Positions 1 to 64,000 of a DNA stretch of 64,000 bases are shown here, one piece after another (the first letter of the stretch is position 1; each line of letters opens with the position of its first letter). Source of the DNA: Bifidobacterium mellis. Its GTDB lineage: Bacteria > Actinomycetota > Actinomycetes > Actinomycetales > Bifidobacteriaceae. Where the stretch lies: positions 1,593,538 through 1,657,537 of the forward strand of contig NZ_KQ033885.1 in NCBI RefSeq assembly GCF_000967265.1, given 5' to 3'. Both the position numbers and the translations under genes were made by a program. Under the pieces are notes generated by a model that saw only the letters and a list, made by a program, of their open reading frames with translations, was not told where the DNA came from and made no database searches.

Positions 1-729
1 GACCACCGGCGGGAGGACCCGGTCCGCCACCGGACACGGCCGACGCTGCACTGGCGCGCCAGCCGCCCCGCATGGTGGCGCTACGAAGCCATCGGCTTCC
101 TGCCCGACCGGTTCACCCGCGTCTACTGGGACCGCGTCCGCAACCAGCCCGTCAAGGCCCCCATGCTCTACCGGACCCCGGAAGCCAGGGAATACAACAG
201 ACGACACTACTCTGTCCCCATATACACCATCGTACTGATCGTCAGCATCCTCCTGGCCGCCTTCAACATAGCCCGCGCATGGCACCGCTCCAGACCGCAC
301 CGTCCCCTTCAGGGAGGCGATGTCCTCCTGGGCATGCCCCCACGGACCTCGGCGATCGTCAGCTGCGTCCTGGGCCTCGCCATAGGCATCGGCACATGGG
401 CCTGGGCCACACACCGGCAATTCCCCCAACACCATATGACCCCGGCCAGCAGCCGCGAACTCCAAACCGCCCTTGACAACTACTGGATCGGCATGCGATA
501 CATCACCGGAACCACTATCCCCTACACCATCCACGTCCTCGGCTACACCGCATTCGTTCTGCTGCCGCTCATGTTCATCATTGATTTCTTCACCCTTCCC
601 GAATGGGTCCATACCTACCTGAGCTGGCCATTCTTAGCTCTGCTTATAACCTGCATGGACCTACCCCTCATAGATATCTTCTACGGTGGTTCGATAGCCA
701 AGCGCCTAAATCGGGAATTAGCGGAGTAA
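1..729 (+). CDS. Membrane protein, 5' end outside the window
   Basis: The frame is open from the first base, so the gene starts upstream; about 242 residues are visible. An internal Met codon at 163 is a possible but unsupported start, because the protein-like stretch before it (aromatic and basic, WWRYEAIGFLPDRF) continues in frame. Four hydrophobic segments can be seen, roughly at visible residues 72-93, 117-138, 172-196 and 203-228, so this is a polytopic inner-membrane protein with a basic cytosolic N-terminal part. I do not recognise the family and no catalytic motif is evident. It ends shortly before a convergent gene. Confidence 0.6.
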   Translation, partial: DHRREDPVRHRTRPTLHWRASRPAWWRYEAIGFLPDRFTRVYWDRVRNQPVKAPMLYRTPEAREYNRRHYSVPIYTIVLIVSILLAAFNIARAWHRSRPHRPLQGGDVLLGMPPRTSAIVSCVLGLAIGIGTWAWATHRQFPQHHMTPASSRELQTALDNYWIGMRYITGTTIPYTIHVLGYTAFVLLPLMFIIDFFTLPEWVHTYLSWPFLALLITCMDLPLIDIFYGGSIAKRLNRELAE

Positions 730-890
730 AGCCTATATCCATCGGCCCCAACCCCCGAGGTCAATTGCGCTTTGGTCTTACGTTCGCACCTCTTGACAGT
801 GTGCAGACAGGGATCAACCCAAAACCACAACTGGCCAGTTACTGACACCCATCGCGCAGCACATTCTAGTAAATTCAGCAATCCTATGAT

Positions 891-1607
891 TCAAACCGCA
901 GTGATGAGGCCTCCGAAGAGGACGATGGCGATGGCCGCCAGCTCGATGATGAAGAATAATGAGAGAGCCGACCAGCTGTGGGTCAGCGTGTTCCAGGGGG
1001 AATCCTTGCGTACGCATACCAGGATGGCGACGAAAACGACCGCAAAGACCGCTACGCCCAGCCCGGCCGCGATGATGCCCAGATTGGCCGCGTTGGCCAG
1101 GATGGCCTGATGCTGGTAGACGACGAACGTGCTGTACCAGAAGTTCATCTTGAGCAGGCAGAGGCCGGCAATCAGCTGTTCGGCGGCCAGGCCCAGCACA
1201 AACACCACCCGCCAGAACCAGGAGGACGACTCGATGATGGACATGCCGATGCCCATAAAGGTCAGCACGGTCACCGTCCAGGCGATCAGCGCTATGCCGC
1301 GCGGGTCCAGGACCGAGGCATAGTGGAGCACGCCCTGGGTGTGGTTGATGGCCAGCGAGCGGCCATATCCATAAGGAATGACAATGGCCAGGAGGACCGC
1401 CAGCGCGAAGACGACCCAGCGGACCGGGCGGGCACGGCGCTGCTCGATCTCAGCCAACGAGTATTCCGAATCCGGAATAGTCGCCTCAGGATGAGCCGAA
1501 ACCTTATTCACCGCAGTCGCCTCATCCGGGTGCAATGGTACGGCTGTGGAACCAGCTGAATCGCTTCTGCCGGGTTCCGCGCCATCCGCATCGTCGAATT
1601 GCTCCAT
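891..1607 (-). CDS. Membrane protein with acidic N-terminal tail
   Basis: About 238 residues. The first 60 are polar and acidic (MEQFDDADGAEP...), followed by about five hydrophobic segments near residues 62-81, 104-121, 133-152, 176-198 and 214-237. I chose the ATG at 1607 because GGAGG lies 10 nt upstream (1619-1623); an open frame extends to 1646 but lacks such a site. The family is not recognised and no transporter or enzyme signature is visible. The gene converges with the preceding membrane-protein gene and has no obvious operon partner. Confidence 0.65.
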   Translation of the reverse strand: MEQFDDADGAEPGRSDSAGSTAVPLHPDEATAVNKVSAHPEATIPDSEYSLAEIEQRRARPVRWVVFALAVLLAIVIPYGYGRSLAINHTQGVLHYASVLDPRGIALIAWTVTVLTFMGIGMSIIESSSWFWRVVFVLGLAAEQLIAGLCLLKMNFWYSTFVVYQHQAILANAANLGIIAAGLGVAVFAVVFVAILVCVRKDSPWNTLTHSWSALSLFFIIELAAIAIVLFGGLITAV

Positions 1608-1958
1608 CGGCGACCACACCTCCAAGTCCGCTACTCGTGGACACATCGCCTACAAGCTTATACCGGTAGGCGCATCCGCACCCAGGAACACCCGGGCCGC
1701 GTCTTCTGCCCAACCAATCATGCGCATCTGAAAACCATGACAATCCGTGTTCAAACACCCCGCTAGTCATCTGCTAAGCGGCAATGGATGCCTTGAAGGC
1801 AGAAGCAACCTTCAATCAGGGCGCACCAATGCGATTGCTGGGGCTGAAGGAGAATCAAACACTCATGTTCGAACTATGAAGCGGTCATGGATTCTCCCCG
1901 ACGCTCCTATAGCGATCCCTTTACTGATTGCAACAACATATACGAGCCCCGGAATGAG
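1608..1958. other. Intergenic stretch without a supported gene
   Basis: Only short open frames without ribosome binding sites occur here. The right-hand part presumably holds the 3' untranslated region of the small minus-strand gene that ends at 1959. I see no terminator, RNA gene or repeat. Confidence 0.4.
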
Positions 1959-2246
1959 TCAGGCGAACTGCCTAATGCCGAGCACATCGTAGAAACTCAC
2001 CTTGCTATTGCCACCGAAGCCAGCACCATAGTTCGTCCCATAGTATGTCCGATCCGACTGGATCATTTTCCTGTCCTCATCATCCAGCGAATCCCAGACC
2101 CGGCGTTCGGTCTCATCCATATCATCAGTGATGGGATAGCATGACGCGTGACTGTTGATCCGGTCATCAGGAATATGATCATGAGTAGTGGTGCAGGCCT
2201 TATCCTTGGATGCCATTTTTCTCATGAAATCCTCATCCATAGTCAT
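1959..2246 (-). CDS. Small acidic hypothetical protein at the CRISPR trailer end
   Basis: A 95-residue frame rich in Asp, Glu and Lys (DDMDETERRVWDSLDDEDRK) that ends in a Gly/Tyr/Asn-rich segment (YYGTNYGAGFGG). The ATG at 2246 is preceded by AGAGGAG at a 5-nt distance, which supports translation; a longer frame to 2285 runs towards the degenerate last CRISPR repeat and is less likely. The gene lies about 50 nt downstream of the trailer end of the array on the same strand, with no terminator visible between them, so trailer read-through could reach it. No family or function is recognised, and nothing beyond position ties it to CRISPR biology. Confidence 0.5.
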   Translation of the reverse strand: MTMDEDFMRKMASKDKACTTTHDHIPDDRINSHASCYPITDDMDETERRVWDSLDDEDRKMIQSDRTYYGTNYGAGFGGNSKVSFYDVLGIRQFA

Positions 2247-2298
2247 TCGTCTCCTCTCATATTTGTGAACCTGCAGGGCATCCATCAGATAGCCTGTG

Positions 2299-5200
2299 GA
2301 ATCATTCCTGCAGATGCTGGGAACACCGATAGTATTTGTATACTCTTAAGAAGCCATGGTCCACTGCTTGGGATCATCCTCGCGGACGCAGGAAGCACTG
2401 GTCGGCTCCGGCCTTGGCAGCCTTCGAGTCAGGATCATCCCCGCGGATGCGAGGAGCACATGGGATAGGTAGGCAGCGACTCGTAAAACCAGGGATCATC
2501 CCCGCGGATACGGGGAGCACTCACTCACCCGAATACTGTTTTTGGCGGCCACAGGATCATCCCCGCGGATGCGGGGAGCACGTCCTGGAGGGCGACGGGT
2601 TCACCCGCATGCCCGGATCATCCCCGCAGATGCGGGGAGCACACTAGGGACAATGGCTAAAGCCAGCCAGCCAACGGATCATCCCAGCGGATGCGGGGAG
2701 CACGTGTACAGCTCATAGAGTGGTCGCCACAAGGTAGGATCATCCCCGCGGATGCGGGGAGCACAGCGACCCGCTGTTCTCCGACGGGGACTACAGGGGA
2801 TCATCCCCGCGGATGCGGGGAGCACGTATAGGTCCACAGTTTCACGACCTATACACAACGATCATCCCCGCGGACGCGGGGAGCACGACCCTGAATCGTT
2901 TCCATCCGTCGCCTGAAGGGGATCATCCCCGCGGATGCGGGGAGCACCTCGCCCTTGTCGCCCTTGTCGCCTTTCACGCCGGATCATCCCCGCGGATGCG
3001 GGAAGCACGCGACGACGATATCAGCCCCGGTGGTGGTCACAGAATCATCCCCGCGGATGCGGGGAGCACACCAATGGCACTGGCACCATAGCCACCAGTC
3101 AGGGATCATCCCCGCGGATGCGGGGAGCACTTTATCAGGCATTGGCGCGTCCCCTCTTCGTGAGGATAATCCCCGCGGATGCGGGGAGCACTTTTCGGCC
3201 GCTTCAAGAGTCTTAAAACGACCAGGATCATCCCCGCGGACGCGGGGAGCACGGGTAGAACAATTACGTTGCCGGTGTAGAACAAGGATCATCCCCGCGG
3301 ATGCGGGGAGCACGGGTTTATTTCATTGGGGAGCGCGTTGGCTATGGGATCATCCCCGCGGATGCGGGGAGCACACGGAGTGGCCCAGCGACGCAGCCGT
3401 GTCTACCGGATCATCCCCGCGGATGCGGGGAGCACGAAGACCGTCCCAGACGGTCGGAACGAGCGGAAGGATCATCCCCGCGGACGCGAGGAGCACACCC
3501 TGCAGTGAAGGAGAAACCGGCCGCCATAAGTATCATCCCCGCGGACGCGGGGAGCACACGTACCGCCAGCCGATGCGCAGGTCCTCCCGGGGACCATCCC
3601 CGCGGATGCAGGGAGCACGTCTCACCCGACCCGTCGCCGCCACAAAGGTCCGGATCATCCCCGCGGATGCGGGGAGCACTCAACAATCTTATCCGAAGTA
3701 ATATCCAGCAAAGGATCATCCCCGCGGATGCGGGGAGCACGGCAGCATGGAGACGATAAGCCCGTCGTTTTCAGGATCATCCCCGCGGATGCGGGGAGCA
3801 CTGGTCAATAGACAACCTACGGCTTGTGTGCCAAGGATCATCCCCGCGGATGCGGGGAGCACACCATTTTCAGACCCATCCAGTCCCTGCAGTACGGATC
3901 ATCCCCGCGGATGCGGGGAGCACTGTCCTGGTTGGCGCGCTCGCGGTTTGGGTTTGGGATCATCCCCGCGGATGCGGGGAGCACGGATAGAAAGGAAGAG
4001 GTTATGTGTAGTGGACGGGATCATCCCCGCGGATGCGGGGAGCACTGGTAGGTCGTTCAGGGCTGACACCGAACCAGAGGATCATCCCCGCGGATGCGGG
4101 GAGCACAGGCTGCGATGAGATTACGGACGCTCTTGGCAAGGATCATCCCCGCGGATGCGGGGAGCACTGTGATGGCTGATGGCCGGTTGTTTGATCTGTA
4201 GGATCATCCCCGCGGATGCGGGGAGCACCATGCCGGTCTTCCACAGGTTGATGCCGATGGGGGATCATCCCCGCGGATGCGGGGAGCACAGTGAGATAAG
4301 CCATCTCGAATACCGGATACAAGGATCATCCCCGCGGATGCGGGGAGCACCCAAATTCAGGCCGATGCCCAGCGCAGAGCCGAGGATCATCCCCGCGGAT
4401 GCGGGGAGCACCTCATGGTCTTTGGTGTCCTTTACTCATAGTCCGGATCATCCCCGCGGATGCGGGGAGCACGGGAAAATGCGGATCAGAAGCATCAAGC
4501 CTGAGGGATCATCCCCGCGGATGCGGGGAGCACCAGACTCTGCTTCGAAGGGGGGAGCTCTTTCCGGGATCATCCCCGCGGATGCGGGGAGCACTCCCCG
4601 TGCGAGCTTGACAACGCTCCCGGGACGGGGTCATCCCCGCGGATGCGGGGAGCACTCACAAATGGTACCCATGGTATGATCTCAACCGGGATCATCCCCG
4701 CGGATGCGGGGAGCACGCTATCCGCCTGTCTTTGCCAGTGTCTGTATCAGGATCATCCCCGCGGATGCGGGGAGCACTGGTCGTCACATGGGCCATGTTG
4801 TATTGGGCGCGGATCATCCCCGCGGATGCGGGGAGCACCACAGCTCGGCGCTTCGCTTCTGCCACCGTCCCGGATCATCCCCGCGGATGCGGGGAGCACC
4901 CGGTACCTATCGAGGTGATAACACCGGATATGGGATCATCCCCGCGGATGCGGGGAGCACTCCATGTAATTCGCGTGAACAGCCATGAGACCGGGATCAT
5001 CCCCGCGGATGCGGGGAGCACACTTCATTGATGAGTTCCCGGGCGCCCATGACGGGATCATCCCCGCGGATGCGGGGAGCACGAGGACTGGACGGCAAGC
5101 CACCCATGGCAGCCGGGATCATCCCCGCGGATGCGGGGAGCACCGCCCATGGACAATCGCCAAGGCTGTACGGTCGGGATCATCCCCGCGGATGCGGGGA

Positions 5201-7279
5201 GCACTGTCAGCGCTTCATCAAGTCTATTCAATCCGTAGGATCATCCCCGCGGATGCGGGGAGCACTCGATCCCACTGCCGGGAATCTCGAGCAAGCCAGG
5301 ATCATCCCCGCGGATGCGGGGAGCACCTAATTACCAGACCATGGGTATTGGCGCAACCAGGATCATCCCCGCGGATGCGGGGAGCACCACCGGCCAACCC
5401 TCTACCAGTGAACACACCAGGGATCATCCCCGCGGATGCGGGGAGCACTGTCCTCATCGTTGGTGTCGTCGTCGCCATCGGGGATCATCCCCGCGGATGC
5501 GGGGAGCACCTAATTACCAGACCATGGGTATTGGCGCAACCAGGATCATCCCCGCGGATGCGGGGAGCACGGAATGGGTTCCATGTCAGCTTGGCTATCT
5601 GGCGGATCATCCCCGCGGATGCGGGGAGCACGTGGCGATATGCAGATCGTCGGGCGCCTGTGGCGGATCATCCCCGCGGATGCGGGGAGCACCTACCTAC
5701 CGGGTTTGTCGTTTGACAAAGGTGGGGATCATCCCCGCGGATGCGGGGAGCACTGCGTCAGTCGTCATACCATGCGCCCTCGAGGAGGATCATCCCCGCG
5801 GATGCGGGGAGCACCCAGCCTTGGCCTGACGGGTCAGCGCGAACTGAGGATCATCCCCGCGGATGCGGGGAGCACCAGCAGCTACTTACTATGGCCGAGC
5901 AAGGTGGCAGGATCATCCCCGCGGATGCGGGGAGCACACATTCCCTTGGATAAGGGGCATGTGCCTGCGCGGATCATCCCCGCGGATGCGGGGAGCACTC
6001 TGGCATGCGAGCAACAAAATGCCGGAGAGCGGGATCATCCCCGCGGATGCGGGGAGCACTTGCCGACTACTATGACGTGCATAAGCAGACCGGGATCATC
6101 CCCGCGGATGCGGGGAGCACGGATGTAAACATTTTCTGGGGTGAAGAGGCCCAGGATCATCCCCGCGGATGCGGGGAGCACTTCCTCGTATGCCTTGCCT
6201 TCATCGTCCTCAAGGGATCATCCCCGCGGATGCGGGGAGCACCCTTAGATAACGTACAGTCTGAGTTACACCGGGGGATCATCCCCGCGGATGCGGGGAG
6301 CACCACAGCCCAGAGCCTCGAGTGTTCAGCTCATCAGGATCATCCCCGCGGATGCGGGGAGCACTCCTCCTCGGATTGCTCGGGTATCTCCTCCACGGGA
6401 TCATCCCCGCGGATGCGGGGAGCACGATGATGCCCACGGACCGGCTGGTCACTGTGCGGGATCATCCCCGCGGATGCGGGGAGCACCAGGAGCTGAGCAA
6501 CGTTATCGGCGGGCCGGAAGGATCATCCCCGCGGATGCGGGGAGCACTATTAACCGAGCAATTGGTCTTGCAAGAAGTAGGGATCATCCCCGCGGATGCG
6601 GGGAGCACCAGCTCCCCTATGATAAGGCACCGGATAACTGGGGATCATCCCCGCGGATGCGGGGAGCACCCGGTAAACGGCAGCACCATCCCCGGCTACC
6701 AGGGATCATCCCCGCGGATGCGGGGAGCACCACCGCGTCGGCCATGGAGTATGGGGACGTGGAGGATCATCCCCGCGGATGCGGGGAGCACCATGTGGTG
6801 CAGGATCCTTACGCGCAGTCGGCAGGATCATCCCCGCGGATGCGGGGAGCACTCCTGCAGTATCCTGGCCGCATCAGCCTTGTCCGGATCATCCCCGCGG
6901 ATGCGGGGAGCACGGGACGGCAGTGGGTCGGACCGGCGGTATCGGGGGATCATCCCCGCGGATGCGGGGAGCACCCGATCCAGGCCATGACCGGCACGGC
7001 CATGCTGGGATCATCCCCGCGGATGCGGGGAGCACTTGCACAAGCCGAGGACACTCGCGTAAAGGGGGGGATCATCCCCGCGGATGCGGGGAGCACTAAA
7101 CGTAGAGTCCAATGCTGATGTGACCGCAGGGATCATCCCCGCGGATGCGGGGAGCACACACTCACCCTATGCAGGCCTGATTTCGAACTGGGATCATCCC
7201 CGCGGATGCGGGGAGCACGTCATCCTCTATCCGCAAACCGGTGATAAGGAGGGATCATCCCCGCGGATGCGGGGAGCAC
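2299..7279 (-). CRISPR. Type I-E CRISPR array, about 82 repeats
   Basis: A 28-bp repeat (plus strand GGATCATCCCCGCGG then ATGCGGGGAGCAC) recurs with a period of 61, giving 33-nt spacers. Counting from 2493 in 61-nt steps to the last copy at 7252-7279, plus three leading copies at 2299, 2370 and 2432, gives about 82 repeats and 81 spacers. On the minus strand the repeat is a typical I-E palindrome: GTGCT, stem CCCCGC, loop ATCC, stem GCGGGG, then ATGATCC. The cas2 end is the leader side, so the array is read leftwards. Sequence-variant repeats cluster at the far (trailer) end, 2299 to about 3620, and the copy at 2299-2326 has six mismatches. From 3652 to 7279 the repeats are essentially identical, apart from one variant near 4629. 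Confidence 0.98.
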
Positions 7280-7484
7280 ACTTAGAAATCCTTGCAATCC
7301 CAACAATACAATAGACTAGATCTCTGATTTTTAATGAGTTTGCATTTCGAGCCCCTTCCATTCCCCGTCTCAGCCACTGCGATTCAGACCATCTACACTG
7401 AGATCCTTATCAATGCACTGGCCCAGTAATCAGTACCTGGCACTCATCGGCAAAACTCATCTGAAAAGTGAGCCCCGCTTGGAC
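7280..7484 (-). promoter_or_regulatory. CRISPR leader
   Basis: The roughly 205 nt between the end of cas2 and the first (newest) repeat hold no gene. The 60 nt next to the array are A/T-rich compared with the surroundings, as expected for a leader that carries the array promoter and the integration signals used by Cas1-Cas2. I could not place a convincing -35/-10 pair or an IHF-like site. The assignment rests on position (cas2 side, invariant repeats) and composition. Confidence 0.7.
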
Positions 7485-7868
7485 TCAGCTGGATCGCGAG
7501 CGCCGGAACCTCGCCGCTCGTCTGTACTTGCTGGCATTGCTCCAACCAGTCCGGCGGTATCGGTTTCCACCACCCGCAGATCTGCCATCGCCGCCATCCG
7601 TAGGCCTCTCCATAAGAGTCAATCCTTCACAGTCTACCGGGTTCCAATCTGAGCGATGCACCTTGAAACTCAGATGCTGCTCATTGCGGGCAGAATAGAC
7701 CATGATGGCCTTTCCGGTTCGGATCTGCCCTGTGATGCGTTCCCAAAGCCGGTCCCGGACCCTAGCGGTGATGTGGCCGACGAAAACTCCAGAGGCTATC
7801 TCTAGGAGCCATCGGGTCAAATCCCCGCGCAGGCCCAGTGGGCATGCCGTCAAAACAACGACCACCAT
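7485..7868 (-). CDS. cas2e: CRISPR-associated endonuclease Cas2, type I-E
   Basis: 127 residues. The start MVVVVLTACPLGLRGDLTRW and the following ISSGVFVG-like and RVRDRLWERI segments are characteristic of the Cas2e (CT1978) family. Cas2 forms the core dimer of the Cas1-Cas2 integrase that inserts new spacers at the leader. The ATG overlaps the cas1 stop in an ATGA at 7867-7870, so the two are translationally coupled. The C-terminal 45 residues (DGGDGRSAGGGNRYRRTG onwards) are basic, Gly/Arg-rich and look disordered, making it longer than the roughly 95-residue E. coli protein. It is the last cas gene before the leader. Confidence 0.93.
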   Translation of the reverse strand: MVVVVLTACPLGLRGDLTRWLLEIASGVFVGHITARVRDRLWERITGQIRTGKAIMVYSARNEQHLSFKVHRSDWNPVDCEGLTLMERPTDGGDGRSAGGGNRYRRTGWSNASKYRRAARFRRSRSS

Positions 7869-8854
7869 CAGCTCATCCCCTCCTCTTCATCTGCATAGGA
7901 TCTCCCAGCTGGAACCGCGCCGACCTTCTCATCCCAGAGCTCCAAGGTCCCGCCCTCTTCATCAGAAGAGGAAGAAACAGGGGCTCCAAGCAGTCGTGGA
8001 ATATCGCGAGCCATCCGTCGCATGAGCGAGAGGTCATAGACAGCATCACGCATGGCATGCCGGGTGGCTGATCCGATGTCGTCGGGCTGCTTTGCAGCAG
8101 TCTTGAAAGCTACAGGAATCGATATCTCGGCCTTGTACAGATCAGCCACATCATAGACAAAGGAGCGCTCATGGCCGACATGGACGAATCCCAAGCCCGG
8201 TGAACACCCAAGCGCCACGATCACCGAGTGAGCGATTCCGTACAAGCACGTATGAGCAGCCGACAGGGCCTTGTTGATCTCGTTGCCGGCATCGAAATCC
8301 TCATGATCATAGGTTCGCTTATCCCAAGCTACGCCGGTCAGTTCCGACCAGTGACGATAGACCTGTCGAACTCGGGCGCCTTCACGCCCACGCAGCTGCT
8401 GCATGGTACAAGAGCTGACATCTTCGTTAAGGAAGCGCATCTGATACATGGCCCTCGCCACAGCCAAACGCTTACGGGTGTTGGAGACCAAAGCCGCCTG
8501 CCTTTGTAGAAGGGCAGCCGAATGCGTCAGAGGACGGCCGAACGCGTACATCCTCACACCGCGCTCCCCCACCCATACCACGCTAGCACCGTTGTCGCCG
8601 ATGACCACCATGGCCTGATGACTGACGGTGGTGCCGGGACCCAGCATGAGCACACCTAGATTGGCGGCAGGCAGCCGTATAGTCCCGGTATCTCTGGTAA
8701 TCGCGATGGCATTGTCCTCGCGAGTGATAACACAGTGCTCAAAATAAGCGAACGAGAGCCTATCCTCGGCCCGCACCAGATCACCCAATTCAGGAGGGGG
8801 GCTGCCGGGAATCTCGGTTCTCCCGGCAGACCCCATAGGCTGATCCCCAGTCAT
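7868..8854 (-). CDS. cas1e: CRISPR-associated integrase Cas1, type I-E
   Basis: About 328 residues from the ATG at 8854, which overlaps the cas6e stop as ATGA; a frame continues to 8923 inside cas6e, but the coupled start is more plausible. Family features: an N-terminal beta-rich domain (LSFAYFEHCVITREDNAIAI, GDNGASVVWVGERGVRMYA) and a C-terminal helical domain with the metal-ligand regions GNEINKALSAAH (Glu) and GFVHVGHERSFVYDVADL (His and Asp). The motifs look intact. Cas1 catalyses protospacer integration together with Cas2. The C-terminal 40 residues are Ser/Glu-rich and variable. Confidence 0.95.
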   Translation of the reverse strand: MTGDQPMGSAGRTEIPGSPPPELGDLVRAEDRLSFAYFEHCVITREDNAIAITRDTGTIRLPAANLGVLMLGPGTTVSHQAMVVIGDNGASVVWVGERGVRMYAFGRPLTHSAALLQRQAALVSNTRKRLAVARAMYQMRFLNEDVSSCTMQQLRGREGARVRQVYRHWSELTGVAWDKRTYDHEDFDAGNEINKALSAAHTCLYGIAHSVIVALGCSPGLGFVHVGHERSFVYDVADLYKAEISIPVAFKTAAKQPDDIGSATRHAMRDAVYDLSLMRRMARDIPRLLGAPVSSSSDEEGGTLELWDEKVGAVPAGRSYADEEEGMS

Positions 8855-9540
8855 CGGATCGGAGCCACCGTCAGCAACCCACAGCCGAAGCTCTTGGCCC
8901 TGCCGATGCCCTGCCGTAGGCAACGCTGAAAAGCTTGCGCATCGGTTACACGAAGCTGTCCATCGAACTGGGCTGTAACCAAGGTGACCTTGCCGCCCCC
9001 GTGGTCGAACTGCTCCTTGCGGCGCTGGGAAACAAGGCAGGATGGCCCATAACCCTCATCCGAACTGCCTAGGAGGGCGAATCCGTTGCGTTCACTGTGC
9101 TTCTCCAGCCAAGACAGCTGATAATCCGCAGTGACATGCCCCATCACCTTGCCGACTACTGCATGATTGGACCGTCGCCCCTTGTCCATATGAACCTGTC
9201 TGGCAGGATTGGCCCGAAGTCTGAAGGCCCACTCCTGCCCCTTGGCTATATGCGTGATCAAGGGCTCGTAGTCCTTCACCTCCCACTCAGCATGAGTCGG
9301 CCAACCAGCCTGCTCAACAATATGGGTGAAGTCAGGACGCTCGGGACTCACCACATACAACCAGGTCGAGTCTCCTTCACGGGAGAAATCCAATCTCCAC
9401 AAGATACGTCCGCCATCGCCACTGCGTACAGCACCCGGCGGGAAGGACTTCTCCACGGCGGCATGAAGACGGTAAGGCGAGGCGATCAGTTGCTTGGCCG
9501 CATACCGCGCAGTGTTCAACGGCATTCTGGATATATACAT
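8851..9540 (-). CDS. cas6e: crRNA endoribonuclease Cas6e (CasE)
   Basis: 229 residues, the usual size. It starts MYISRMPLNTARY with AGGAGG about 6 nt upstream. YRLHAAVEKSFP carries the His near residue 26 expected at the Cas6e active site, and the C-terminal glycine-rich loop is present (RCLRQGIGRAKSFGCGLLTV). Cas6e cuts the array transcript at the base of each repeat hairpin and stays bound to the crRNA 3' end as a Cascade subunit; the strong CCCCGC/GCGGGG hairpin of the neighbouring array is the matching substrate. Only 9 nt separate it from cas5e. Confidence 0.95.
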   Translation of the reverse strand: MYISRMPLNTARYAAKQLIASPYRLHAAVEKSFPPGAVRSGDGGRILWRLDFSREGDSTWLYVVSPERPDFTHIVEQAGWPTHAEWEVKDYEPLITHIAKGQEWAFRLRANPARQVHMDKGRRSNHAVVGKVMGHVTADYQLSWLEKHSERNGFALLGSSDEGYGPSCLVSQRRKEQFDHGGGKVTLVTAQFDGQLRVTDAQAFQRCLRQGIGRAKSFGCGLLTVAPIR

Positions 9541-9549
9541 GCCTGCCTC

Positions 9550-10263
9550 CTAGAAAAACGACATTGGATCATGATCCGGAACGGCTTTAGTCCGCTGCTC
9601 GTCTGGGCCAGGACCATCCGGATTGGGGATTCTGTATCGGCAAACCGTTCTGACCGCATATCTGCGAGCTGCACCGAAACTCAGCGGAGCATCTGCCTGG
9701 GAAGAGACAATCCCATTGTCTTCGTCCTTGGCGCAGTCCGCATCACAGACCACCTCCAGTCGGCTGCCCTGATGGCGCCTCTTGTACCAAGAAGCAGCCA
9801 TCCAGGGATGGGTGCGCAGCGCCTGGTCCACACGGTCCTCCTGGACCAACCCAAGCGAGACCGGGTAATCCGGCGGGCAAGCCCGGCGACCCAAATATAA
9901 TGGCCACCGGGGATGACGCAGAGCCTGGTCCAAACCTTCCAGAAGTGCAGAATCAGCGCCTAAAGCCACCAGGAATTTCGCATCGGATAAGTAGTACCGT
10001 GTGGTCAATGGCATGGCTTTGACATTGGCACCATGCTCTGTTTGCATGTCATTGACCAAGATGCCCGGTTGATCAATGCGGACACCAAAGCTTAGATGCA
10101 GCAGGTCCTCGATGTCGTCACCGCGTTGACGCCCTTGCGCCGAAGCAAGCAGACCAATCACCGCGCTCTTGGTGGGCTCCCGTTGTGTGGTGCGAATCGT
10201 AAAACGCGAAGAGCTCCCCCAGGACTGCAAAGGCCCTGACAATCGCAACAGCAGTATGCTCAT
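9550..10263 (-). CDS. cas5e: Cascade subunit Cas5e (CasD)
   Basis: 237 residues. The start MSILLLRLSGPLQSWGSSSRF is the hallmark Cas5 N-terminus (LxGPxQSWG), followed by TQREPTKSAVIGLLASAQG, typical of the family's first RAMP fold. Cas5e holds the 5' handle of the crRNA and bridges Cas8e and Cas7 in Cascade. The start lies 3 nt after the cas7e stop codon, so both are in one transcript. Length and motifs agree with functional I-E homologues. Confidence 0.95.
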   Translation of the reverse strand: MSILLLRLSGPLQSWGSSSRFTIRTTQREPTKSAVIGLLASAQGRQRGDDIEDLLHLSFGVRIDQPGILVNDMQTEHGANVKAMPLTTRYYLSDAKFLVALGADSALLEGLDQALRHPRWPLYLGRRACPPDYPVSLGLVQEDRVDQALRTHPWMAASWYKRRHQGSRLEVVCDADCAKDEDNGIVSSQADAPLSFGAARRYAVRTVCRYRIPNPDGPGPDEQRTKAVPDHDPMSFF

Positions 10264-10265
10264 AG

Positions 10266-11402
10266 TTACTCCTGCTGACCCAGCACGCGCATAGTCTCAG
10301 CATTCACCTGGCTGGTCAGATCCTTGAGACCAACAGACTCAGCCACAGGAGCCAAGTCCTGCGCTGACAAATCCGTGCTGATCGCCCAGGCCTGCACAGG
10401 CTGCTCATCATAGGCATCCTGAATCCTGCGCAACTCCTCAACCAGCCTGCGGCCAGCGACTTGCGAGATAGGCTGGTCATGCTCGGCCGTAACCGGACGT
10501 TCAAAGGCTTCCACGGCATTAATTGGCTGGCTGTCACGGAAGGCCACAATGCAGGTCTCGGGCAGTGTCCTATTGGCGTAGGAATTCTGCTTGCCGGTCG
10601 GCATGGATCGGATGAAAGCCTCTACGAAGACCGAAGCCACTCTCGCAGTGGCCTCCGCATTGCCGATCTGCTCCTGCAGGGCATCCAGGTTCACGGTCGC
10701 GTAGCGATAGAGCGTGGATGAGTTGAAACCTACGGAGTCGATCATGGCTGCACCGGCATTGTCTGCTTCCGTGAAGTCGTCAGCGGCGGTGAAATAGTCG
10801 TACTCAGGCTTGATGGCATCCACGGAGATGGCGTGAGCCACCTGAGCGCTGGCATCCGTATTCAGGTCAGGGGCATCAGCCAGCATACGGCCGAACAGGG
10901 CGATGTCGACCGCCTGCTCACCGTGGAAGACCGCCGATACTTCCTTCTTCATAGCCGAATCCGGAGCCTTGGCCAGGTCCTTTCCCTGATCCATCCACTC
11001 CAGTGCGATAGTAGCCAGCTTGCCGATTTCGGTGTTGCCGATGAAGATCAGATATTGAGTGACCGGCTTGCCACTGGCTGCTCCTGCACGAGTGGAAGCG
11101 ACGACCTTAACGCCGGTGGCCTGCAAGACCATGGAAGCGTAGTTTTCAGCCCGGTCCGCCGATTCAGGCCGTTGGTTAACCATGGCTTTCACGATCAGCT
11201 CGACTGCATTCTTCGTCCGCACCCCCAACTGTTTCTTCTCCAGCAAAGACTTGAAGGTCTCGCGCATGGCCCGCTTCCAGGCCTGGCTGGAGACTCGTGA
11301 GCGCAAGACACCGCCATACTGGGCGGTCTTGGGATTACCTGTCTCGTCACGATTGATGTTGCTCGGCGGGACGTTCTGAACTGCATAAATATCCATAAAC
11401 AT
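10266..11402 (-). CDS. cas7e: Cascade backbone subunit Cas7e (CasC)
   Basis: 378 residues. The start MFMDIYAVQNVPPSNINRDE and the following GGVLRSRVSSQAWKRAMRETF match the Cas7/CT1975 N-terminal signature. It assembles as the helical multi-copy backbone along the crRNA spacer. AAGGAG lies 7 nt upstream of the ATG at 11402; an ATG two codons later is the alternative. A 90-nt gap separates it from cse2, the largest spacing inside the cascade part of the operon. Confidence 0.95.
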   Translation of the reverse strand: MFMDIYAVQNVPPSNINRDETGNPKTAQYGGVLRSRVSSQAWKRAMRETFKSLLEKKQLGVRTKNAVELIVKAMVNQRPESADRAENYASMVLQATGVKVVASTRAGAASGKPVTQYLIFIGNTEIGKLATIALEWMDQGKDLAKAPDSAMKKEVSAVFHGEQAVDIALFGRMLADAPDLNTDASAQVAHAISVDAIKPEYDYFTAADDFTEADNAGAAMIDSVGFNSSTLYRYATVNLDALQEQIGNAEATARVASVFVEAFIRSMPTGKQNSYANRTLPETCIVAFRDSQPINAVEAFERPVTAEHDQPISQVAGRRLVEELRRIQDAYDEQPVQAWAISTDLSAQDLAPVAESVGLKDLTSQVNAETMRVLGQQE

Positions 11403-11492
11403 GGCTTTTCTCCTTAATATTCTTTATAAAAAGATCGGTGATCTTGTACATGTGTATCTGCTAGATGGCGAATCATTCGAGACGACCTGTCA

Positions 11493-12248
11493 TCATTGAC
11501 CGTGCTGCTGGACCTCAGCTGTTCTCTTGGCCTTCTCACCCTCTTTCGTCTCCGCGGTCTTGTGCACGGCGTAATACTGACGAGCCCAACGGTGAAAGAC
11601 AGAGGCCCTCCGACCAGGCAGCTGCAACAGATAAAGATCCTGAGCGAAAGCCTGATAGTCCAGCTTCACATCCTGATTCCTCATCATCCTTATCAGCGAA
11701 TACAGCTGATGCCGGATGCCGTCGAAATCAGGAGCATCCTCCATGATTTGCAGCCTTCGAAGAACCGGGGTGGCCTTGGAACCGTCCTGGTCGGTGTCAA
11801 TCATGCGGCATACGTGGCCGAAACTGTAGCGGAAGCGCTCGGATCGCGCCCCCTGCTCAGCATCGGCGCTATTCCCTGTGCCCTTATGATCAGGCATCCA
11901 GGCCATACCCTGAGATTTCGACTGCTGATGAAGCGCATACATCTGCAAGGCAACAGCAATAGCCCGCGTTTCAGTGACGATATTGGGGTCGTTGTCAAGG
12001 GCTGGGTTTCCCAGGGTATCCTGTGGCCAATCCTCATATAGATCAAACCCGACATTCATCCACCGCACTCTGCCATCGTCAATGCCTCGGCGCAGCAAAG
12101 CCAGATGAGCCCTGGCCACGCTGCTGGCCTGAACCGTGTAGGCGTACTGCAATTTCCCGATCCGGTAGTTGGCATACCGCCCGACGGCCTGTTTGCGGTC
12201 GTCGACGGACAAAACATGCTCGTTCGTCATGGTGGCTGCAGTCATCAT
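11493..12248 (-). CDS. cse2: Cascade small subunit Cse2 (CasB)
   Basis: 251 residues, longer than the roughly 160 of E. coli, as is usual in actinobacteria. The core YRIGKLQYAYTVQASSVARAHLALLRRGI and the distal FRYSFGHVCRMIDTD plus LDYQAFAQDLYLLQ segments fit the Cse2 family. Two copies normally line the belly of Cascade and contact target DNA. The ATG at 12248 overlaps the cas8e stop (ATGA) and has AAAGGAGG just upstream. The last 25 residues are Lys/Glu-rich and probably disordered. Confidence 0.9.
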   Translation of the reverse strand: MMTAATMTNEHVLSVDDRKQAVGRYANYRIGKLQYAYTVQASSVARAHLALLRRGIDDGRVRWMNVGFDLYEDWPQDTLGNPALDNDPNIVTETRAIAVALQMYALHQQSKSQGMAWMPDHKGTGNSADAEQGARSERFRYSFGHVCRMIDTDQDGSKATPVLRRLQIMEDAPDFDGIRHQLYSLIRMMRNQDVKLDYQAFAQDLYLLQLPGRRASVFHRWARQYYAVHKTAETKEGEKAKRTAEVQQHGQ

Positions 12249-14002
12249 TGAACCTCCTTTTCATTTGCGGTCTCGCCCTCACGCGAGGGAAGAGGACCTA
12301 GATATTTATTCAATTGGCTTAGGAATCTATCGAAGATCTGCTCAGAAGATCGGGCACCATTGGCCTTGGGCAGGAAAGACGGCGCCGGAGATTGATCGCG
12401 GTACTCACTAGCCACCGCAATCAGATCCCGATGAATGGCCTGGAACCAGTCATTCCGGTAGCGTTCGATGTCTTCTGAAGGATCGAACTCCGCAATCCGC
12501 TGTCTGAACAGCTGATCAAGGGAAGCATATGCACGTTCCTTGACGCGGGCTACTGCGGCGTAGAAGCGGTCCTTCTGCGCTTTGTCGCCTGCGGATTGGT
12601 TCAACTGGGCAACCATGGAGTCCAACGCCTTGACGGAATCCTCAGTATGCTCAACAACCTGAACCACCACATCCACGGCAGGAGCATCCAAATGAAGCAG
12701 TTGAAGGTTTGCATCGAGTGAATCATCGATAGCATCCGAGAAGAAGCTGTTCTGCGGACCATAGATCATGCTCTGTGTATGGATGCGAGCCATTTGCATC
12801 ACTTTTCCGGACCCTGCATCATCCCGATTCCAATTCAACAGAGTTTCAACCCACCGAATAACACCAGGACGGGTGTCATCAGTCTGACCTGCTCCGTTGC
12901 TTCCCGCGCTGATCAAAGGTTGCAGCTGCCGCCAAATGGCCTTGTCGGAAGTGAATGTGACTGGCATGCGAGGCGCTGTCGGCAGTCCCAATTTCTTCCG
13001 CAGGTTCTCGCTGCCGTAACGCCAGGCCGTCATAGGCTCATAAGCGTCCATGTTGTCAGCGCTGATGACATCGCCATAGCAGACGACGATGCCGACCACA
13101 CGGGAACCTGAGTCGTCAGGCACCAGCCTTACCCTGCGTGATTGCAGAGTGAGCATGTCCACAATGCCCGTGGGTTGATAGTCAGGATCCATGTCAGGGC
13201 CGGCCGGCTCGCGCTCCCAGGGCGCCAAATCACCAGGCTTGCCGAACCAGATATCATCATCCCCACGGCCTCGGGGATTGATCAAGCACCAGTTGAGCAT
13301 CAGAGTGGCGAACAAGTTGTCCTGTTCCAAATAAACATTGCCCAAGGCGCCCAGCCAGCCGGTTCCCACCTTGGATTTGGGTGGATAAACCCTGTTGCGC
13401 AGAATATGGGTCTCCCCATCTACCGGCGATTTGATGCCTGCAGGGTCATAGGCCTGGAGAAAGACCAGCCATCGGGCGGCCTCAGGCAATGTAAGCGAGT
13501 CCAGGTCGTTCTTGGCACGCATGGAAAAGAGAAACTTCTTGGGCTTAGGCACGTCAGCCTGAAGTTCGCCAATGCTGTCATACTCTTTATCATCGGACGA
13601 GTAGGTCAATCCCGGCGTCTGATAAAAAGGATGCTCCGGGTTGAACAAATCAAACCGGTCGTGATAGCGCTCAAGGTAATCGTCAATTACTTGAGGGTCG
13701 AACTGCCCAGCCTGCCAAAGCGTCCACCACAGCTGCAGCAAAGCCGTCGGATTATCATCCCCGATCATGGGTTGATACCGCTGGGCATATGCCTGGTAGA
13801 GCACGGCTTCGACGGTTCTCAGGAGAGGCAAGGTCTGCTGAGGCATGTCACTTGAAATCTCACGGATTCGATGGGCCTCGACCAAAAGGTCACGCAGGGA
13901 GACCAGGCCGACGCGTCCTTTCAAGTATGTAACCCTGATCCAGGGTTGCTCCAAGAGATTGAACGACGGCCGACCTCCGCCGGTCGCTCCAACATCATTC
14001 AT
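12245..14002 (-). CDS. cas8e: Cascade large subunit Cas8e (Cse1, CasA)
   Basis: About 585 residues. The N-terminal FNLLEQPWIRVTYLKGRVGLVSLRDLL is the Cse1 signature; the central LPEAARWLVFLQAYDPAG and KVGTGWLGALGNVYLEQDNL regions are also typical. Cas8e recognises the PAM and recruits Cas3. AAAGGA lies 8 nt before the ATG at 14002; an ATG at 14008 is closer than ideal to that site. The downstream cse2 overlaps by 4 nt. I see no frameshift or missing core segment. Confidence 0.93.
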   Translation of the reverse strand: MNDVGATGGGRPSFNLLEQPWIRVTYLKGRVGLVSLRDLLVEAHRIREISSDMPQQTLPLLRTVEAVLYQAYAQRYQPMIGDDNPTALLQLWWTLWQAGQFDPQVIDDYLERYHDRFDLFNPEHPFYQTPGLTYSSDDKEYDSIGELQADVPKPKKFLFSMRAKNDLDSLTLPEAARWLVFLQAYDPAGIKSPVDGETHILRNRVYPPKSKVGTGWLGALGNVYLEQDNLFATLMLNWCLINPRGRGDDDIWFGKPGDLAPWEREPAGPDMDPDYQPTGIVDMLTLQSRRVRLVPDDSGSRVVGIVVCYGDVISADNMDAYEPMTAWRYGSENLRKKLGLPTAPRMPVTFTSDKAIWRQLQPLISAGSNGAGQTDDTRPGVIRWVETLLNWNRDDAGSGKVMQMARIHTQSMIYGPQNSFFSDAIDDSLDANLQLLHLDAPAVDVVVQVVEHTEDSVKALDSMVAQLNQSAGDKAQKDRFYAAVARVKERAYASLDQLFRQRIAEFDPSEDIERYRNDWFQAIHRDLIAVASEYRDQSPAPSFLPKANGARSSEQIFDRFLSQLNKYLGPLPSREGETANEKEVQ

Positions 14003-14074
14003 TATCATTGTCCTTTCTGCTTATTCGATTATTCATAAGTGGAAAATGCCTACACTAGCGAGGCATTGCAAAGT

Positions 14075-17000
14075 TCAGCTCTTTTCGTCCTCATCGGCTT
14101 TCACACAAGTAAGCCCATCCTCACGGGTGTATCCGATAAGGTAACCATGTACAGTGGTGACAAATCTCCGGCGACCCGAATCGGATTTTTCCTCTTCCAA
14201 GACCAAAGGTAAACAGCCATCCAGCCAAGGAGATTGATGCCATGCATCAACACAGTCACTGGCTCGGAGCTCTAGTTCATTGATCAGCGCATCAATGTCG
14301 TGACAGATGCGATCCGGCAGATTTACCGAGCAACGCAACACCACTTGCGCCAGCCGGTTTTCAGGTTCGGTTTTTGTGGGCACAGGAGCCCCGCAAGGTA
14401 CTGTATCGCTTCCGATCCATGGCAGAAGCGCATACTCATCACCGCACCGGCGCAGAAGCACCACCTCCACCGAATCATGAGTGTCTCTGACAACCTGTCT
14501 GGCTTTGGCTTCAGACCTGGAGTCCACAGTGCCTGTAAACAGGTCCACCAAGGTGTGAGACTGGTGCAGCAGACGGGCCGAATCTTTCATCAAATAGACT
14601 TGGGCCTTATCGATCTCTTCCGCATCCTTTTGGGCACGCTTGTGTACATCCAGCCGATACCGTTCTTGCCAAGCTTTGGGTATCAGCTGTGCAACTGCAT
14701 CAGAATCATAAGCTGTGCGAACCAGCGGAGCGATATCATCAGGAAGCTGCAGCAAGCGGTGGGCGCTGTCCCCCTGCAGTCCAAGCACAGCAAGGGCTTC
14801 AAGCAGGGATGCCGGTGGATAGACCCTGTCTATATAGTCAGGAAATTCCGGGCCATCCGCGTTCCAAGAGGCTATGCCCCGCAGATAGCAGAAGGCCTTC
14901 CGCAGACCAGCTGGACGGTTACGCCCACCTTGTCCACGGCGATGGCGATGCAAACGACCCATGCGCTGTAACAACAGATCGACCGGAGCTATATCGGTGA
15001 CCATAAGATCGAAGTCGATGTCCAGGGATTGCTCCAGAACCTGCGTGCCCACAACAATCAACCGGTGAGGACGTCCTCCATTGGCTAGGGTTGCATCCGG
15101 GCCAAGGCGTTCTCGGAGTTCTCGTTCGTTGTCCATACGATCCCGGTCGATGAAGCGTGAATGCGTCAGTCTGACCTGGTCCGGGCCAAATACATTGGTC
15201 AAAGCTGCTGCAGTTTGCTGGGCACGGTCTACGGTGTCGCAAATCACAGCGGCGCAGCCACCTTCAGCCAGACGCTCTTGCAGCAAGTCTGACAAATGTT
15301 CAAGATCGTCATCAATGACATGACAATCGATGTCTACCGCACGACCTGAAGGTCGCACCGAGCTGGTCCGGCAGGTCGTTCCAGATGTGTAGGTAATCAG
15401 CGGATAAGCATGCAGGTCGTCAGGGTCCTTTCCCTCATTAAAGGGCTGCCTGTCACCCGGCTGTGAAGAGTCAGAAGCCTTATCATTACGTTGCTTGGAG
15501 TAGCGGTCAGCAAATGCCTCCATGCTTGCAAAACAACGCGGTGCAACTTGGGGGGACTGCTCCGCATGGTTACTCGACCCGCCGAGCACCGAGGCATACC
15601 CCTTAATATAAGCGTCCACCAGCTCACGTCGCAGCGATGCAGGCAGGGTTGCCGACAGAAGGATGACTGGGTTGTGGAATCCTCCCAACCATTCCAGGGT
15701 CCTCTTGAGGTATTCACGCATGTAGGTGTCGTAAGCGTGGCATTCGTCGATGATGACAACTTTGTTGGCTAGAGCCAGCTGCCGCAGACTGACGTGCTTC
15801 ATCTGCAGGGCGGCCATGAGCACCTGATCGATAGTGCAGATCAGGAAGTTAGCCAGCACCCCTTTCTTCCTGCCTCTCAGCCAGTCATTCACCACTGCCT
15901 CGGGATAGACGGCCTTTTTTGCACCAGAGCCTTGGAGGACATCCTCATCGAAGACTGATGATGTGGCCGAACCCTCGGCTGAAGTCGCCATTGACATGAA
16001 TTCCCTGTTGAGAGCAGCTTTGCCATGTCTGAGCGAGGTGGATTTCTCAGAGCGTCCCTCAGGCTGAGGCAATCTATCGATCCAGCTCTTGCAACGCGAG
16101 AACATGGCATCGGTGGTGGCCATTGTCGGCAGGGCCACGCAGACTCCTCCCCGGCCTGTTCGTTCCGCCAGGATTTCCGCACAGGCCAGGGCTGCTTCGG
16201 TCTTGCCTTCGCCCATGGGCGCTTCGATGACCATAATGCCTGGATCCTTGGTCGTTTCCGCCAAATGTGCGGCCTGCTCCTGGACTGGTCTGGGATTGGC
16301 ACCTGCCGGCAGATCAAACCTGGAGGCGAAGCGCTCCCCTATGCTGATCTGCTCGTGAATCGGTTGCCACTTAGGAGGCAGATCGAGGTTACGCCATCCG
16401 CGCTCCTGACGTGCCTTAAGACCAGCTCTTGTACGTACTGAATTCATCCGGTCCCAGGTCTGTTCGTCATAGCTCTTAGGGTTGAGCGGCACCAAGGGAA
16501 ATAGAGCATCGTCGCTGTTGCTGGCGATCCAGTCGGCCATAATGACCAGCCCCTCCAGCACAGATTCGGCATATATGTTTAGACGCCTTCTGCTCAGCCG
16601 AGCGAAGTCATCATCACTGAGCTCACACTGCTTGGCCACGAATTCAATCAGTTGGCGCTGGACTTCAGCCCAGTCCTCATAACCCTGAGCAGTGCCCATC
16701 CGCACATCCATGTCGGACTTGCATAGAGCCTGACGCGTAGGAGGCTGACCATGATGCCCTCCAACGACACAGGCATAGGATTCGGCCACTGACTTGCTCC
16801 AATTCCGTACCTGCGTCAGATACGACTCCAGAATCCTTTGGCCCGCTATGGGATGGGTAGGATAATTGGTATCCGTAATCGGAACATCAGGGAACCGCAG
16901 ACCAGCCTGTCTGGGCTTCCACCGCAGGGAGAGATCCTGCATACCAGGCGCATGCGTCAACGGCTTGCTTTGGAAAACCGGGGTTGCCTTACCGATATCA

Positions 17001-17242
17001 TGGACACCGGTGATAAACATGCAGACTTTGCGAGCCAATTCCGGATCACCAACATCGCGGATGATGATCTCTCGGGTGCCCCGGGGCACCCAGTCACGCC
17101 AAAGATACCTAGCCACTGCAGCGGAATCGCTCAAATGCGCGAAAACCTGTAGCCAGTCATCCTCATTAAGCAGATTCGTCTTCCCCCACAGGGCCATGAC
17201 TTTAGCATTCAAGCCCAAATCCGTTGGTATCGCTCCGCTCAT
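14075..17242 (-). CDS. cas3: CRISPR-associated helicase-nuclease Cas3
   Basis: 1,055 residues, with HD nuclease then helicase domain. HDIGKATPVFQ at residues 81-91 and GGHHGQPP further on are metal-binding HD motifs. The helicase carries Walker A APMGEGKTEAAL near residue 340, the DEAD-box variant IIDECHAYD near 498, SATLP shortly after, and LIVVGTQVLEQSLDIDFD with LLQRMGRLHRH (motifs V and VI). Cas3 unwinds and degrades DNA bound by Cascade. It is the first gene of the operon, so the promoter region at 17,243-17,660 sets expression of the whole set. The putative -10/-35 and two orphan CRISPR repeats lie directly upstream. Confidence 0.96.
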   Translation of the reverse strand: MSGAIPTDLGLNAKVMALWGKTNLLNEDDWLQVFAHLSDSAAVARYLWRDWVPRGTREIIIRDVGDPELARKVCMFITGVHDIGKATPVFQSKPLTHAPGMQDLSLRWKPRQAGLRFPDVPITDTNYPTHPIAGQRILESYLTQVRNWSKSVAESYACVVGGHHGQPPTRQALCKSDMDVRMGTAQGYEDWAEVQRQLIEFVAKQCELSDDDFARLSRRRLNIYAESVLEGLVIMADWIASNSDDALFPLVPLNPKSYDEQTWDRMNSVRTRAGLKARQERGWRNLDLPPKWQPIHEQISIGERFASRFDLPAGANPRPVQEQAAHLAETTKDPGIMVIEAPMGEGKTEAALACAEILAERTGRGGVCVALPTMATTDAMFSRCKSWIDRLPQPEGRSEKSTSLRHGKAALNREFMSMATSAEGSATSSVFDEDVLQGSGAKKAVYPEAVVNDWLRGRKKGVLANFLICTIDQVLMAALQMKHVSLRQLALANKVVIIDECHAYDTYMREYLKRTLEWLGGFHNPVILLSATLPASLRRELVDAYIKGYASVLGGSSNHAEQSPQVAPRCFASMEAFADRYSKQRNDKASDSSQPGDRQPFNEGKDPDDLHAYPLITYTSGTTCRTSSVRPSGRAVDIDCHVIDDDLEHLSDLLQERLAEGGCAAVICDTVDRAQQTAAALTNVFGPDQVRLTHSRFIDRDRMDNERELRERLGPDATLANGGRPHRLIVVGTQVLEQSLDIDFDLMVTDIAPVDLLLQRMGRLHRHRRGQGGRNRPAGLRKAFCYLRGIASWNADGPEFPDYIDRVYPPASLLEALAVLGLQGDSAHRLLQLPDDIAPLVRTAYDSDAVAQLIPKAWQERYRLDVHKRAQKDAEEIDKAQVYLMKDSARLLHQSHTLVDLFTGTVDSRSEAKARQVVRDTHDSVEVVLLRRCGDEYALLPWIGSDTVPCGAPVPTKTEPENRLAQVVLRCSVNLPDRICHDIDALINELELRASDCVDAWHQSPWLDGCLPLVLEEEKSDSGRRRFVTTVHGYLIGYTREDGLTCVKADEDEKS

Positions 17243-17304
17243 TGTTTCCCCGTTCTCAGCTCAGTGACTCTGTCAGTTGGACAACTTCGTTGTAACAATT
17301 TTTA

Positions 17305-17334
17305 AGCATAGCACGTAGAAGTCAGATTTACCAA
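17305..17334 (-). promoter_or_regulatory. Putative promoter of the cas operon
   Basis: On the minus strand TTGGTA (17329-17334) and TATGCT (17305-17310) are separated by 18 nt and lie about 60 nt before the cas3 ATG, within an AT-rich stretch. The -35 is a moderate match and the -10 a good one to sigma-70-type elements. The position fits transcription of the whole operon. The placement was made by eye. Confidence 0.4.
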
Positions 17335-17364
17335 ATTCATAATTTCTTAATGACACAAGTTACT

Positions 17365-17441
17365 CTGTTTACCCTGACTACTCAGGGAGCACATAAAATC
17401 CTAATGACACAAAGGATCATCCCCACGGAAGCAGGGAACAA
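17365..17441 (-). CRISPR. Orphan two-repeat mini-CRISPR upstream of cas3
   Basis: Two repeat-like units on the minus strand. Repeat A (17441-17414) has 5 mismatches to the array repeat over 28 nt. Repeat B (17392-17365) matches at only about 15 of 28 positions, but it preserves the exact architecture: GTGCT, a 6-nt stem changed to CCCTGA, a 4-nt loop, the complementary stem TCAGGG, and a 7-nt tail. A 21-nt pseudo-spacer (17413-17393) separates them. A further hairpin (AGCCTC/GAGGCT, 17441-17457) precedes repeat A. The geometry resembles CreR-type cas-regulating guides. Confidence 0.6.
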
Positions 17442-17659
17442 GCCTCAAGAAGAGGCTGTATAAAGTCTACACGGGGGCCACAGTCAACCCTTAGAACGAC
17501 GCATGTAATACATAGTGCTGACTACATGTGAAACCTTGGGCACTGAATTCGATTTCACCACAGTCAGAATATCGCTCCACCTGCCGAGGACTTCCATTTG
17601 GCTGCCTAACGCGATAACCAGGAATCAACGCCACATGCGTCACATGGCATAACCTGATT

Positions 17660-18130
17660 TCAGACACGCCTGCACAAAAGTACAACCGCCGAAGCCACCG
17701 GTCCATCATGGCTGAGAGCGATGTGCCAGCACAACTGCACTCGATCGACCTGACCACCGGGTAGAGGCAAGGAATGGTAAAGCCTGGCTTCCACGGAGGA
17801 CTCTAGATTTACGCTCGGCCGACCCCGGCCGTCGTCCAAGATTTCCACCCCGCTCCAGGGGAAATCATCCAGATCATAGGGCGATGGCTCAGACCCCAGC
17901 GCCTGCGACCAAGCCTTGAGCACCGACTCCTTACCGGCCCAGCGCACGGCCAAGTGCGCCGTTATATCGTCACGCTTGAGCAGGGCCCGCTGCTCGGCCT
18001 GCCGCCGCTCCCGTGGTGAGAACAAGCTTGTCATACGCGTGCCTGGCATGGCCAGCAGCCGGCCGAACTCCTTCACATCGACCAGATCATGACCCAACCC
18101 CAGCACCTGTCCAAACCCGGCATCTTCCAT
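17660..18130 (-). CDS. acpS: Holo-[acyl-carrier-protein] synthase (4'-phosphopantetheinyl transferase)
   Basis: About 156 residues from the ATG at 18130, which has GAGGGG about 14 nt upstream; the frame continues to 18196, so a longer N-terminus is possible. GLGHDLVDVKEFGRLL (metal-binding Asp) and AVRWAGKESVLKAW (the WAxKEA/S motif) are the two AcpS signatures. The enzyme transfers phosphopantetheine from CoA to ACP serines. The type I fatty acid synthase in this window has an internal ACP but I see no transferase domain in it, so AcpS should be the enzyme that arms it. The two genes are split by the decayed island. Confidence 0.85.
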   Translation of the reverse strand: MEDAGFGQVLGLGHDLVDVKEFGRLLAMPGTRMTSLFSPRERRQAEQRALLKRDDITAHLAVRWAGKESVLKAWSQALGSEPSPYDLDDFPWSGVEILDDGRGRPSVNLESSVEARLYHSLPLPGGQVDRVQLCWHIALSHDGPVASAVVLLCRRV

Positions 18131-18794
18131 AGGCCTGAGTATGCCCCTCATCGGCCACTGCAGCAAATCATCCGATAAGAAACTCGAAAACCGCACAACC
18201 TATGGCCCTAATCAGCCATCACTGCAATCTTGCACAAATGGCCCTAGGAAGGGATAAACCACAAGGATTAAGAGGTTAGCAAGAAAGGAAGGTATGGATA
18301 AGAATAGATAGAGTGAGAGTTTGCCGCATCTCATAGAGCGCAGTCGGCAACCTACTCGGAAGTCAGCGGGCTGGGACAACCGCACACAAATCATTTAGGA
18401 ACATTCAGCGCAGCAACTCAGAGGCTCTTCGCAGGGCTTGAAGCTACAGGAATCCAATCCAAGCGGCGATGAGCATACATTGTCCTTAGCTTGCCACGTA
18501 CCTGCGAACGGAGGTACAGAAACCAGTGGCAAAAGAATCATGAGCAGCTAGACATTGATCAGGAGTTCAAATCACTCGGTCATGCTCTTATGCCTATGCG
18601 TGAATCTCAGCTAGAGTGGTTCACGCCTGTTTGTTTGTTCGGGAAGCACTGCGACCTTTTCCAGCTCGGAGTGGAGTTGCTTGAGTCCTTCGCTCTCGAT
18701 GCGCAGCCCAGAGAACGTCATCATAGACAATGCAGGGTTACGCTTATCGTACCGACAATAAAAGCAAGAGAGTGGTGTTGAGAGAAGGGTAATA
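18131..18794. other. Gene-poor stretch at the left edge of the decayed island
   Basis: Only short, unsupported frames occur. One minus-strand frame ending at 18611 encodes a protein-like tail (LRIESEGLKQLHSELEK) and could be the remains of a gene. The right end contains AGAAGGG, the ribosome binding site of the RDD pseudogene. No RNA gene, repeat or terminator was seen. Confidence 0.35.
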
Positions 18795-19196
18795 ATGTCA
18801 GCTTTATGGTGGCGCAGAGTGGCGTCGTAACTGCTTCGCATAGTATTGCCTGCATCGTTGCTATCGCAGTTGGTGGGGACCATTGCATTTGGAAGATCTT
18901 CGCCAGGCGGATCTGCTCAATCCTGGATCGATTGCGCTTCTGTGGCTGTTGCCTGCGTGATTTCCGCATGGTCCGCGCGCAATGGGCAATCCTGGGCGCA
19001 CCGTCTCCTCAAGCTTCAGGTATGCGATCAGGATTCCAACCTGCCCATATCCGGTCTGAGAATGGGCGTGCGGGAGATAGCGCATCTTGCTGATTTCGCA
19101 TCGCTCTTCATTGGTTTTCTTTGGCCTTTATGGGATGGCAGAGGGCAGACCTTCGCCGATAAGATCATGGGAACAACAGTGACCAGAAAACAATAG
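18795..19196 (+). pseudogene. RDD-family membrane protein with an in-frame stop at codon 12
   Basis: An ATG at 18795 with AGAAGGG upstream encodes MSALWWRRVAS, then TAA at 18828-18830. The same frame continues as LLRIVLPASLLSQL to a stop ending at 19196. The continuation has the RDD signature: GQSWAHRLLKLQVCD, then ISGLRMGVREIAHLADF, then DGRGQTFADKIMGTTV (the D-x-x-GQ-DK motif). WWRR followed by hydrophobic helices is how RDD proteins usually begin, so the stop interrupts a once-intact gene. A TTG at 18846 could allow re-initiation. The role of RDD proteins is mostly unknown. Confidence 0.65.
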
Positions 19197-19308
19197 GCAT
19201 GCCTGCAATGCCGCGACGACGCCCTGTACCCATCGTGCAGGCATGCGAAAAAGATACGGCTTCCAGCAGCAATCAAACCATGGGAATTAGTGCGCATGGC
19301 GCAGCAAA

Positions 19309-19653
19309 CTATAGCTGGGTTTCATCCGTATACTGCTGGCCGCTATGTATCTGCTCGACAATGGCGAACGCCGACCGTATAGCCACGTATATCACCAGCA
19401 GTGCTATAGCGATAATCCAGTTAGTCATGGGAATCGAACCCTTAGGGCCACCCATGAAATGCAGGGAGACAAACCCCAGAATTATCAACGCCAGGCATAG
19501 CAGAACAACAAAGACTGCCCGGCCAGTGGTCACTCCTTTGGGGAATAGACGAGTCACACACTCGACCAGGCAGATAATTGACAGCGCAAAACCGACGGAT
19601 GCCACAATACTCACTATCATCACCTTGCCAATCCCTTGAACAATGCCCAACAA
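19309..19653 (-). CDS. Small membrane protein
   Basis: Up to 114 residues with three hydrophobic stretches (VMIVSIVASVGFALSIICLV, GRAVFVVLLCLALIILGFVS, WIIAIALLVIYVAIRSAFAI) and a short polar tail. The start is uncertain: TTG at 19653 or ATG at 19620, the latter with AAGGG about 12 nt upstream. It converges with the RDD pseudogene. No family is recognised and it may itself be a remnant. Confidence 0.45.
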   Translation of the reverse strand: MLGIVQGIGKVMIVSIVASVGFALSIICLVECVTRLFPKGVTTGRAVFVVLLCLALIILGFVSLHFMGGPKGSIPMTNWIIAIALLVIYVAIRSAFAIVEQIHSGQQYTDETQL

Positions 19654-20265
19654 CCATCAACACCGAGGGCTGCCAGCAGTGTCTTTCCTAAAGTGTTCTC
19701 GAAATTCTTTCAATCCTTAAGGAAGCGGCAACTTTCTTGCCAAGCTTCATACCTCGTAATGCACCAAGCATACTTGACTGGATATAACAACTCAACGAAT
19801 TTCTCATCCGCCGTTTAACGACCTTGAACCGAGAACCGGCGGCGTTTGCGCCCAGACGCTTCATGAAGCTGCGTCACGTACCACTGAGATGGAGACGGCG
19901 GAGGGACGGGTCAAAGCTTCAATCCTGGAAAGTGACCATCGTCGCAAGGTAAGCGTTAAACGAGCGCAGCCACTTGCTTCATAAGGCACTCCATCGCCTT
20001 GGACAGTGAATATGATCGTCAAATCGCCATTGCGTCGGACTATCTGCCGCTCGTTCGTACGCCGGTAAGGCAAGGAAACCTGGGAAGCAATGCGGGACAC
20101 GAAACCGCAATCGTACAAAGCTTCTAAAAGTCGTCTAGAATCTGCCATGCACCCGAAGAAGGTAATCTCGCGGGGGTTTTTCTATATTTCATTTACACAC
20201 AGAGACTTATCACTAGGCGTGCTATTTGAATACGGCGACTGTGTACTCTATATGCACTTGAGACC
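19654..20265. other. Stretch with no convincing gene
   Basis: A minus-strand frame at 19861-20148 (95 codons, start MADSRRLLEALYDCGF) has no ribosome binding site and no recognisable domain, so I leave it uncalled. The rest is mixed-composition DNA with stops in all frames. Confidence 0.35.
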
Positions 20266-20297
20266 ATTTCAATCCACGCCCCCATGAAAGGAGCGAC
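20266..20297 (-). repeat. Orphan type I-C-like CRISPR repeat
   Basis: A single 32-nt unit. On the minus strand it begins GTCGCTCCTTTCATGG and ends GTGGATTGAAAT, the general form of type I-C repeats (GTCGC...GCGTGGATTGAAAT) with a GCTCC/GGGGC stem. It is unrelated to the I-E repeat of the active array. No neighbouring copy exists one period away and no I-C cas gene is visible. Related units lie at 23,915 and 23,979. Confidence 0.6.
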
Positions 20298-20786
20298 GAT
20301 TATCTGTCAATACGGCGGCTTGCTTAGTAGCATATCAAATGAGACTTTTACCCGCACCTTTCAAGATACCGGTTCCTTCTTATCTGGGTCTTATGCTTGG
20401 GTCAAAAGCTCCCTCGTACTGGGATGCTCGCCATACCAGATAGGGTCTCGAGCCAGCGCTGTATGACTGGAAGAAGAACGACTGGCACGCCATATTAGGA
20501 CCATAAGCAAACCGAGGGTGTGGAACTTGTCCAATGAACTGACCATCTCCCACAGTAATCTCTACAGCGTGTTCATCCCCGATTCATACGACTTCACCAC
20601 ACCTTCTTGTGAAGCAGCCTTGATTTAACGCTCGTTAGCACACTCAATACAGAACACGCAATTTCGCAAGAGGAAATACAATACAGGCTAACGTAAAATT
20701 CGAACACGCTAACGAAGTAGATTTTCTACACCTCTTTCGGCGTATTCGTTAACGCAAACGTCGACTTATCGAATCCTACGTCCAAG
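20298..20786. other. Gene-free stretch with a cluster of CGTTAGC heptamers
   Basis: No supported gene. Within 125 nt there are two copies of GCTAACG (20687-20693, 20708-20714), one CGTTAGC (20633-20639) and one near-copy CGTTAAC (20747-20753), the last two motifs forming an inverted pair GCTAACGAA...TTCGTTAAC. They could be operator-like sites or leftovers of a mobile element. The cluster ends just before the tRNA-like scar. Confidence 0.35.
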
Positions 20787-20831
20787 TGGACAAGGCGACG
20801 GAAATCGAACCCACGTAATCAGTTTGGAAGA
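20787..20831 (-). repeat. Degenerate copy of the tRNA-Gly 3' part (att scar)
   Basis: The 44 nt from TGGA (the CCA end read on the plus strand) to the anticodon arm match the intact tRNA-Gly at 23151-23194 at 39 positions, in the same orientation and without gaps; homology then stops abruptly. It lacks the 5' half, so it is not a tRNA gene. A partial direct repeat of a tRNA 3' end is the classic mark left by an integrase-driven element that used this tRNA as attachment site. Confidence 0.75.
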
Positions 20832-20966
20832 TTAACTGCGTATAGGACCTCACGTACTGCAAAGCAAATCCTCACACGTGGTCATGTACCCCAAATACTC
20901 CTACCTGTATTTACGCTTGATCTCCGCGACGATCCTCTCAGGCGCCCGTACCGGATGGCGGCGAGG

Positions 20967-21275
20967 TCAGCTCTGTCTGCTGGTGGAGATGAGTTTCAGA
21001 CGCTCGTGGCCATGCCTGCTTAGGCCGGCCTGCTGCTCCTGCTCGATGAGCCGGTCGAGCCTCTTGTGCAGAAGGATGGTCAGCCGATCCCGCCAGTCTT
21101 CCAAGTCGGGTGTGTAGCCGGGTTGGTTGTCGGGAATCCGTGAGATGCCATCAGGGGTATAGGCTATACATGGATAACAGGCCGGTCTCTGCTGGGTAAT
21201 GCGGAAAGAGATGCTCACTACTATGGCCTGCATCACCACGCAATCCAAGGCAAGGCAACCACCGTCCTTAGCCAA
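20967..21275 (-). CDS. Hypothetical protein or gene fragment in the relic element
   Basis: A 102-codon frame. The second half, DWRDRLTILLHKRLDRLIEQEQQ, looks like a genuine amphipathic helical segment, whereas the first half is unconvincing and rich in Cys. There is no ribosome binding site. It may be the tail of a larger lost gene between the att scar and the terminator at 21286. No function is assigned. Confidence 0.22.
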   Translation of the reverse strand: MAKDGGCLALDCVVMQAIVVSISFRITQQRPACYPCIAYTPDGISRIPDNQPGYTPDLEDWRDRLTILLHKRLDRLIEQEQQAGLSRHGHERLKLISTSRQS

Positions 21276-21285
21276 TACCTTGAAT

Positions 21286-21334
21286 AAAAAAAGTCATGCC
21301 GTCCGCATTATTCGGAAGAGCGGAACGGCATGAC
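21286..21334 (-). terminator. Rho-independent terminator after the relic-element genes
   Basis: A near-perfect inverted repeat (GTCATGCCGT-CCGC with GCGG-AACGGCATGAC, 21293-21334) is followed on the minus strand by a run of seven T (plus-strand AAAAAAA, 21286-21292). It lies about 80 nt after the stop of the minus-strand gene at 21415. Confidence 0.75.
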
Positions 21335-21414
21335 AAAATAGCTTACAAAGCATCCCTCTCTAACCTGTTTCTTATATAGAAGGGGATGATGGGATATTTC
21401 TATCGATTTATAGT

Positions 21415-21906
21415 TTATAGAATGGATACTAGATTGTCTTCGTCAACATCATCCTTAAGCTTTACATCGGAATTATACATATCCAGTGAACACGGCAATC
21501 TACCGGGCAGCTTGACGGGCTTTTCCTGCCGTAGTAGCCAGTCGACAAAGAATGAAATTTCAGCATTGCCATTCGACCATTGTCCAGAATCGCTGAGGTC
21601 TAAGACTTCCTCCTCGGACGACCCTGAGCCATCTGTTTGAGCCGTGATATAACGGGTACCCTTATCCGTCAGCACAAAAATGTTCGCATTGCCGCCTATG
21701 GCTCGGCACCGTTTGACCAGAAGAGACAGCGGCTCCTCACCCAAAGCGGTGACAATGGGATAATCGCCATTGTCATCTTGAACCTTGAGTGAATCGTCCA
21801 AATAGCCTTCTGCAATACTGTCGTTAATCGCACTCTGAAAGCTCAACAGCTTAATGTGACGCTTTATCAACTGCTCGTACTGCGAATTCTGCAATTCTTT
21901 GCTCAT
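21415..21906 (-). CDS. Hypothetical acidic protein in the relic element
   Basis: 163 residues starting MSKELQNSQYEQLIKRHIKL, with an excellent GGAGGTGAT site 6 nt upstream that decides the ATG at 21906 over the longer frame to 22029. The protein is acidic (DGSGSSEEEVLDLSD, then DVKLKDDVDEDNLVSIL at the end) and soluble; FVLTDKGTRYITAQ may be a beta strand pair. It overlaps the upstream gene by 56 nt and ends before a strong terminator, so the two form a small intact-looking operon in otherwise decayed DNA. No family is recognised. Confidence 0.6.
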   Translation of the reverse strand: MSKELQNSQYEQLIKRHIKLLSFQSAINDSIAEGYLDDSLKVQDDNGDYPIVTALGEEPLSLLVKRCRAIGGNANIFVLTDKGTRYITAQTDGSGSSEEEVLDLSDSGQWSNGNAEISFFVDWLLRQEKPVKLPGRLPCSLDMYNSDVKLKDDVDEDNLVSIL

Positions 21907-22330
21907 CCCAATCACCTCCATTTTCCCTTGCCTGCAATAAATCCAATTCGACGAGCGCGAACACGCGTTCAGTCTTCGACCTAGCCTTCCGGACATCGTC
22001 ACAACAGTGTAACTGCATGATCTCAACATATCGCTTTTTTACGCCGCTGGGCGGATGATGCCCATTCGGATGCAGGTGACACACTCCATGATTACAATCC
22101 GCTTCCGGAGCAGACCATTCATCTTTGCCCTGTTTTTTCAGCAAAATTGCAGTGTAGAACTTTTGCAGATGAGGACCGCGCTTCCATGTCTTAGTGATGC
22201 GCCGCGCATCCTTCATCGGATTGCCATACAAATCATCAATGTCGTTATACCAACGTTTTGTATCACATTGGTCTTCTGGAGCCGGGACAAAATCCGGCTC
22301 GTGCTGTACTAGCGCATCCCCTTGCAACAT
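21851..22330 (-). CDS. Hypothetical protein in the relic element
   Basis: 159 residues. The middle has several Cys and His residues (DCNHGVCHLHPNGHHPP and MQLHCCDD) that could bind a metal, followed by a helical segment (SKTERVFALVELDLLQAREN). The ATG at 22330 lacks an obvious ribosome binding site, and the next in-frame Met (PMKDARRI) is also unsupported. It ends inside the following gene. It lies between the phage-like holin and the att scar, so it may be phage cargo. No family is recognised. Confidence 0.45.
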   Translation of the reverse strand: MLQGDALVQHEPDFVPAPEDQCDTKRWYNDIDDLYGNPMKDARRITKTWKRGPHLQKFYTAILLKKQGKDEWSAPEADCNHGVCHLHPNGHHPPSGVKKRYVEIMQLHCCDDVRKARSKTERVFALVELDLLQARENGGDWDEQRIAEFAVRAVDKASH

Positions 22331-22451
22331 ACAACTATGCTACAGCACGACATGCCATGCGACAGCTTTGACTTGAAATCTGCATTTTGTTTGTACATAA
22401 TTCAGCAAACAATACGCCGCCGTTTTAAGAAACACCGGACTAATAAAACAT

Positions 22452-22491
22452 CAAACAAAACCGCCCCGCTCCGGTCTCCCGAGACGAGGGC
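22452..22491 (-). terminator. Possible terminator after the holin-like gene
   Basis: Minus-strand GCCC-TCGTCTC and its partner GAGAC-CGGAG-CGGGGC form an imperfect hairpin (22463-22491), followed by CGGTTTTGTTTG. The stem is interrupted and the T-run is short, so this is a tentative call supported mainly by its place just after a stop codon. Confidence 0.35.
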
Positions 22492-22497
22492 ATTATT

Positions 22498-22725
22498 CTA
22501 TGTGCGGGTCGGCCATTTGCTGAGTGCGGCTTTAGTCTGGCTTGCCCCGATGCAGCCGGCAATGAGTATTCCCAGCACGTATATTGAGTCACGATAGTGT
22601 CCGTATGGAAGCAGGCCCCAACAGGGTCCAGCCTGGTTGGTGAGAATGGTCAGGGTTGGAAGAAACAGGAGTCCCGCCCATTTGAGTATCTCGTGGAGCC
22701 AATAATGCTTGTCCTCCTTCGACAT
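22498..22725 (-). CDS. Phage holin-like small membrane protein
   Basis: 75 residues. A polar start (MSKEDKHYWLHEILKW) is followed by two hydrophobic segments (AGLLFLPTLTILTNQAGPCW and DSIYVLGILIAGCIGAS) separated by a short turn, then a basic tail (SQTKAALSKW). This matches the general plan of r1t/LL-H-type holins, which make membrane pores that release endolysin. A strong AAGGAGGTGG lies upstream, but about 20 nt from this ATG and 6 nt from an ATG in another frame (22741-22743), so expression may be damaged. No endolysin is adjacent. Confidence 0.5.
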   Translation of the reverse strand: MSKEDKHYWLHEILKWAGLLFLPTLTILTNQAGPCWGLLPYGHYRDSIYVLGILIAGCIGASQTKAALSKWPTRT

Positions 22726-22869
22726 GGTATCGGTCCATGAGTATCCACCTCCTTAGTAGCTGAGAATCTCGTTGACATAGATTCAGTTGGAATTTCCGGA
22801 CCGGCAGCCGAGAAGCTGGCTTTAGGGAATGCCGAGCCTGGTGGCGTTACTGAAGAACATGCCTCCGCG

Positions 22870-23037
22870 TCATACCGTCATATCCACCACCTCCGGCATG
22901 ACCGGTGCCCAGGTCGCGGAGGAATGCCAGTAGCCTCTCTCCTGCCATGTGCGATTACGATACCTGTGCGAGGTCTGGAAGCCCTTGTCGTTGTAGTCAT
23001 CCGAGCATCTTCGATGCGTACCCCATCGTGTACCCAT
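22870..23037 (-). pseudogene. Fragment of an unidentified, possibly phage structural, protein
   Basis: A 55-codon minus-strand frame whose C-terminal part (FQTSHRYRNRTWQERGYWHSS, then ATWAPVMPEVVDMTV) is aromatic and protein-like. A second frame just upstream (ALYGLDGYTMGYASKMLG then stop) looks like the same protein before a frameshift. It precedes the holin-like gene on the same strand and touches the tRNA-Gly gene region, so a decayed phage tail gene is plausible. The identity is not established. Confidence 0.3.
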
Positions 23038-23150
23038 CCAGCCCGTAAAGTGCCGAATCCTGGGGAAGATTTCGCTCAGTCAGGCCCAATCCTGACCGCT
23101 CCAAGTTGTTGGAAAACCCGCCGAGAATGACGGAATACTTACGATAATCG

Positions 23151-23224
23151 TGGAGCGGGCGACGGGAATCGAACCCGCGTAATCAGTTTGGAAGACTGAG
23201 GCTCTACCATTGAGCTACGCCCGC
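23151..23224 (-). tRNA. tRNA-Gly (anticodon TCC)
   Basis: The cloverleaf reads on the minus strand: acceptor GCGGGCG paired with CGCCCGC, D-arm GCTC...GAGC, anticodon stem TCAGT/ACTGA around loop CTTCCAA (anticodon TCC, reading GGA), T-arm GCGGG-TTCGATT-CCCGT, discriminator T and an encoded CCA (23151-23153). It is intact. A degenerate copy of its 3' part lies at 20787, which marks it as a former integration site. Confidence 0.95.
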
Positions 23225-23914
23225 AAAGCCGTTGGCTCGGTACAGAGCATAGCACACGGGCCCACCGGAACATGCAGCAAATTGGTCATCGCACGGTTTA
23301 ACTCGACAATAAACCTATGTAGACATCACCAGGCAGTACCCCCTGGGTGGCCTGGAAACATAGGCTGATTATCCCCCCCCCCCGCACACTCCGGTTTTTG
23401 TAAAGGCCACTATCTGCTAACCGCTCGATTTGATCGCCCAATCCGACGACATCAACAATCAGCACCTTCCTGCCTGCAGGAGTCCCGCCCACAGCATAAG
23501 GGGAGAATATCGGCGTGGCTATGGTAATCGAGCTTCTCGCCATGAGTATTATGGCAACGAACCTCAGCCGCAGGAATTCCGTAACAGCGACTACTAACAC
23601 TAACACTTCGCACGAGTAAGAGGCCGGACAACTCCCCCAAGACAAGTCCGGTCACTCGGGTGGCCCAGCAATAATCCCAAGTAAAACCTGGGCCACCCAT
23701 CTACTTTTTATACCTTTTCATGAACGGGGTCCAATCACAATCAAGCAGCACTGAAGCAACCCAATCCATAGGCAGCAGGGAAAGATACCAAAACCCGCTC
23801 TTCTTAATCGCTCTGATGCCGGATATAACCCGTATACCTATGTATGACTCTCTACGCTTGAGACATGAGGCAAAACGGGTGATCGTCATAGCCAAGTCTG
23901 ACGTACCCAGGGAC
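23225..23914. other. Decayed stretch between tRNA-Gly and the I-C-like repeats
   Basis: Two minus-strand frames (ending at 23298 and 23701) encode protein-like segments such as GRKVLIVDVVGLGDQIERL, but neither has a ribosome binding site and the first is crossed by a run of 11 C (23373-23383). Frames on either side of that run may once have been joined. I assign no gene. Confidence 0.3.
23373..23383. repeat. Homopolymer run of 11 C
   Basis: Eleven consecutive C on the plus strand, read as G11 on the minus strand inside a possible coding frame. Such tracts slip during replication and can switch frames, but here the surrounding frame is weak. It may equally be a sequencing-length ambiguity. 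Confidence 0.8.
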
Positions 23915-24010
23915 ATTTCATCCGCGTTCCCGTGAAGGAAGCAACACAAGACATGTTGTCGGGTTCAGACTTGGTTTTATTTCAATCCATGCTCCCGCGG
24001 AGGAAGCGAC
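23915..24010 (-). CRISPR. Two-repeat relic of a type I-C-like CRISPR array
   Basis: Two degenerate repeats of the ATTTCAATCCACGC...GCGAC type: 23915-23945 (31 nt, one base lost) and 23979-24010 (32 nt), separated by a 33-nt spacer (23946-23978). Repeat length, ends and spacer size all fit I-C. No further copies are found one period away on either side and no I-C cas gene is present, so it is a relic next to the fas terminator. Confidence 0.6.
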
Positions 24011-24077
24011 CGCCCTAGTACGAGCAGCTGAAAGCATCTATCCATAGCAAAAGGAAGATAAGGCACAGATAGCCACA

Positions 24078-24115
24078 ATTAAAAAGGGGAGGTGAGCCGT
24101 CTGGCCCACCTCCCT
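24078..24115 (-). terminator. Rho-independent terminator of fas
   Basis: On the minus strand GGGAGGTGGGCC and GGCTCACCTCCC form a strong hairpin (24086-24115) followed by TTTTTAATT, about 40 nt after the fas stop codon. Confidence 0.85.
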
Positions 24116-24155
24116 GATCAGCGCAGTGATTGAACGCTCACCGAATTCCCATCCA

Positions 24156-27100
24156 TCACTGCAAAGATGGGGAATCTACCAACTCAGGATGCTTCCAGCT
24201 CAGGTCGTAGTAGCCGTCGGCACCCAGGCGAGCCTGGGGATCCAGCAGCATAGCCTTCTCAATCTCGTGGCCCACATACCCATGGCCGTCCTCATGGAAG
24301 CGGCGGTTGTCGATAGGCTCATAGAGCGGGGCCCGACCCATGCGGCCCTCCTCCAGGTGGCGCTGACCAGCGGCCAGGCGGTCGTTGGCCCGGCGACGCC
24401 ACTGATCCAAGGCCTCCTGGCCGGAGGTCTTGAGCACGGCTGCTTCGAAGGCTCCGGGGCTGACAATGACCCCGATGCCGGAGACATGGCCAAAGCCTAG
24501 GGAGGTAACCAGTCCGGCCTTGATCCTGCCCACCTTCAGGGGCTGTTCCAGCCAGACCAGATGGTCGTCGCGTCTCAGGACCGGATCCACGCAGTCCAGG
24601 GAGGCATTGGCCGGGATCACCCCGGACCGGAAGAGCTGGGTGAGCCCGTTGATCTGGAAGATGCAGGCGCCACCCTTGGCATGGCCGGTCAGGCTCTTCT
24701 GGGAGATGACGTAGAGCGGGTTGCCGTCCGTCCGCCCGATGGCGTGGGCCAGGGTGTTGTGCAGCTCGGACTCGTTGGGGTCGTTGGCATTGGTGGAGGT
24801 GTCATGCTTGGAGACCACGGCGATGTCGTCGGGGTCCACGCCCAGCTTGGCCAGCGAGCGCACCAGGTCCGAGTCCCTGCCGCCCATGCCGGCAGCCAGA
24901 GCCCCCAGCCCGGGTGCGGGGATGGAGGTATGGGCGCCGTCTGCGAAGGAGTGGATGTACCCGACCACGCCAGCCACGGGCAGGCCCATGCGCAGAGCGA
25001 TGTCGCCTCGGGTCAGCAGGATGGTCCCGCCGCCCTGGGACTCCAGGAAGCCCCCGCGCCGACGATCGTTGGCCCGGGAGAAGAACCGGGGCTGGATGCC
25101 CTTGGCATACATCTCAGCGGAATCGGCGGTGGCGTTCATGTTGCCGAAGCCGATGACCGATTCCACACCGATGTCGTCAATGGCGCCCGTGACTACGAAG
25201 TCCGCCTTGCCCAGGGCGATCTTGTCCGCGCCCTCCTCAAGAGAGACCGCAGCCGTGGCGCAGGCCGAGACCGGCTGGACCATGTTGCCGTATCCGCCGA
25301 TGTAGGACTGCATGACGTGCGCGGCCACCACGTTGGGCAGGGCCTCCTGGAGGATATCCGTGGGAATCTCCTTGCCCAGGAAACGGTCCAGGTAGAGCTT
25401 GCGCATGGAGGCCATGCCACCGAAGCCGGTCCCCTGGGTGGAGGCCACCTTGGATGGGTGCACGGCCTGGAGGATTTCCACCGGGGTGAATCCGGCCGAC
25501 AGGTAGGCGTCCACGGTGGTCACGATATTCCAGAGGGCGATCGGATCCACGTCCCCGACCATGGAGGCGGGAATGCCCCACTTGACCGGGTCGAAGCCCT
25601 TGGGGAACTGGCCGCCTACGGTCCTGGACATGGTGGCCCGGCGCGGCACGCGGATGCGGGAGCCAGGCAGGCGGGTGACGGTCCACTCGCCGGACTGCTC
25701 GTCGCGGGCGATGCTGGTGTGGTCCGAATCCTGGGCCACGTACTCCTCAGCCATGTCCTTGGTGGGCACCGAGAAGGCCACGTCGTGATCCAGGAAGACG
25801 TCCACCTCCTCCTCGTTGGTGCCCTGACGGTAGTCGGAGCCCATGCCGTCGTCGAAGGGACGGATGCCGGAGCGGGCCACCACCTGGTCGTGGTAGCGCT
25901 CGGCGATGTCCTGCTCGGGGACCAGCTCACCGTCGGTGTCGTACCAGCCCGGCTTGGGGCTGTCCTGCCACTCGACCAGACCCATGTTCCAGGCCAGTTC
26001 GAGGACGGCAGCGGCGCTCAGATCGACCTGGCCATCCGAGTGGATGCCCATCTCGGCCTCGAAGCGGGTGCGGCCGGAACCCCAGGGACCCATCTCGCCG
26101 ATGGAGACGATGACGATCTGATCCTCGGGCCGAGCGGTCACGCCCTGCCAATCCTGCAGATCCACCGGGGCCTGGGCGGGCACCCGGGGTGTGGGCAGGG
26201 CCTTGATGACCCGGTCCGGATCCTTGCCGGCATCTGCGGGCGCATCACCGGACTTTCCGGCTGGGGCCGGTGTCGACGGATCGTCGTTCTGGGCAGCCTC
26301 GGCCTTCAGGGCCTTGAGGTCCAGAGGACTGGAACCCAGTCCACCGGTCAGGTCGGCCTTAAGCGGGGCCTGGAGAGCCTCCTGGCGAGCCTCTACAGTG
26401 CAGAGCTCCAACAGTGAATCAGCCATCTGCTCGGTGGAGTAGGTGTGGATGCCGTGGCGCTCCACCACCTTGACCAGCGGATCGTTGCCGCCCATGAGTC
26501 CGGTGCCGCGGACCCAGCCGATCAGCGGGTGAGCGAAGGTGACCCGGCCGGACCAGTCCTGCTCAGGGCGGGACCGGTTGACGATGGCGTCCAGGGCGGC
26601 CTTGACCTCCCCGTAGGCTCCGTCGCCGCCGAACATGCCGCGGTTGGGCGAACCGGGCAGGACCACATGCAGACGGTGGTCGACGTCGGTGTCCGCCCCG
26701 ATGGCGGCGAACCCGGCGATCTGGCGTTCCAGGCTCCAGAGCATGAGCCGGGCCTGGGACTCGAAGAGCCGGCCCGAGTCGGCCATGGTCCCGTGCATGG
26801 CTGGGGCTGCGAAGGGCAACAGCAGGGTGGGCTCGTAGGCGGGCTTGAGCACGGTGGTCGTAGCCCCCGTGGTCTTGCGCTGCTCGTTGCCGACCCAGTC
26901 CACCAGGGCATCCACATCCCGGTAGCTGGACAGGTTGGCGGACACGATCCAGAGACGGGCACCGCCCACGGCATGGCGACGGTAGAGGTCGCGAGCCCAG
27001 ATGACGGTCTGCGGCTTCAGGGAATGGCAGACGGCGATGACCGTCGCCCCGCCCTCCAGGAGGCCCGCAGTCAGCGATCCGGCGATGGACTTGGGGGCCA

Positions 27101-30100
27101 CGCCGGTGACCACGGCCACGTCCTTGGCGAATCGTGCTGCGGTCTGGTCCGAGTCGGCAGGGGTCATGGCCTGGTCGGCGATGCCGCTGAAGACCCGGGC
27201 CAGATCCTGCTCCCCACGTTTGCCCGCCTGCTCGGCATACCAGACGGCCTGATCGTGCACCTCGCGTCCGGCTCCCACGAAGCTCAGACGGCTGCGGTCA
27301 TCATCATGCTCGTGGTAGATGTGAGCCAGATCCTCACGGGCGCTGGCCCAGCGGTCGTCGAAGAGGACGGCGCGCGAAGCCTCGAACCTTGGCGCCACCT
27401 GCTCGGGCCAGTCGCTGCCCAGCTCGGCATCGACGGCGGCCACAACGGCAGCATCCTCATTCTCACCAGGCTGGACGACCGGAGGCTTAAGCCCCAACTT
27501 GTCCAGGAGGAAGCGGGCGGTGGAGGCCAACACACCCTCGGAGCCGGTCACCTGGGCCGCGAAGGCATCCAGGGCGGCGGAGTCAACCACGGCACCGCCA
27601 GCAGCACCGCCTGCAGAAGGCATGGAGACCGTGACGCCGTGACGCTGGGCCACCTGCTGAACAGCCTGATCAATCAGCGCATTGGCCGCAGGCACGGTGG
27701 AGACGGCCTCGGTGGGCAGGAAGGCCAGGTCGCCGCCGCGCGAGGAGGCACCCTCGCGGGTGTCCAGGACCAAGCTGGCCACGGTGGCCGAGACCCAGCC
27801 CGCACCCAGCTGCCAGACGTCGGAGACCCGTTGCTCAACCTGCTGCAGCTTGAGGCCGGAGGGGCCGAAGAGGTCGCGGATACGCTCACGCACGATGTCG
27901 GAGAGTACCGGACCGAAGGGCCGATAGTTGGGGGCCACCTTGTTCACCAGGGCACTCAGGTCGGTCATGCTGGCCTCGGCGGCACCGTCCACGCTGGCCA
28001 CACCCAGCTCGGAGCTGATGTCCATCAGCAGCTGGTTGCGCCTGGAGGAGACGCCGTTGGTCAGGGTGTCGGTGGTGTCGGTCTGTCCAATCTGTTCGGG
28101 GCGGATCTTGGTGGAGTAGGCCAGCAGAACGGCGATGGCATCCGAGGCCTTGAAAGGCAGGTCGGCCACATCGGCACCTGATGGGCCACCGGCGGTCGGG
28201 GCCGGAGCAGGAGCCGAATCCTCGGCTACCGCAGGGGCAGAGGCAGGGGCTGGAGTTGGCTCCGATGCCGGTGCAGGCGCAGCAGCCTGAGCCTGAGCAG
28301 GTTCAGGACTGGAATCCTGGACCGGAACTGCGGGCTCCTCCTCCACCGGGGCCATGGGATCGGTGTCGGTCAGATAGACCCGGCTCTCGTCCCTGCCCAG
28401 GTTGTAGACGCTCACGTGACGCTCGCGGAAGTCTGGCAGTTTCAGGGTCTTGGTGCCCAGGTTGGCCAAGGTGGGCGAATGTCCCAGCCCTACCTCGATC
28501 AGCTGCTCCACGCCCAGGCCGCCCTGCTCGGGGGCATCGAACATGAGTGCCTGGGTCTCGATCCAGCGCACAGGAGAGGCGAACTGCCAGGAGAGCAGCT
28601 CGGTCAGCAGCAGACGACCCAGTTTCTGGTCGTCGGCCGCATACCGGTCCCAGACCCGGGGATCGTCCAGCGCCTGCTTGATGCGTTCGGAAGGAACCAC
28701 CTCCAGGATGGAGGCCGCGAACTCCTTGGTCATCTGGAAGGGTCGTGCAACCAGGTTGGGTATGTAGCGACCCTCCAGGCGGGAGTAGTCGATGTGCTCG
28801 GGCAGCAGGGCATCCAGGGTGTCGCGGAACTCGGGCACCCCCTTGCGCAGCAGTGTGGAGTGGAAGGGCACGTCGATGCCGGGCACGTACATGAAGGCCG
28901 GCTTGCCGCCCGCCTCCTTGGCCCGACGGTTGGCATCGGCTCGCAGGTACTCCAGACCGGCGATGGTCCCCGCCACGGCGTACTGCTGGCCGGCCAGGTT
29001 GTAGTTGACGATCTCCAGGAATTCGCCGCACTCCTTGGACACGGACTCCACATACTGCTTGACGCCGGAGTCCCCCACGCCGAACTGGTTGGGGCGCAGG
29101 GCGCCCATCCGGTAGTTGCTGCGCCCCTGCTCGTCACGTTCGATCAGGGAGTGCATGGTGGAACCGCGGTGGAAGACCAGCTCCAGGACCGTCTCCAGGG
29201 ACATGACCCCGGCGAAGGAGCTCAGGGCGTTGTACTCGCCCAGGGAGTGGCCGGCGAAGTAGGCGGGCCAGATGTCCATGCCGGACTCGCGCAGGCGGGC
29301 GGTCTGGGCGAAGGCCACGGTGGCCAGGGCCACCTGGGTGAACTGGGTCAGGTTGAGCAGACCCTCCGGATGGTGGTAGGTGACCCCCTTGGCCGTCAGG
29401 GTGTGGGGGTTGTCACGCACCACGGCCAGGATGGAGAACCCAAGCTTGCTGCGGGTCAGGGCATCGGCCCGTTCCCAGGTCTCGCGGGCGGCCGGGGACT
29501 TGGCCCGCTCGTCCAGGACCATGCCCTGCTGCTGGATTCCCTGGCCGGGGTAGACGTAGGCGGTCCTGGGGGCGCGGGCGATCGCCGTGCCGCGGGAGAC
29601 CAGCTGGCCGTCGATCCTGCAGGTGACCTCCAGAACCAGGCCGCCATGGCGTACCTTGCCCACGCGCTCCAGGCTGATCTCCACCTTGTCGCCCAGCTGG
29701 ACCATGCCGTACATGTTGTAGGTCCAGCCGGCGATCTCATAGTGGACGCCCTGCTCGTCGGTGGCCTGGGCCGCGTACTGGGCGGTGGCCGACAGCCACA
29801 TGCCGTGCACCAGCGGCGCAGACAGGCCGGAGACGGCCGCTCCTCGCTTGGAGGTATGGATGGGATTGAAGTCCCCGGAGGTACGTGCGAAGGCGGTCAT
29901 GTCCTTGGGGGCGGTGACGGTGACGCGGCGCAGCAGCCTGCGTGGTGTGTCCACCGTGTCGGCGCGGATGCCGCCGTACTCGGGAGCCTCCTGGGGCAGC
30001 TGGTCGCTGTAGGCGCGGCCACGGATGGCGAAACGCTCGACCTCGCGGGCCAGCACGGTCCCGTCCTGGGCGGCGTGGACCACGTGGATGGTCACCACCC

Positions 30101-33100
30101 GCCCGGAGGAAGATTCCTGATAGGGCTCGGCCCAGCTGGTCAGCTCAATCCGCTGGCCGGTGTGTTCCAGCAGGCGCTTCTCGCTGACCTCCAGCTCGAT
30201 CAGGTGGTCCAGATGGACCGCATTGAGCAGTCCCTCGATGATGGGGAAGCCATTCACATAGACGGATCCCAGGGCTGCGTAGATGGCCGGCCAGGCCGGA
30301 CCCACCAGGGCGTCCGGGGCGAAGCCGGAGGGAATCAGCGCATCGGGTAGGGCGCCTCCGGTGGCCGCCTCATGGTCGAAGCCCAGGTTGGCTGCCAGGG
30401 TGTAACCGCTGTGGGCCAGGCCGAAGGGATGCTCATGGTCATCATCGTCCTTCTCTATGACAGGCATGGCCTCCAGCTTGTCGCCGGTGACGGAGGTGTT
30501 GCCGATGCCGGCTGTATCGGCCAGCAGGGCGTAGACGTCCTTGGGCAGGCGGCTGCGGTCGACCACCGGGAAGAGGCCGACCTGGTCGCTCTTGAGGGTC
30601 AGCGGCACGACGATGTCGCGCACCGCATGCCGGTCCAGGCCGCCGTCGGGGTCGTCGTCCCAGTAGGTGTCCAGATGGATGTCCAGGTCGTAGTGCTCGC
30701 CCTGGTCGTCCTGGCCGATGGGGGTGATGGCGTAGTTTGGGTCGTCCATGGCCGTCCCGTATGCCGGATTGGCCATCAAGTGGCCCACCCAGGAGATGTT
30801 GGGGCTGCGGCGGATGAACTCCTGCGCGTCAGCGGCGCCTGCCAGCTGGCTGTAGGCCTTGGCGGGACCGTTGTCCAGGCCGCGCACCCGGTCTATGGCC
30901 GCCTGCTCGAATCGTCCCAGAATGGAGGCCACCGGCTCGTCCACCGTGGTGATGCCCGCCACGGAGATGGGTCCGGGGATGGCCCTGACCGAGTCGGCGC
31001 CGTAGCGGGGGTCCTCGGACTGCCAGAGCTGATCCTGGCCCCACCAGCGCAGCAGATCGTTGTCGATGACCGGCACGAAGGGCATGGGCTTGGGATACTC
31101 GCGCACCAGAACAGGGAACCAGGCCACATCGGTGGGCACCACCTTGAGTTCGGCAGCCTGGGGATAGGCCTCATGCAGCCGGCGAAGCGCCTGCTCCGGC
31201 TCGGCAACATCCTGCCTGGAGGCGAAGATGGAGTCGAACTCGCCGCTCTGACGCTCGCAGACACGGGCCTCGATGCGCCGTAGTAGGTGCAGGAAGCGGT
31301 CGATGTAGGTGTCGTCGGCCCAGGGGTAGGCCAGGTCGGCGAAGCGCTGGGCCCAGTCCTGGTAGGTCATGGTCTCCAGATCGCCGAAGTAGGGCTTGGC
31401 GGTCTTGTTCAGGGCCTCGATGATCTCCCCGCGGCGGGTCTCCAACTCCTCGGGATGCTTCATGACCCGGACCAGCAGACGGCCGCACTCGGCGGAGGAG
31501 TTCTCCATCTCGTAGATGTCGGCGTGCAAATGGCTCAGGCCGGAGCCCACGCCCCCCACGGACTTGCCGCTGGGCACCCACTTCTCTCCCATGGGGGCGA
31601 AGGGGTCCGGATCGGGGGTGGAGGTGTCGATGCCGGGAGTGGCCACCAGAGCCCGCTTGATCTCGGGATTGGTGTGGGCCTCCTTGGCGGTCATGGCAGC
31701 CGTGCCGATCATGACGCCGTCCACGGGCATGTCCGGCAGGTTGTAGGCGCGGGACCACTGGCCGCTGATGTAGTCGGCAGCACGCTCAGGGGTGCCGATA
31801 CCGCCGCCGGCCACCAGAACGATGTTGGGGCAGGCGCGGACCTCGGCGTAGGTGGTCGAGAGCAGGTCGTCCAGGGATTCCCAGGAGTGGTGGCCGCCGG
31901 CGGCCCCGCCTTCGACCTCCATGAGAATGTGGGTGGGGGCGACCTTGCGGGCAATGGCCACGACCTGGCGGATCTGGTCCACCGTGCCGGGCTTGAAGGC
32001 CACGTAGGGGAAGCCCTCCTCGTTGAGCTGACGGATCAGGGTCACGGCCTCGTCCAGCTCGGGGATGCCGGCAGAGATGACCACCCCGTCGATGGGGGTG
32101 CCGGAGGCGCGCTTCTTAGGCACGATGTGCTGGCTGCCGAACTGGAGGTTCCACAGGTAGCGGTCCATGAACATGGCGTTGAACTCGACCGTGCGGCCCT
32201 CCTGCAGCTGGTCCTCCAGCTGGGACACATGGCGGTCGAAGACCTCGGCGGTCACCTGGCCACCACCCGCCAGCTCGGCCCAGTAGCCGGCGTTGGCGGC
32301 CGCAGCCACGATCTCGGGCTCCACGGTGGTCGGGGTCATACCGGCCAACATGACCGGAGGCTTGCCGGTCAACCTGCTGAAGGCCGTCTCCACCCGGGGA
32401 CCGGCCGGTGTCTCAAGCAGACGGGGAGCCAGCTTGGACCAGTCCTGGGTGCGGGCCGGATCCTCCTCCATGGTGGACAGCTGCGCGCGCCGGGCCTGGT
32501 TGGAGGCCTCGACCACGCCCACGCCGGTGCCCTGGACCAGGTTGTCCACCAGCTTGCCCAGGGTCTCGCCCGGGCCCAGATCCACCAGCCAGAGGGAGGC
32601 GGCATCCTGCTGGTCCATGACCTCGGCGATCCGGCCGGCCCAGTCGGCATGGTTGAGCAGGACCTCTTCAGCCAGAACCCGGGCACGCCCGGTGTCCAGA
32701 CCGCAGCGGGAGGCCCAGTCCACGCTCAGATCCACGGCCTCCTTCATGAGCGGCGAGTGGAAGGGCAGGGTCACATCCAGGTACTCCAGAACCGGCGAGA
32801 AGGCGGTTCCGCCACGGACCTTGTCCTCGCGCAGTTGGCGCTGATGCTCGCTCTCCTTGCCCGCCTCGATGGCGAAGGCTGCCAGATCCTCCGGATACCC
32901 GGACAGGACCAGATTGCGATCCGAATTGGTCACGGCCACGCTGATGGGGCCGCGAGCGCCAGGCACCCGGTCGATCAGGACCTCCACCTGATGGCGGGTG
33001 GCGCCGCGCACCGAAAGCATAGGGGTGGCCTCACCCTGGCGGTGGATGCCCAGACGACGGGCCTGACGGGTGCCAGCCGTGCCGATCAGCATGGCGGTGG

Positions 33101-33560
33101 CCAGGATCTGGTCGATGGCACCCTGGGCTGCCTTGAGGGACCCTGCAGCCTGGATTTCCTGGACCATGTGGACGCCGATGATGCCCTGGGAGTGCCCCAG
33201 CAGGGCCACCGGACGGGCCTGGGCTGCGTCGTAGCCCAGCTGGTCCATGTCCATGAGGGCGCCCAGCTGCACCAGGGCGATGCCGGGCACACTGACCGCC
33301 GCGTCGGCGGCCGGCCCCAGCCTGACCGGGTCAGGCCTGTAGCCAAACAGATCCAGCTGACGGCCGTTGGTGGCCAGCAGGTCGGGCTTGACCGCCCTGA
33401 GCAGGTCGGTGGCCGCCGCCATCCGCTCCCTCAGAGCCTTGTCTATATCGGGATCGCCCTGCAGATCGTCCAGGGCCACGGTCCAGGGGTTGGACTGGCC
33501 GGCGAACATGAGTGCGTGCGGCTGCTCGGCGAGACGGTTGATGAAGAATGTACTGGTCAT
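24156..33560 (-). CDS. fas: Type I multidomain fatty acid synthase
   Basis: 3,134 residues in one open frame, the size of corynebacterial, mycobacterial and bifidobacterial FAS I. Visible order: acetyltransferase (GHSQG, residues 122-126); enoyl reductase (PPVMLAGMTPTTVEPEIVAAA near 400); dehydratase region; malonyl/palmitoyl transferase (GHSLGEYNALSSF near 1,437); a Pro/Ala linker; ACP with the phosphopantetheine serine in GVSSRRNQ near 1,838; ketoreductase; ketosynthase with Cys in VSACATAAVSLEEG near 2,766. It makes acyl-CoAs from acetyl- and malonyl-CoA in the cytosol. I see no phosphopantetheinyl transferase domain, so AcpS is needed. It follows accBC and accD; AGGA precedes the ATG. Confidence 0.97.
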   Translation of the reverse strand: MTSTFFINRLAEQPHALMFAGQSNPWTVALDDLQGDPDIDKALRERMAAATDLLRAVKPDLLATNGRQLDLFGYRPDPVRLGPAADAAVSVPGIALVQLGALMDMDQLGYDAAQARPVALLGHSQGIIGVHMVQEIQAAGSLKAAQGAIDQILATAMLIGTAGTRQARRLGIHRQGEATPMLSVRGATRHQVEVLIDRVPGARGPISVAVTNSDRNLVLSGYPEDLAAFAIEAGKESEHQRQLREDKVRGGTAFSPVLEYLDVTLPFHSPLMKEAVDLSVDWASRCGLDTGRARVLAEEVLLNHADWAGRIAEVMDQQDAASLWLVDLGPGETLGKLVDNLVQGTGVGVVEASNQARRAQLSTMEEDPARTQDWSKLAPRLLETPAGPRVETAFSRLTGKPPVMLAGMTPTTVEPEIVAAAANAGYWAELAGGGQVTAEVFDRHVSQLEDQLQEGRTVEFNAMFMDRYLWNLQFGSQHIVPKKRASGTPIDGVVISAGIPELDEAVTLIRQLNEEGFPYVAFKPGTVDQIRQVVAIARKVAPTHILMEVEGGAAGGHHSWESLDDLLSTTYAEVRACPNIVLVAGGGIGTPERAADYISGQWSRAYNLPDMPVDGVMIGTAAMTAKEAHTNPEIKRALVATPGIDTSTPDPDPFAPMGEKWVPSGKSVGGVGSGLSHLHADIYEMENSSAECGRLLVRVMKHPEELETRRGEIIEALNKTAKPYFGDLETMTYQDWAQRFADLAYPWADDTYIDRFLHLLRRIEARVCERQSGEFDSIFASRQDVAEPEQALRRLHEAYPQAAELKVVPTDVAWFPVLVREYPKPMPFVPVIDNDLLRWWGQDQLWQSEDPRYGADSVRAIPGPISVAGITTVDEPVASILGRFEQAAIDRVRGLDNGPAKAYSQLAGAADAQEFIRRSPNISWVGHLMANPAYGTAMDDPNYAITPIGQDDQGEHYDLDIHLDTYWDDDPDGGLDRHAVRDIVVPLTLKSDQVGLFPVVDRSRLPKDVYALLADTAGIGNTSVTGDKLEAMPVIEKDDDDHEHPFGLAHSGYTLAANLGFDHEAATGGALPDALIPSGFAPDALVGPAWPAIYAALGSVYVNGFPIIEGLLNAVHLDHLIELEVSEKRLLEHTGQRIELTSWAEPYQESSSGRVVTIHVVHAAQDGTVLAREVERFAIRGRAYSDQLPQEAPEYGGIRADTVDTPRRLLRRVTVTAPKDMTAFARTSGDFNPIHTSKRGAAVSGLSAPLVHGMWLSATAQYAAQATDEQGVHYEIAGWTYNMYGMVQLGDKVEISLERVGKVRHGGLVLEVTCRIDGQLVSRGTAIARAPRTAYVYPGQGIQQQGMVLDERAKSPAARETWERADALTRSKLGFSILAVVRDNPHTLTAKGVTYHHPEGLLNLTQFTQVALATVAFAQTARLRESGMDIWPAYFAGHSLGEYNALSSFAGVMSLETVLELVFHRGSTMHSLIERDEQGRSNYRMGALRPNQFGVGDSGVKQYVESVSKECGEFLEIVNYNLAGQQYAVAGTIAGLEYLRADANRRAKEAGGKPAFMYVPGIDVPFHSTLLRKGVPEFRDTLDALLPEHIDYSRLEGRYIPNLVARPFQMTKEFAASILEVVPSERIKQALDDPRVWDRYAADDQKLGRLLLTELLSWQFASPVRWIETQALMFDAPEQGGLGVEQLIEVGLGHSPTLANLGTKTLKLPDFRERHVSVYNLGRDESRVYLTDTDPMAPVEEEPAVPVQDSSPEPAQAQAAAPAPASEPTPAPASAPAVAEDSAPAPAPTAGGPSGADVADLPFKASDAIAVLLAYSTKIRPEQIGQTDTTDTLTNGVSSRRNQLLMDISSELGVASVDGAAEASMTDLSALVNKVAPNYRPFGPVLSDIVRERIRDLFGPSGLKLQQVEQRVSDVWQLGAGWVSATVASLVLDTREGASSRGGDLAFLPTEAVSTVPAANALIDQAVQQVAQRHGVTVSMPSAGGAAGGAVVDSAALDAFAAQVTGSEGVLASTARFLLDKLGLKPPVVQPGENEDAAVVAAVDAELGSDWPEQVAPRFEASRAVLFDDRWASAREDLAHIYHEHDDDRSRLSFVGAGREVHDQAVWYAEQAGKRGEQDLARVFSGIADQAMTPADSDQTAARFAKDVAVVTGVAPKSIAGSLTAGLLEGGATVIAVCHSLKPQTVIWARDLYRRHAVGGARLWIVSANLSSYRDVDALVDWVGNEQRKTTGATTTVLKPAYEPTLLLPFAAPAMHGTMADSGRLFESQARLMLWSLERQIAGFAAIGADTDVDHRLHVVLPGSPNRGMFGGDGAYGEVKAALDAIVNRSRPEQDWSGRVTFAHPLIGWVRGTGLMGGNDPLVKVVERHGIHTYSTEQMADSLLELCTVEARQEALQAPLKADLTGGLGSSPLDLKALKAEAAQNDDPSTPAPAGKSGDAPADAGKDPDRVIKALPTPRVPAQAPVDLQDWQGVTARPEDQIVIVSIGEMGPWGSGRTRFEAEMGIHSDGQVDLSAAAVLELAWNMGLVEWQDSPKPGWYDTDGELVPEQDIAERYHDQVVARSGIRPFDDGMGSDYRQGTNEEEVDVFLDHDVAFSVPTKDMAEEYVAQDSDHTSIARDEQSGEWTVTRLPGSRIRVPRRATMSRTVGGQFPKGFDPVKWGIPASMVGDVDPIALWNIVTTVDAYLSAGFTPVEILQAVHPSKVASTQGTGFGGMASMRKLYLDRFLGKEIPTDILQEALPNVVAAHVMQSYIGGYGNMVQPVSACATAAVSLEEGADKIALGKADFVVTGAIDDIGVESVIGFGNMNATADSAEMYAKGIQPRFFSRANDRRRGGFLESQGGGTILLTRGDIALRMGLPVAGVVGYIHSFADGAHTSIPAPGLGALAAGMGGRDSDLVRSLAKLGVDPDDIAVVSKHDTSTNANDPNESELHNTLAHAIGRTDGNPLYVISQKSLTGHAKGGACIFQINGLTQLFRSGVIPANASLDCVDPVLRRDDHLVWLEQPLKVGRIKAGLVTSLGFGHVSGIGVIVSPGAFEAAVLKTSGQEALDQWRRRANDRLAAGQRHLEEGRMGRAPLYEPIDNRRFHEDGHGYVGHEIEKAMLLDPQARLGADGYYDLSWKHPELVDSPSLQ

Positions 33561-33611
33561 GATGTCCTATTCATAGAGAGTTGGGGATTGCTGATAATGA
33601 CGAGGGGAAGC

Positions 33612-35183
33612 TCATAGAGGCTGGTTGCCGTGGTGCTTGTCGTTGACCCTGACGCGTTGCTTGTCTGCCAGGAGGTCCATGGCCTGGACCAGGACCGGTC
33701 GGGTCTGCTCCGGGTCGATCATGGCATCCAGCTCGCCCATCTCCAGGGAGAGATTGGCGTTGACGGTGCTGGTCTCGTACTCCCGGGCCAGCTTGTTTCG
33801 CAGCTCATCCACGTCACGGCCGGCCTCCTTGGCCTCCTGCAGGTCGCGCCGGTGGATGATGTTGACCGCGCCCTGGGCCCCCAGCACGGCTATCTGCGAG
33901 GAGGGCCAGGCATAGTTGAGGTCCGCGCCGATGGCCTTGGAGCCCATGACGATGTAGGAGCCGCCGAAGGCCTTGCGCAGCACAATGGTGACCATGGGCA
34001 CCTGGGCGTTGGCATAGGCGTAGATGACCTTGGCCCCACGACGGATGATGCCGGCGTGCTCCTGGTCCGATCCCGGCTTGTAGCCGGGGGTGTCCACCAG
34101 GGTGATGACCGGCAGGTTGAAGGCATCGCAGAGGCGGACGAAGCGGGCCAGCTTCTCGGAGGATTCCACATCCAGGCTGCCCGCGTCCACCATGGGCTGG
34201 TTGGCCACGATTCCCACCGGTCGGCCCTCCAGGCAGGCGAAGCCCACCACGATGGACCTGGCGTAGAGCTCCTGGACCTGAACCAACTCGCCGTAGTCGA
34301 CGATGGCGTGGATGACGTCCAGCACATCGTATGGCTGCCGGTCGTTCTCGGGGATGACCGTGGCCAGTCGCTTGGCGGCCTGGCGCTCGGCATGGCCGGA
34401 GATGAAGGCGTACCGGGGAGGCTTCTGGCCGCTGTTGGCAGGCAGGTAGGCCAGCACGGTCCGGGCGTAGTCGATGGCGTCGGCCTCGTCCTCACCCAGG
34501 TAGTGGGCCACGCCGGAACGGGTGTTGTGCACGTAGCCGCCACCCAGCTGGTCCATGCTGATGGTCTCGCCGGTGGCTGCCTTGACCACGTCGGGACCGG
34601 TGACGAACATGTCCGAGTTCTCCTTGGTCATGATGATCAGGTCGGTCAGGGCCGGGCAGTAGACAGCACCGCCTGCGCAGGGTCCCAGGATCAGGGAGAT
34701 CTGCGGGACGAAGCCACTGGCCTGGCAGGTCTTACGGAAGATGCGGCCATACTGGGTCAGGGCGGCCACACCCTCCTGGATACGGGCGCCTCCCGAGTCG
34801 ATCATGGCCACGATGGGAACCTTGATCCGCAGGGCCATGTCCATGAGCCGGCATATCTTCTCGCCCTCGGCCCGGCCCAAGGTGCCGCCCCTGACGGAGA
34901 AGTCCTGGGCATAGACGCCGACCTTGCGCCCATAGACCAGGCCGAAGCCGGTGATGACGGCGGATCCCGCCCGGTCCCCGGCGATGTCGCCGCCGGCGAA
35001 GCGGCCCACCTCCTCGAAGGTGTCCTTGTCGAAGAGCAGGTCCAGGCGCTCACGGGCGGTCTGCTTGCCCTTGGCGTGCTGACGGTCGCGGGCGTGCTCC
35101 TCGGCCTGTTTGGCCAGGGCGGCGGCCCGATGGATGCCCTGGCGCACCGGCTGGGAGCCCAGGGTGGATTCGGTGACGCTCAT
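33612..35183 (-). CDS. accD: Acyl-CoA carboxylase carboxyltransferase (beta) subunit
   Basis: 523 residues from the ATG at 35183, which overlaps the accBC stop (ATGA); an apparent N-terminal extension inside accBC is an overlapping frame and was not used. ARERLDLLFDKDTFEEVG is the typical start of the biotin-dependent carboxyltransferase fold. GGARIQEGVAALTQYGRIF and GPCAGGAVYCPALTDLI belong to the N-lobe, and FNLPVITLVDTPGYKPG with YIVMGSKAIGADLNYAWP to the C-lobe. It moves the carboxyl group from carboxybiotin to acetyl- or propionyl-CoA and so feeds malonyl-CoA to Fas, encoded 51 nt downstream. Confidence 0.93.
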   Translation of the reverse strand: MSVTESTLGSQPVRQGIHRAAALAKQAEEHARDRQHAKGKQTARERLDLLFDKDTFEEVGRFAGGDIAGDRAGSAVITGFGLVYGRKVGVYAQDFSVRGGTLGRAEGEKICRLMDMALRIKVPIVAMIDSGGARIQEGVAALTQYGRIFRKTCQASGFVPQISLILGPCAGGAVYCPALTDLIIMTKENSDMFVTGPDVVKAATGETISMDQLGGGYVHNTRSGVAHYLGEDEADAIDYARTVLAYLPANSGQKPPRYAFISGHAERQAAKRLATVIPENDRQPYDVLDVIHAIVDYGELVQVQELYARSIVVGFACLEGRPVGIVANQPMVDAGSLDVESSEKLARFVRLCDAFNLPVITLVDTPGYKPGSDQEHAGIIRRGAKVIYAYANAQVPMVTIVLRKAFGGSYIVMGSKAIGADLNYAWPSSQIAVLGAQGAVNIIHRRDLQEAKEAGRDVDELRNKLAREYETSTVNANLSLEMGELDAMIDPEQTRPVLVQAMDLLADKQRVRVNDKHHGNQPL

Positions 35184-37015
35184 GCCTGCTCCTCCCCGCC
35201 CAGATCCAGGGTGACCAGGGTCTGGCCCGGATCCACCCCCTGTGCCACGGACACTTCGATGGTCTTCACACGGCCCTTGGCCGGGGCATAGACGTAGTTC
35301 TCCATCTTCATGGACTCCAGAACCACCAACAGGTCGCCCTTGTCCACCTCCTGGTCGGGGGCCACGTTGATGCGGGTGACCACCGCCTGCATGGTGGCCA
35401 CGATGACGCCGGACCGGGCCGCATCCTGCCGGGGGGCGCCGGGCTCCTGATCGCGCAACCCGCGCCCGCGCAGGGGCTGCCGGGGCCTGGAGATGCCACC
35501 GTGGCCGCCGACGCCGCCCATGCCTCCCAGCAGCGACTGGGGCAGGGCCAGCCTGACCCGCTTGTCGTCGATCTCCACGTTGTAGGTCTCCATGGGATCG
35601 CTGTCCCGGTCCTGTTCCTGGGCGGAGGCGCCGGAGACCGAGGCGGGCTGGCCGCTGCCGTTGGAGGCTGGCTCCACGTTCAGGTAGACCCGTTCGAGCC
35701 ACTTGGTGGACACGTCGAAGGAGTGACCGTCCTCGGCGGTGAACTCGGGGTTGGTGAAAATCTTCTGGAAGAGGCCGGCCGGGGTGGGAACCCCACTGAT
35801 GCTCATCTCGCGCAGGGCCCGACGGACCCTGGCCACGGCCGCCGGACGATCCTGGGCGGTCACGATCAGCTTGCCCATCATGGAGTCGTCCCTGGGCGAG
35901 ACCGTGTCGCCCACCTCGACGCCCGAGTCCACGCGGATGCCGGGGCCGGAGGGCCACTGAATCGACTCGATGGTCCCTGAGCTGGGGGTCAGGTTGGTGG
36001 CCGGATCCTCGCTGGTGATGCGCAGCTCGAAGCTGTGGCCGCGTGGTGGAGGCGCCACGTTCAGGGAGCCGCCATCGGCTATCCGCAGCTGCTCGCGGAC
36101 CAGGTCCAGCCCGCAGACCTGTTCGCTGACCGTATGCTCCACCTGCAGCCGGGGGTTGACCTCCATGAAGTAGACGTCGTCCCTGGGGGTGACCAGAAAC
36201 TCGCAGGTGCCCAGGCCCACGTAGCCCACCGTGTCGAACAGGCGGCGGGAGAATCCCTCCAGTTGGGCGATCACGTCGTCGGACAGGAAGGGGGCCGGGG
36301 CCTCCTCCACCAGCTTCTGGTTGCGGCGCTGGACCGAGCAGTCCCTGGTGGAGTAGACGGTGAACTGGCCATGGCTGTCCCTGCCGGACTGGGTCTCCAC
36401 GTGCCGGGCCCGGTCCACGAACTTCTCGATGAAGTAGTCGCCCAGGTCGCCGCCCTGAAGGGCATCGTGGTTCATGTAGAAGGTGCGCAGCTCGTCGCTG
36501 TCGTTGATCAGTGTGATCCCACGGCCGCCGCCGCCGTCGGCCTTCTTCATCATGACCGGATAGCCGTGCTCGTCGGCGAAGTCCAGCAGGGGACGCATGT
36601 CGGTGACGGGCTGGCTCAGGCCTGGCACCACCGGCACCCGGGCCCGCTCGGCCACCTTGCAGGCGGTGATCTTGTCGCCCAGCTCGTCCAGGACCTCCGG
36701 ATCAGGCCCCACCCAGGTGATGCCCGCCTCGATCACCTTCCGTGCGAAGGAGGAAAACTCGGACAGGAAGCCATACCCCGGGTGGAGGGCATCAGCGCCG
36801 GCCCGGCGGGCGATGGAGACGATCAGATCCTCGTTCAGATAGGTCTCCAGGTTGGTGTCCCCAGGCAAGAGGTAGGCCTCGTCCGCCATCTGGGCATAGG
36901 GGGCATCCCGATCCTGGTCGGCATAGACGGCCACGGTGGCGATGCCCATTTCCTGGGCGGTGCGTACAACCCGCAGGGCTATCTCGCCGCGGTTTGCGAT
37001 CAGCAGTTTTTTCAT
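35180..37015 (-). CDS. accC: Acyl-CoA carboxylase alpha subunit (biotin carboxylase fused to BCCP)
   Basis: 611 residues. The biotin carboxylase domain begins MKKLLIANRGEIALRVVRTA, with the ATP-grasp glycine loop KKADGGGGRGITLI and the catalytic region FMEVNPRLQVEHTVSE. The C-terminal biotinyl domain carries VLESMKMENYV near residue 569, where the Lys between the two Met is biotinylated. A Ser/Gln-rich linker (about residues 445-480) joins them. The ATG has GAGGAGGGGA just upstream. The protein is the substrate of the biotin ligase encoded next to it and works with AccD. Confidence 0.95.
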   Translation of the reverse strand: MKKLLIANRGEIALRVVRTAQEMGIATVAVYADQDRDAPYAQMADEAYLLPGDTNLETYLNEDLIVSIARRAGADALHPGYGFLSEFSSFARKVIEAGITWVGPDPEVLDELGDKITACKVAERARVPVVPGLSQPVTDMRPLLDFADEHGYPVMMKKADGGGGRGITLINDSDELRTFYMNHDALQGGDLGDYFIEKFVDRARHVETQSGRDSHGQFTVYSTRDCSVQRRNQKLVEEAPAPFLSDDVIAQLEGFSRRLFDTVGYVGLGTCEFLVTPRDDVYFMEVNPRLQVEHTVSEQVCGLDLVREQLRIADGGSLNVAPPPRGHSFELRITSEDPATNLTPSSGTIESIQWPSGPGIRVDSGVEVGDTVSPRDDSMMGKLIVTAQDRPAAVARVRRALREMSISGVPTPAGLFQKIFTNPEFTAEDGHSFDVSTKWLERVYLNVEPASNGSGQPASVSGASAQEQDRDSDPMETYNVEIDDKRVRLALPQSLLGGMGGVGGHGGISRPRQPLRGRGLRDQEPGAPRQDAARSGVIVATMQAVVTRINVAPDQEVDKGDLLVVLESMKMENYVYAPAKGRVKTIEVSVAQGVDPGQTLVTLDLGGEEQA

Positions 37016-37081
37016 TCCCCTCTCCTCACTGGTTGTTCAAGGGTGATTTGGACTGACGAAAAGTATGAGCAGGATGGGGAT

Positions 37082-38209
37082 TTAGGCCCCCACAGCGGCC
37101 ACTTCGGGCAGGATGCCCACGTCTGCCGTGGACACGTCAACCTGGCCGCCGTCGGGCAACCGCACCCGCAGGGAGGCGTCCGGATTGATCTGCAGGGCAC
37201 GGCCCTCCACGTGCTCACCGGCCACAGGAACGACCCTGACCCGCCTGCCCAGCGTCCAGCTGAGTGCGGCAATCCGCGAGCGCAGTCCCTGCGGCCCGTT
37301 CAAGGTCCTGTCCAACGCCCCGTCAATGCCGAAGGGGGCCATCTCCCCGCTCAGGTGCCAGCTGATGGCGTCGACCAGATCGTCGCGCAGGGTCTGGTAG
37401 TCGGGCAGGCCCTGGTAATGCAGCTGCAGGGATGTTGACTGCGCAATGGGCAGCGCCTGCCGGGGCAGAAGGAGGTTGATGCCGATGCCGACAGCCAGGG
37501 CCGACCAGTCCTGATCCACCCGGACCAGTTCGCAGAGGATGCCCCCCAGCTTGGCCCCGCGGCAGAACAGATCATTGGGCCACTTGAGGGTCAGGACCCG
37601 TTCAGGGTCGCCGCCGTCGGCCAGCGGGCAGCCGTGGTGCTCAAGCACGTCCTGGAGGCCTTCCAGAGCGGCCAGTCCCGCCACCATGGGCATCCATCCG
37701 CCAAAGGGTCCGGTCAGCAGGCTGGTGGGCAGCGGCAGGGCCCAAGTGGCCAGCAGGGAGCGTCGGGGCTGATTGACCCAGGTTCGGGCAAGACGACCGC
37801 GGCACCGGGACTGCGCATCCGCAACCGCTACGCTCAGCGGCATGGTGCTCCCCCCGGCGCCCGGCCATCGCCGAATACCTTTACTTGCGACTCTTCCCTC
37901 GTATCGTGTAGTCGTAGAAACACCCTGGAGGGCATTTTTTCGAGGCCTATCTTCGGCTTTTCCCCTTGTGCCAGAGGCCAGTCCCTTCACGGTCCCCGTG
38001 CTCGTCGTCGATTCACCGCCCCCAAACAGCCGCTCGACCCGGTCGCGCGCATCCGAATACGTCGAGGCTTCCAGAGCATGAGCCACGAGCGTATTGGTCG
38101 AATCGACGGTGTCGAGCACCACGATCGAGGAGATTACGCCACTGTCCAGCGATGCCGATGGCTGCCACTTGATATTCTGATGAGGCACGCGTTCCACTAT
38201 ACGGCACAA
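37082..38209 (-). CDS. birA: Biotin--[acetyl-CoA-carboxylase] ligase, variant
   Basis: 375 residues without an N-terminal DNA-binding domain. VLDTVDSTNTLVAHAL is the conserved start of the catalytic core, and LTLKWPNDLFCRGAKLGGILCEL carries the KWPNDL biotin/adenylate motif. The usual GRGRxGRxW loop reads QSRCRGRLARTW, so two glycines are replaced. About 75 low-complexity Ser/Gly/Arg-rich residues are inserted between the DSTN motif and this loop. The start is TTG at 38209, or GTG at 38197 with little to choose. It presumably biotinylates AccBC, whose gene follows in the same direction. Confidence 0.85.
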   Translation of the reverse strand: MCRIVERVPHQNIKWQPSASLDSGVISSIVVLDTVDSTNTLVAHALEASTYSDARDRVERLFGGGESTTSTGTVKGLASGTRGKAEDRPRKNALQGVSTTTRYEGRVASKGIRRWPGAGGSTMPLSVAVADAQSRCRGRLARTWVNQPRRSLLATWALPLPTSLLTGPFGGWMPMVAGLAALEGLQDVLEHHGCPLADGGDPERVLTLKWPNDLFCRGAKLGGILCELVRVDQDWSALAVGIGINLLLPRQALPIAQSTSLQLHYQGLPDYQTLRDDLVDAISWHLSGEMAPFGIDGALDRTLNGPQGLRSRIAALSWTLGRRVRVVPVAGEHVEGRALQINPDASLRVRLPDGGQVDVSTADVGILPEVAAVGA

Positions 38210-38365
38210 GGGGTCAGCCCTGGTAGCGAGCCACCCACAAAAGCGGCGGCCGGTTTTTGTATCTTTTCACAGGGGACCCCTGGATGGCCCTGAGCGCATC
38301 CTCGGATGGGCACTGGATAAAATGGGGAAGCCGTAGACCAGGCACGACCCGCGAAAGGGGTTCTT

Positions 38366-40258
38366 TTGAGCGCAGACAGCGGAAGGGCGCAAGCGAGAGA
38401 GGCGGGCGAACAACCTGTGCAGACATCCGCCTTGCAGACCGGGAGGCCTGGTTCCCGTGCATCCCGGACCGTCGGCCTGGTCCTGGCCCTGCTGGCCTGC
38501 CTCTGGGTTGCCTTCTGCACCGGTCTGGGCCCCATCTACCGTCAGCAGGGTTCGCTGACACAGGTGGGCTTGCCCCAGGTGCTTATCATGCTGGGCACCC
38601 TGGCCGTCTGCCTGGCTGCAGTGCTGGTCTGCCGCCGGATTCTGCTGGGTCGCGGGCCTATCAGGATGCCACAGCGATTGACCGTCCTGGCACAGCGCCC
38701 GCGGATGCGTGCCTACGCGGCCTTCATCACCAGACAAACCAGCGGCTGGCGGCCCATCATGCGTCTGCTCCTGCTGGGATGGGCCTGGGCCTTTCTTACC
38801 CTGCTGGCCGCCTACGGGGCCGACCTGTACGCACAGGCCCAGGAATGCGCCAACTTCCTGGCCCAGCTGCAGGGCGATCAGCCTCCCTACGGCGGCAATG
38901 CCTTCACCCAGATGGACGTCTACCCCATAGGCCACTACCTGTGGCCGGGGCACCCCACCTTCCTGACCGACCAGCACAACATGGTGCTGACCTTGTTCTA
39001 CGGGATGACCATCATGGCCTCCAACCATCTGACCGGATCCTATGATGCGGGCATCGTGCTCCTGGCAGGGCTGCAGGTGATCTTCGCCGCTTTCTGCTGC
39101 GCCGTCACTGCCGACCGCTTCCTGCGCGGGAGCGGAACCGAACATGTCGGGGCACTGGCCCGCACCCTGGTCATGCTCTTCTTCCTCCTCTCCCCCTTCG
39201 TGGTCTTCAGTACCTTCAGCCTGACCAAGTCCCCCCTCTTCGCCTTCGCCTTCATCTGGTGGTTCGGCATCTGGCACCAGCTGGAGTCTGTGGACAAGAA
39301 CTCACCGCTCTACGCCAGCCAAACGGTCCGACTGCGGCCCGCCCTCGCCTTGAGCACCCTGATCATGCTGATCAGCGCCAAGTACGCCCTCTACATCGTC
39401 CTGGCCCAGCTGGTCCTGGCCCTGATCGTCCACCGTCGCCAATGGGCCACCATCCTGATAGGGCTTCTGCTGCCCCTGGTCCTGTTCACGGGGGTGACCG
39501 GGGCTCTGACGGCTACGGGGACGGTCATCCAGGGTGACCCTGTGGAGAGCCGCAGTATCCAGCTGCAGCAGATCGCCCGGGTGGCCCAGCGCAACCCCCA
39601 GGGAATTCCGGCCCAGGCGAGGGCCGACCTCGAGCCCATCATGGACCTGGACAATGCCGCCATCCAATACACCCCCTGGGAGGCCGACCGGGTCAAGTCC
39701 TCGGGCAACCAGCCCAAACTGATCGTCTATCGCTGGAGGACCGTCACGCCTGAGCAGCTGTCCCGGCTGAATCGGGCCTGGCTCCAGGTGGGACTGCGCA
39801 ACCCGGTGATCTACCTAGATGCCTTCATGGCCGAGTCCTACGGCTACTTCGACCCCGGCGACCCTGCATACGTAGCCATGTCCTACTACCTGAACAACGG
39901 CTACGTGCAGAACTCGGGCTCCTGGCTGGCGGCCTGGTGCCACGACTGGCGCAACGGGGTGACCGGATTCGTCAGAACTTGGGCCGACACCCCCCTGCTG
40001 GGCCTGGTGGCGCGTGCCAACTTCTGGGTGGTGGCCGCCCTGCTGCTGATCGTCGCCCGCCTGGCAGCCGGTCACTGGCGCGGGGCCCTCCGCTGGTTCC
40101 CCCTCCTGCTGATCATGGGGGTCATGATCACGGCCCCAGCCAACAACTTCGAACGGCACATGCTGCCGGTGGACATGGTGGTGCCCTTCCTGATCCTGGA
40201 CATGGTCCGAGAGAGCCGCCGTGCCCGTACCGAAAACCTGATGGATCGGCCGACATGA
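38366..40258 (+). CDS. Large polytopic membrane protein (DUF6020-like)
   Basis: 630 residues beginning at TTG 38366, chosen because AAAGGGG lies 6 nt upstream. A basic cytosolic N-terminus is followed by roughly twelve hydrophobic segments, for example TVGLVLALLACLWVAFCTG, VLIMLGTLAVCLAAVLVC, FFLLSPFVVFSTFS and FPLLLIMGVMITAPANN. An extracytoplasmic aromatic region (QMDVYPIGHYLWPGHPTFL) recalls GT-C-type glycosyltransferases, so a role in envelope glycan or teichoic acid modification is possible but unproven. The family assignment is from memory of bifidobacterial homologues. It is divergent from birA and overlaps the next gene by 4 nt (ATGA). Confidence 0.75.
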   Translation: MSADSGRAQAREAGEQPVQTSALQTGRPGSRASRTVGLVLALLACLWVAFCTGLGPIYRQQGSLTQVGLPQVLIMLGTLAVCLAAVLVCRRILLGRGPIRMPQRLTVLAQRPRMRAYAAFITRQTSGWRPIMRLLLLGWAWAFLTLLAAYGADLYAQAQECANFLAQLQGDQPPYGGNAFTQMDVYPIGHYLWPGHPTFLTDQHNMVLTLFYGMTIMASNHLTGSYDAGIVLLAGLQVIFAAFCCAVTADRFLRGSGTEHVGALARTLVMLFFLLSPFVVFSTFSLTKSPLFAFAFIWWFGIWHQLESVDKNSPLYASQTVRLRPALALSTLIMLISAKYALYIVLAQLVLALIVHRRQWATILIGLLLPLVLFTGVTGALTATGTVIQGDPVESRSIQLQQIARVAQRNPQGIPAQARADLEPIMDLDNAAIQYTPWEADRVKSSGNQPKLIVYRWRTVTPEQLSRLNRAWLQVGLRNPVIYLDAFMAESYGYFDPGDPAYVAMSYYLNNGYVQNSGSWLAAWCHDWRNGVTGFVRTWADTPLLGLVARANFWVVAALLLIVARLAAGHWRGALRWFPLLLIMGVMITAPANNFERHMLPVDMVVPFLILDMVRESRRARTENLMDRPT

Positions 40259-41487
40259 TCGGCAAGCCGAAGCGGTCCAGACCGAAGGACGACGACCCTG
40301 CCGAGGCGCAGCAAGCTCGCCAGGTACCTGCCGCCTCCGATGCCGCCATGGAGCGGATCCTCCGGAAGACGCTGGACCATCTGGAGGAGGCGCTGCCCTG
40401 GGCCAGGTCCCTGCCCGCCGACGGGCGCAGAACCTTGGAGGGGGCCATCCGAACAGCTCTGGACGACCTGCTGGCCCGACTCGACTCCCAAGGCAAAGAA
40501 GAGGGCGAAGTCCCCTCCCCCGTGCCAGCCGAACTCTCCAGGAGCCTGGGCCCGCACCGGGCCATGGAGCTGACCCGGGTCATTCTGGACATGCTTGAGG
40601 AGGCTGGCCGGACCATGGAGGCCGAAGGGGAACGGTCCACGCTGGTCTACGCCCGTCATGCCGCCACCGCAGCAGCCGGTCTCTACGCCGACCTGGCCGA
40701 GGCGCGGAGCGGGCGTAAAGCCGTCACGGAATCCAGGATCATTCGGCATCTGATCGAGAAAACAGCAGACACACGGACCGTTGACGATTTGGCCCGGCTG
40801 GGCTGGCCGACCGAGTTCGACTGCTTTGCTGTCGTTGGCGAGGCCCGGGGCAACGATGACGGACAGGGCATGGAGAACGCCCGCCAGCCCATCCATACCA
40901 CGGTGGCTCATGAAGGCGGCAGGGCCTTGGTGGGCGAGAGCGATGGGCTCATGACGGTCCTGATCAATCCCGACCGGTCGGGCACCCCGGCAGACTTCTG
41001 TGCCTCCATCCTGCGCTTCTACGCTGACGGATCAGCCGTCTGCCTGGGACCTCTCCGCCATGGAATCTCCGGTGCGGAAGCCTCCATCGGAGCCGCACTG
41101 AGCACCCATGCGGCGGCTCCAGCAGTGGCCGACCCCATCACCGCCGCCCTGCCCAGACCACTGCACGCCGACGACCTGCTGCCTGAACGAGCCCTGAACG
41201 GGGACAGGGACGCTGCCGACCAGCTCTACCAGGAGGTCTATCTGAGCCTGGCCGGACAGGATCCGGACGGGCCCCTGCCGACCACCCTGCTCACCTTCCT
41301 GCGCTCGGGCAACTCGCTGGAGGTCACCGCCAAGAAGCTGGGAATCCATCCCAACACCGTGCGCTACCGGCTCAGGCGCTGTGTGGAAGTAACTGGCTGG
41401 GACGCCATGGACCCGCGAGAGTCCTTCGTCCTCCAGGCAGCCCTGATCATCGGCAGAATCCGCAGGTCGCATCCGGGCGCCGACTGA
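40255..41487 (+). CDS. PucR-type helix-turn-helix regulator, possible FasR counterpart
   Basis: 410 residues. The start MIGKPKRSRPK overlaps the previous stop (ATGA). The C-terminal NSLEVTAKKLGIHPNTVRYRLRRC is a PucR C-terminal helix-turn-helix (HTH_30), and TLLTFLRSGNSLE precedes it as usual. The middle (residues 100-300) resembles the GGDEF-like region of this class without the diguanylate motif. In Streptomyces the fatty-acid activator FasR has this architecture and length and sits beside the fab genes. Here the gene lies in the fas/acc/birA neighbourhood, so control of fatty acid synthesis is a reasonable inference. Confidence 0.75.
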   Translation: MIGKPKRSRPKDDDPAEAQQARQVPAASDAAMERILRKTLDHLEEALPWARSLPADGRRTLEGAIRTALDDLLARLDSQGKEEGEVPSPVPAELSRSLGPHRAMELTRVILDMLEEAGRTMEAEGERSTLVYARHAATAAAGLYADLAEARSGRKAVTESRIIRHLIEKTADTRTVDDLARLGWPTEFDCFAVVGEARGNDDGQGMENARQPIHTTVAHEGGRALVGESDGLMTVLINPDRSGTPADFCASILRFYADGSAVCLGPLRHGISGAEASIGAALSTHAAAPAVADPITAALPRPLHADDLLPERALNGDRDAADQLYQEVYLSLAGQDPDGPLPTTLLTFLRSGNSLEVTAKKLGIHPNTVRYRLRRCVEVTGWDAMDPRESFVLQAALIIGRIRRSHPGAD

Positions 41488-41504
41488 CTGGCACCTGGCC
41501 AAGA

Positions 41505-41538
41505 TATAAAAAGAGCGGGGACCCGAAGGTCTCCCGCC
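41505..41538 (-). terminator. Rho-independent terminator of the rplK-rplA operon
   Basis: On the minus strand GCGGGAGACC, loop TTCG, and GGTCCCCGC (one bulge) are followed by TCTTTTTAT. It lies about 25 nt after the rplA stop and also faces the converging regulator gene. Confidence 0.85.
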
Positions 41539-41561
41539 CTGGAAGTATCAGCCGAACCGGC

Positions 41562-42251
41562 TCAGAGCACCGCGATGTCCAGAGGAACGCCCGGGCCCAT
41601 GGTGGTGGTGACAGTGGCCTTGGTGATGTAACGGCCCTTGACCGTGGCCGGCTTCAGGCGCTTGATCTCCTCGTCGACCGCGTGGAAGTTCTCCTCCAGA
41701 GCCTGCTGCTCGAAGGAGACCTTGCCCACGGGGAAGCTCAGGTTGCCGTTCTTATCCACACGGAACTCGATACGTCCGGCCTTGATCTCGGTGACCGCCT
41801 TGGCCACATCCATGGTCACGGTGCCGGTCTTGGGGTTGGGCATGAGGCCACGGGGACCAAGCACGCGGCCCAGACGGCCGACCTTGCCCATCATGTCGGG
41901 GGTGGCCACCACGGCATCGAAGTCCAGGTAGCCGCCGGCGACCCTGGTCACCAGCTCGTCGTCGCCCACCTCGTCGGCTCCGGCCTCGGCGGCTGCAGTC
42001 GCCTGGGGGCCACGGGCGAAGACCAGAACGCGCACGGTCTTGCCGGTACCGTTGGGCAGGCTGACGGTGCCGCGGACCAGCTGGTCGGCCTTACGGGGGT
42101 CCACGTTCAGGCGGTAGACGGCCTCCACGGTCTCGTCAAACCCGCGCTTGGGCATGCTCTTGAGCAGGGCGATGCCCTCCTCAGGGGTGTACAGGTTGGT
42201 GCGATCGACCTTCTCGGCCGCCTCGCGGTACTTCTTGGAACGCTTGGTCAT
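41562..42251 (-). CDS. rplA: 50S ribosomal protein L1
   Basis: 229 residues, the standard length. [17 protein letters not shown] at the start, [21 protein letters not shown] in the middle and [19 protein letters not shown] are L1 signatures. L1 binds 23S rRNA at the mobile stalk near the E site and often represses its own operon. It follows rplK by 64 nt and is the last gene before the terminator. Confidence 0.98.
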
Positions 42252-42315
42252 CTGCTTCTCCTATCAGCAGTCGCGGTGCGGGCAAGCGTATGCCCTACCG
42301 CTCACAACGAAAATT

Positions 42316-42747
42316 TCAGTCGGTGACGGTGATGCCCATGGAACGGGCGGTGCCTTCGATGATCTTCATTCCGGCCTCGACGTCACGGGCCGACAGATCC
42401 TCCATCTTAGTCTGGGCGATCTCGCGGACCTGGGCCTTGGTGACGGATCCCACCTTGGTGGTCAGCGGGTTGCCGGCACCCTTGGAGACACCGGCCGCCT
42501 TGCGCAGCAGGTCGGCTGCCGGCGGGGTCTTGGTGACGAAGGTGAAGGAACGATCCTCGTAGACGGTGATGATGCAGGGGATGACCTGGCCCATCTTGTC
42601 CTTGGTGGCATCGTTGTACTGCTTGCAGAAGTCCATGATGTTCACGCCGTGGGAACCCAGTGCCGGGCCCAACGGGGGCGCGGGGTTGGCCTTGCCGGCC
42701 TCTATCTGCACCTTGATCAGCGCGGTGACTTTCTTCTTTGCAGCCAT
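42316..42747 (-). CDS. rplK: 50S ribosomal protein L11
   Basis: 143 residues from [44 protein letters not shown] is the near-invariant L11 N-terminal domain (thiostrepton region). An in-frame extension up to 42843 was rejected because L11 proteins start at MAxKK and AGAAAGAAG precedes this ATG. L11 forms the GTPase-associated centre with 23S rRNA. It follows nusG in the standard order. Confidence 0.98.
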
Positions 42748-42885
42748 ATGCTGGTTCTTCTTTCTACGAAGCGGTGATGTCGGAGACCATGGGTCCCCTC
42801 CCGCAACCTGTTCTTTCCAAATGCGCTCCACAGGGGAACGCAAGCCTAACGATTATCGCATCGACCGGGGACCGGCCGACGGCGC

Positions 42886-43728
42886 TCAGACGATCTTCTC
42901 GACCTGGTCGAATCCCAGCTCCACAGGGGTGTCCCTGCCGAAGATGGAGACCAGAACGGTCAGCTTCTGTGTAGTGGGCTCCACGTCGGAGACCACGGCG
43001 GCCATGGTGGCGAAGGGTCCTTCGGTGACGGTGACCTGATCGCCGACGGCGTAGGAGACCTCCACCGTGCGCTTCTTGGCGGCCTCGGGCTTGTCCCCAG
43101 CGGCCTTCAGGGCCTCGGAGGCAATCATTGGGGCCATCATCTGGACGACTTCCTTGCGTGTCAGCGGAGCCGGCTCCTTGCTGGGGCCGACGAATCCGGT
43201 GACGCCCTCGGTGTCGCGAATGATGCGGCGGGCGTTCTCGTCTGGCCACATGCGAATCAGCACGTAGCCCGGCACACGAACCCGGGTGACGACCTTCTTG
43301 CCCTTGTCGGTGTGCTTCTCGACCTCTTCCATGGGAATCTCCACCTGGAAGACCTTGTCCTCCAGGCCGAAGGAGGCCACGCGGGACTCCACATTGGCCT
43401 TGACGCGCTTCTCGTAGCCCGAGTAGGTGTGCAGAACGTACCACTTGCCCTCAAGGGTACGCAGCTTCTTGGAGAACTCGTCCACGGCACGCTGACCGGG
43501 ATCCTCCTGGTCGGCCTGGTCGTCGGAATCGGAAGAATCGTCCTGGGTGTCCTTGGCCTGGGCGGATTCGGCGGGTGTGCCGTCCTGCCCGGCCTGTTCA
43601 GAAGGGGACCCGAGAGACTGATCCTGGACCTGGGCATCCTCCTGCGTGGGGGCATCGTCGGACGCCGACGGGACCGACTCGGCGGCCTGATCGGGGTCCA
43701 ATCCCTCTCTGGTCAGATCATCACTCAT
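42886..43728 (-). CDS. nusG: Transcription termination/antitermination factor NusG
   Basis: 280 residues. The first 95 are acidic, Asp/Ser/Gln-rich and disordered, an extension common in actinobacteria. The NGN domain begins [20 protein letters not shown] and includes [12 protein letters not shown] and TEGVTGFVG. The C-terminal KOW domain has [21 protein letters not shown]. NusG binds RNA polymerase and links it to Rho or ribosomes. It follows secE by 30 nt. Confidence 0.97.
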
Positions 43729-43758
43729 GGATCACTCCACCTTCTACCTTGTCACGGC

Positions 43759-43983
43759 TCAGCCAAATATCAGGAAGGCCAGTTTGCCCAGCCCGAAGTC
43801 CATCACGGTCACGAAGACCATCAGCAGCAGCACAAAGATGAAGACGGCCACGGACCAGCCCACCAGTTCCTTGCCCGTGGGGGTCACGACCTTGCGGATC
43901 TCATCGATGACCTGCTTGATGAAGAGCCCGATACGCATGAAGAAGTTCGGCTTGGCTTCCTCAGCCCCATCCTTCTGTGCCAT
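43759..43983 (-). CDS. secE: Preprotein translocase subunit SecE
   Basis: 74 residues from MAQKDG; an ATG two codons upstream (43989) is the alternative, and AAGGACGG lies 9 nt before the chosen one. NFFMRIGLFIKQVIDEIRKVVTPTGKEL is the amphipathic SecE helix, followed by one membrane segment (WSVAVFIFVLLLMVFVTVMDF). SecE clamps the SecY channel. The order tRNA-Trp, secE, nusG, rplK, rplA is conserved across actinobacteria. Confidence 0.95.
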   Translation of the reverse strand: MAQKDGAEEAKPNFFMRIGLFIKQVIDEIRKVVTPTGKELVGWSVAVFIFVLLLMVFVTVMDFGLGKLAFLIFG

Positions 43984-44027
43984 GGTCATCCGTCCTTCGT
44001 TTGTTCTGCATCATCTGCTGCAAGCCT

Positions 44028-44103
44028 TGGCAGGGAAGGCGGGACTCGAACCCACAACCTACGGTTTTGGAGACCGTTGCGCTACCAATTGCGCCACTTC
44101 CCT
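44028..44103 (-). tRNA. tRNA-Trp (anticodon CCA)
   Basis: The minus-strand cloverleaf has acceptor AGGGAAG/CTTCCCT, anticodon stem ACGGT/ACCGT around CTCCAAA (anticodon CCA), T-loop GTTCGAGTC, discriminator G and an encoded CCA (44028-44030). It lies directly upstream of secE. Confidence 0.96.
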
Positions 44104-44223
44104 ATCGGAACTTTCCACCAGCCTACTCGGCAGGGAGGAAAAACCGCCAAATCGCTAGTTTAGCCTAAAGGGTGGATTGAGTCCAACCGTGTTGCCCCGA
44201 TAGCATTTTGCCCAGGAGCCGGA

Positions 44224-45438
44224 TCAGACGCTGGTCCATTCCCCAAGTCGCCGCATGCCCTCGGCCAGGTCGTCGTCGGCCAGCGCGTAGGAGAAGCGCA
44301 GGCAGCCGGGCGCGCCAAAGGCCTCACCAGGCACGGCCGCCACCTGGATCTGCTCCAGGATGACCTCGGCCAGCTCGCCCGAAGTGGCGCAGACCGTGCC
44401 CTGCGGACCCACTGGCCGATTCAGCAGACCGGTCACGTCGGCAAAAGCGTAGAAAGCGCCCAGGGGTTCAGGGCAGGTCACCCCCTCCATGGCATTCAGG
44501 GCATCCACGATGGCCCGTCGACGCAGTGCGAAGGCCGACCGCATGGCCTCAACGTCCTCCAGACCGCCGGTCAGGGCAGCCAGAGCCGCCTGCTGGGAGA
44601 CGTTGGCCACGTTGGAGGTCATATGCCCCTGAAGCTTGGCGGCCGCCTGGGCCACCGGCAGGGGTGCAACCAGCCAGCCCACCCGCCAGCCGGTCATGGC
44701 ATAGGTCTTGGCAACGCCGTTGACCACGATCAGCTGATCGCGCACCTGCGGCACCAGAGCGCCCGGATAGGGGGTGCCCGCCCCCTGGTAGGTCAGGTGC
44801 TCATAGATTTCGTCGCTGATCACCCAGATCTGGTGTTCCATGGCCCAGCGGTCCACGGCAGCCACCAGGTCGTCGTCCCAGATCGCCCCGGTTGGATTGG
44901 CAGGCAGGTTGAGGATGATGGCACGTGTGCGCTCAGTCCGGACCGCCTCCAGCTGTTCCAGCCTGGGGATATAGCCCTGGTCGGCTCCGCTGAGCACCGG
45001 GACCGGCCGACCGCCAGCCAGCAGGACCATCTGGGGATAGCTGGTCCAATAGGGTGCGGGAATGATGACCTCATCGCCAGGGTTCAAGAGGATCTGGAAG
45101 GTCTCGTAGACGGCCTGCTTGCCGCCGTTGGTGACCACCACCTGATCCGGGTCGATCCGGTAGCCCGAGTCGCGCAAGGTCTTGTCGGCGATAGCCTGCT
45201 TCAATTGGGGCAGACCAGCCGTAGGCGTATAGCGGTGGTTGCGCGGATCCAGACAGGCGCGGGCCGCCGCCTGCACGATGTGGTCAGGCGTGGGGAAGTT
45301 GGGTTCGCCGGCACCGAAGCTGATCACATTCATGCCCTGGGCCTTCATGGCCTTGGCTTTTGAATCCACGGCCAGGGTGGCACTGGGGGCCACCGCATCT
45401 ATGCGTCTGCTCAGGGTCTGCCATTGCGCCATAGTCAT
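44224..45438 (-). CDS. aspC: Class I/II aminotransferase, probably aspartate aminotransferase
   Basis: 404 residues. VISFGAGEPNFPTPDHIVQAA and YTPTAGLPQLKQAIADK are N-terminal signatures of the Ib aspartate aminotransferase group. ILNLPANPTGAIWDDD, WVISDEIYEHLTYQG and NGVAKTYAMTGWRVGWL (PLP-binding Lys near 241) follow, and LRFSYALADDDLAEGMRRL closes the fold. It is cytosolic and PLP-dependent, and transfers amino groups between aspartate and 2-oxoglutarate; substrate range cannot be read with certainty. It lies 38 nt after the proB stop on the same strand. Confidence 0.88.
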   Translation of the reverse strand: MTMAQWQTLSRRIDAVAPSATLAVDSKAKAMKAQGMNVISFGAGEPNFPTPDHIVQAAARACLDPRNHRYTPTAGLPQLKQAIADKTLRDSGYRIDPDQVVVTNGGKQAVYETFQILLNPGDEVIIPAPYWTSYPQMVLLAGGRPVPVLSGADQGYIPRLEQLEAVRTERTRAIILNLPANPTGAIWDDDLVAAVDRWAMEHQIWVISDEIYEHLTYQGAGTPYPGALVPQVRDQLIVVNGVAKTYAMTGWRVGWLVAPLPVAQAAAKLQGHMTSNVANVSQQAALAALTGGLEDVEAMRSAFALRRRAIVDALNAMEGVTCPEPLGAFYAFADVTGLLNRPVGPQGTVCATSGELAEVILEQIQVAAVPGEAFGAPGCLRFSYALADDDLAEGMRRLGEWTSV

Positions 45439-45475
45439 GCTGCCATGCTACCGCCCAGCACCCCCAGGGCTGTGC

Positions 45476-46618
45476 TCAGACCAGGACCAGAGAGTCCCGA
45501 TGCACCAGCGGGTGGGCATAGTGGGCACCCAGCCGGCGGCGGAGCTCCTTGGTGTTCAGGCCCAGCATGTCCTGGGCCTCCTCGGAGTCGTAGCCGGACA
45601 GGCCCTTGGCCACCTGGTGACCGGACTCATCGTGGATCCAGACCGGGTCCCCGGCCGAGAACTCACCCTGGACCGATCTGGCACCAGCTGCCAGCAGACT
45701 GGCCCTTCCGCCGCGCAGGGCTTTGACAGCCCCCTGATCCACCAGATAGCCACCCCGGGGCCGGGAGGCGAACTTGATCCAGAGCCGGTGCGAGGAGCCC
45801 CGCGGACGGATGGGGGCGAAGAGGGTGCCCACCCGGTCCCCGGCCAGGGCAGGACCTGCAAGGTCGGCGCGGGTCAGGACCACGGGCATGCCGGAGGCCG
45901 CAGCAATCCGAGCCGCCTCCAGCTTGGTGGACATGCCCCCGGTTCCCAGCCCGGAGACGGAACCCTGGGCATCCACCTGGTCCATGATGGCCGCCACATC
46001 GGGCACGAAGCCGATTCTGCGCGCCCCTGGCCTGGATGGGGGCTCGGTGTAGAGGGCATCCACATCAGTGAGCAGGACCAGGGCATCGGCGCTGACGATG
46101 TTGGCAATCAAGGCCGAAAGATGGTCGTTGTCGCCGAATCGAATCTCGTTGCTGGCCAGGGCATCGTTCTCGTTGACGATGGGGGTGACCCCCAGATCCA
46201 GCAGACGGCAGAGGGTGCGCCGGGCGTTGCGGTACTGGACGGCATGGGTGGTGTCACGGGCGGTGATCAGAATCTGGCCAACACTAAGGCCATAGCGGGC
46301 GAAGGCGGTCTCGTACTGGGCCATGAGCAGACCCTGGCCCACCGAGGCCGTAGCCTGCTGGGTGGCCACGTCACCGGGGCGTTGGTCAAACCCCAGGGTG
46401 CCGAAGCCGGCGGCGATGGCCCCGGAGGTGACCAGGACCAGGCGAGCGCCATCCAGAGCAGCCGAGGCCAGGGCCCCTACCAGCGAGCGCAGGCGGCCAA
46501 GGTCCAGGTGCCCGTGGGGATCGGTCAGGGAACTGGATCCCACCTTGACCACCATGGTGCGGGCCTGGGCCACCCGGGAGCGGACCGCTGCCTCGTCGGA
46601 TCCCTCCCCTCCGGTCAT
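45476..46618 (-). CDS. proB: Glutamate 5-kinase
   Basis: 380 residues. The kinase domain starts [17 protein letters not shown], has [38 protein letters not shown] and [14 protein letters not shown], all ProB signatures. A C-terminal PUA domain ([23 protein letters not shown] onwards) is present. It phosphorylates glutamate as the first step of proline synthesis. The ATG overlaps the obgE stop (ATGA), so it is translated with obgE. Confidence 0.96.
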
Positions 46619-48294
46619 TGCCCGGCCTCCTCCGAACCGGCGGACTCCGAGTCCCCGCGCCCCAGCAGACCCTGCCTGTCGTGGGGATCGTCATCCACGG
46701 TGGGGTCGGCCCAGTGCCCCTGGCGCCGCTCCTGCTCCATGACCTGACGCACCGCCTGCCGGGCATCCATCATCTGGTGGTACTGGCGGCGGCGCTCGCT
46801 GTTGGTGCGACGACGGTTGAGCCCCTGGCTCTCCTCCAGACGCAGATCACGGCCCCGGGCCACCTGGGGGGTGCCGTCCAGCATTTCGGCGCCGGCCGCC
46901 ACGCTCGGATCCCAGTCGAAGGCCACCGCATTGTCACCAGGACCGATGCGGACCTCGTCCCCGGGTCTGGCTCCGGCCTTGCGCAGGGCATCCTCCACAC
47001 CCATCCGGGCCAGGCAGTCGGCCAGATAGCCCACGGCCTCCTCGTTGTCGAAGTTGGTCTGGCGCACCCAGCGCTCGGGCTTGGCTCCGCAGACCCTGAA
47101 CCAGGTCTGTCCGGACCGGGTCTGATGCCGCTCAAGAGTGAAATCGCCGGACCGGTCGCCACTCCTGCGCCGCCGCTCCAGGGGGTGGATGACCACGCGC
47201 TCCTGCTGCCTGGCTTCCTGCTGCTCCTGCAGCTGCCTGCGCAGACGGTCCACCAGACCGGCCAGGTAGTAACCCAGTTCCTTGAGCCCCTGATGCGAGG
47301 CTGTGGAGACTATGAAGACCTTGAGACCCAGGGCCTCGAAGTCAGGCCTTACGAATTCGGCCAGTTCGCGGGCCTCCGGCAGGTCGGCCTTGTTGAGGAT
47401 GATCACCCTGGGCCGCTCGGCCATGGGGATGGCCCCCAGCGGAAGCTCCAGGCGGTCGGCATAGCGGGAGAGCTCCTCCTCCAGGGCCCGATAGTCGCTC
47501 ATGGGGTCCCGATCAGGCTCCAGGGTGGCGCAATCAATGACGTGGGCGATGATCTCGGTGCGCTCGATGTGCCTCAGAAACTCCAGCCCAAGGCCCTTGC
47601 CCTGGGACGCCCCCGGAATCAGCCCTGGCACATCGGCCATGGTGAAACGGCTCTCCCCTGCCTGGACCACGCCCAGGTTGGGTACCAGGGTAGTGAATGG
47701 GTAGTCGGCGATCTTGGGCCGGGCCGCGCTCATGGCCGCCACCAAGCTTGATTTGCCTGCGCTGGGGAAACCGACCAGGGCCACATCGGCGATGGATTTG
47801 AGCTCCAGCACCAGGTCGCGTTCCTGCCCGGGGTCCCCCAGCAATGCGAAGCCGGGGGCACGTCTGGCCTTGGTGGCCAGGGAGCGGTTGCCCAGGCCTC
47901 CCACGCCGCCCTGGGCCGCCACGAACCGGTCCCCTGCATGAGCCAGATCGGCCAGGCGCTCACCCGGATGCTTGCGCTCGCCCTGGCCGCCCTTGGCGGT
48001 GAAGACCACAGTGCCCACAGGGACCGGCAAAATCAGATCCTGGCCACGGCTGCCGTCCTTGTCGCCGCCCAGACCCATGGTGCCTGATTCGGCCTGGCGA
48101 TGCGGCAGGAAGCGGTAGTCCAGCAGACTGGTGGCGTTGGCATCGGCCTGAAGAATGACCGAGCCGCCCTGGCCGCCATCGCCCCCATCGGGCCCGGCCA
48201 GGGGCTTGTACTTCTCGCGGCGGATGGAGGAAGCCCCATTGCCGCCGTCGCCACCCTTGACATGGACGGTGACCTGATCCACAAATGCACTCAT
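46615..48294 (-). CDS. obgE: GTPase Obg/CgtA
   Basis: 559 residues, long because of a C-terminal extension. The glycine-rich Obg fold begins [20 protein letters not shown]. The G domain has [28 protein letters not shown] (G1/G2), [16 protein letters not shown] (G3) and [12 protein letters not shown] (G4). The OCT domain follows ([14 protein letters not shown]... [19 protein letters not shown]), then about 100 polar, Arg/Gln-rich residues. Obg acts in 50S subunit maturation and stress signalling. It lies downstream of rplU-rpmA after a terminator. Confidence 0.97.
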
Positions 48295-48380
48295 AGGGGC
48301 CCATGGTACTCAATCCGGCCTGACATGCGGCCCCTGAGAGCTGAATGCCCGGCATCTCCATACATAGGCAGAACATATGC

Positions 48381-48412
48381 AAAAAGGCCACCCCCATGAC
48401 AGGGATGGCCTC
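48381..48412 (-). terminator. Rho-independent terminator after rpmA
   Basis: Minus strand: AGGCCATCCC, loop TGTCAT, GGGGGTGGCCT, then TTTTTGC. It lies about 25 nt after the rpmA stop and separates the rplU-rpmA transcript from obgE. Confidence 0.85.
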
Positions 48413-48435
48413 TGGCCGATGCCGATAAGGGGCAA

Positions 48436-48687
48436 TCAGGCGGTAAGCACGTCAACGACCTTGCGGTCACGCCGGTTGGCGAACCGAACCGTTCCGTCCG
48501 TCAGGGCGAAGAGGGTGTGGTCCTTGCCCAGGCCGACGTTCTGGCCGGGATGGAACTTGGTGCCACGCTGACGAACGATGATGTTGCCGGCCACTACGGC
48601 CTCGCCGCCGAACTTCTTGACGCCCAGGTACTGTGCATTCGAATCGCGCCCGTTGCGTGAGCTGGACGCGCCCTTCTTATGTGCCAT
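48436..48687 (-). CDS. rpmA: 50S ribosomal protein L27
   Basis: 83 residues. [24 protein letters not shown] is the invariant L27 N-terminus and [27 protein letters not shown] the core. It sits at the peptidyl transferase centre. It follows rplU by 32 nt. Confidence 0.98.
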
Positions 48688-48719
48688 GTCTGGTTCCTTT
48701 CCTACCTCGACCTAGGCCC

Positions 48720-49028
48720 TCAGGCGATGGCCGTGATCTTGACCACGGTCTGCTTCTGGCGGTGGCCCTTGCGGCGCGCCACGCCGGTCTTGTTCTTGAA
48801 CTTCTGGATGTTGATCTTGGGGCCCTTGGCCTCGTCGTCCACAACCTCGCCCTTGACGGAGATCTTGGCCAGATCCTTGGCGGCCATGGTCACCTTGGAT
48901 CCATCGACGACCAGCGCGACCGGAAATTCGACCGACTCGCCCTTCCTGGCAGCCAGACGGTTGACCGTGATCTGGTCACCGACCTCGACCTTCTCCTGAT
49001 GGCCTCCGGCCTTCACAATCGCGTACAT
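48720..49028 (-). CDS. rplU: 50S ribosomal protein L21
   Basis: 102 residues from [18 protein letters not shown], the conserved L21 start; a longer frame to 49136 was rejected on family length. The C-terminus [22 protein letters not shown] is the typical rRNA-binding end. It is co-transcribed with rpmA, downstream of the RNase E/G gene. Confidence 0.98.
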
Positions 49029-49183
49029 AGCCCTACCTTGCCTGTTGTCCAAAGCTGTATGCGCCCGGCATCCGAGTCCTGCCATGCGATTGACGGACCC
49101 GTCCAGACACCAGCTAACCAGTATAGAAGCAAACACACCGCGTCGTCAAATGTGCCTGCCCCGCCGACAAAACGAAATTCAGT

Positions 49184-51859
49184 TTATGACTCCTTGGCGA
49201 CATCCGCCGTCCCAGCCTGGGCATCGTCCTCGTCCGACGCCGCCTGGGCCGCCGCAGCGATCCTGGCCAGCTTGGCCTTGACGGCAGGAGTCGAACCTGT
49301 GGACAGGGTCTCCTTGGCAGAGGAGCCATGCCCATGCTTGTTGGTCTTGACGAAGGGATCGCCGCCCTTGACCGCGTATGGATCGGCATAGGAGGCGGAG
49401 ATGGTCGGCTTGTCGTGGAGGATGAAGCCTCGGCCATGGCAGGTGGGGCACTCCTCGGAGAAGGCCTCGACCAGACCCTGGCCCACCCGCTTGCGCGTCA
49501 TCTGCACCAGCCCCAGGGAGGTGACCTCGGCCACCTGATGCTTGGTGCGGTCCCGGGCCAGGCACTCCACCAGGCGGCGCAGGACCAGGTCGCGGTTGGC
49601 CGGCATGACCATATCCACATAGTCGATCATGATCATGCCGCCGATGTCGCGCAGGCGCAACTGCCGGGCGATCTCCTCGGAGGCCTCCAGGTTGCAGCGG
49701 GTCACCGTCTCCTCCAGGGACTTGCCCTTGCCGATGAAGCGGCCCGTATTCACATCGATGGTGGTCATGGCCTCGGTGCGGTCAATGACCAGGGAGCCGC
49801 CGGAGGGCAGGTAGACCTGGCGCTCCATACCCTTGCGCAGCTGGCTGTCGATGCTCCAGCGGTCGAAGACATCCTTGCCCTGGTGTTCGGCCGGATCCCA
49901 GTGCTCAAGCTTCTCCTCCAGGTCGGGCGCCATGGTCTCCAGGTAGTTGCGGACCCTCTCGTAGACCCCCTGGCCCTGGACCACGAGCTTGGCGAAGTCG
50001 TCGTTGAAGATGTCGCGGACCACGCGGATGGCCACGTCCGGCTCACCCTGCAGAAGCTTGGGGCGCTTGCCGTGCAGGAACTCCTTGCGCTTGTCCTCGA
50101 TCTTGCTCCACTGACGCTGCAGGTTCTCCAAGTCCTTGGTCAGGGCCTCCTCGCTGGCCCCTTCGGCCGCGGTTCGGATGATGACGCCCATGTCCTTGGG
50201 AGCCACCCTGGAGACGATGCTCTTGAGGCGGGAACGCTCATGGTCGGGCAGCTTGCGGCTGACACCCGTCATGCCTCCCGAGGGGACCAGGACCAGGAAA
50301 CGGCCGGCCAGCGTGACCTGCGAGGTCAGGCGGGCGCCCTTGTGGCCGATGGGGTCCTTGGTGACCTGGACCAGCACGGGGTCGCCGGACTTGAAGGCCA
50401 GCTCGATGCGCCGGGGCTGGCCCTCCAGACGGGTGGAGTCCCAGTTGACCTCGCCGGCGTAGAGCACGCCGTTGCGGGCCTGGCCGATGTCCACGAAGGC
50501 GGCCTCCATGCTGGGCAGGACGTTCTGGACCCGGCCCAGGTAGATGTTGCCGACAGTGGAGACCTCCTGGATGTCGGAGACATAGTGCTCGACCAGGATG
50601 TCATCCTCGATGACCGAGATCTGGGTGTGGTGCTCCTTTTCGCGCACCACCATCAGACGGTTGACGTTTTCACGGCGGGCCAGGAAGTCCTGCTCGACCA
50701 GCTGGGACTGACGGGAACGCTCGCGGCGGTTGTCCCGCCGACGCTGCTTCTTGGCCTCCAGGCGGGTGGAGCCCTCCACGTCGGTGATCTCGTCGATATA
50801 TTGCTGCTTGCGCGAACGGCGGGTGCCGGACTCCTCGGACTCGCCCTCAGCGGATTTGGAACCCCTGCGACGGCGACGGCGACGGGTCAGCGGAGCCTCG
50901 TCCTCGTCATCCTTGTCCTTCTCCTGCTCGTGCCCGCGACGGCGGCGACGGGTGGAAGCGGACTTCTCGGAGTCCTCGTCATCGCTCTTGCAACGGCGGC
51001 GGCGACGGGTATGGGTGCCGGACTCCTGCTGGTCCTCGTCCTGCTCCTGGTCCCCGTCGACCACGAAGGTGATGCCCTCGTGGTCCAGATCCTCCTCGAT
51101 GCGCTCCACCTCGTCGGCGGCCCTGCGCTCCTCGGCGTTGAGCCTGCGGGAACGGCGCGAGCCGCCCTCCGAAGTGTTCCTGGACCTGCTCCGGCGGGAG
51201 GTCTTGGATGACTGCTCGGTATCCTCGTCCTCCTCATCCCGTTCCTCGCGCTCATCCTGCTCAGGCCGGGAGGCGGGTATGACGGGCTCTTGGAAGAGCA
51301 GGGATGTCATGGGGCGGGGACGAGAGGCACGGGCGGCGCGCGGACGCTCATCCTGCTCCTCGGCTTTCCGGCCTGTTCTCTGGCTGCGGCCCGATGTCAG
51401 AGCCTCCACAGCCTCGAGGGCACGTTCCTGACGGTCCTGATCAGGTTCGCCCTCCGGGGCATGCTCTTCGGTGCGTCGACGGGCAGTGGTTCGGGCGCGA
51501 CGACGAGTGGTCGTCCTAGTCGGCTTGGACTCGCTCTCGTCCTCCTGGGCATCCTGGCTGGAGTGTTCCTGCACACTCTGATCGGCAGCCTGATCCTCCT
51601 TGGGCTTGCGGGTGCGACGACGACGGGTGGCGGAGGGCTTGGACTCGTCCTCCTCCTTGGGCTTGCGGGAGGTCTTGTGCTTCTCGGCCTCGACCTTCAC
51701 GGGCACGTCGGCACCAGCGGCACCGGCCACCCTGACCACACGCCGCCCAGAGCGGCGACGAGTGCCGGAACCGGTGGTCTGGTCGACCTGCCGCCCCTGC
51801 CCATCACTGATGGCGGGCCTATTCTCCTGGGTATCCTCATTATTCGTTTTTTCGGGCAC
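49184..51859 (-). CDS. rne: Ribonuclease E/G
   Basis: About 891 residues. I placed the start at GTG 51859 (MPEKTNNEDTQ) because AAGGAG lies 5 nt upstream; a frame extends to 51916. The first 380 residues are disordered, with alternating acidic stretches and TRRRRR-type arginine blocks. The catalytic half has an S1 domain (GNIYLGRVQNVLPSMEAAFVDIG), DVNTGRFIGKGKSLEETV and GGMIMIDYVDMVMPANRD with the metal-binding Asp residues, and the zinc-link CPTCHGRG. It processes rRNA and decays mRNA. The order rne, rplU, rpmA, obgE, proB is widely conserved. Confidence 0.96.
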   Translation of the reverse strand: MPEKTNNEDTQENRPAISDGQGRQVDQTTGSGTRRRSGRRVVRVAGAAGADVPVKVEAEKHKTSRKPKEEDESKPSATRRRRTRKPKEDQAADQSVQEHSSQDAQEDESESKPTRTTTRRRARTTARRRTEEHAPEGEPDQDRQERALEAVEALTSGRSQRTGRKAEEQDERPRAARASRPRPMTSLLFQEPVIPASRPEQDEREERDEEDEDTEQSSKTSRRSRSRNTSEGGSRRSRRLNAEERRAADEVERIEEDLDHEGITFVVDGDQEQDEDQQESGTHTRRRRRCKSDDEDSEKSASTRRRRRGHEQEKDKDDEDEAPLTRRRRRRRGSKSAEGESEESGTRRSRKQQYIDEITDVEGSTRLEAKKQRRRDNRRERSRQSQLVEQDFLARRENVNRLMVVREKEHHTQISVIEDDILVEHYVSDIQEVSTVGNIYLGRVQNVLPSMEAAFVDIGQARNGVLYAGEVNWDSTRLEGQPRRIELAFKSGDPVLVQVTKDPIGHKGARLTSQVTLAGRFLVLVPSGGMTGVSRKLPDHERSRLKSIVSRVAPKDMGVIIRTAAEGASEEALTKDLENLQRQWSKIEDKRKEFLHGKRPKLLQGEPDVAIRVVRDIFNDDFAKLVVQGQGVYERVRNYLETMAPDLEEKLEHWDPAEHQGKDVFDRWSIDSQLRKGMERQVYLPSGGSLVIDRTEAMTTIDVNTGRFIGKGKSLEETVTRCNLEASEEIARQLRLRDIGGMIMIDYVDMVMPANRDLVLRRLVECLARDRTKHQVAEVTSLGLVQMTRKRVGQGLVEAFSEECPTCHGRGFILHDKPTISASYADPYAVKGGDPFVKTNKHGHGSSAKETLSTGSTPAVKAKLARIAAAAQAASDEDDAQAGTADVAKES

Positions 51860-52095
51860 AATGCTCCTTGCGGCACGCCGCCTCGCGCCGCTCTCACGGT
51901 TCCGATCCGTCCTCACGCTGCACTCTCACTGCAACCGCGCACCTACGTACGCCCGTTCGAAACGCCTTGGCAAAAAGTCTTCCTGACGCAGGCGGACACC
52001 GACGCCCGTACGGATCACTGGGTCTCCGTCCGGGGGGATCAACGCCTACGCTGCAAGTGGTCAGGCAGAACCACCGTCATCTAGTATGGCACAGT

Positions 52096-53325
52096 TCAGC
52101 GGCCATCAGGTCCATTGAGCCACTCGACCAGTATCGCCTCCAGCCTGACCAGGTCATCCAGGGGCACCTGTTCGTCGGCCTTGTGGGCCAGCAGGGGGTT
52201 CCCCGCGCCCAGATTGACGGCTGGTAGGCCGAGGGCTGAAAACCGCGCTACATCGGTCCATCCCAGCTTGGCGCGAGGCTGCTGACCCGTGGTCCGGGCA
52301 ACCAGGTCCGCCAGCGAACTCGCCCATGGCGAATCCAGACCCGGACGGGCCGCGGGAGATTCATCGCACATGCGCACCGAGAATCCCTGGAAGACCCCGC
52401 CGCGGGCCATATGCTCGCCATTGCCCAGCTCGGCGCCTGTCCCCTGGCCCATCATCAGCTCCTTGGCCTGGGCCAGGCTCTTGTCGGGGGCGAACCGGTA
52501 GTTGACATGCACCCGGCAGCGGTCGGGAATGACGTTGGTGCCCAGACCGCCTTCGATCATGGTGGCGTTGAGCCCCTCCCGGTAGTCCAGGCCGTCCACC
52601 CGAACCGTGGCCGGACGATACTGCTCCAGCCGGTCCAGAATGGGCGCGGCCGCGTGGATGGCATTGCTGCCCATCCAGGAACGGGCGGAGTGGGCCGCCG
52701 TACCATGGGTGATCAGGTCGAATCGCATGGTTCCGTTACAGCCGGCCTCGATGGCGCAGTCGGTGGGCTCGCCGATGATGGCGAAATCCCCCTGCACCCA
52801 GTCGGGGTGGACGGCCACCACCCGACCCAGCCCGTTCAGGTCGGCCTGGACCTCCTCATGGTCGTAGAAGACGAAGGTCAGGTCATAGACCGGCTCCTGC
52901 AGGGTGAGCGCCAGATGGAGGAAGACGGCATCCGAGGCCTTCATGTCGGCGGTACCCCGGCCGTAGAGCACCCGGGATCCGGGGTGGGCGGCGGCCGAAT
53001 CGGTGCGGATATGCGGATCGCCGGGCTCCAGCCAGCGCGGGGGCAGGTTCCCATCCACGGGCACGGTGTCCAGATGCCCGGCAAGGACGATGCGGTGGGG
53101 ACGGCCCAGCTGGGTGGAGGCCACGACCGTGTCGCCCAACCGTCGGACCAAGAGACCAGAGCGTGAGGACAGGGCCCTCTGGACGGCATCGGCCAGGGCG
53201 GTTTCCTGACCACTGACCGAAGGCAGGGCGGTCATGGCCTCCAGTATGCTTGCCAGGGCCTGGGCTGGTTCTGCCCCCCGGGCGCCGGCGAGAAGATCAA
53301 TATCCGTCTGTGTGTTCTTGGCCAT
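52096..53325 (-). CDS. dapE: Succinyl-diaminopimelate desuccinylase
   Basis: 409 residues. M20 metallopeptidase motifs: VLAGHLDTVPVDG (metal His/Asp), VLYGRGTADMKASDAVFLHLA, TFVFYDHEEVQADLNGLG (catalytic Glu pair) and a dimerisation domain beginning CNGTMRFDLITHGTAAHSARSWMG, the DapE pattern. It releases succinate from N-succinyl-LL-diaminopimelate in lysine and peptidoglycan precursor synthesis, and fits with lysA in this window. The ATG has no strong ribosome binding site and is divergent from the transporter gene. Confidence 0.92.
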   Translation of the reverse strand: MAKNTQTDIDLLAGARGAEPAQALASILEAMTALPSVSGQETALADAVQRALSSRSGLLVRRLGDTVVASTQLGRPHRIVLAGHLDTVPVDGNLPPRWLEPGDPHIRTDSAAAHPGSRVLYGRGTADMKASDAVFLHLALTLQEPVYDLTFVFYDHEEVQADLNGLGRVVAVHPDWVQGDFAIIGEPTDCAIEAGCNGTMRFDLITHGTAAHSARSWMGSNAIHAAAPILDRLEQYRPATVRVDGLDYREGLNATMIEGGLGTNVIPDRCRVHVNYRFAPDKSLAQAKELMMGQGTGAELGNGEHMARGGVFQGFSVRMCDESPAARPGLDSPWASSLADLVARTTGQQPRAKLGWTDVARFSALGLPAVNLGAGNPLLAHKADEQVPLDDLVRLEAILVEWLNGPDGR

Positions 53326-53469
53326 AATGCCATGCTAGCGGGCCGAAGGAGCGCGGATGGACCTGCAGCCGCAAGCATGGGCTCCGGGTGGCACAATGGG
53401 GACGACGGAAGCGGTGGCCCTCCGCCTGGGAGGCCGCCGTCCACCATGCGAGACGAGGAGGATGCCGGA

Positions 53470-54414
53470 GTGCCTGGACTGCTCAGTGCCATGGAAGGAT
53501 TCTTCATCATCGGCGTGGTCATCGCCGTGGGCTATGTGGCCGCTCGCTTCCATGTAGGCGGTCCCACGGCCCAGCTGGTGCTCAACAAATACTCCTTCTT
53601 TGTGTCAACGCCCTGCCTGATGTTCGCCATCCTCTCCAAACAGAAGCTGTCGGTCATCTTCCACCCCAGCATCATCGTGGCCTTCCTGTCGGCGGCGGCC
53701 GTGGGTCTGCTCTTCGTGGCCCTGAACGCAACCAGCTTCCACCTGCCGGCCGCCGAAGCCACCATCGGCGCTCTCGACTCCCTCTATTTGAACTCCAACA
53801 ACATCGGGCTGCCTGTAGCCACCTATATTCTGGGCAATCCCACACTGGTGGCACCCATCCTGGTCATGCAACAGGCCCTGTTCACCCCCATCGGATTGAC
53901 CGTTCTGGACGCGACCACCTCCGGCAAGCTCTCGGTCAAAACCATCCTCAAACAGCCTCTGAAGCAGCCCATCCTCATCGGCTCCATAGGCGGCATAGTG
54001 ATATCGGCCATCAGCGCCCAGGTCGGTCATTTCGTCATCCCCGACTTCGTCTACAAGCCCATCGACATGATCGGGCAGTCGGCCGTGCCCATGATCCTCA
54101 TGGCCTTCGGCATGTCCCTGCGGGGTTCGCGACCCATGGGCCAGGGCACCGACCGTCGTGCCACCCTGTGCGCGGTGATCCTGAAGAATCTGGTCATGCC
54201 CATGATCGCCTACCTGCTGGCCCGGTTCATGATGGGCTTCAGCGGGGCTGAGCTGTACGGGTGCGTGGTTCTGGCGGCCCTGCCCACCGGCCAGAACGTC
54301 TACAATTATGCGGCCCGCTACGAGGTGGGAACCACCTTCGCCAGGGATGGCATCCTGCTGAGCACGATCAGCTCGCCCGTGATCATCGCCCTGGTCGCCC
54401 TGCTCCTGAGCTGA
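53470..54414 (+). CDS. AEC-family (auxin efflux carrier-like) permease
   Basis: 314 residues from GTG 53470 (MPGLLSAMEGFF), chosen because GAGGAGG precedes it by about 9 nt; the frame is open back to 53332 but that part is low-quality. About ten hydrophobic segments are visible, e.g. FFIIGVVIAVGYVAARF and VAFLSAAAVGLLFVAL. SLYLNSNNIGLPVATYILG is the conserved AEC N-x-x-N-xG segment, and ALPTGQNVYNYAARYEVG the C-terminal one. Such carriers export or exchange organic acids; the substrate cannot be inferred. It converges with the Maf-NUDIX gene. Confidence 0.85.
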   Translation: MPGLLSAMEGFFIIGVVIAVGYVAARFHVGGPTAQLVLNKYSFFVSTPCLMFAILSKQKLSVIFHPSIIVAFLSAAAVGLLFVALNATSFHLPAAEATIGALDSLYLNSNNIGLPVATYILGNPTLVAPILVMQQALFTPIGLTVLDATTSGKLSVKTILKQPLKQPILIGSIGGIVISAISAQVGHFVIPDFVYKPIDMIGQSAVPMILMAFGMSLRGSRPMGQGTDRRATLCAVILKNLVMPMIAYLLARFMMGFSGAELYGCVVLAALPTGQNVYNYAARYEVGTTFARDGILLSTISSPVIIALVALLLS

Positions 54415-54437
54415 TACGCCTGAACAAGGCCTCCTGC

Positions 54438-55787
54438 TCAGCCTTCGGCCGCCAGGGCCTCCAAGCGTTGCCGGAAGTGCGGCCAATCCTGTCCGAAGGC
54501 CTTGAGCAGGGGCAGGTCCACGACCTTGTCCAGGTCCACCCATTCCAGGGCGATGCTCTCGTCGTCATTCATGCGGGGATCGACCTGGTGGCCGGGACGC
54601 TCGAAGGCCAGGATGGTCGTGTAACCCCAGGGACCGTGGTCCTCCAGGTAGGAACCCACCACCTGGATGTCCTCCGGGCGGATGTTGGCCTCCTCATAGC
54701 TCTCGCGCAGGCCGCCCTCCAGGGGATTCTCCCCGTCGGAGATGGCGCCGCCCGGCACGCCCCAGGTGCCGCCCTCGGCGCTCCAGCGGGCCCGGTGCTG
54801 CAGAAGCACGCTGACGGGTGCGCCCGTGCGGGCATCACGCCTGGCCAGCAAGACGCCGGCAGCCCCGTTGAGCCCCCAGTGCCGCCTGCCACAGGCACAG
54901 TCCACCCACCCGTCGCCAGGCTGGTGGACGTTCTCCGCAGGGGCGACCAGCCCCTCAGAGCCATGCGTCGATCCGTCTGCCTGCTGCCGCTCGGGCAGGA
55001 CCCGCTGGGCCCACAGGTCAGGCCAGGAGACGCCCAGCTCCTGGGCCAGGGCGCGCAGGGTGGGCATGCTCAATCCCATCACTCCGCTGGGATCGCCCTG
55101 GATGCCCTGGATGAAAGCGCTGCCCAACCCCTCCAGGGTGAAGGAGCCGGCCACCTCCAGGGGTTCGCCGGTGGCCACATAGGCCTGCATGGAGGCCCGG
55201 TCATAGTCTCCGAAGGTCACTTGGGCGCTGCTGACCGCCCGGACCCGTCGGCCGGTGGCCAGATCAATCAGACAGTGGCCGGTGACCAGGGTGCCTGTTC
55301 GGCCGCGCATGGCCATCAGCCGTTCCAAAGCACGCCCCGGCTTATGGGGCTTGCCCATGACGGCGCCGTCCACACTGAACAGCGAGTCGCACCCCAGCAG
55401 GAGGGGCCCGCGCCCGGCTCCGAGCATCCCGCCCCAGGTCCCGATGACCTGGCTCATGGGATCCCTGGAGGATGCATCCGAATCGTCCTGGCTCACAGGC
55501 CTAAAAGTGACCAGGTCGCCCCGCGAGCGCCTTTCGGCATCCTTGACGGCATCCATGGTCGTTTGGACAGCCGAAGCCTTGGCCTCAGCCAGGACGCTGA
55601 CCCGTTCGCGCACATCCAGGTCTTCCAGATGACAGCCCAGTTCACTGGCCCGTTCCGCCAGGACGGCCGGCTCATCCACCTTTGAGGGTCGGATGATGGG
55701 GTCGATGCCCGCCTGGACCAGAAGCCGACGCCTTGAGGGGGAGGACGATGCCAGGATGAGCGGGATATGCCTGTCTTCAGTGTTCAC
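54438..55787 (-). CDS. maf: Maf nucleotide pyrophosphatase fused to a NUDIX hydrolase
   Basis: About 450 residues from GTG 55787 (MNTEDRHIPLILASSSPSRR), chosen because AGGAAGG lies 6 nt upstream; it overlaps the thrB stop by 11 nt. The N-terminal Maf domain has ASSSPSRRRLLVQAGI, GCDSLFSVDGAVMGKP and FTLEGLGSAFIQGIQGDPSGVMGLS. A linker with CACGRRHWG leads into a NUDIX domain with the box GGAISDGENPLEGGLRESYEE (the canonical final G is N). Both halves clean up non-canonical nucleotides. The fusion seems intact, and the gene ends the hom-thrB operon. Confidence 0.88.
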   Translation of the reverse strand: MNTEDRHIPLILASSSPSRRRLLVQAGIDPIIRPSKVDEPAVLAERASELGCHLEDLDVRERVSVLAEAKASAVQTTMDAVKDAERRSRGDLVTFRPVSQDDSDASSRDPMSQVIGTWGGMLGAGRGPLLLGCDSLFSVDGAVMGKPHKPGRALERLMAMRGRTGTLVTGHCLIDLATGRRVRAVSSAQVTFGDYDRASMQAYVATGEPLEVAGSFTLEGLGSAFIQGIQGDPSGVMGLSMPTLRALAQELGVSWPDLWAQRVLPERQQADGSTHGSEGLVAPAENVHQPGDGWVDCACGRRHWGLNGAAGVLLARRDARTGAPVSVLLQHRARWSAEGGTWGVPGGAISDGENPLEGGLRESYEEANIRPEDIQVVGSYLEDHGPWGYTTILAFERPGHQVDPRMNDDESIALEWVDLDKVVDLPLLKAFGQDWPHFRQRLEALAAEG

Positions 55788-56832
55788 GATTGCCTTCCTG
55801 GTCCCGTTCCACCTGGACCCCCTTGCCATCCACGTCCAAGGACAGGATCCGCCAGCGGCCGGAATCCAGATAGTCCTTGGCAAGGATCCGCAGCTCGTTT
55901 TCAGCATCCCCGTAGTGCAGGACGATAATGCAGGGCCCGGCTCCGGAGACTGCCGCCGCATAACCCTGACGGCGAAGGAGCTGCAGGAGCTTGGTTGAGG
56001 AGGGCATGAGCCCGGCCCGGTATGGCTGATGGAGCCGGTCCTGGGTGGCTACGAAGAGCAGGGCGTTGGCCCTGGCAGGCTGCTCGGCTGCCTCTGTCGT
56101 CAGGTCATCCAGGGACCCGGGGTTCAGAGCGCCGGGGATCAGGGCCACCCGCGACAGGTTGTGGACGGCATCCGCGTAAGGCACCCGGTTGGGCAGGGCC
56201 TGCCGGGCCTTCTGCGTGGACAGATGGGCGCCAGGGACGAAGATGGTGGCTTTGATGGCCGGGTCCACCTTGTAGCGCAGGGTGTGGTAGCCGCCCTCCA
56301 AGGGCGCACCCCCGGCTATGGGCAGGGAACCCACACCCTCGCCGGTGGCCAGATCGTAGGAGACGGTCAGACCCCCGTAGACGGCAGGCGCCACGTTGTC
56401 GGGATGCCCCTCGATCTGGGCGGCCAGTGCGAAGACGGCATCACGACGCAGGGGACCGGCGTGGGCGAAGGCCGCAGCCGCCGCGATCCCGGCCACGATG
56501 GCCTCGGCGCTGGATCCCAACCCCCTGGCCTGGGGGATGCGGTTGACGGCGCGCATGATGAAGCCGAACCTTGGCAGCCCGAAGACCTGGCAGGCCCGCC
56601 GGAAGGCGGAGACGACCAGATGTGTCTCGTCTCGGGGCAGGGTCCGCTCGCCCTCACCCTTGATAACGACGTAGGCGGTGGTGTCGCCCGGGTCCACGGA
56701 ACGGGTGAAGACGATCTCGTCATGGTAGTCCAGCGCAAGGCCGACCGCGTCAAAACCTGATCCCAGGTTGGCGCTGGTGGCCGGCACACGCACCCGCACA
56801 GTGGATGGACCCTCTGCAGCAGCGGTCATCAT
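55777..56832 (-). CDS. thrB: Homoserine kinase
   Basis: About 351 residues from the ATG at 56832, which overlaps the hom stop (ATGA); a second ATG follows at once. GHMP kinase features: VRVPATSANLGSGFDAVGLALDYHD at the start, the ATP loop PQARGLGSSAEAIVAGIAAA, and AAVSGAGPCIIVLHYGDAE at the C-terminus. It phosphorylates homoserine for threonine synthesis. It is translationally coupled to hom and followed by maf. Confidence 0.96.
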   Translation of the reverse strand: MMTAAAEGPSTVRVRVPATSANLGSGFDAVGLALDYHDEIVFTRSVDPGDTTAYVVIKGEGERTLPRDETHLVVSAFRRACQVFGLPRFGFIMRAVNRIPQARGLGSSAEAIVAGIAAAAAFAHAGPLRRDAVFALAAQIEGHPDNVAPAVYGGLTVSYDLATGEGVGSLPIAGGAPLEGGYHTLRYKVDPAIKATIFVPGAHLSTQKARQALPNRVPYADAVHNLSRVALIPGALNPGSLDDLTTEAAEQPARANALLFVATQDRLHQPYRAGLMPSSTKLLQLLRRQGYAAAVSGAGPCIIVLHYGDAENELRILAKDYLDSGRWRILSLDVDGKGVQVERDQEGNREH

Positions 56833-58169
56833 TGGGCCTGCCGATCGAAGACACGCAGGATGGATGCCTGCCCGGTGACCGAATCGAAGGTGGAAATCCG
56901 CTCGACCACCCGCCGCAGGGTCACCTCGTCGCACAGGTGGGTGACCACGCGCAGCTGCTGGATCTCGCCGCTGTAGCCCGGGTCATGCAGGGTGGGCTTG
57001 ATGTCCTGGTTGACTCCGTTGATGGAGATGCCCGCCTCGGAAAAGACCTGGGCGATGGCCGCCAGCACGCCAGGCTTGTCGTGAATGAGGAAACGGACGG
57101 CAAAGGCGGCCCGGGATGCATCCAGCGGAGCCATGGGGATGTTGGCGTACATGGGGATCCCCGGACCCATGCCATGCTGGACGATGTGGCGGGCCTCGGT
57201 GACCACGTCCCCCACAACGGCTGATGCTGTGGGCGCTCCCCCGGCACCCCGGCCGTAGAACATGAGGTCGTCGGCGGCCCTGGCGGTGACAAAGACGGCA
57301 TTGAAGCTGCCATGGACCGAGGCCAGAGGGTGGCTGTCGGGAATCAGCGCCGGGTAGACCCGGGCGGAGATGCCCTGTTCGCCACGTTCGGCCACGGCCA
57401 GAAGCTTGATGACCCGGTGTTCGGTCTGTGCTGCCGCAATATCGTCAGCGGTGATGGCGCGGATGCCCTCCACGGGGACATCATCCAGGCGCACATCGGT
57501 ATGGAAGGCCAGCGTGGCCATGATGGCGGCCTTGGCGGCTGCATCCAGCCCGTCCACATCGGCAGTGGGGTCCGCCTCGGCGAAACCCTTGGCCTGGGCG
57601 TCGCGCAGGGCCTGGTCGAATTGAAGACCCTTGGTGGTCATCTCATCCAGAATGTAGTTGGTGGTCCCGTTGACAATGCCCACCAGGCTGGTGATGCCGT
57701 CACCCACCAGGGATTCGCGCAGGGGCCGCACGATGGGGATGGCCCCGCCCACGGCCGCCTCGAAGTAGATATCGACGCCCCGCTCTTCGGCAGCCCGGTA
57801 GAGCTCGGGACCGTGCTGGGCCAGCAGGGCCTTGTTGGCGGTGACCACGCTGGCTCCGGACTCAATGGCCTTGAGCAGCAGGGTGCGGGCCGGCTCGATG
57901 CCGCCGATCAGTTCGATGACGATGTCCGCCCGGGTGACCAGACCGGCTGAGTCTGTGGTCAGCAGGGACGGATCGATCCAATCAGCCTTGACCTTGTCGG
58001 GGTGGAGGACGGCGATGCCCACCAGCTGCAGGGGACGACCCACTCGGCTGGCCAGATCCTGGCTCTGCTCCACCAGGAGGCGAGCGGTCTGGGAACCCAC
58101 GGTCCCTGCCCCTAGAAGTGCTATGCGGATAGGCCTGACGGCCTCCTGCTGCTGCGTATTCGTGGGCAT
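56829..58169 (-). CDS. hom: Homoserine dehydrogenase
   Basis: 446 residues. IALLGAGTVGSQTARLLVEQ is the NAD(P)-binding loop; VTANKALLAQHGPELYRAA, GGAIPIVRPLRESLVGDGITSLVGIVNGTTNYILDEM (in two parts) and ADPTADVDGLDAAAKAAIMA form the catalytic domain. A C-terminal ACT domain (HDKPGVLAAIAQVFSEAGIS) suggests threonine feedback control. GGAGGATCCAT precedes the ATG. It reduces aspartate semialdehyde to homoserine, opposite the lysine branch encoded just upstream. Confidence 0.97.
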   Translation of the reverse strand: MPTNTQQQEAVRPIRIALLGAGTVGSQTARLLVEQSQDLASRVGRPLQLVGIAVLHPDKVKADWIDPSLLTTDSAGLVTRADIVIELIGGIEPARTLLLKAIESGASVVTANKALLAQHGPELYRAAEERGVDIYFEAAVGGAIPIVRPLRESLVGDGITSLVGIVNGTTNYILDEMTTKGLQFDQALRDAQAKGFAEADPTADVDGLDAAAKAAIMATLAFHTDVRLDDVPVEGIRAITADDIAAAQTEHRVIKLLAVAERGEQGISARVYPALIPDSHPLASVHGSFNAVFVTARAADDLMFYGRGAGGAPTASAVVGDVVTEARHIVQHGMGPGIPMYANIPMAPLDASRAAFAVRFLIHDKPGVLAAIAQVFSEAGISINGVNQDIKPTLHDPGYSGEIQQLRVVTHLCDEVTLRRVVERISTFDSVTGQASILRVFDRQAQ

Positions 58170-58280
58170 ATGGATCCTCCATCCGCCCCAACGGGGCCTG
58201 TCACCGGGTGTTGCTCCATCTTAGAAAGCCAATCCGACACCCGTATCCACCCCGGCGGCCGTTTCCATCCGGAACGGGAC

Positions 58281-59852
58281 TCATCCCTGGTCCAAGGCCA
58301 GCAGGTCATCCATGGTCTGCCGCCGCAGCATCAGATGGGCACCGGACTGGTCCAGACCTACCACGGCGGCGATCAGGGCCTGGTTGTAATTGCTGGCCAT
58401 GGTCCGCCCGTAGGCGCCGGTCACCGGCACCAGGAGCAGGTCACCCCGGCGGATGTCCGCTGGCAGGGCCACATCCTGCACCAGGATATCCCCCGATTCA
58501 CAGTGCTTGCCCACCACACGGGCCTGGATCCGGTCCCCGCTGCCATGTCTGTTGGCCAGAACAGCGGTGTATTCGGCCCCGTAGAGGGCCGGACGGATGT
58601 TGTCGCTCATGCCGCCGTCAACCGAAACATAGGTACGCACGCTTCCGTCGGACAGGGGGACGGGCTTGACGGTGCCCACCCGGTACAGGCTCATGCCACA
58701 GGGGGCCACGATCCAGCGGCCGGGCTCGAAGGCGATGACCGGCATGGGCATGCCCAAGCGACGGTTGATGGCGACCATGTCAGCCCCCAGACTGGTCAGG
58801 GTCTGGTCCAGGTCCATCCGATCCTCATCCGGGGTGTAGGGCACGGAGAAACCGCCGCCCAGATCCACCTCAGGCATCAGGTATCCGTCGGTGGCCCAGA
58901 AGGTGTGCCGCAGCAGCATCATGCGCCGGGCGGCCTCGATGAAGGCCGAAGAGTCATGGATCTGGGAGCCGATATGGGTGTGGATGCCCACCAGCTCCAG
59001 TTCCTTCTCGTGGGAGCGAATTTCCTTAAGCAGGGCGATGGCCGGGCCGTCGGCCAGGACGGACATGGCTTTGATCCGGGCGGGATCAGCCGGTTCAAGG
59101 GGCCCGTTGGCAGCGGAATACAGGGCCGAAGAGGAAGGTGAGAGTACGGAATCGACAGGAGTCGAGGAACCGTTGTTCTTGGTGGCCGCCGAAATCGCTG
59201 CCCCAGTCTGTTCGCAGGTACCAGGCTCAGGCCCAAGGTCCAGCAGGCCCACATCGGTGCCCTGGGGCAGCAGGGGAATGCCGAACTTCTGATCCTCGTG
59301 GGCAGTGGAGATGTACTCGTGGCCGCCTGCGTGCACCCCCACGGTCACCCGGAGCATGACCTTGGCGCGACGTCCCTGCGCCCTTGCGGCAGCAGCGATT
59401 CGGGCAGGCTCGTCAGGCGCATCGATGACGATGGCCCTGTAGCCCTCCTTCACAGCCAGGTCGATCTCCTGGTCGGACTTGTTGTTGCCGTGCAGGACCA
59501 GGCGGCGGCCAGGGGCGCCGGCGGCCTGGGCAATCAGCATCTCGCCCAGGGAGCAGGTGTCGATATCCAGCCCCTGGCGCAGCATGATCCGCACGGTCTC
59601 CTTGCTGAGGAAGGCCTTGCCGGCGTAGCTGACCCTGGTGGTCGCACCACCCAGATCCCGCAGGGCCGCCTGACGGAAGGCCGAGGCCCGTTCCGCCATC
59701 ATCGCGGTATCCATCAGATACATGGGGGTGCCGTAACGCTTGGCCAGATCCTCCATGGAGCACCCGTGCATGGTCAGCATGCCCTCGCTGTCCCGCTGCA
59801 GAGCTCCAGGCCAGAACCCGTCGGGCCCCAGCCCGCACATCCCTGTTTCCAT
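58281..59852 (-). CDS. lysA: Diaminopimelate decarboxylase
   Basis: 523 residues, longer than usual. RVSYAGKAFLSKETVRIM carries the PLP Lys; LVGIHTHIGSQIHDSS, EVDLGGGFSVPYTPDED, AFEPGRWIVAPCG and GKHCESGDILVQDVALP are family motifs. A Ser/Asn-rich insertion of about 60 residues (around ATKNNGSSTPVDSVLSPSSS) lies before the HIGSQI motif and explains the length. GGGAGGT lies 5 nt before the ATG. It makes lysine from meso-diaminopimelate and follows argS by 27 nt, an order typical of actinobacteria. Confidence 0.95.
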   Translation of the reverse strand: METGMCGLGPDGFWPGALQRDSEGMLTMHGCSMEDLAKRYGTPMYLMDTAMMAERASAFRQAALRDLGGATTRVSYAGKAFLSKETVRIMLRQGLDIDTCSLGEMLIAQAAGAPGRRLVLHGNNKSDQEIDLAVKEGYRAIVIDAPDEPARIAAAARAQGRRAKVMLRVTVGVHAGGHEYISTAHEDQKFGIPLLPQGTDVGLLDLGPEPGTCEQTGAAISAATKNNGSSTPVDSVLSPSSSALYSAANGPLEPADPARIKAMSVLADGPAIALLKEIRSHEKELELVGIHTHIGSQIHDSSAFIEAARRMMLLRHTFWATDGYLMPEVDLGGGFSVPYTPDEDRMDLDQTLTSLGADMVAINRRLGMPMPVIAFEPGRWIVAPCGMSLYRVGTVKPVPLSDGSVRTYVSVDGGMSDNIRPALYGAEYTAVLANRHGSGDRIQARVVGKHCESGDILVQDVALPADIRRGDLLLVPVTGAYGRTMASNYNQALIAAVVGLDQSGAHLMLRRQTMDDLLALDQG

Positions 59853-59879
59853 CGACGACCTCCCGGTGACCTTGAGGGT

Positions 59880-61637
59880 TTACATACGGTCCGGGGCCTG
59901 GACGCCCAACAGACCCAGACCGTTGGCGATGACCTGCTGCACGGCGTCATTGAGCCGAAGACGCGCCGCCGCACGGGCCGGCTGTGGATTCCTGTCCTCG
60001 TCCTGGTCCAAATCCGCCCGGCCAGTGGGCTCCATGGGCACCACGCGCTCCAGGTTGTACCAGCGGTGATATACCCCAGCCAGCTGCTCCAGGTAGTGGG
60101 CCACCCGGTGGGGGGCCTTCTGGTCGCCGGCAGTCTGAACAACATTGGGGTAAAGAGCCAGGACGCCCAGAACATCGTTGTCGGCGGCAGTGTCCAGCAG
60201 GGACAGGTCGGCCCCGGACCGGTCGATGCCCGCCTGTGCTGCGTTCCTATCCACATTCTTGGAACGGGCGTGTGCGTACTGCACGTAGTAGACGGGGTTG
60301 TCGTTGGTATGCGAGGCCAGCAGGTCCAGGTCGATGTCCACGCTCTGGTTGTAGTCGGTGCGGGCCAGGGAATACCGTGCGGCATCCACACCCACGGCAT
60401 CCACCAGGTCGTCGATGGTGACCACGTTGCCTGCCCGCTTGCTCATGCGCACGGCCTGGCCGTCCTTGATGACGTTGACCATCTGGCCGATCAGGATCTG
60501 CATGTTCACGCCGGGGGTGTCTCCGAAGGCCGCGCAGATGGCCATCATCCGGCCGATGTAGCCATGATGGTCGGCACCCAGCATGTAAATGGCCTCGTCG
60601 CAGGGATCCTTGGCCCTGCGCCGCTTGTTCAGGTAATAGGCGATGTCTGCCGCCACGTATGCTGCGTTACCGTCGGACTTGATGATCACCCGGTCCTTGT
60701 CGTCGCCGTAGGTGGTGGAGCGGAACCAGGTAGCCCCGTCCTTCTCGAAGATGTCGCCCTTGGCCCGCAGCTCATCGATGGCCCGGTCCACCTGGCCGGA
60801 CTCGTACAGGCTGTTCTCATGGAACCAGACATCGAAGTTGACCCGGAAGTCACGCATGGACTGCTGGATCTCGGCGAACATCATGGGCACGGCCCGGGTG
60901 CGGAAGGCCTCACGCTGGGGGCTGTCACCCTCGGCGCCGTCCTCGTCGCGCACCCTGGGCATGGCCAGGATATCCTGCCCCTGGTCGGCCGCTTCCTTGA
61001 CCACCCGAGAGGCAATCTCATCAATGTAGGAGCCCTTGTAGCCGTCAGCAGGCACAGGTTCGCCGTGGGCCGCCGCCACCAAAGAACGCGAGAAGCGGTC
61101 GATCTGCGTGCCGTGGTCGTTGAAGTAATACTCCCTGACCACCTTGGCGCCGTTGGCCTCCAGGACGCGGGCCATGGAGTCGCCTACAGCCGCCCACCGT
61201 GTGCCGCCGATGTGGATGGGACCCGTGGGGTTGGCGGAGACGAATTCCAGATTGAGCGTGCGCCCGCTCAGGTGATCGTTGCTCCCGAAGGCGGCTCCCG
61301 CCTCCAGGACCGCATCGACCACAGCGGCCGCCGAGGCCGAATCCAGGGTTATGTTGATGAAGCCGGGACCTGCCACGTCCACCTGGGCGATCCCGTCGGC
61401 CTCCCGCAGGGCCTCGGCCAAGGCCTGCCCCAGTTCGGCAGGCCTCATGCCGGCCTTCTTGGCCAGCTGCATGGCGATGTTGGTGGACCAGTCCCCGTGG
61501 GAGCGGTCCTTGGGGCGCATGACCGCCAGATGGTCGGCGTCAGGAACCATGTCTGGCTCCAGGCTTCCCAGGCGGCCTGACTGGGCCATCTTGGCGGCGG
61601 TCGAAGAGATGATACGGGCAAGTGCTTCAGGACTCAT
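59880..61637 (-). CDS. argS: Arginyl-tRNA synthetase
   Basis: 585 residues from MSPEALARIISSTAAKM at 61637; the frame runs on to 61874 but there overlaps ridA. The HIGH motif is FVSANPTGPIHIGGTRW and the KMSKS counterpart is AVRMSKRAGNVVTIDDLVD. The N-terminal Arg-S domain (GDWSTNIAMQLAKKAG) and the C-terminal anticodon domain ending LGLLGVQAPDRM are present. It is a class I synthetase, cytosolic. It is followed by lysA. Confidence 0.97.
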   Translation of the reverse strand: MSPEALARIISSTAAKMAQSGRLGSLEPDMVPDADHLAVMRPKDRSHGDWSTNIAMQLAKKAGMRPAELGQALAEALREADGIAQVDVAGPGFINITLDSASAAAVVDAVLEAGAAFGSNDHLSGRTLNLEFVSANPTGPIHIGGTRWAAVGDSMARVLEANGAKVVREYYFNDHGTQIDRFSRSLVAAAHGEPVPADGYKGSYIDEIASRVVKEAADQGQDILAMPRVRDEDGAEGDSPQREAFRTRAVPMMFAEIQQSMRDFRVNFDVWFHENSLYESGQVDRAIDELRAKGDIFEKDGATWFRSTTYGDDKDRVIIKSDGNAAYVAADIAYYLNKRRRAKDPCDEAIYMLGADHHGYIGRMMAICAAFGDTPGVNMQILIGQMVNVIKDGQAVRMSKRAGNVVTIDDLVDAVGVDAARYSLARTDYNQSVDIDLDLLASHTNDNPVYYVQYAHARSKNVDRNAAQAGIDRSGADLSLLDTAADNDVLGVLALYPNVVQTAGDQKAPHRVAHYLEQLAGVYHRWYNLERVVPMEPTGRADLDQDEDRNPQPARAAARLRLNDAVQQVIANGLGLLGVQAPDRM

Positions 61638-61680
61638 GCCCTCAAGTCTAGCGACGGCGGGGACCAGCAGCCGGCCCGTC

Positions 61681-62070
61681 TCAGGCCAGGGCCACGACCT
61701 CGATCTCGACCAGGGCCCCCTTGGGGATGTCCGCGCCGCCGAAGGCCACGCGGGCCGGCCGCACCGAGCCGATGAAAACCTGGGAGTAAGCCTGGTCCAC
61801 CTGGGTGAAATCCTCCACCCGCCGCATAAGAATGGTGGCCTTGACCACCCTCTCCATGCCGCTGCCGGCTGCATCCAGGATATTCTTGACGTTCTTCAGT
61901 GCCTGGGTGGCCTGGTCAGCCGCAGTGCCCTCCACCAGCTCACCGGTGTCCGGGTCGATGCCCAGCTGTCCGGAGACAAAGACAAAGCCCCCGGCCTTGA
62001 CAGCCTGGCTGTAGGCTCCCAAGGCCTGGGGCGCATATGGCGTGCCGATCTCTTCCGGTCCATCTTCCAT
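61681..62070 (-). CDS. ridA: RidA-family enamine/imine deaminase
   Basis: 129 residues, the family length. IGTPYAPQALGAYSQAVKAGGFVFVSGQLG, ATQALKNVKNILDAAGSG and the signature FIGSVRPARVAFGGADIPKGALVEIEVVA contain the Arg that contacts the substrate carboxylate. RidA hydrolyses reactive 2-aminoacrylate made by PLP enzymes. It stands between argS and the pyruvate oxidase gene on the same strand. Confidence 0.95.
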   Translation of the reverse strand: MEDGPEEIGTPYAPQALGAYSQAVKAGGFVFVSGQLGIDPDTGELVEGTAADQATQALKNVKNILDAAGSGMERVVKATILMRRVEDFTQVDQAYSQVFIGSVRPARVAFGGADIPKGALVEIEVVALA

Positions 62071-62173
62071 GGGTCCGTCCTTTCTTCAGGTCCGCCGCAC
62101 CCATGACGGGCCGAAGCCCCGGGCGGACACCGTCCACTATAGGAGTGCCCGCCCGGCGCAAGCGGTACCGGTC

Positions 62174-63928
62174 TCAGCCCTTGCGAGCCTCCTGACCCAT
62201 CCAGTAGGCCAGGGAGCGCAGATCTCCGGCCTCGTAGGTCTTGACGAATTTCTCGACCTGGTCCGGATCCGAGCAGGTCTCCGGGAACCGCATGTAGCGG
62301 GTATCCAGAGGGCTGGCTCCTGTCAGCTTGACATCGATGACCGAAGACCTGTCGGCCTTGCGGGCCTCGGAGAAGGCGTGGCGGGCATCGGCCACCGTGC
62401 GCACGGTGAAGCCCAGGGCACCCATGCCCTCGCCGACCTTGGCCCAGTCGGTGTCGGGCAGGTCCACTCCGCTCAGGGGCTGATGGCTGTCGTCGCGCTG
62501 CTCGGCCTCGATGTAGCCCAAGGAGCGGTTGGAGAAGACCACGTTGATGACCGGGGCATGGTACTTGAGCTGGGCCAGCACCTCCTCACCGAGCATGGCG
62601 AACCCGCCGTCGCCGCTCAGGGAGTAGACGGTCGATTCCGGATGCTCCAGCTTGGCAGCCAAGGCGGCCGGCACGGCGTAGCCCATGGTGGCATGCTTGC
62701 CGGAGACGGTCCAGCGGTTGGTGGGCTTCAGATGCAGCAGACGCAGGAAGTCAATATCCACATTGCCCACGTCGGGGATGACGATGTCATTGTCCTCAAG
62801 CTGCTGATCGATGATGTGGTAGACGGGCTCGGGCCGCAGGGGTGTACGGGTGTCTTCGTTGAAGGAGGCCACCCACTGGTCCCAGTTCTCCTTGCTGCGC
62901 AGGCAGGCCCTGTAGAAGACGGACTCCTCCTGGTCCTGGCCGGCGGCGGTTATGGCCTTGAGGGCCTCGCGGGCGTCGGCCTGGATGGCCAGGACCACAT
63001 TGGCCTGGAAGCGCTTGCCCAGCTTGACCGGGTTCAGGTCGATCTGGATGACCTTGGTGTTGGGGGTGACGAACATGGACCCGAAGGGGTTGTCCGAACC
63101 CACCCAGACCGTCAGATCCGAGGTGTAGATGGCCTCCGTGGCGGTCTTGGTGGCCACACGGCCGGCCGACTGCAGGTAGGCAGGATAGGTGTCCTCCACA
63201 ATCCCCTTGGCCGGGAAGGTGGAGACCATGGGCATCTTGAAACGCTCGGACATGGCGACCAGCTCATCGCGGGCCCCGGCAGCGCCCTGGCCGAAGTAGA
63301 GCAGCGGCGCCTTGGCGGACTGAATGATCTCAACTGCCTTGCTGACCTGGTCTGCCGCAGGCTTCAGAGGCTCCGGCTTGCGGAAGTTGGGCGCGGATGC
63401 CACCGGGCGGTCGTCGATCTCGGCCCAGGCCAGATCCTTGGGAATGATGACCACGGAGACCCCGTGGCTGGCGTAGGCGCGACGGATGGCCTCGTCCACC
63501 AGGGCCGGCAGCCCCTGGGCATTGGTGGCGGCCCGGGCGAATACGGCCACATCGGTAAAGATAGGCACCTCATCCATGGCCTGGAAGAAGTCCATGTTCA
63601 TAAAGGCCTGGGGCACCTCGCCCACCAGGGCCAGCACCGGCACGCCGTCCTCACGGGCATCATAGAGGCCATTGAGCAGGTGGACAGCCCCTGGGCCCGA
63701 CGAGCCGAAGCAGACACCGATCCTGCCGGTCAGCTTGGCCTCGCCGGCGGCAGCCAGGGCTCCGGCCTCCTCATGACGGACCTGGATGAAGTCGATGCGC
63801 TCGCGCTCGTTGTGGATGGCGTTCATCATTGAGTCGAAGGAACCGCCGGGCAGGCCATAGATGCGCGGCACCCCCCACTGCTCCAGGACGTGAAGGACAG
63901 CATCCCCTGCATTGATTCGATTGGCCAT
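62174..63928 (-). CDS. Pyruvate oxidase (ThDP- and FAD-dependent)
   Basis: 584 residues. ThDP-enzyme architecture: VLEQWGVPRIYGLPGGSFDSMM with HEEAGALAAAGEAKLTG (ThDP Glu) in the PYR domain; a central FAD-type domain (KAPLLYFGQGAAGARDEL); and the PP domain motif GDGGFAMLGEEVLAQL followed by VVFSNRSLGYIEAEQ. FGSSGPGAVHLLNGLYDAREDGVPVL is typical of lactic-acid-bacterial pyruvate oxidases, which turn pyruvate, phosphate and O2 into acetyl phosphate, CO2 and H2O2. AAAGGAG lies 5 nt before the ATG. A quinone-dependent or acetolactate-type relative cannot be wholly excluded. Confidence 0.85.
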   Translation of the reverse strand: MANRINAGDAVLHVLEQWGVPRIYGLPGGSFDSMMNAIHNERERIDFIQVRHEEAGALAAAGEAKLTGRIGVCFGSSGPGAVHLLNGLYDAREDGVPVLALVGEVPQAFMNMDFFQAMDEVPIFTDVAVFARAATNAQGLPALVDEAIRRAYASHGVSVVIIPKDLAWAEIDDRPVASAPNFRKPEPLKPAADQVSKAVEIIQSAKAPLLYFGQGAAGARDELVAMSERFKMPMVSTFPAKGIVEDTYPAYLQSAGRVATKTATEAIYTSDLTVWVGSDNPFGSMFVTPNTKVIQIDLNPVKLGKRFQANVVLAIQADAREALKAITAAGQDQEESVFYRACLRSKENWDQWVASFNEDTRTPLRPEPVYHIIDQQLEDNDIVIPDVGNVDIDFLRLLHLKPTNRWTVSGKHATMGYAVPAALAAKLEHPESTVYSLSGDGGFAMLGEEVLAQLKYHAPVINVVFSNRSLGYIEAEQRDDSHQPLSGVDLPDTDWAKVGEGMGALGFTVRTVADARHAFSEARKADRSSVIDVKLTGASPLDTRYMRFPETCSDPDQVEKFVKTYEAGDLRSLAYWMGQEARKG

Positions 63929-64000
63929 GTGAACTCCTTTGCTTCACCGGGAAAGGAGGCTCCGCCGCAACGCGGAAGCGTCGGTCCTCCCCGACGTTCG

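What the first reader, a model, noticed from the sequence alone, without database searches (positions are those of the whole stretch)
17327..17457. CreR-like guide candidate: mini-CRISPR upstream of cas3 aimed at the cas promoter
Seen: two orphan repeats (17441-17414 and 17392-17365, minus strand) flank a 21-nt pseudo-spacer. Starting one nucleotide after repeat A, the pseudo-spacer matches 18 of the first 21 nt of the site 17358-17338; positions 1-11 match without a break and the first mismatch is position 12, one of the positions type I-E crRNAs leave flipped out. The site is preceded by AAC, compatible with an AA-containing I-E PAM, and a 32-nt footprint (17358-17327) would cover the predicted -35 TTGGTA. 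Known: CreR-type RNAs use degenerate repeats and short seed matches so that Cascade binds but does not cut, repressing cas genes. Inference: this operon represses itself through such an RNA. A caveat is that the seed identity could come from an old duplication of TTGTGTCATTA.
Basis: partly seen in the sequence, partly recalled or inferred. Interest (0 to 1): 0.9.

Follow-up and report, generated by a model that had tools for sequence, protein, structure and literature searches.

The report
Mini-CRISPR guide aimed at cas promoter
Just upstream of a bacterial CRISPR immune system lies a two-repeat mini-array whose short guide matches the promoter of that same system, and comparison with related bacteria strongly suggests that the immune complex uses it to turn its own genes down, a known kind of self-regulation with an unusually clear evolutionary record here.

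Summary
[quoted passage not shown] Upstream of cas3 lie two degenerate repeats flanking one variable nucleotide and a 20-nt guide, then an AAC-flanked target at the cas3 promoter. Own genome and three relatives keep it. Guide and target vary little where half of the other columns vary. Target changes fall at positions 6, 12, 15 and 17: type I-E Cascade does not read 6 and 12, 15 is mismatched anyway, and 17 changes in the guide too. Five of 8 array protospacers in B. asteroides phages have an AA flank.

Guide-target pairs were found at 28 of 45 cas3-bearing family loci, plus 5 of 5 small-genome relatives. Over 27 pairs, match is near complete at positions 1-5 and 7-11, near background at 6, 12 and 18, and raised at most other positions up to 20. 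Chance, old duplication and a protein operator do not predict this. Transcription, Cas6e processing and repression were not testable here. CreR RNAs are already reported for type I-E, so this is a new member of a known kind. The near-constant 20-22-nt guide I found described nowhere, but the key papers could not be read.

The parts
17414..17441 (-). repeat A (psiR1-like): degenerate repeat, 6-bp stem, intact 5'-handle ATGATCC
   Evidence: 23 of 28 to the array repeat; stem pair counts over 12 elements
17413..17413 (-). variable nucleotide at guide position 0 (8th handle base, PAM-derived position)
   Evidence: T, C, G, C in four genomes, own included; array spacers' first base is C37, T31, G13 of 81, never A
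17393..17412 (-). 20-nt guide TTGTGTCATTAGGATTTTAT
   Evidence: 1 of 20 positions variable in four genomes against 160 of 324 elsewhere; length from the second stem
17365..17392 (-). repeat B (psiR2-like): perfect 6-bp stem with changed pairs, handle degenerate
   Evidence: 72 of 72 stem cells paired over 12 elements
17359..17361 (-). PAM AAC of the target
   Evidence: AAC in four genomes; AA flank in 5 of 8 protospacers
17339..17358 (-). target site at the cas3 promoter, 17 of 20 to the guide
   Evidence: the only masked-seed + AA site in the genome
17305..17313 (-). putative extended -10 (TGC-TATGCT) of the cas3 promoter; -35-like TTGGTA at 17334-17329
   Evidence: By eye, kept in four genomes; not found by the strict scan
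17442..17456 (-). small hairpin GCCTC-TTCTT-GAGGC just upstream of repeat A
   Evidence: fold; present in four genomes, changed on both sides in G010 (by eye)
14075..17242 (-). cas3
   Evidence: NCBIfam
12245..14008 (-). cas8e (casA/cse1)
   Evidence: TIGR02547
11493..12248 (-). cas11e (casB/cse2)
   Evidence: TIGR02548
10266..11402 (-). cas7e
   Evidence: TIGR01869
9550..10263 (-). cas5e
   Evidence: TIGR01868
8851..9540 (-). cas6e
   Evidence: TIGR01907
7868..8923 (-). cas1e
   Evidence: TIGR03638
7485..7868 (-). cas2e
   Evidence: TIGR01873
2299..7279 (-). CRISPR array, 82 repeats, 33-nt spacers in 79 of 81 intervals

Best explanation
The element encodes a CreR-type RNA. An RNA transcribed leftwards across 17.46-17.36 kb is cut by Cas6e in both degenerate repeats, giving a crRNA-like guide with an 8-nt handle (AUGAUCC+N), a 20-nt guide and the repeat B hairpin. 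Loaded into Cascade it binds the AAC-flanked site 17358-17339 immediately upstream of the cas3 promoter and hinders RNA polymerase, lowering expression of cas3 and the cas genes behind it. Pairing is broken at 12, 15 and 16 (position 6 matches here but Cascade does not read it) and the guide is 12 nt shorter than a normal spacer, so the bound complex should repress rather than cut. When ordinary crRNAs or an anti-CRISPR occupy Cascade, repression would ease. Shown: anatomy, PAM, conservation, covariation, recurrence at other loci. Inferred: transcription, processing (cut site recalled from E. coli), binding, repression, absence of cutting, feedback.
For: Complete I-E operon. Guide register and AA PAM fit protospacers in three B. 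asteroides phages: of 79 spacers of 33 nt, 8 have sites with at most 6 mismatches, flanks AA 5, AG 2, TA 1; reversed spacers gave none with 8 or fewer. AAC is a predicted I-E PAM in B. pseudocatenulatum (PMC7284854, passages). Asteroides clade: guide 1/20 variable, target 4/20, rest 160/324 (Fisher 4e-5 and 0.01); G011 has C at 17 in both. Search with one mismatch allowed anywhere in 11: 15 kept pairs from distinct systems, 7 of their 10 single mismatches at position 6 (p 5e-6). 27 pairs: positions 1-5 and 7-11 match in 23-27 of 27, positions 6, 12, 18 in 10, 8, 9; cross-pair background 0.24-0.40; 12+18 against the rest of 13-20, Fisher 9e-5. Five small-genome relatives: one perfect masked site each, and guide position 4 follows a TAT/TAC Tyr codon of cas3 in 5 of 5. 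Stems keep pairing through two-sided changes. Repeat A keeps its handle and repeat B loses it, as described for CreA (PMC9458426, passages). CreR in type I-E is stated in PMC13131331 (passage).
Against: No transcript data, and no consensus promoter found in 17.2-17.7 kb. The predicted fold also pairs the handle with part of the guide. The 20-nt guide does not reach the -35-like hexamer, and in G011 an 11-bp insertion moves the target one turn farther from the -10. L005/L006 keep repeat-like hairpins without a match, and 17 of 45 family loci gave no pair. In PMC10989794 (type I-B, passages) a 20-bp spacer left 44% or 65% of target mRNA, against about 9-13% or 10-29% for 21-24 bp. PMC5904413 (passages) says that promoter repression in E. 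coli drops strongly when as few as 6 PAM-distal bases are mismatched and that off-target Cascade binding did not affect transcription. The title of Kuznedelov 2016 (reference list) says shortened-spacer E. coli Cascades can still interfere. Pairs are not all independent: related species are included and L037 and L148 share one guide. In one search the number of pairs changed on both sides was reached by 180 of 500 shuffles.
Confidence: 0.87

Rival explanations
1. Old duplication: the guide and the promoter site are two copies of an ancient 20-bp direct repeat next to decayed CRISPR repeats, with no present function.
For: Guide and site are similar over the whole 20 nt, and L005/L006 look like decayed copies.
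Against: The match is kept while about half of the surrounding columns vary. Different loci hold different but matching seeds, with dips at 6, 12 and 18 that decay would not produce. Stems keep pairing through two-sided changes.
Confidence: 0.04
2. Protein operator: TTGTGNCATTA occurs twice because a transcription factor binds both copies in the cas3 promoter.
For: Direct repeats 54 bp apart are a usual operator layout; TTGTGA resembles half-sites of known factors (recalled).
Against: In one search, which asked for no handle, the hits that are not array or tandem repeats all begin one base after a repeat handle. The word differs between systems, and the target can be on the other strand or inside the end of cas3.
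Confidence: 0.02
3. Relic of a normal array, still making a crRNA, with no regulatory role or with a role against phage.
For: Repeats derive from array repeats; orphan repeats are common.
Against: Guide length is 20-22 nt in 24 of 27 pairs instead of 32, the guide is the least variable part of the element in the clade, and the only masked-seed + AA match in the genome is the cas3 promoter site. Phage collections were not searched with this guide.
Confidence: 0.04
4. CreTA/CrePA-like addiction: the guide represses a toxin gene rather than cas genes.
For: Same guide chemistry; in three relatives a mini-CRISPR lies before a Fic-like gene (one by Pfam; two by motif).
Against: In the window the site is followed directly by cas3. 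The only minus-strand ORF of 20 aa or more between them has 27 aa (17273-17356), starts upstream of the putative -10 and is interrupted in G007. A toxic RNA without an ORF was not excluded.
Confidence: 0.03

Closest known systems
CreR, cas-regulating RNAs (Liu et al. 2023; paper not held, known here from passages of PMC13131331 and PMC12737573)
   Same: crRNA-like RNA with partial complementarity to the cas promoter; autorepression reported for types I-B, I-E and V-A
   Different: Here the guide is 20 nt against 33-nt array intervals, and covariation over many species supports it; guide lengths of published I-E CreRs were not seen. RNA and repression not shown here
CreA of CreTA (Haloarcula type I-B; passages of PMC9458426 and PMC10989794)
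   Same: Two degenerate repeats, the first keeping the handle, the second the Cas6 part; 11-bp seed; repression without interference
   Different: CreA represses a toxin RNA; here the target is the cas3 promoter and the type is I-E
CrePA (review PMC12737573, passages)
   Same: crRNA-like RNA directs Cascade to a promoter
   Different: Represses a KilA-N toxin gene; no such gene between guide and cas3 in the window. Fic-like genes beside mini-CRISPRs were seen in relatives only
Natural single-guide RNA autoregulation of Cas9 (Workman 2021, title seen in a reference list)
   Same: CRISPR effector represses its own expression
   Different: Type II, single protein (recalled)
Racr RNAs (PMC10651486, passages)
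   Same: Solitary CRISPR-like repeats outside arrays
   Different: Phage-encoded inhibitors of Cas assembly, not host guides to a promoter

Membership tests
CreR | crRNA-like element (degenerate repeats flanking a pseudo-spacer) next to a cas operon | tested here: met
CreR | Limited complementarity to the cognate cas promoter, beside a usable PAM | tested here: met
   unique in the genome. The promoter itself is judged by eye
CreR | Guide and target co-vary (my own criterion, not a published one) | tested here: met
CreR | Transcribed and processed by the cognate Cas nuclease | not testable with these tools
   Stems and handle kept; no RNA data
CreR | Effector-dependent repression of cas genes without cleavage | not testable with these tools
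   None here
CrePA | Guide represses a linked protein toxin gene | tested here: not met
   Between target and cas3 only a 27-aa ORF, interrupted in a relative
CreTA | Guide represses a small toxic RNA | not testable with these tools
   The leader is about 60 nt; a toxic RNA cannot be ruled out from sequence
Ordinary CRISPR array | Repeat-spacer units of about 61 nt with near-identical repeats | tested here: not met
   49-nt unit; repeat A 23 of 28 to the array repeat, repeat B below the 17-of-28 listing limit

The most novel reading that the evidence does not exclude
Type I-E systems of Bifidobacteriaceae carry a distinct short-guide class of CreR: a hard-wired 20-22-nt guide that builds a smaller Cascade, pairs along its length in the five-plus-one rhythm of Cascade, and represses without cutting. 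The target has moved between the cas3 promoter and the cas3-cas8e junction, and in some species the same device also guards the promoter of a Fic-family gene.
Probability: 0.5. Interest if true: 0.72.

Novelty: new member of a known kind. Interest (0 to 1): 0.58.

Why it matters
It turns a single suspected CreR into a case that can be tested by sequence across a bacterial family of gut and bee symbionts. The 27 natural guide-target pairs act as an evolutionary readout of which guide positions a type I-E complex reads (6, 12 and 18 look free), and they suggest that nature keeps repression apart from cutting by shortening the guide. Knowing the native autorepression also matters to anyone using endogenous I-E systems of bifidobacteria for editing or silencing.

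Tried and rejected
Promoter geometry: the strict sigma-70 scan found no promoter, so the promoter is by eye. A 32-nt footprint was dropped because repeat B begins after 20 nt.

Outside the family: 67 of the 70 loci L043-L112 are not Bifidobacteriaceae; in their 600 nt upstream of cas3 the masked search gave only array or repeat sequence. Nothing else of those loci was searched for guides.

Family loci: the 45 were chosen for a cas3 match. Only the window was checked by HMM for the whole I-E gene set; four others show a cas8e-like ORF by eye, and some with short or distant cas3 may be other subtypes. Partial matches in G066 and G188 were not fetched.

L005/L006: repeat-like hairpins, guides differing at 5 of 20 between near-identical flanks, no masked match with AA flank in 19-23 kb. 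Taken as relics.

Rows dropped (23 of 41): repeat-to-repeat matches in L041 at 3207 (12), L042 (4), L055 at 17840 (2), L155 at 1723, L164 and L170 at 13999; a palindrome (L149 at 10567, mismatch at 6); and L150 at 759 (mismatch at 2, 5-bp stem, no second repeat seen). From I kept 8 of 25 loci by eye (hairpin, handle and second repeat present) and dropped the other hits. The mask 1-5,7-11 was imposed; the fair test of position 6 is. In one search G010 stands for the asteroides clade; with the window instead, position 6 would be 11 of 27. Guide lengths typed into for L055 and L153 (20) are not borne out: one search finds no clear second stem there. Searches used 12 of 15 elements then known (A without L004, L023, L128; B without L023, L128, L130). 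Repeat A was partly selected by its stem, repeat B was not. L129/L130 repeat A lacks one pair.

In one search one-mismatch sites were no more frequent than in the reversed control; only the perfect sites count.

Literature: Liu 2023, Shmakov 2023 and Kuznedelov 2016 are not held. The rows listed by searches showed no paper on CreR in Bifidobacterium; longer result lists were not seen.

Full report
System. The window (G000:C2:1593538-1657537) holds a complete type I-E operon on the minus strand, cas3-cas8e-cas11e-cas7e-cas5e-cas6e-cas1-cas2 (17242 down to 7485), followed by an array of 82 repeats (2299-7279).

The element. On the minus strand: hairpin 17456-17442, repeat A 17441-17414, one nucleotide 17413, guide 17412-17393, repeat B 17392-17365, AAC 17361-17359, target 17358-17339, cas3 ATG at 17242. 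Array spacers are 33 nt in 79 of 81 intervals, and their first base is C, T or G, never A (37, 31, 13). In three B. asteroides phages, 8 of the 79 spacers have sites with at most 6 mismatches; the two bases before position 0 are AA (5), AG (2) and TA (1), and reversed spacers gave nothing with 8 or fewer mismatches. So position 0 is the third PAM base, the guide starts at 17412, and AAC is a plausible PAM. PMC7284854 also predicts AAC for I-E in B. pseudocatenulatum (passages). The predicted RNA folds into the two repeat stems and the 5' hairpin, but also pairs the handle with part of the guide (z -3.9).

Near relatives. Nine of 27 genomes of the genus have a cas3 match. Four (own, G010, G007, G011; cas3 88-100% identical) keep the whole element. 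The guide varies at 1 of 20 columns (17), the target at 4 of 20 (6, 12, 15, 17), and the other columns of the 420-nt region outside the repeats at 160 of 324. Columns 6 and 12 are unread positions in type I-E (PMC5904413 on every sixth position), column 15 is mismatched in all four genomes, and at 17 G011 has C in both guide and target. Two more distant relatives (69%) have only decayed hairpins.

Family. A masked search (1-5, 7-11) with an AA flank over cas3 upstream regions, asking for no handle, found guides placed exactly behind a repeat handle in L001-L004 (L033 is G010 again), L027, L028 and L029; its other hits are array or tandem repeats. L124 and L031 followed at 9 of 10. In L027, L028, L124 and L031 guide and target differ between loci yet match within loci: own pairs score 10, 10, 9, 9 of 10, the 12 cross pairs 4-7, and the true pairing is the best of 24 permutations. 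In these four the target overlaps a -10-like hexamer (by eye).

In five small-genome relatives the target is not upstream of cas3. A genome pattern search found exactly one perfect masked site in each, near the 3' end of cas3 on the other strand, ahead of an ORF that looks like cas8e. Guide position 4 is A in the two genomes with TAT and G in the three with TAC at a Tyr codon of cas3. L023/L142 has a similar layout. An open search over 47 loci then found further pairs, several in the cas3-cas8e gap.

Fair test. With one mismatch allowed anywhere in the 11-nt seed, an AA flank and a distance up to 400 nt (L041 exempt), 1,649 non-array hairpin+handle sites in 45 loci were examined. Of 41 rows 18 were kept (dropped rows under Tried and rejected): 18 loci, 15 distinct systems. 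Five are perfect; of the 10 single mismatches, 7 are at position 6 and one each at 2, 3 and 5 (binomial 5e-6). Reversed guides gave 2 single-mismatch and no perfect hits. With L142, L172 and 8 of 25 remaining loci kept from a relaxed look, 28 of 45 loci have a pair, plus 5 of 5 small-genome relatives; 17 of 45 have none. Not every target is a cas promoter: in L171 one of two pairs, and in L155 the pair, lies before a Fic-like gene. I judged promoters by eye, and only at some loci.

Profile. Over 27 pairs (one per locus, the asteroides clade and the small-genome group once each, L171 twice; 26 distinct guides), matches at positions 1 to 20 are 27, 26, 25, 27, 26, 10, 27, 26, 23, 26, 26, 8, 20, 19, 13, 15, 17, 9, 15, 18. 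Cross-pair background is 0.24-0.40. Positions 12 and 18 together (17 of 54) are below the rest of 13-20 (117 of 189), Fisher 9e-5. Twelve of the 27 entered through masked or relaxed searches, which bears on position 6 but not on 12-20. In E. coli, off-target sites matched at position 6 in 45% (PMC5904413); here it is 10 of 27. By the position of the second stem, guide length is 20-22 nt in 24 of 27 pairs, 32 in one (L168), and unclear in two (L055, L153).

Repeats. Over 12 of the 15 elements then known, 97.2% (A) and 100% (B) of stem cells pair, with 9 and 10 two-sided cell changes, each reached by 0 of 500 shuffles; the number of pairs changed on both sides was reached by 4 (A) and 180 (B) of 500. 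The handle is kept in A and lost in B, the pattern described for CreA repeats (PMC9458426, passages).

Mechanism. Cascade can repress by occluding promoters, and an AAG PAM plus a few seed pairs suffice for binding in E. coli (PMC5904413). In Haloarcula I-B, spacers of 24 nt or less repress without interference, and CreA acts through an 11-bp seed; but a 20-bp spacer repressed less well than 21-24 bp (PMC10989794, passages). A 20-nt guide with breaks at 12, 15 and 16 therefore fits binding without cutting (inference). Weak points: partial pairing repressed poorly in the work cited by PMC5904413, the guide stops short of the -35, and there are no RNA data.

Known or new. CreR RNAs are reported for types I-B, I-E and V-A (PMC13131331, passage; the primary paper is not held). 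The element is thus a new member of a known kind. Its near-constant short guide and its covariation across species were not found in the papers seen, but the two key papers could not be read.

Noticed in passing
L171:12150-12226 and 12270-13496 (G151); also L155 near 14236 (G108) and L160 near 14098 (G044): A second mini-CRISPR after the cas genes in G151 has a 20-nt guide with a 10 of 10 masked match (AAA flank) just upstream of a Fic/DOC-family gene (PF02661). In G108 and, more weakly (8 of 10), G044 the mini-CRISPR lies upstream of an ORF with a Fic-like motif next to cas3. Possible Cascade-repressed Fic pair, like CrePA with another protein.
   Followed up: partly
window 20266-20297, 23914-23945, 23979-24010 (minus strand): Three degenerate repeats resembling a Bifidobacterium type I-C repeat (PMC4521832), two of them spaced 65 nt, although a type I-C cas1 model found nothing in the own genome. 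Remnant array or another orphan mini-CRISPR.
   Followed up: partly
window 17442-17456: Small hairpin just before repeat A, kept in four genomes with a both-side change in G010 (GCCTC/GAGGC to CCTG/CAGG); perhaps the 5' end of the guide RNA.
   Followed up: partly
window 17281-17293: Inverted repeat ACAAC-GAA-GTTGT in the cas3 leader, kept in three of four asteroides-group genomes and altered in G011.
   Followed up: no
L168 (G046) 13342: The one full-length (32-nt) guide among the measured pairs; its middle is itself a hairpin (CTCTCGATATTGAGAG), so it could be functionally short.
   Followed up: no
L143/L144 (G022, G020) upstream of cas3: Decayed mini-CRISPR with guides differing at 5 of 20 between nearly identical flanks; an apparent loss of the regulator.
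   Followed up: partly
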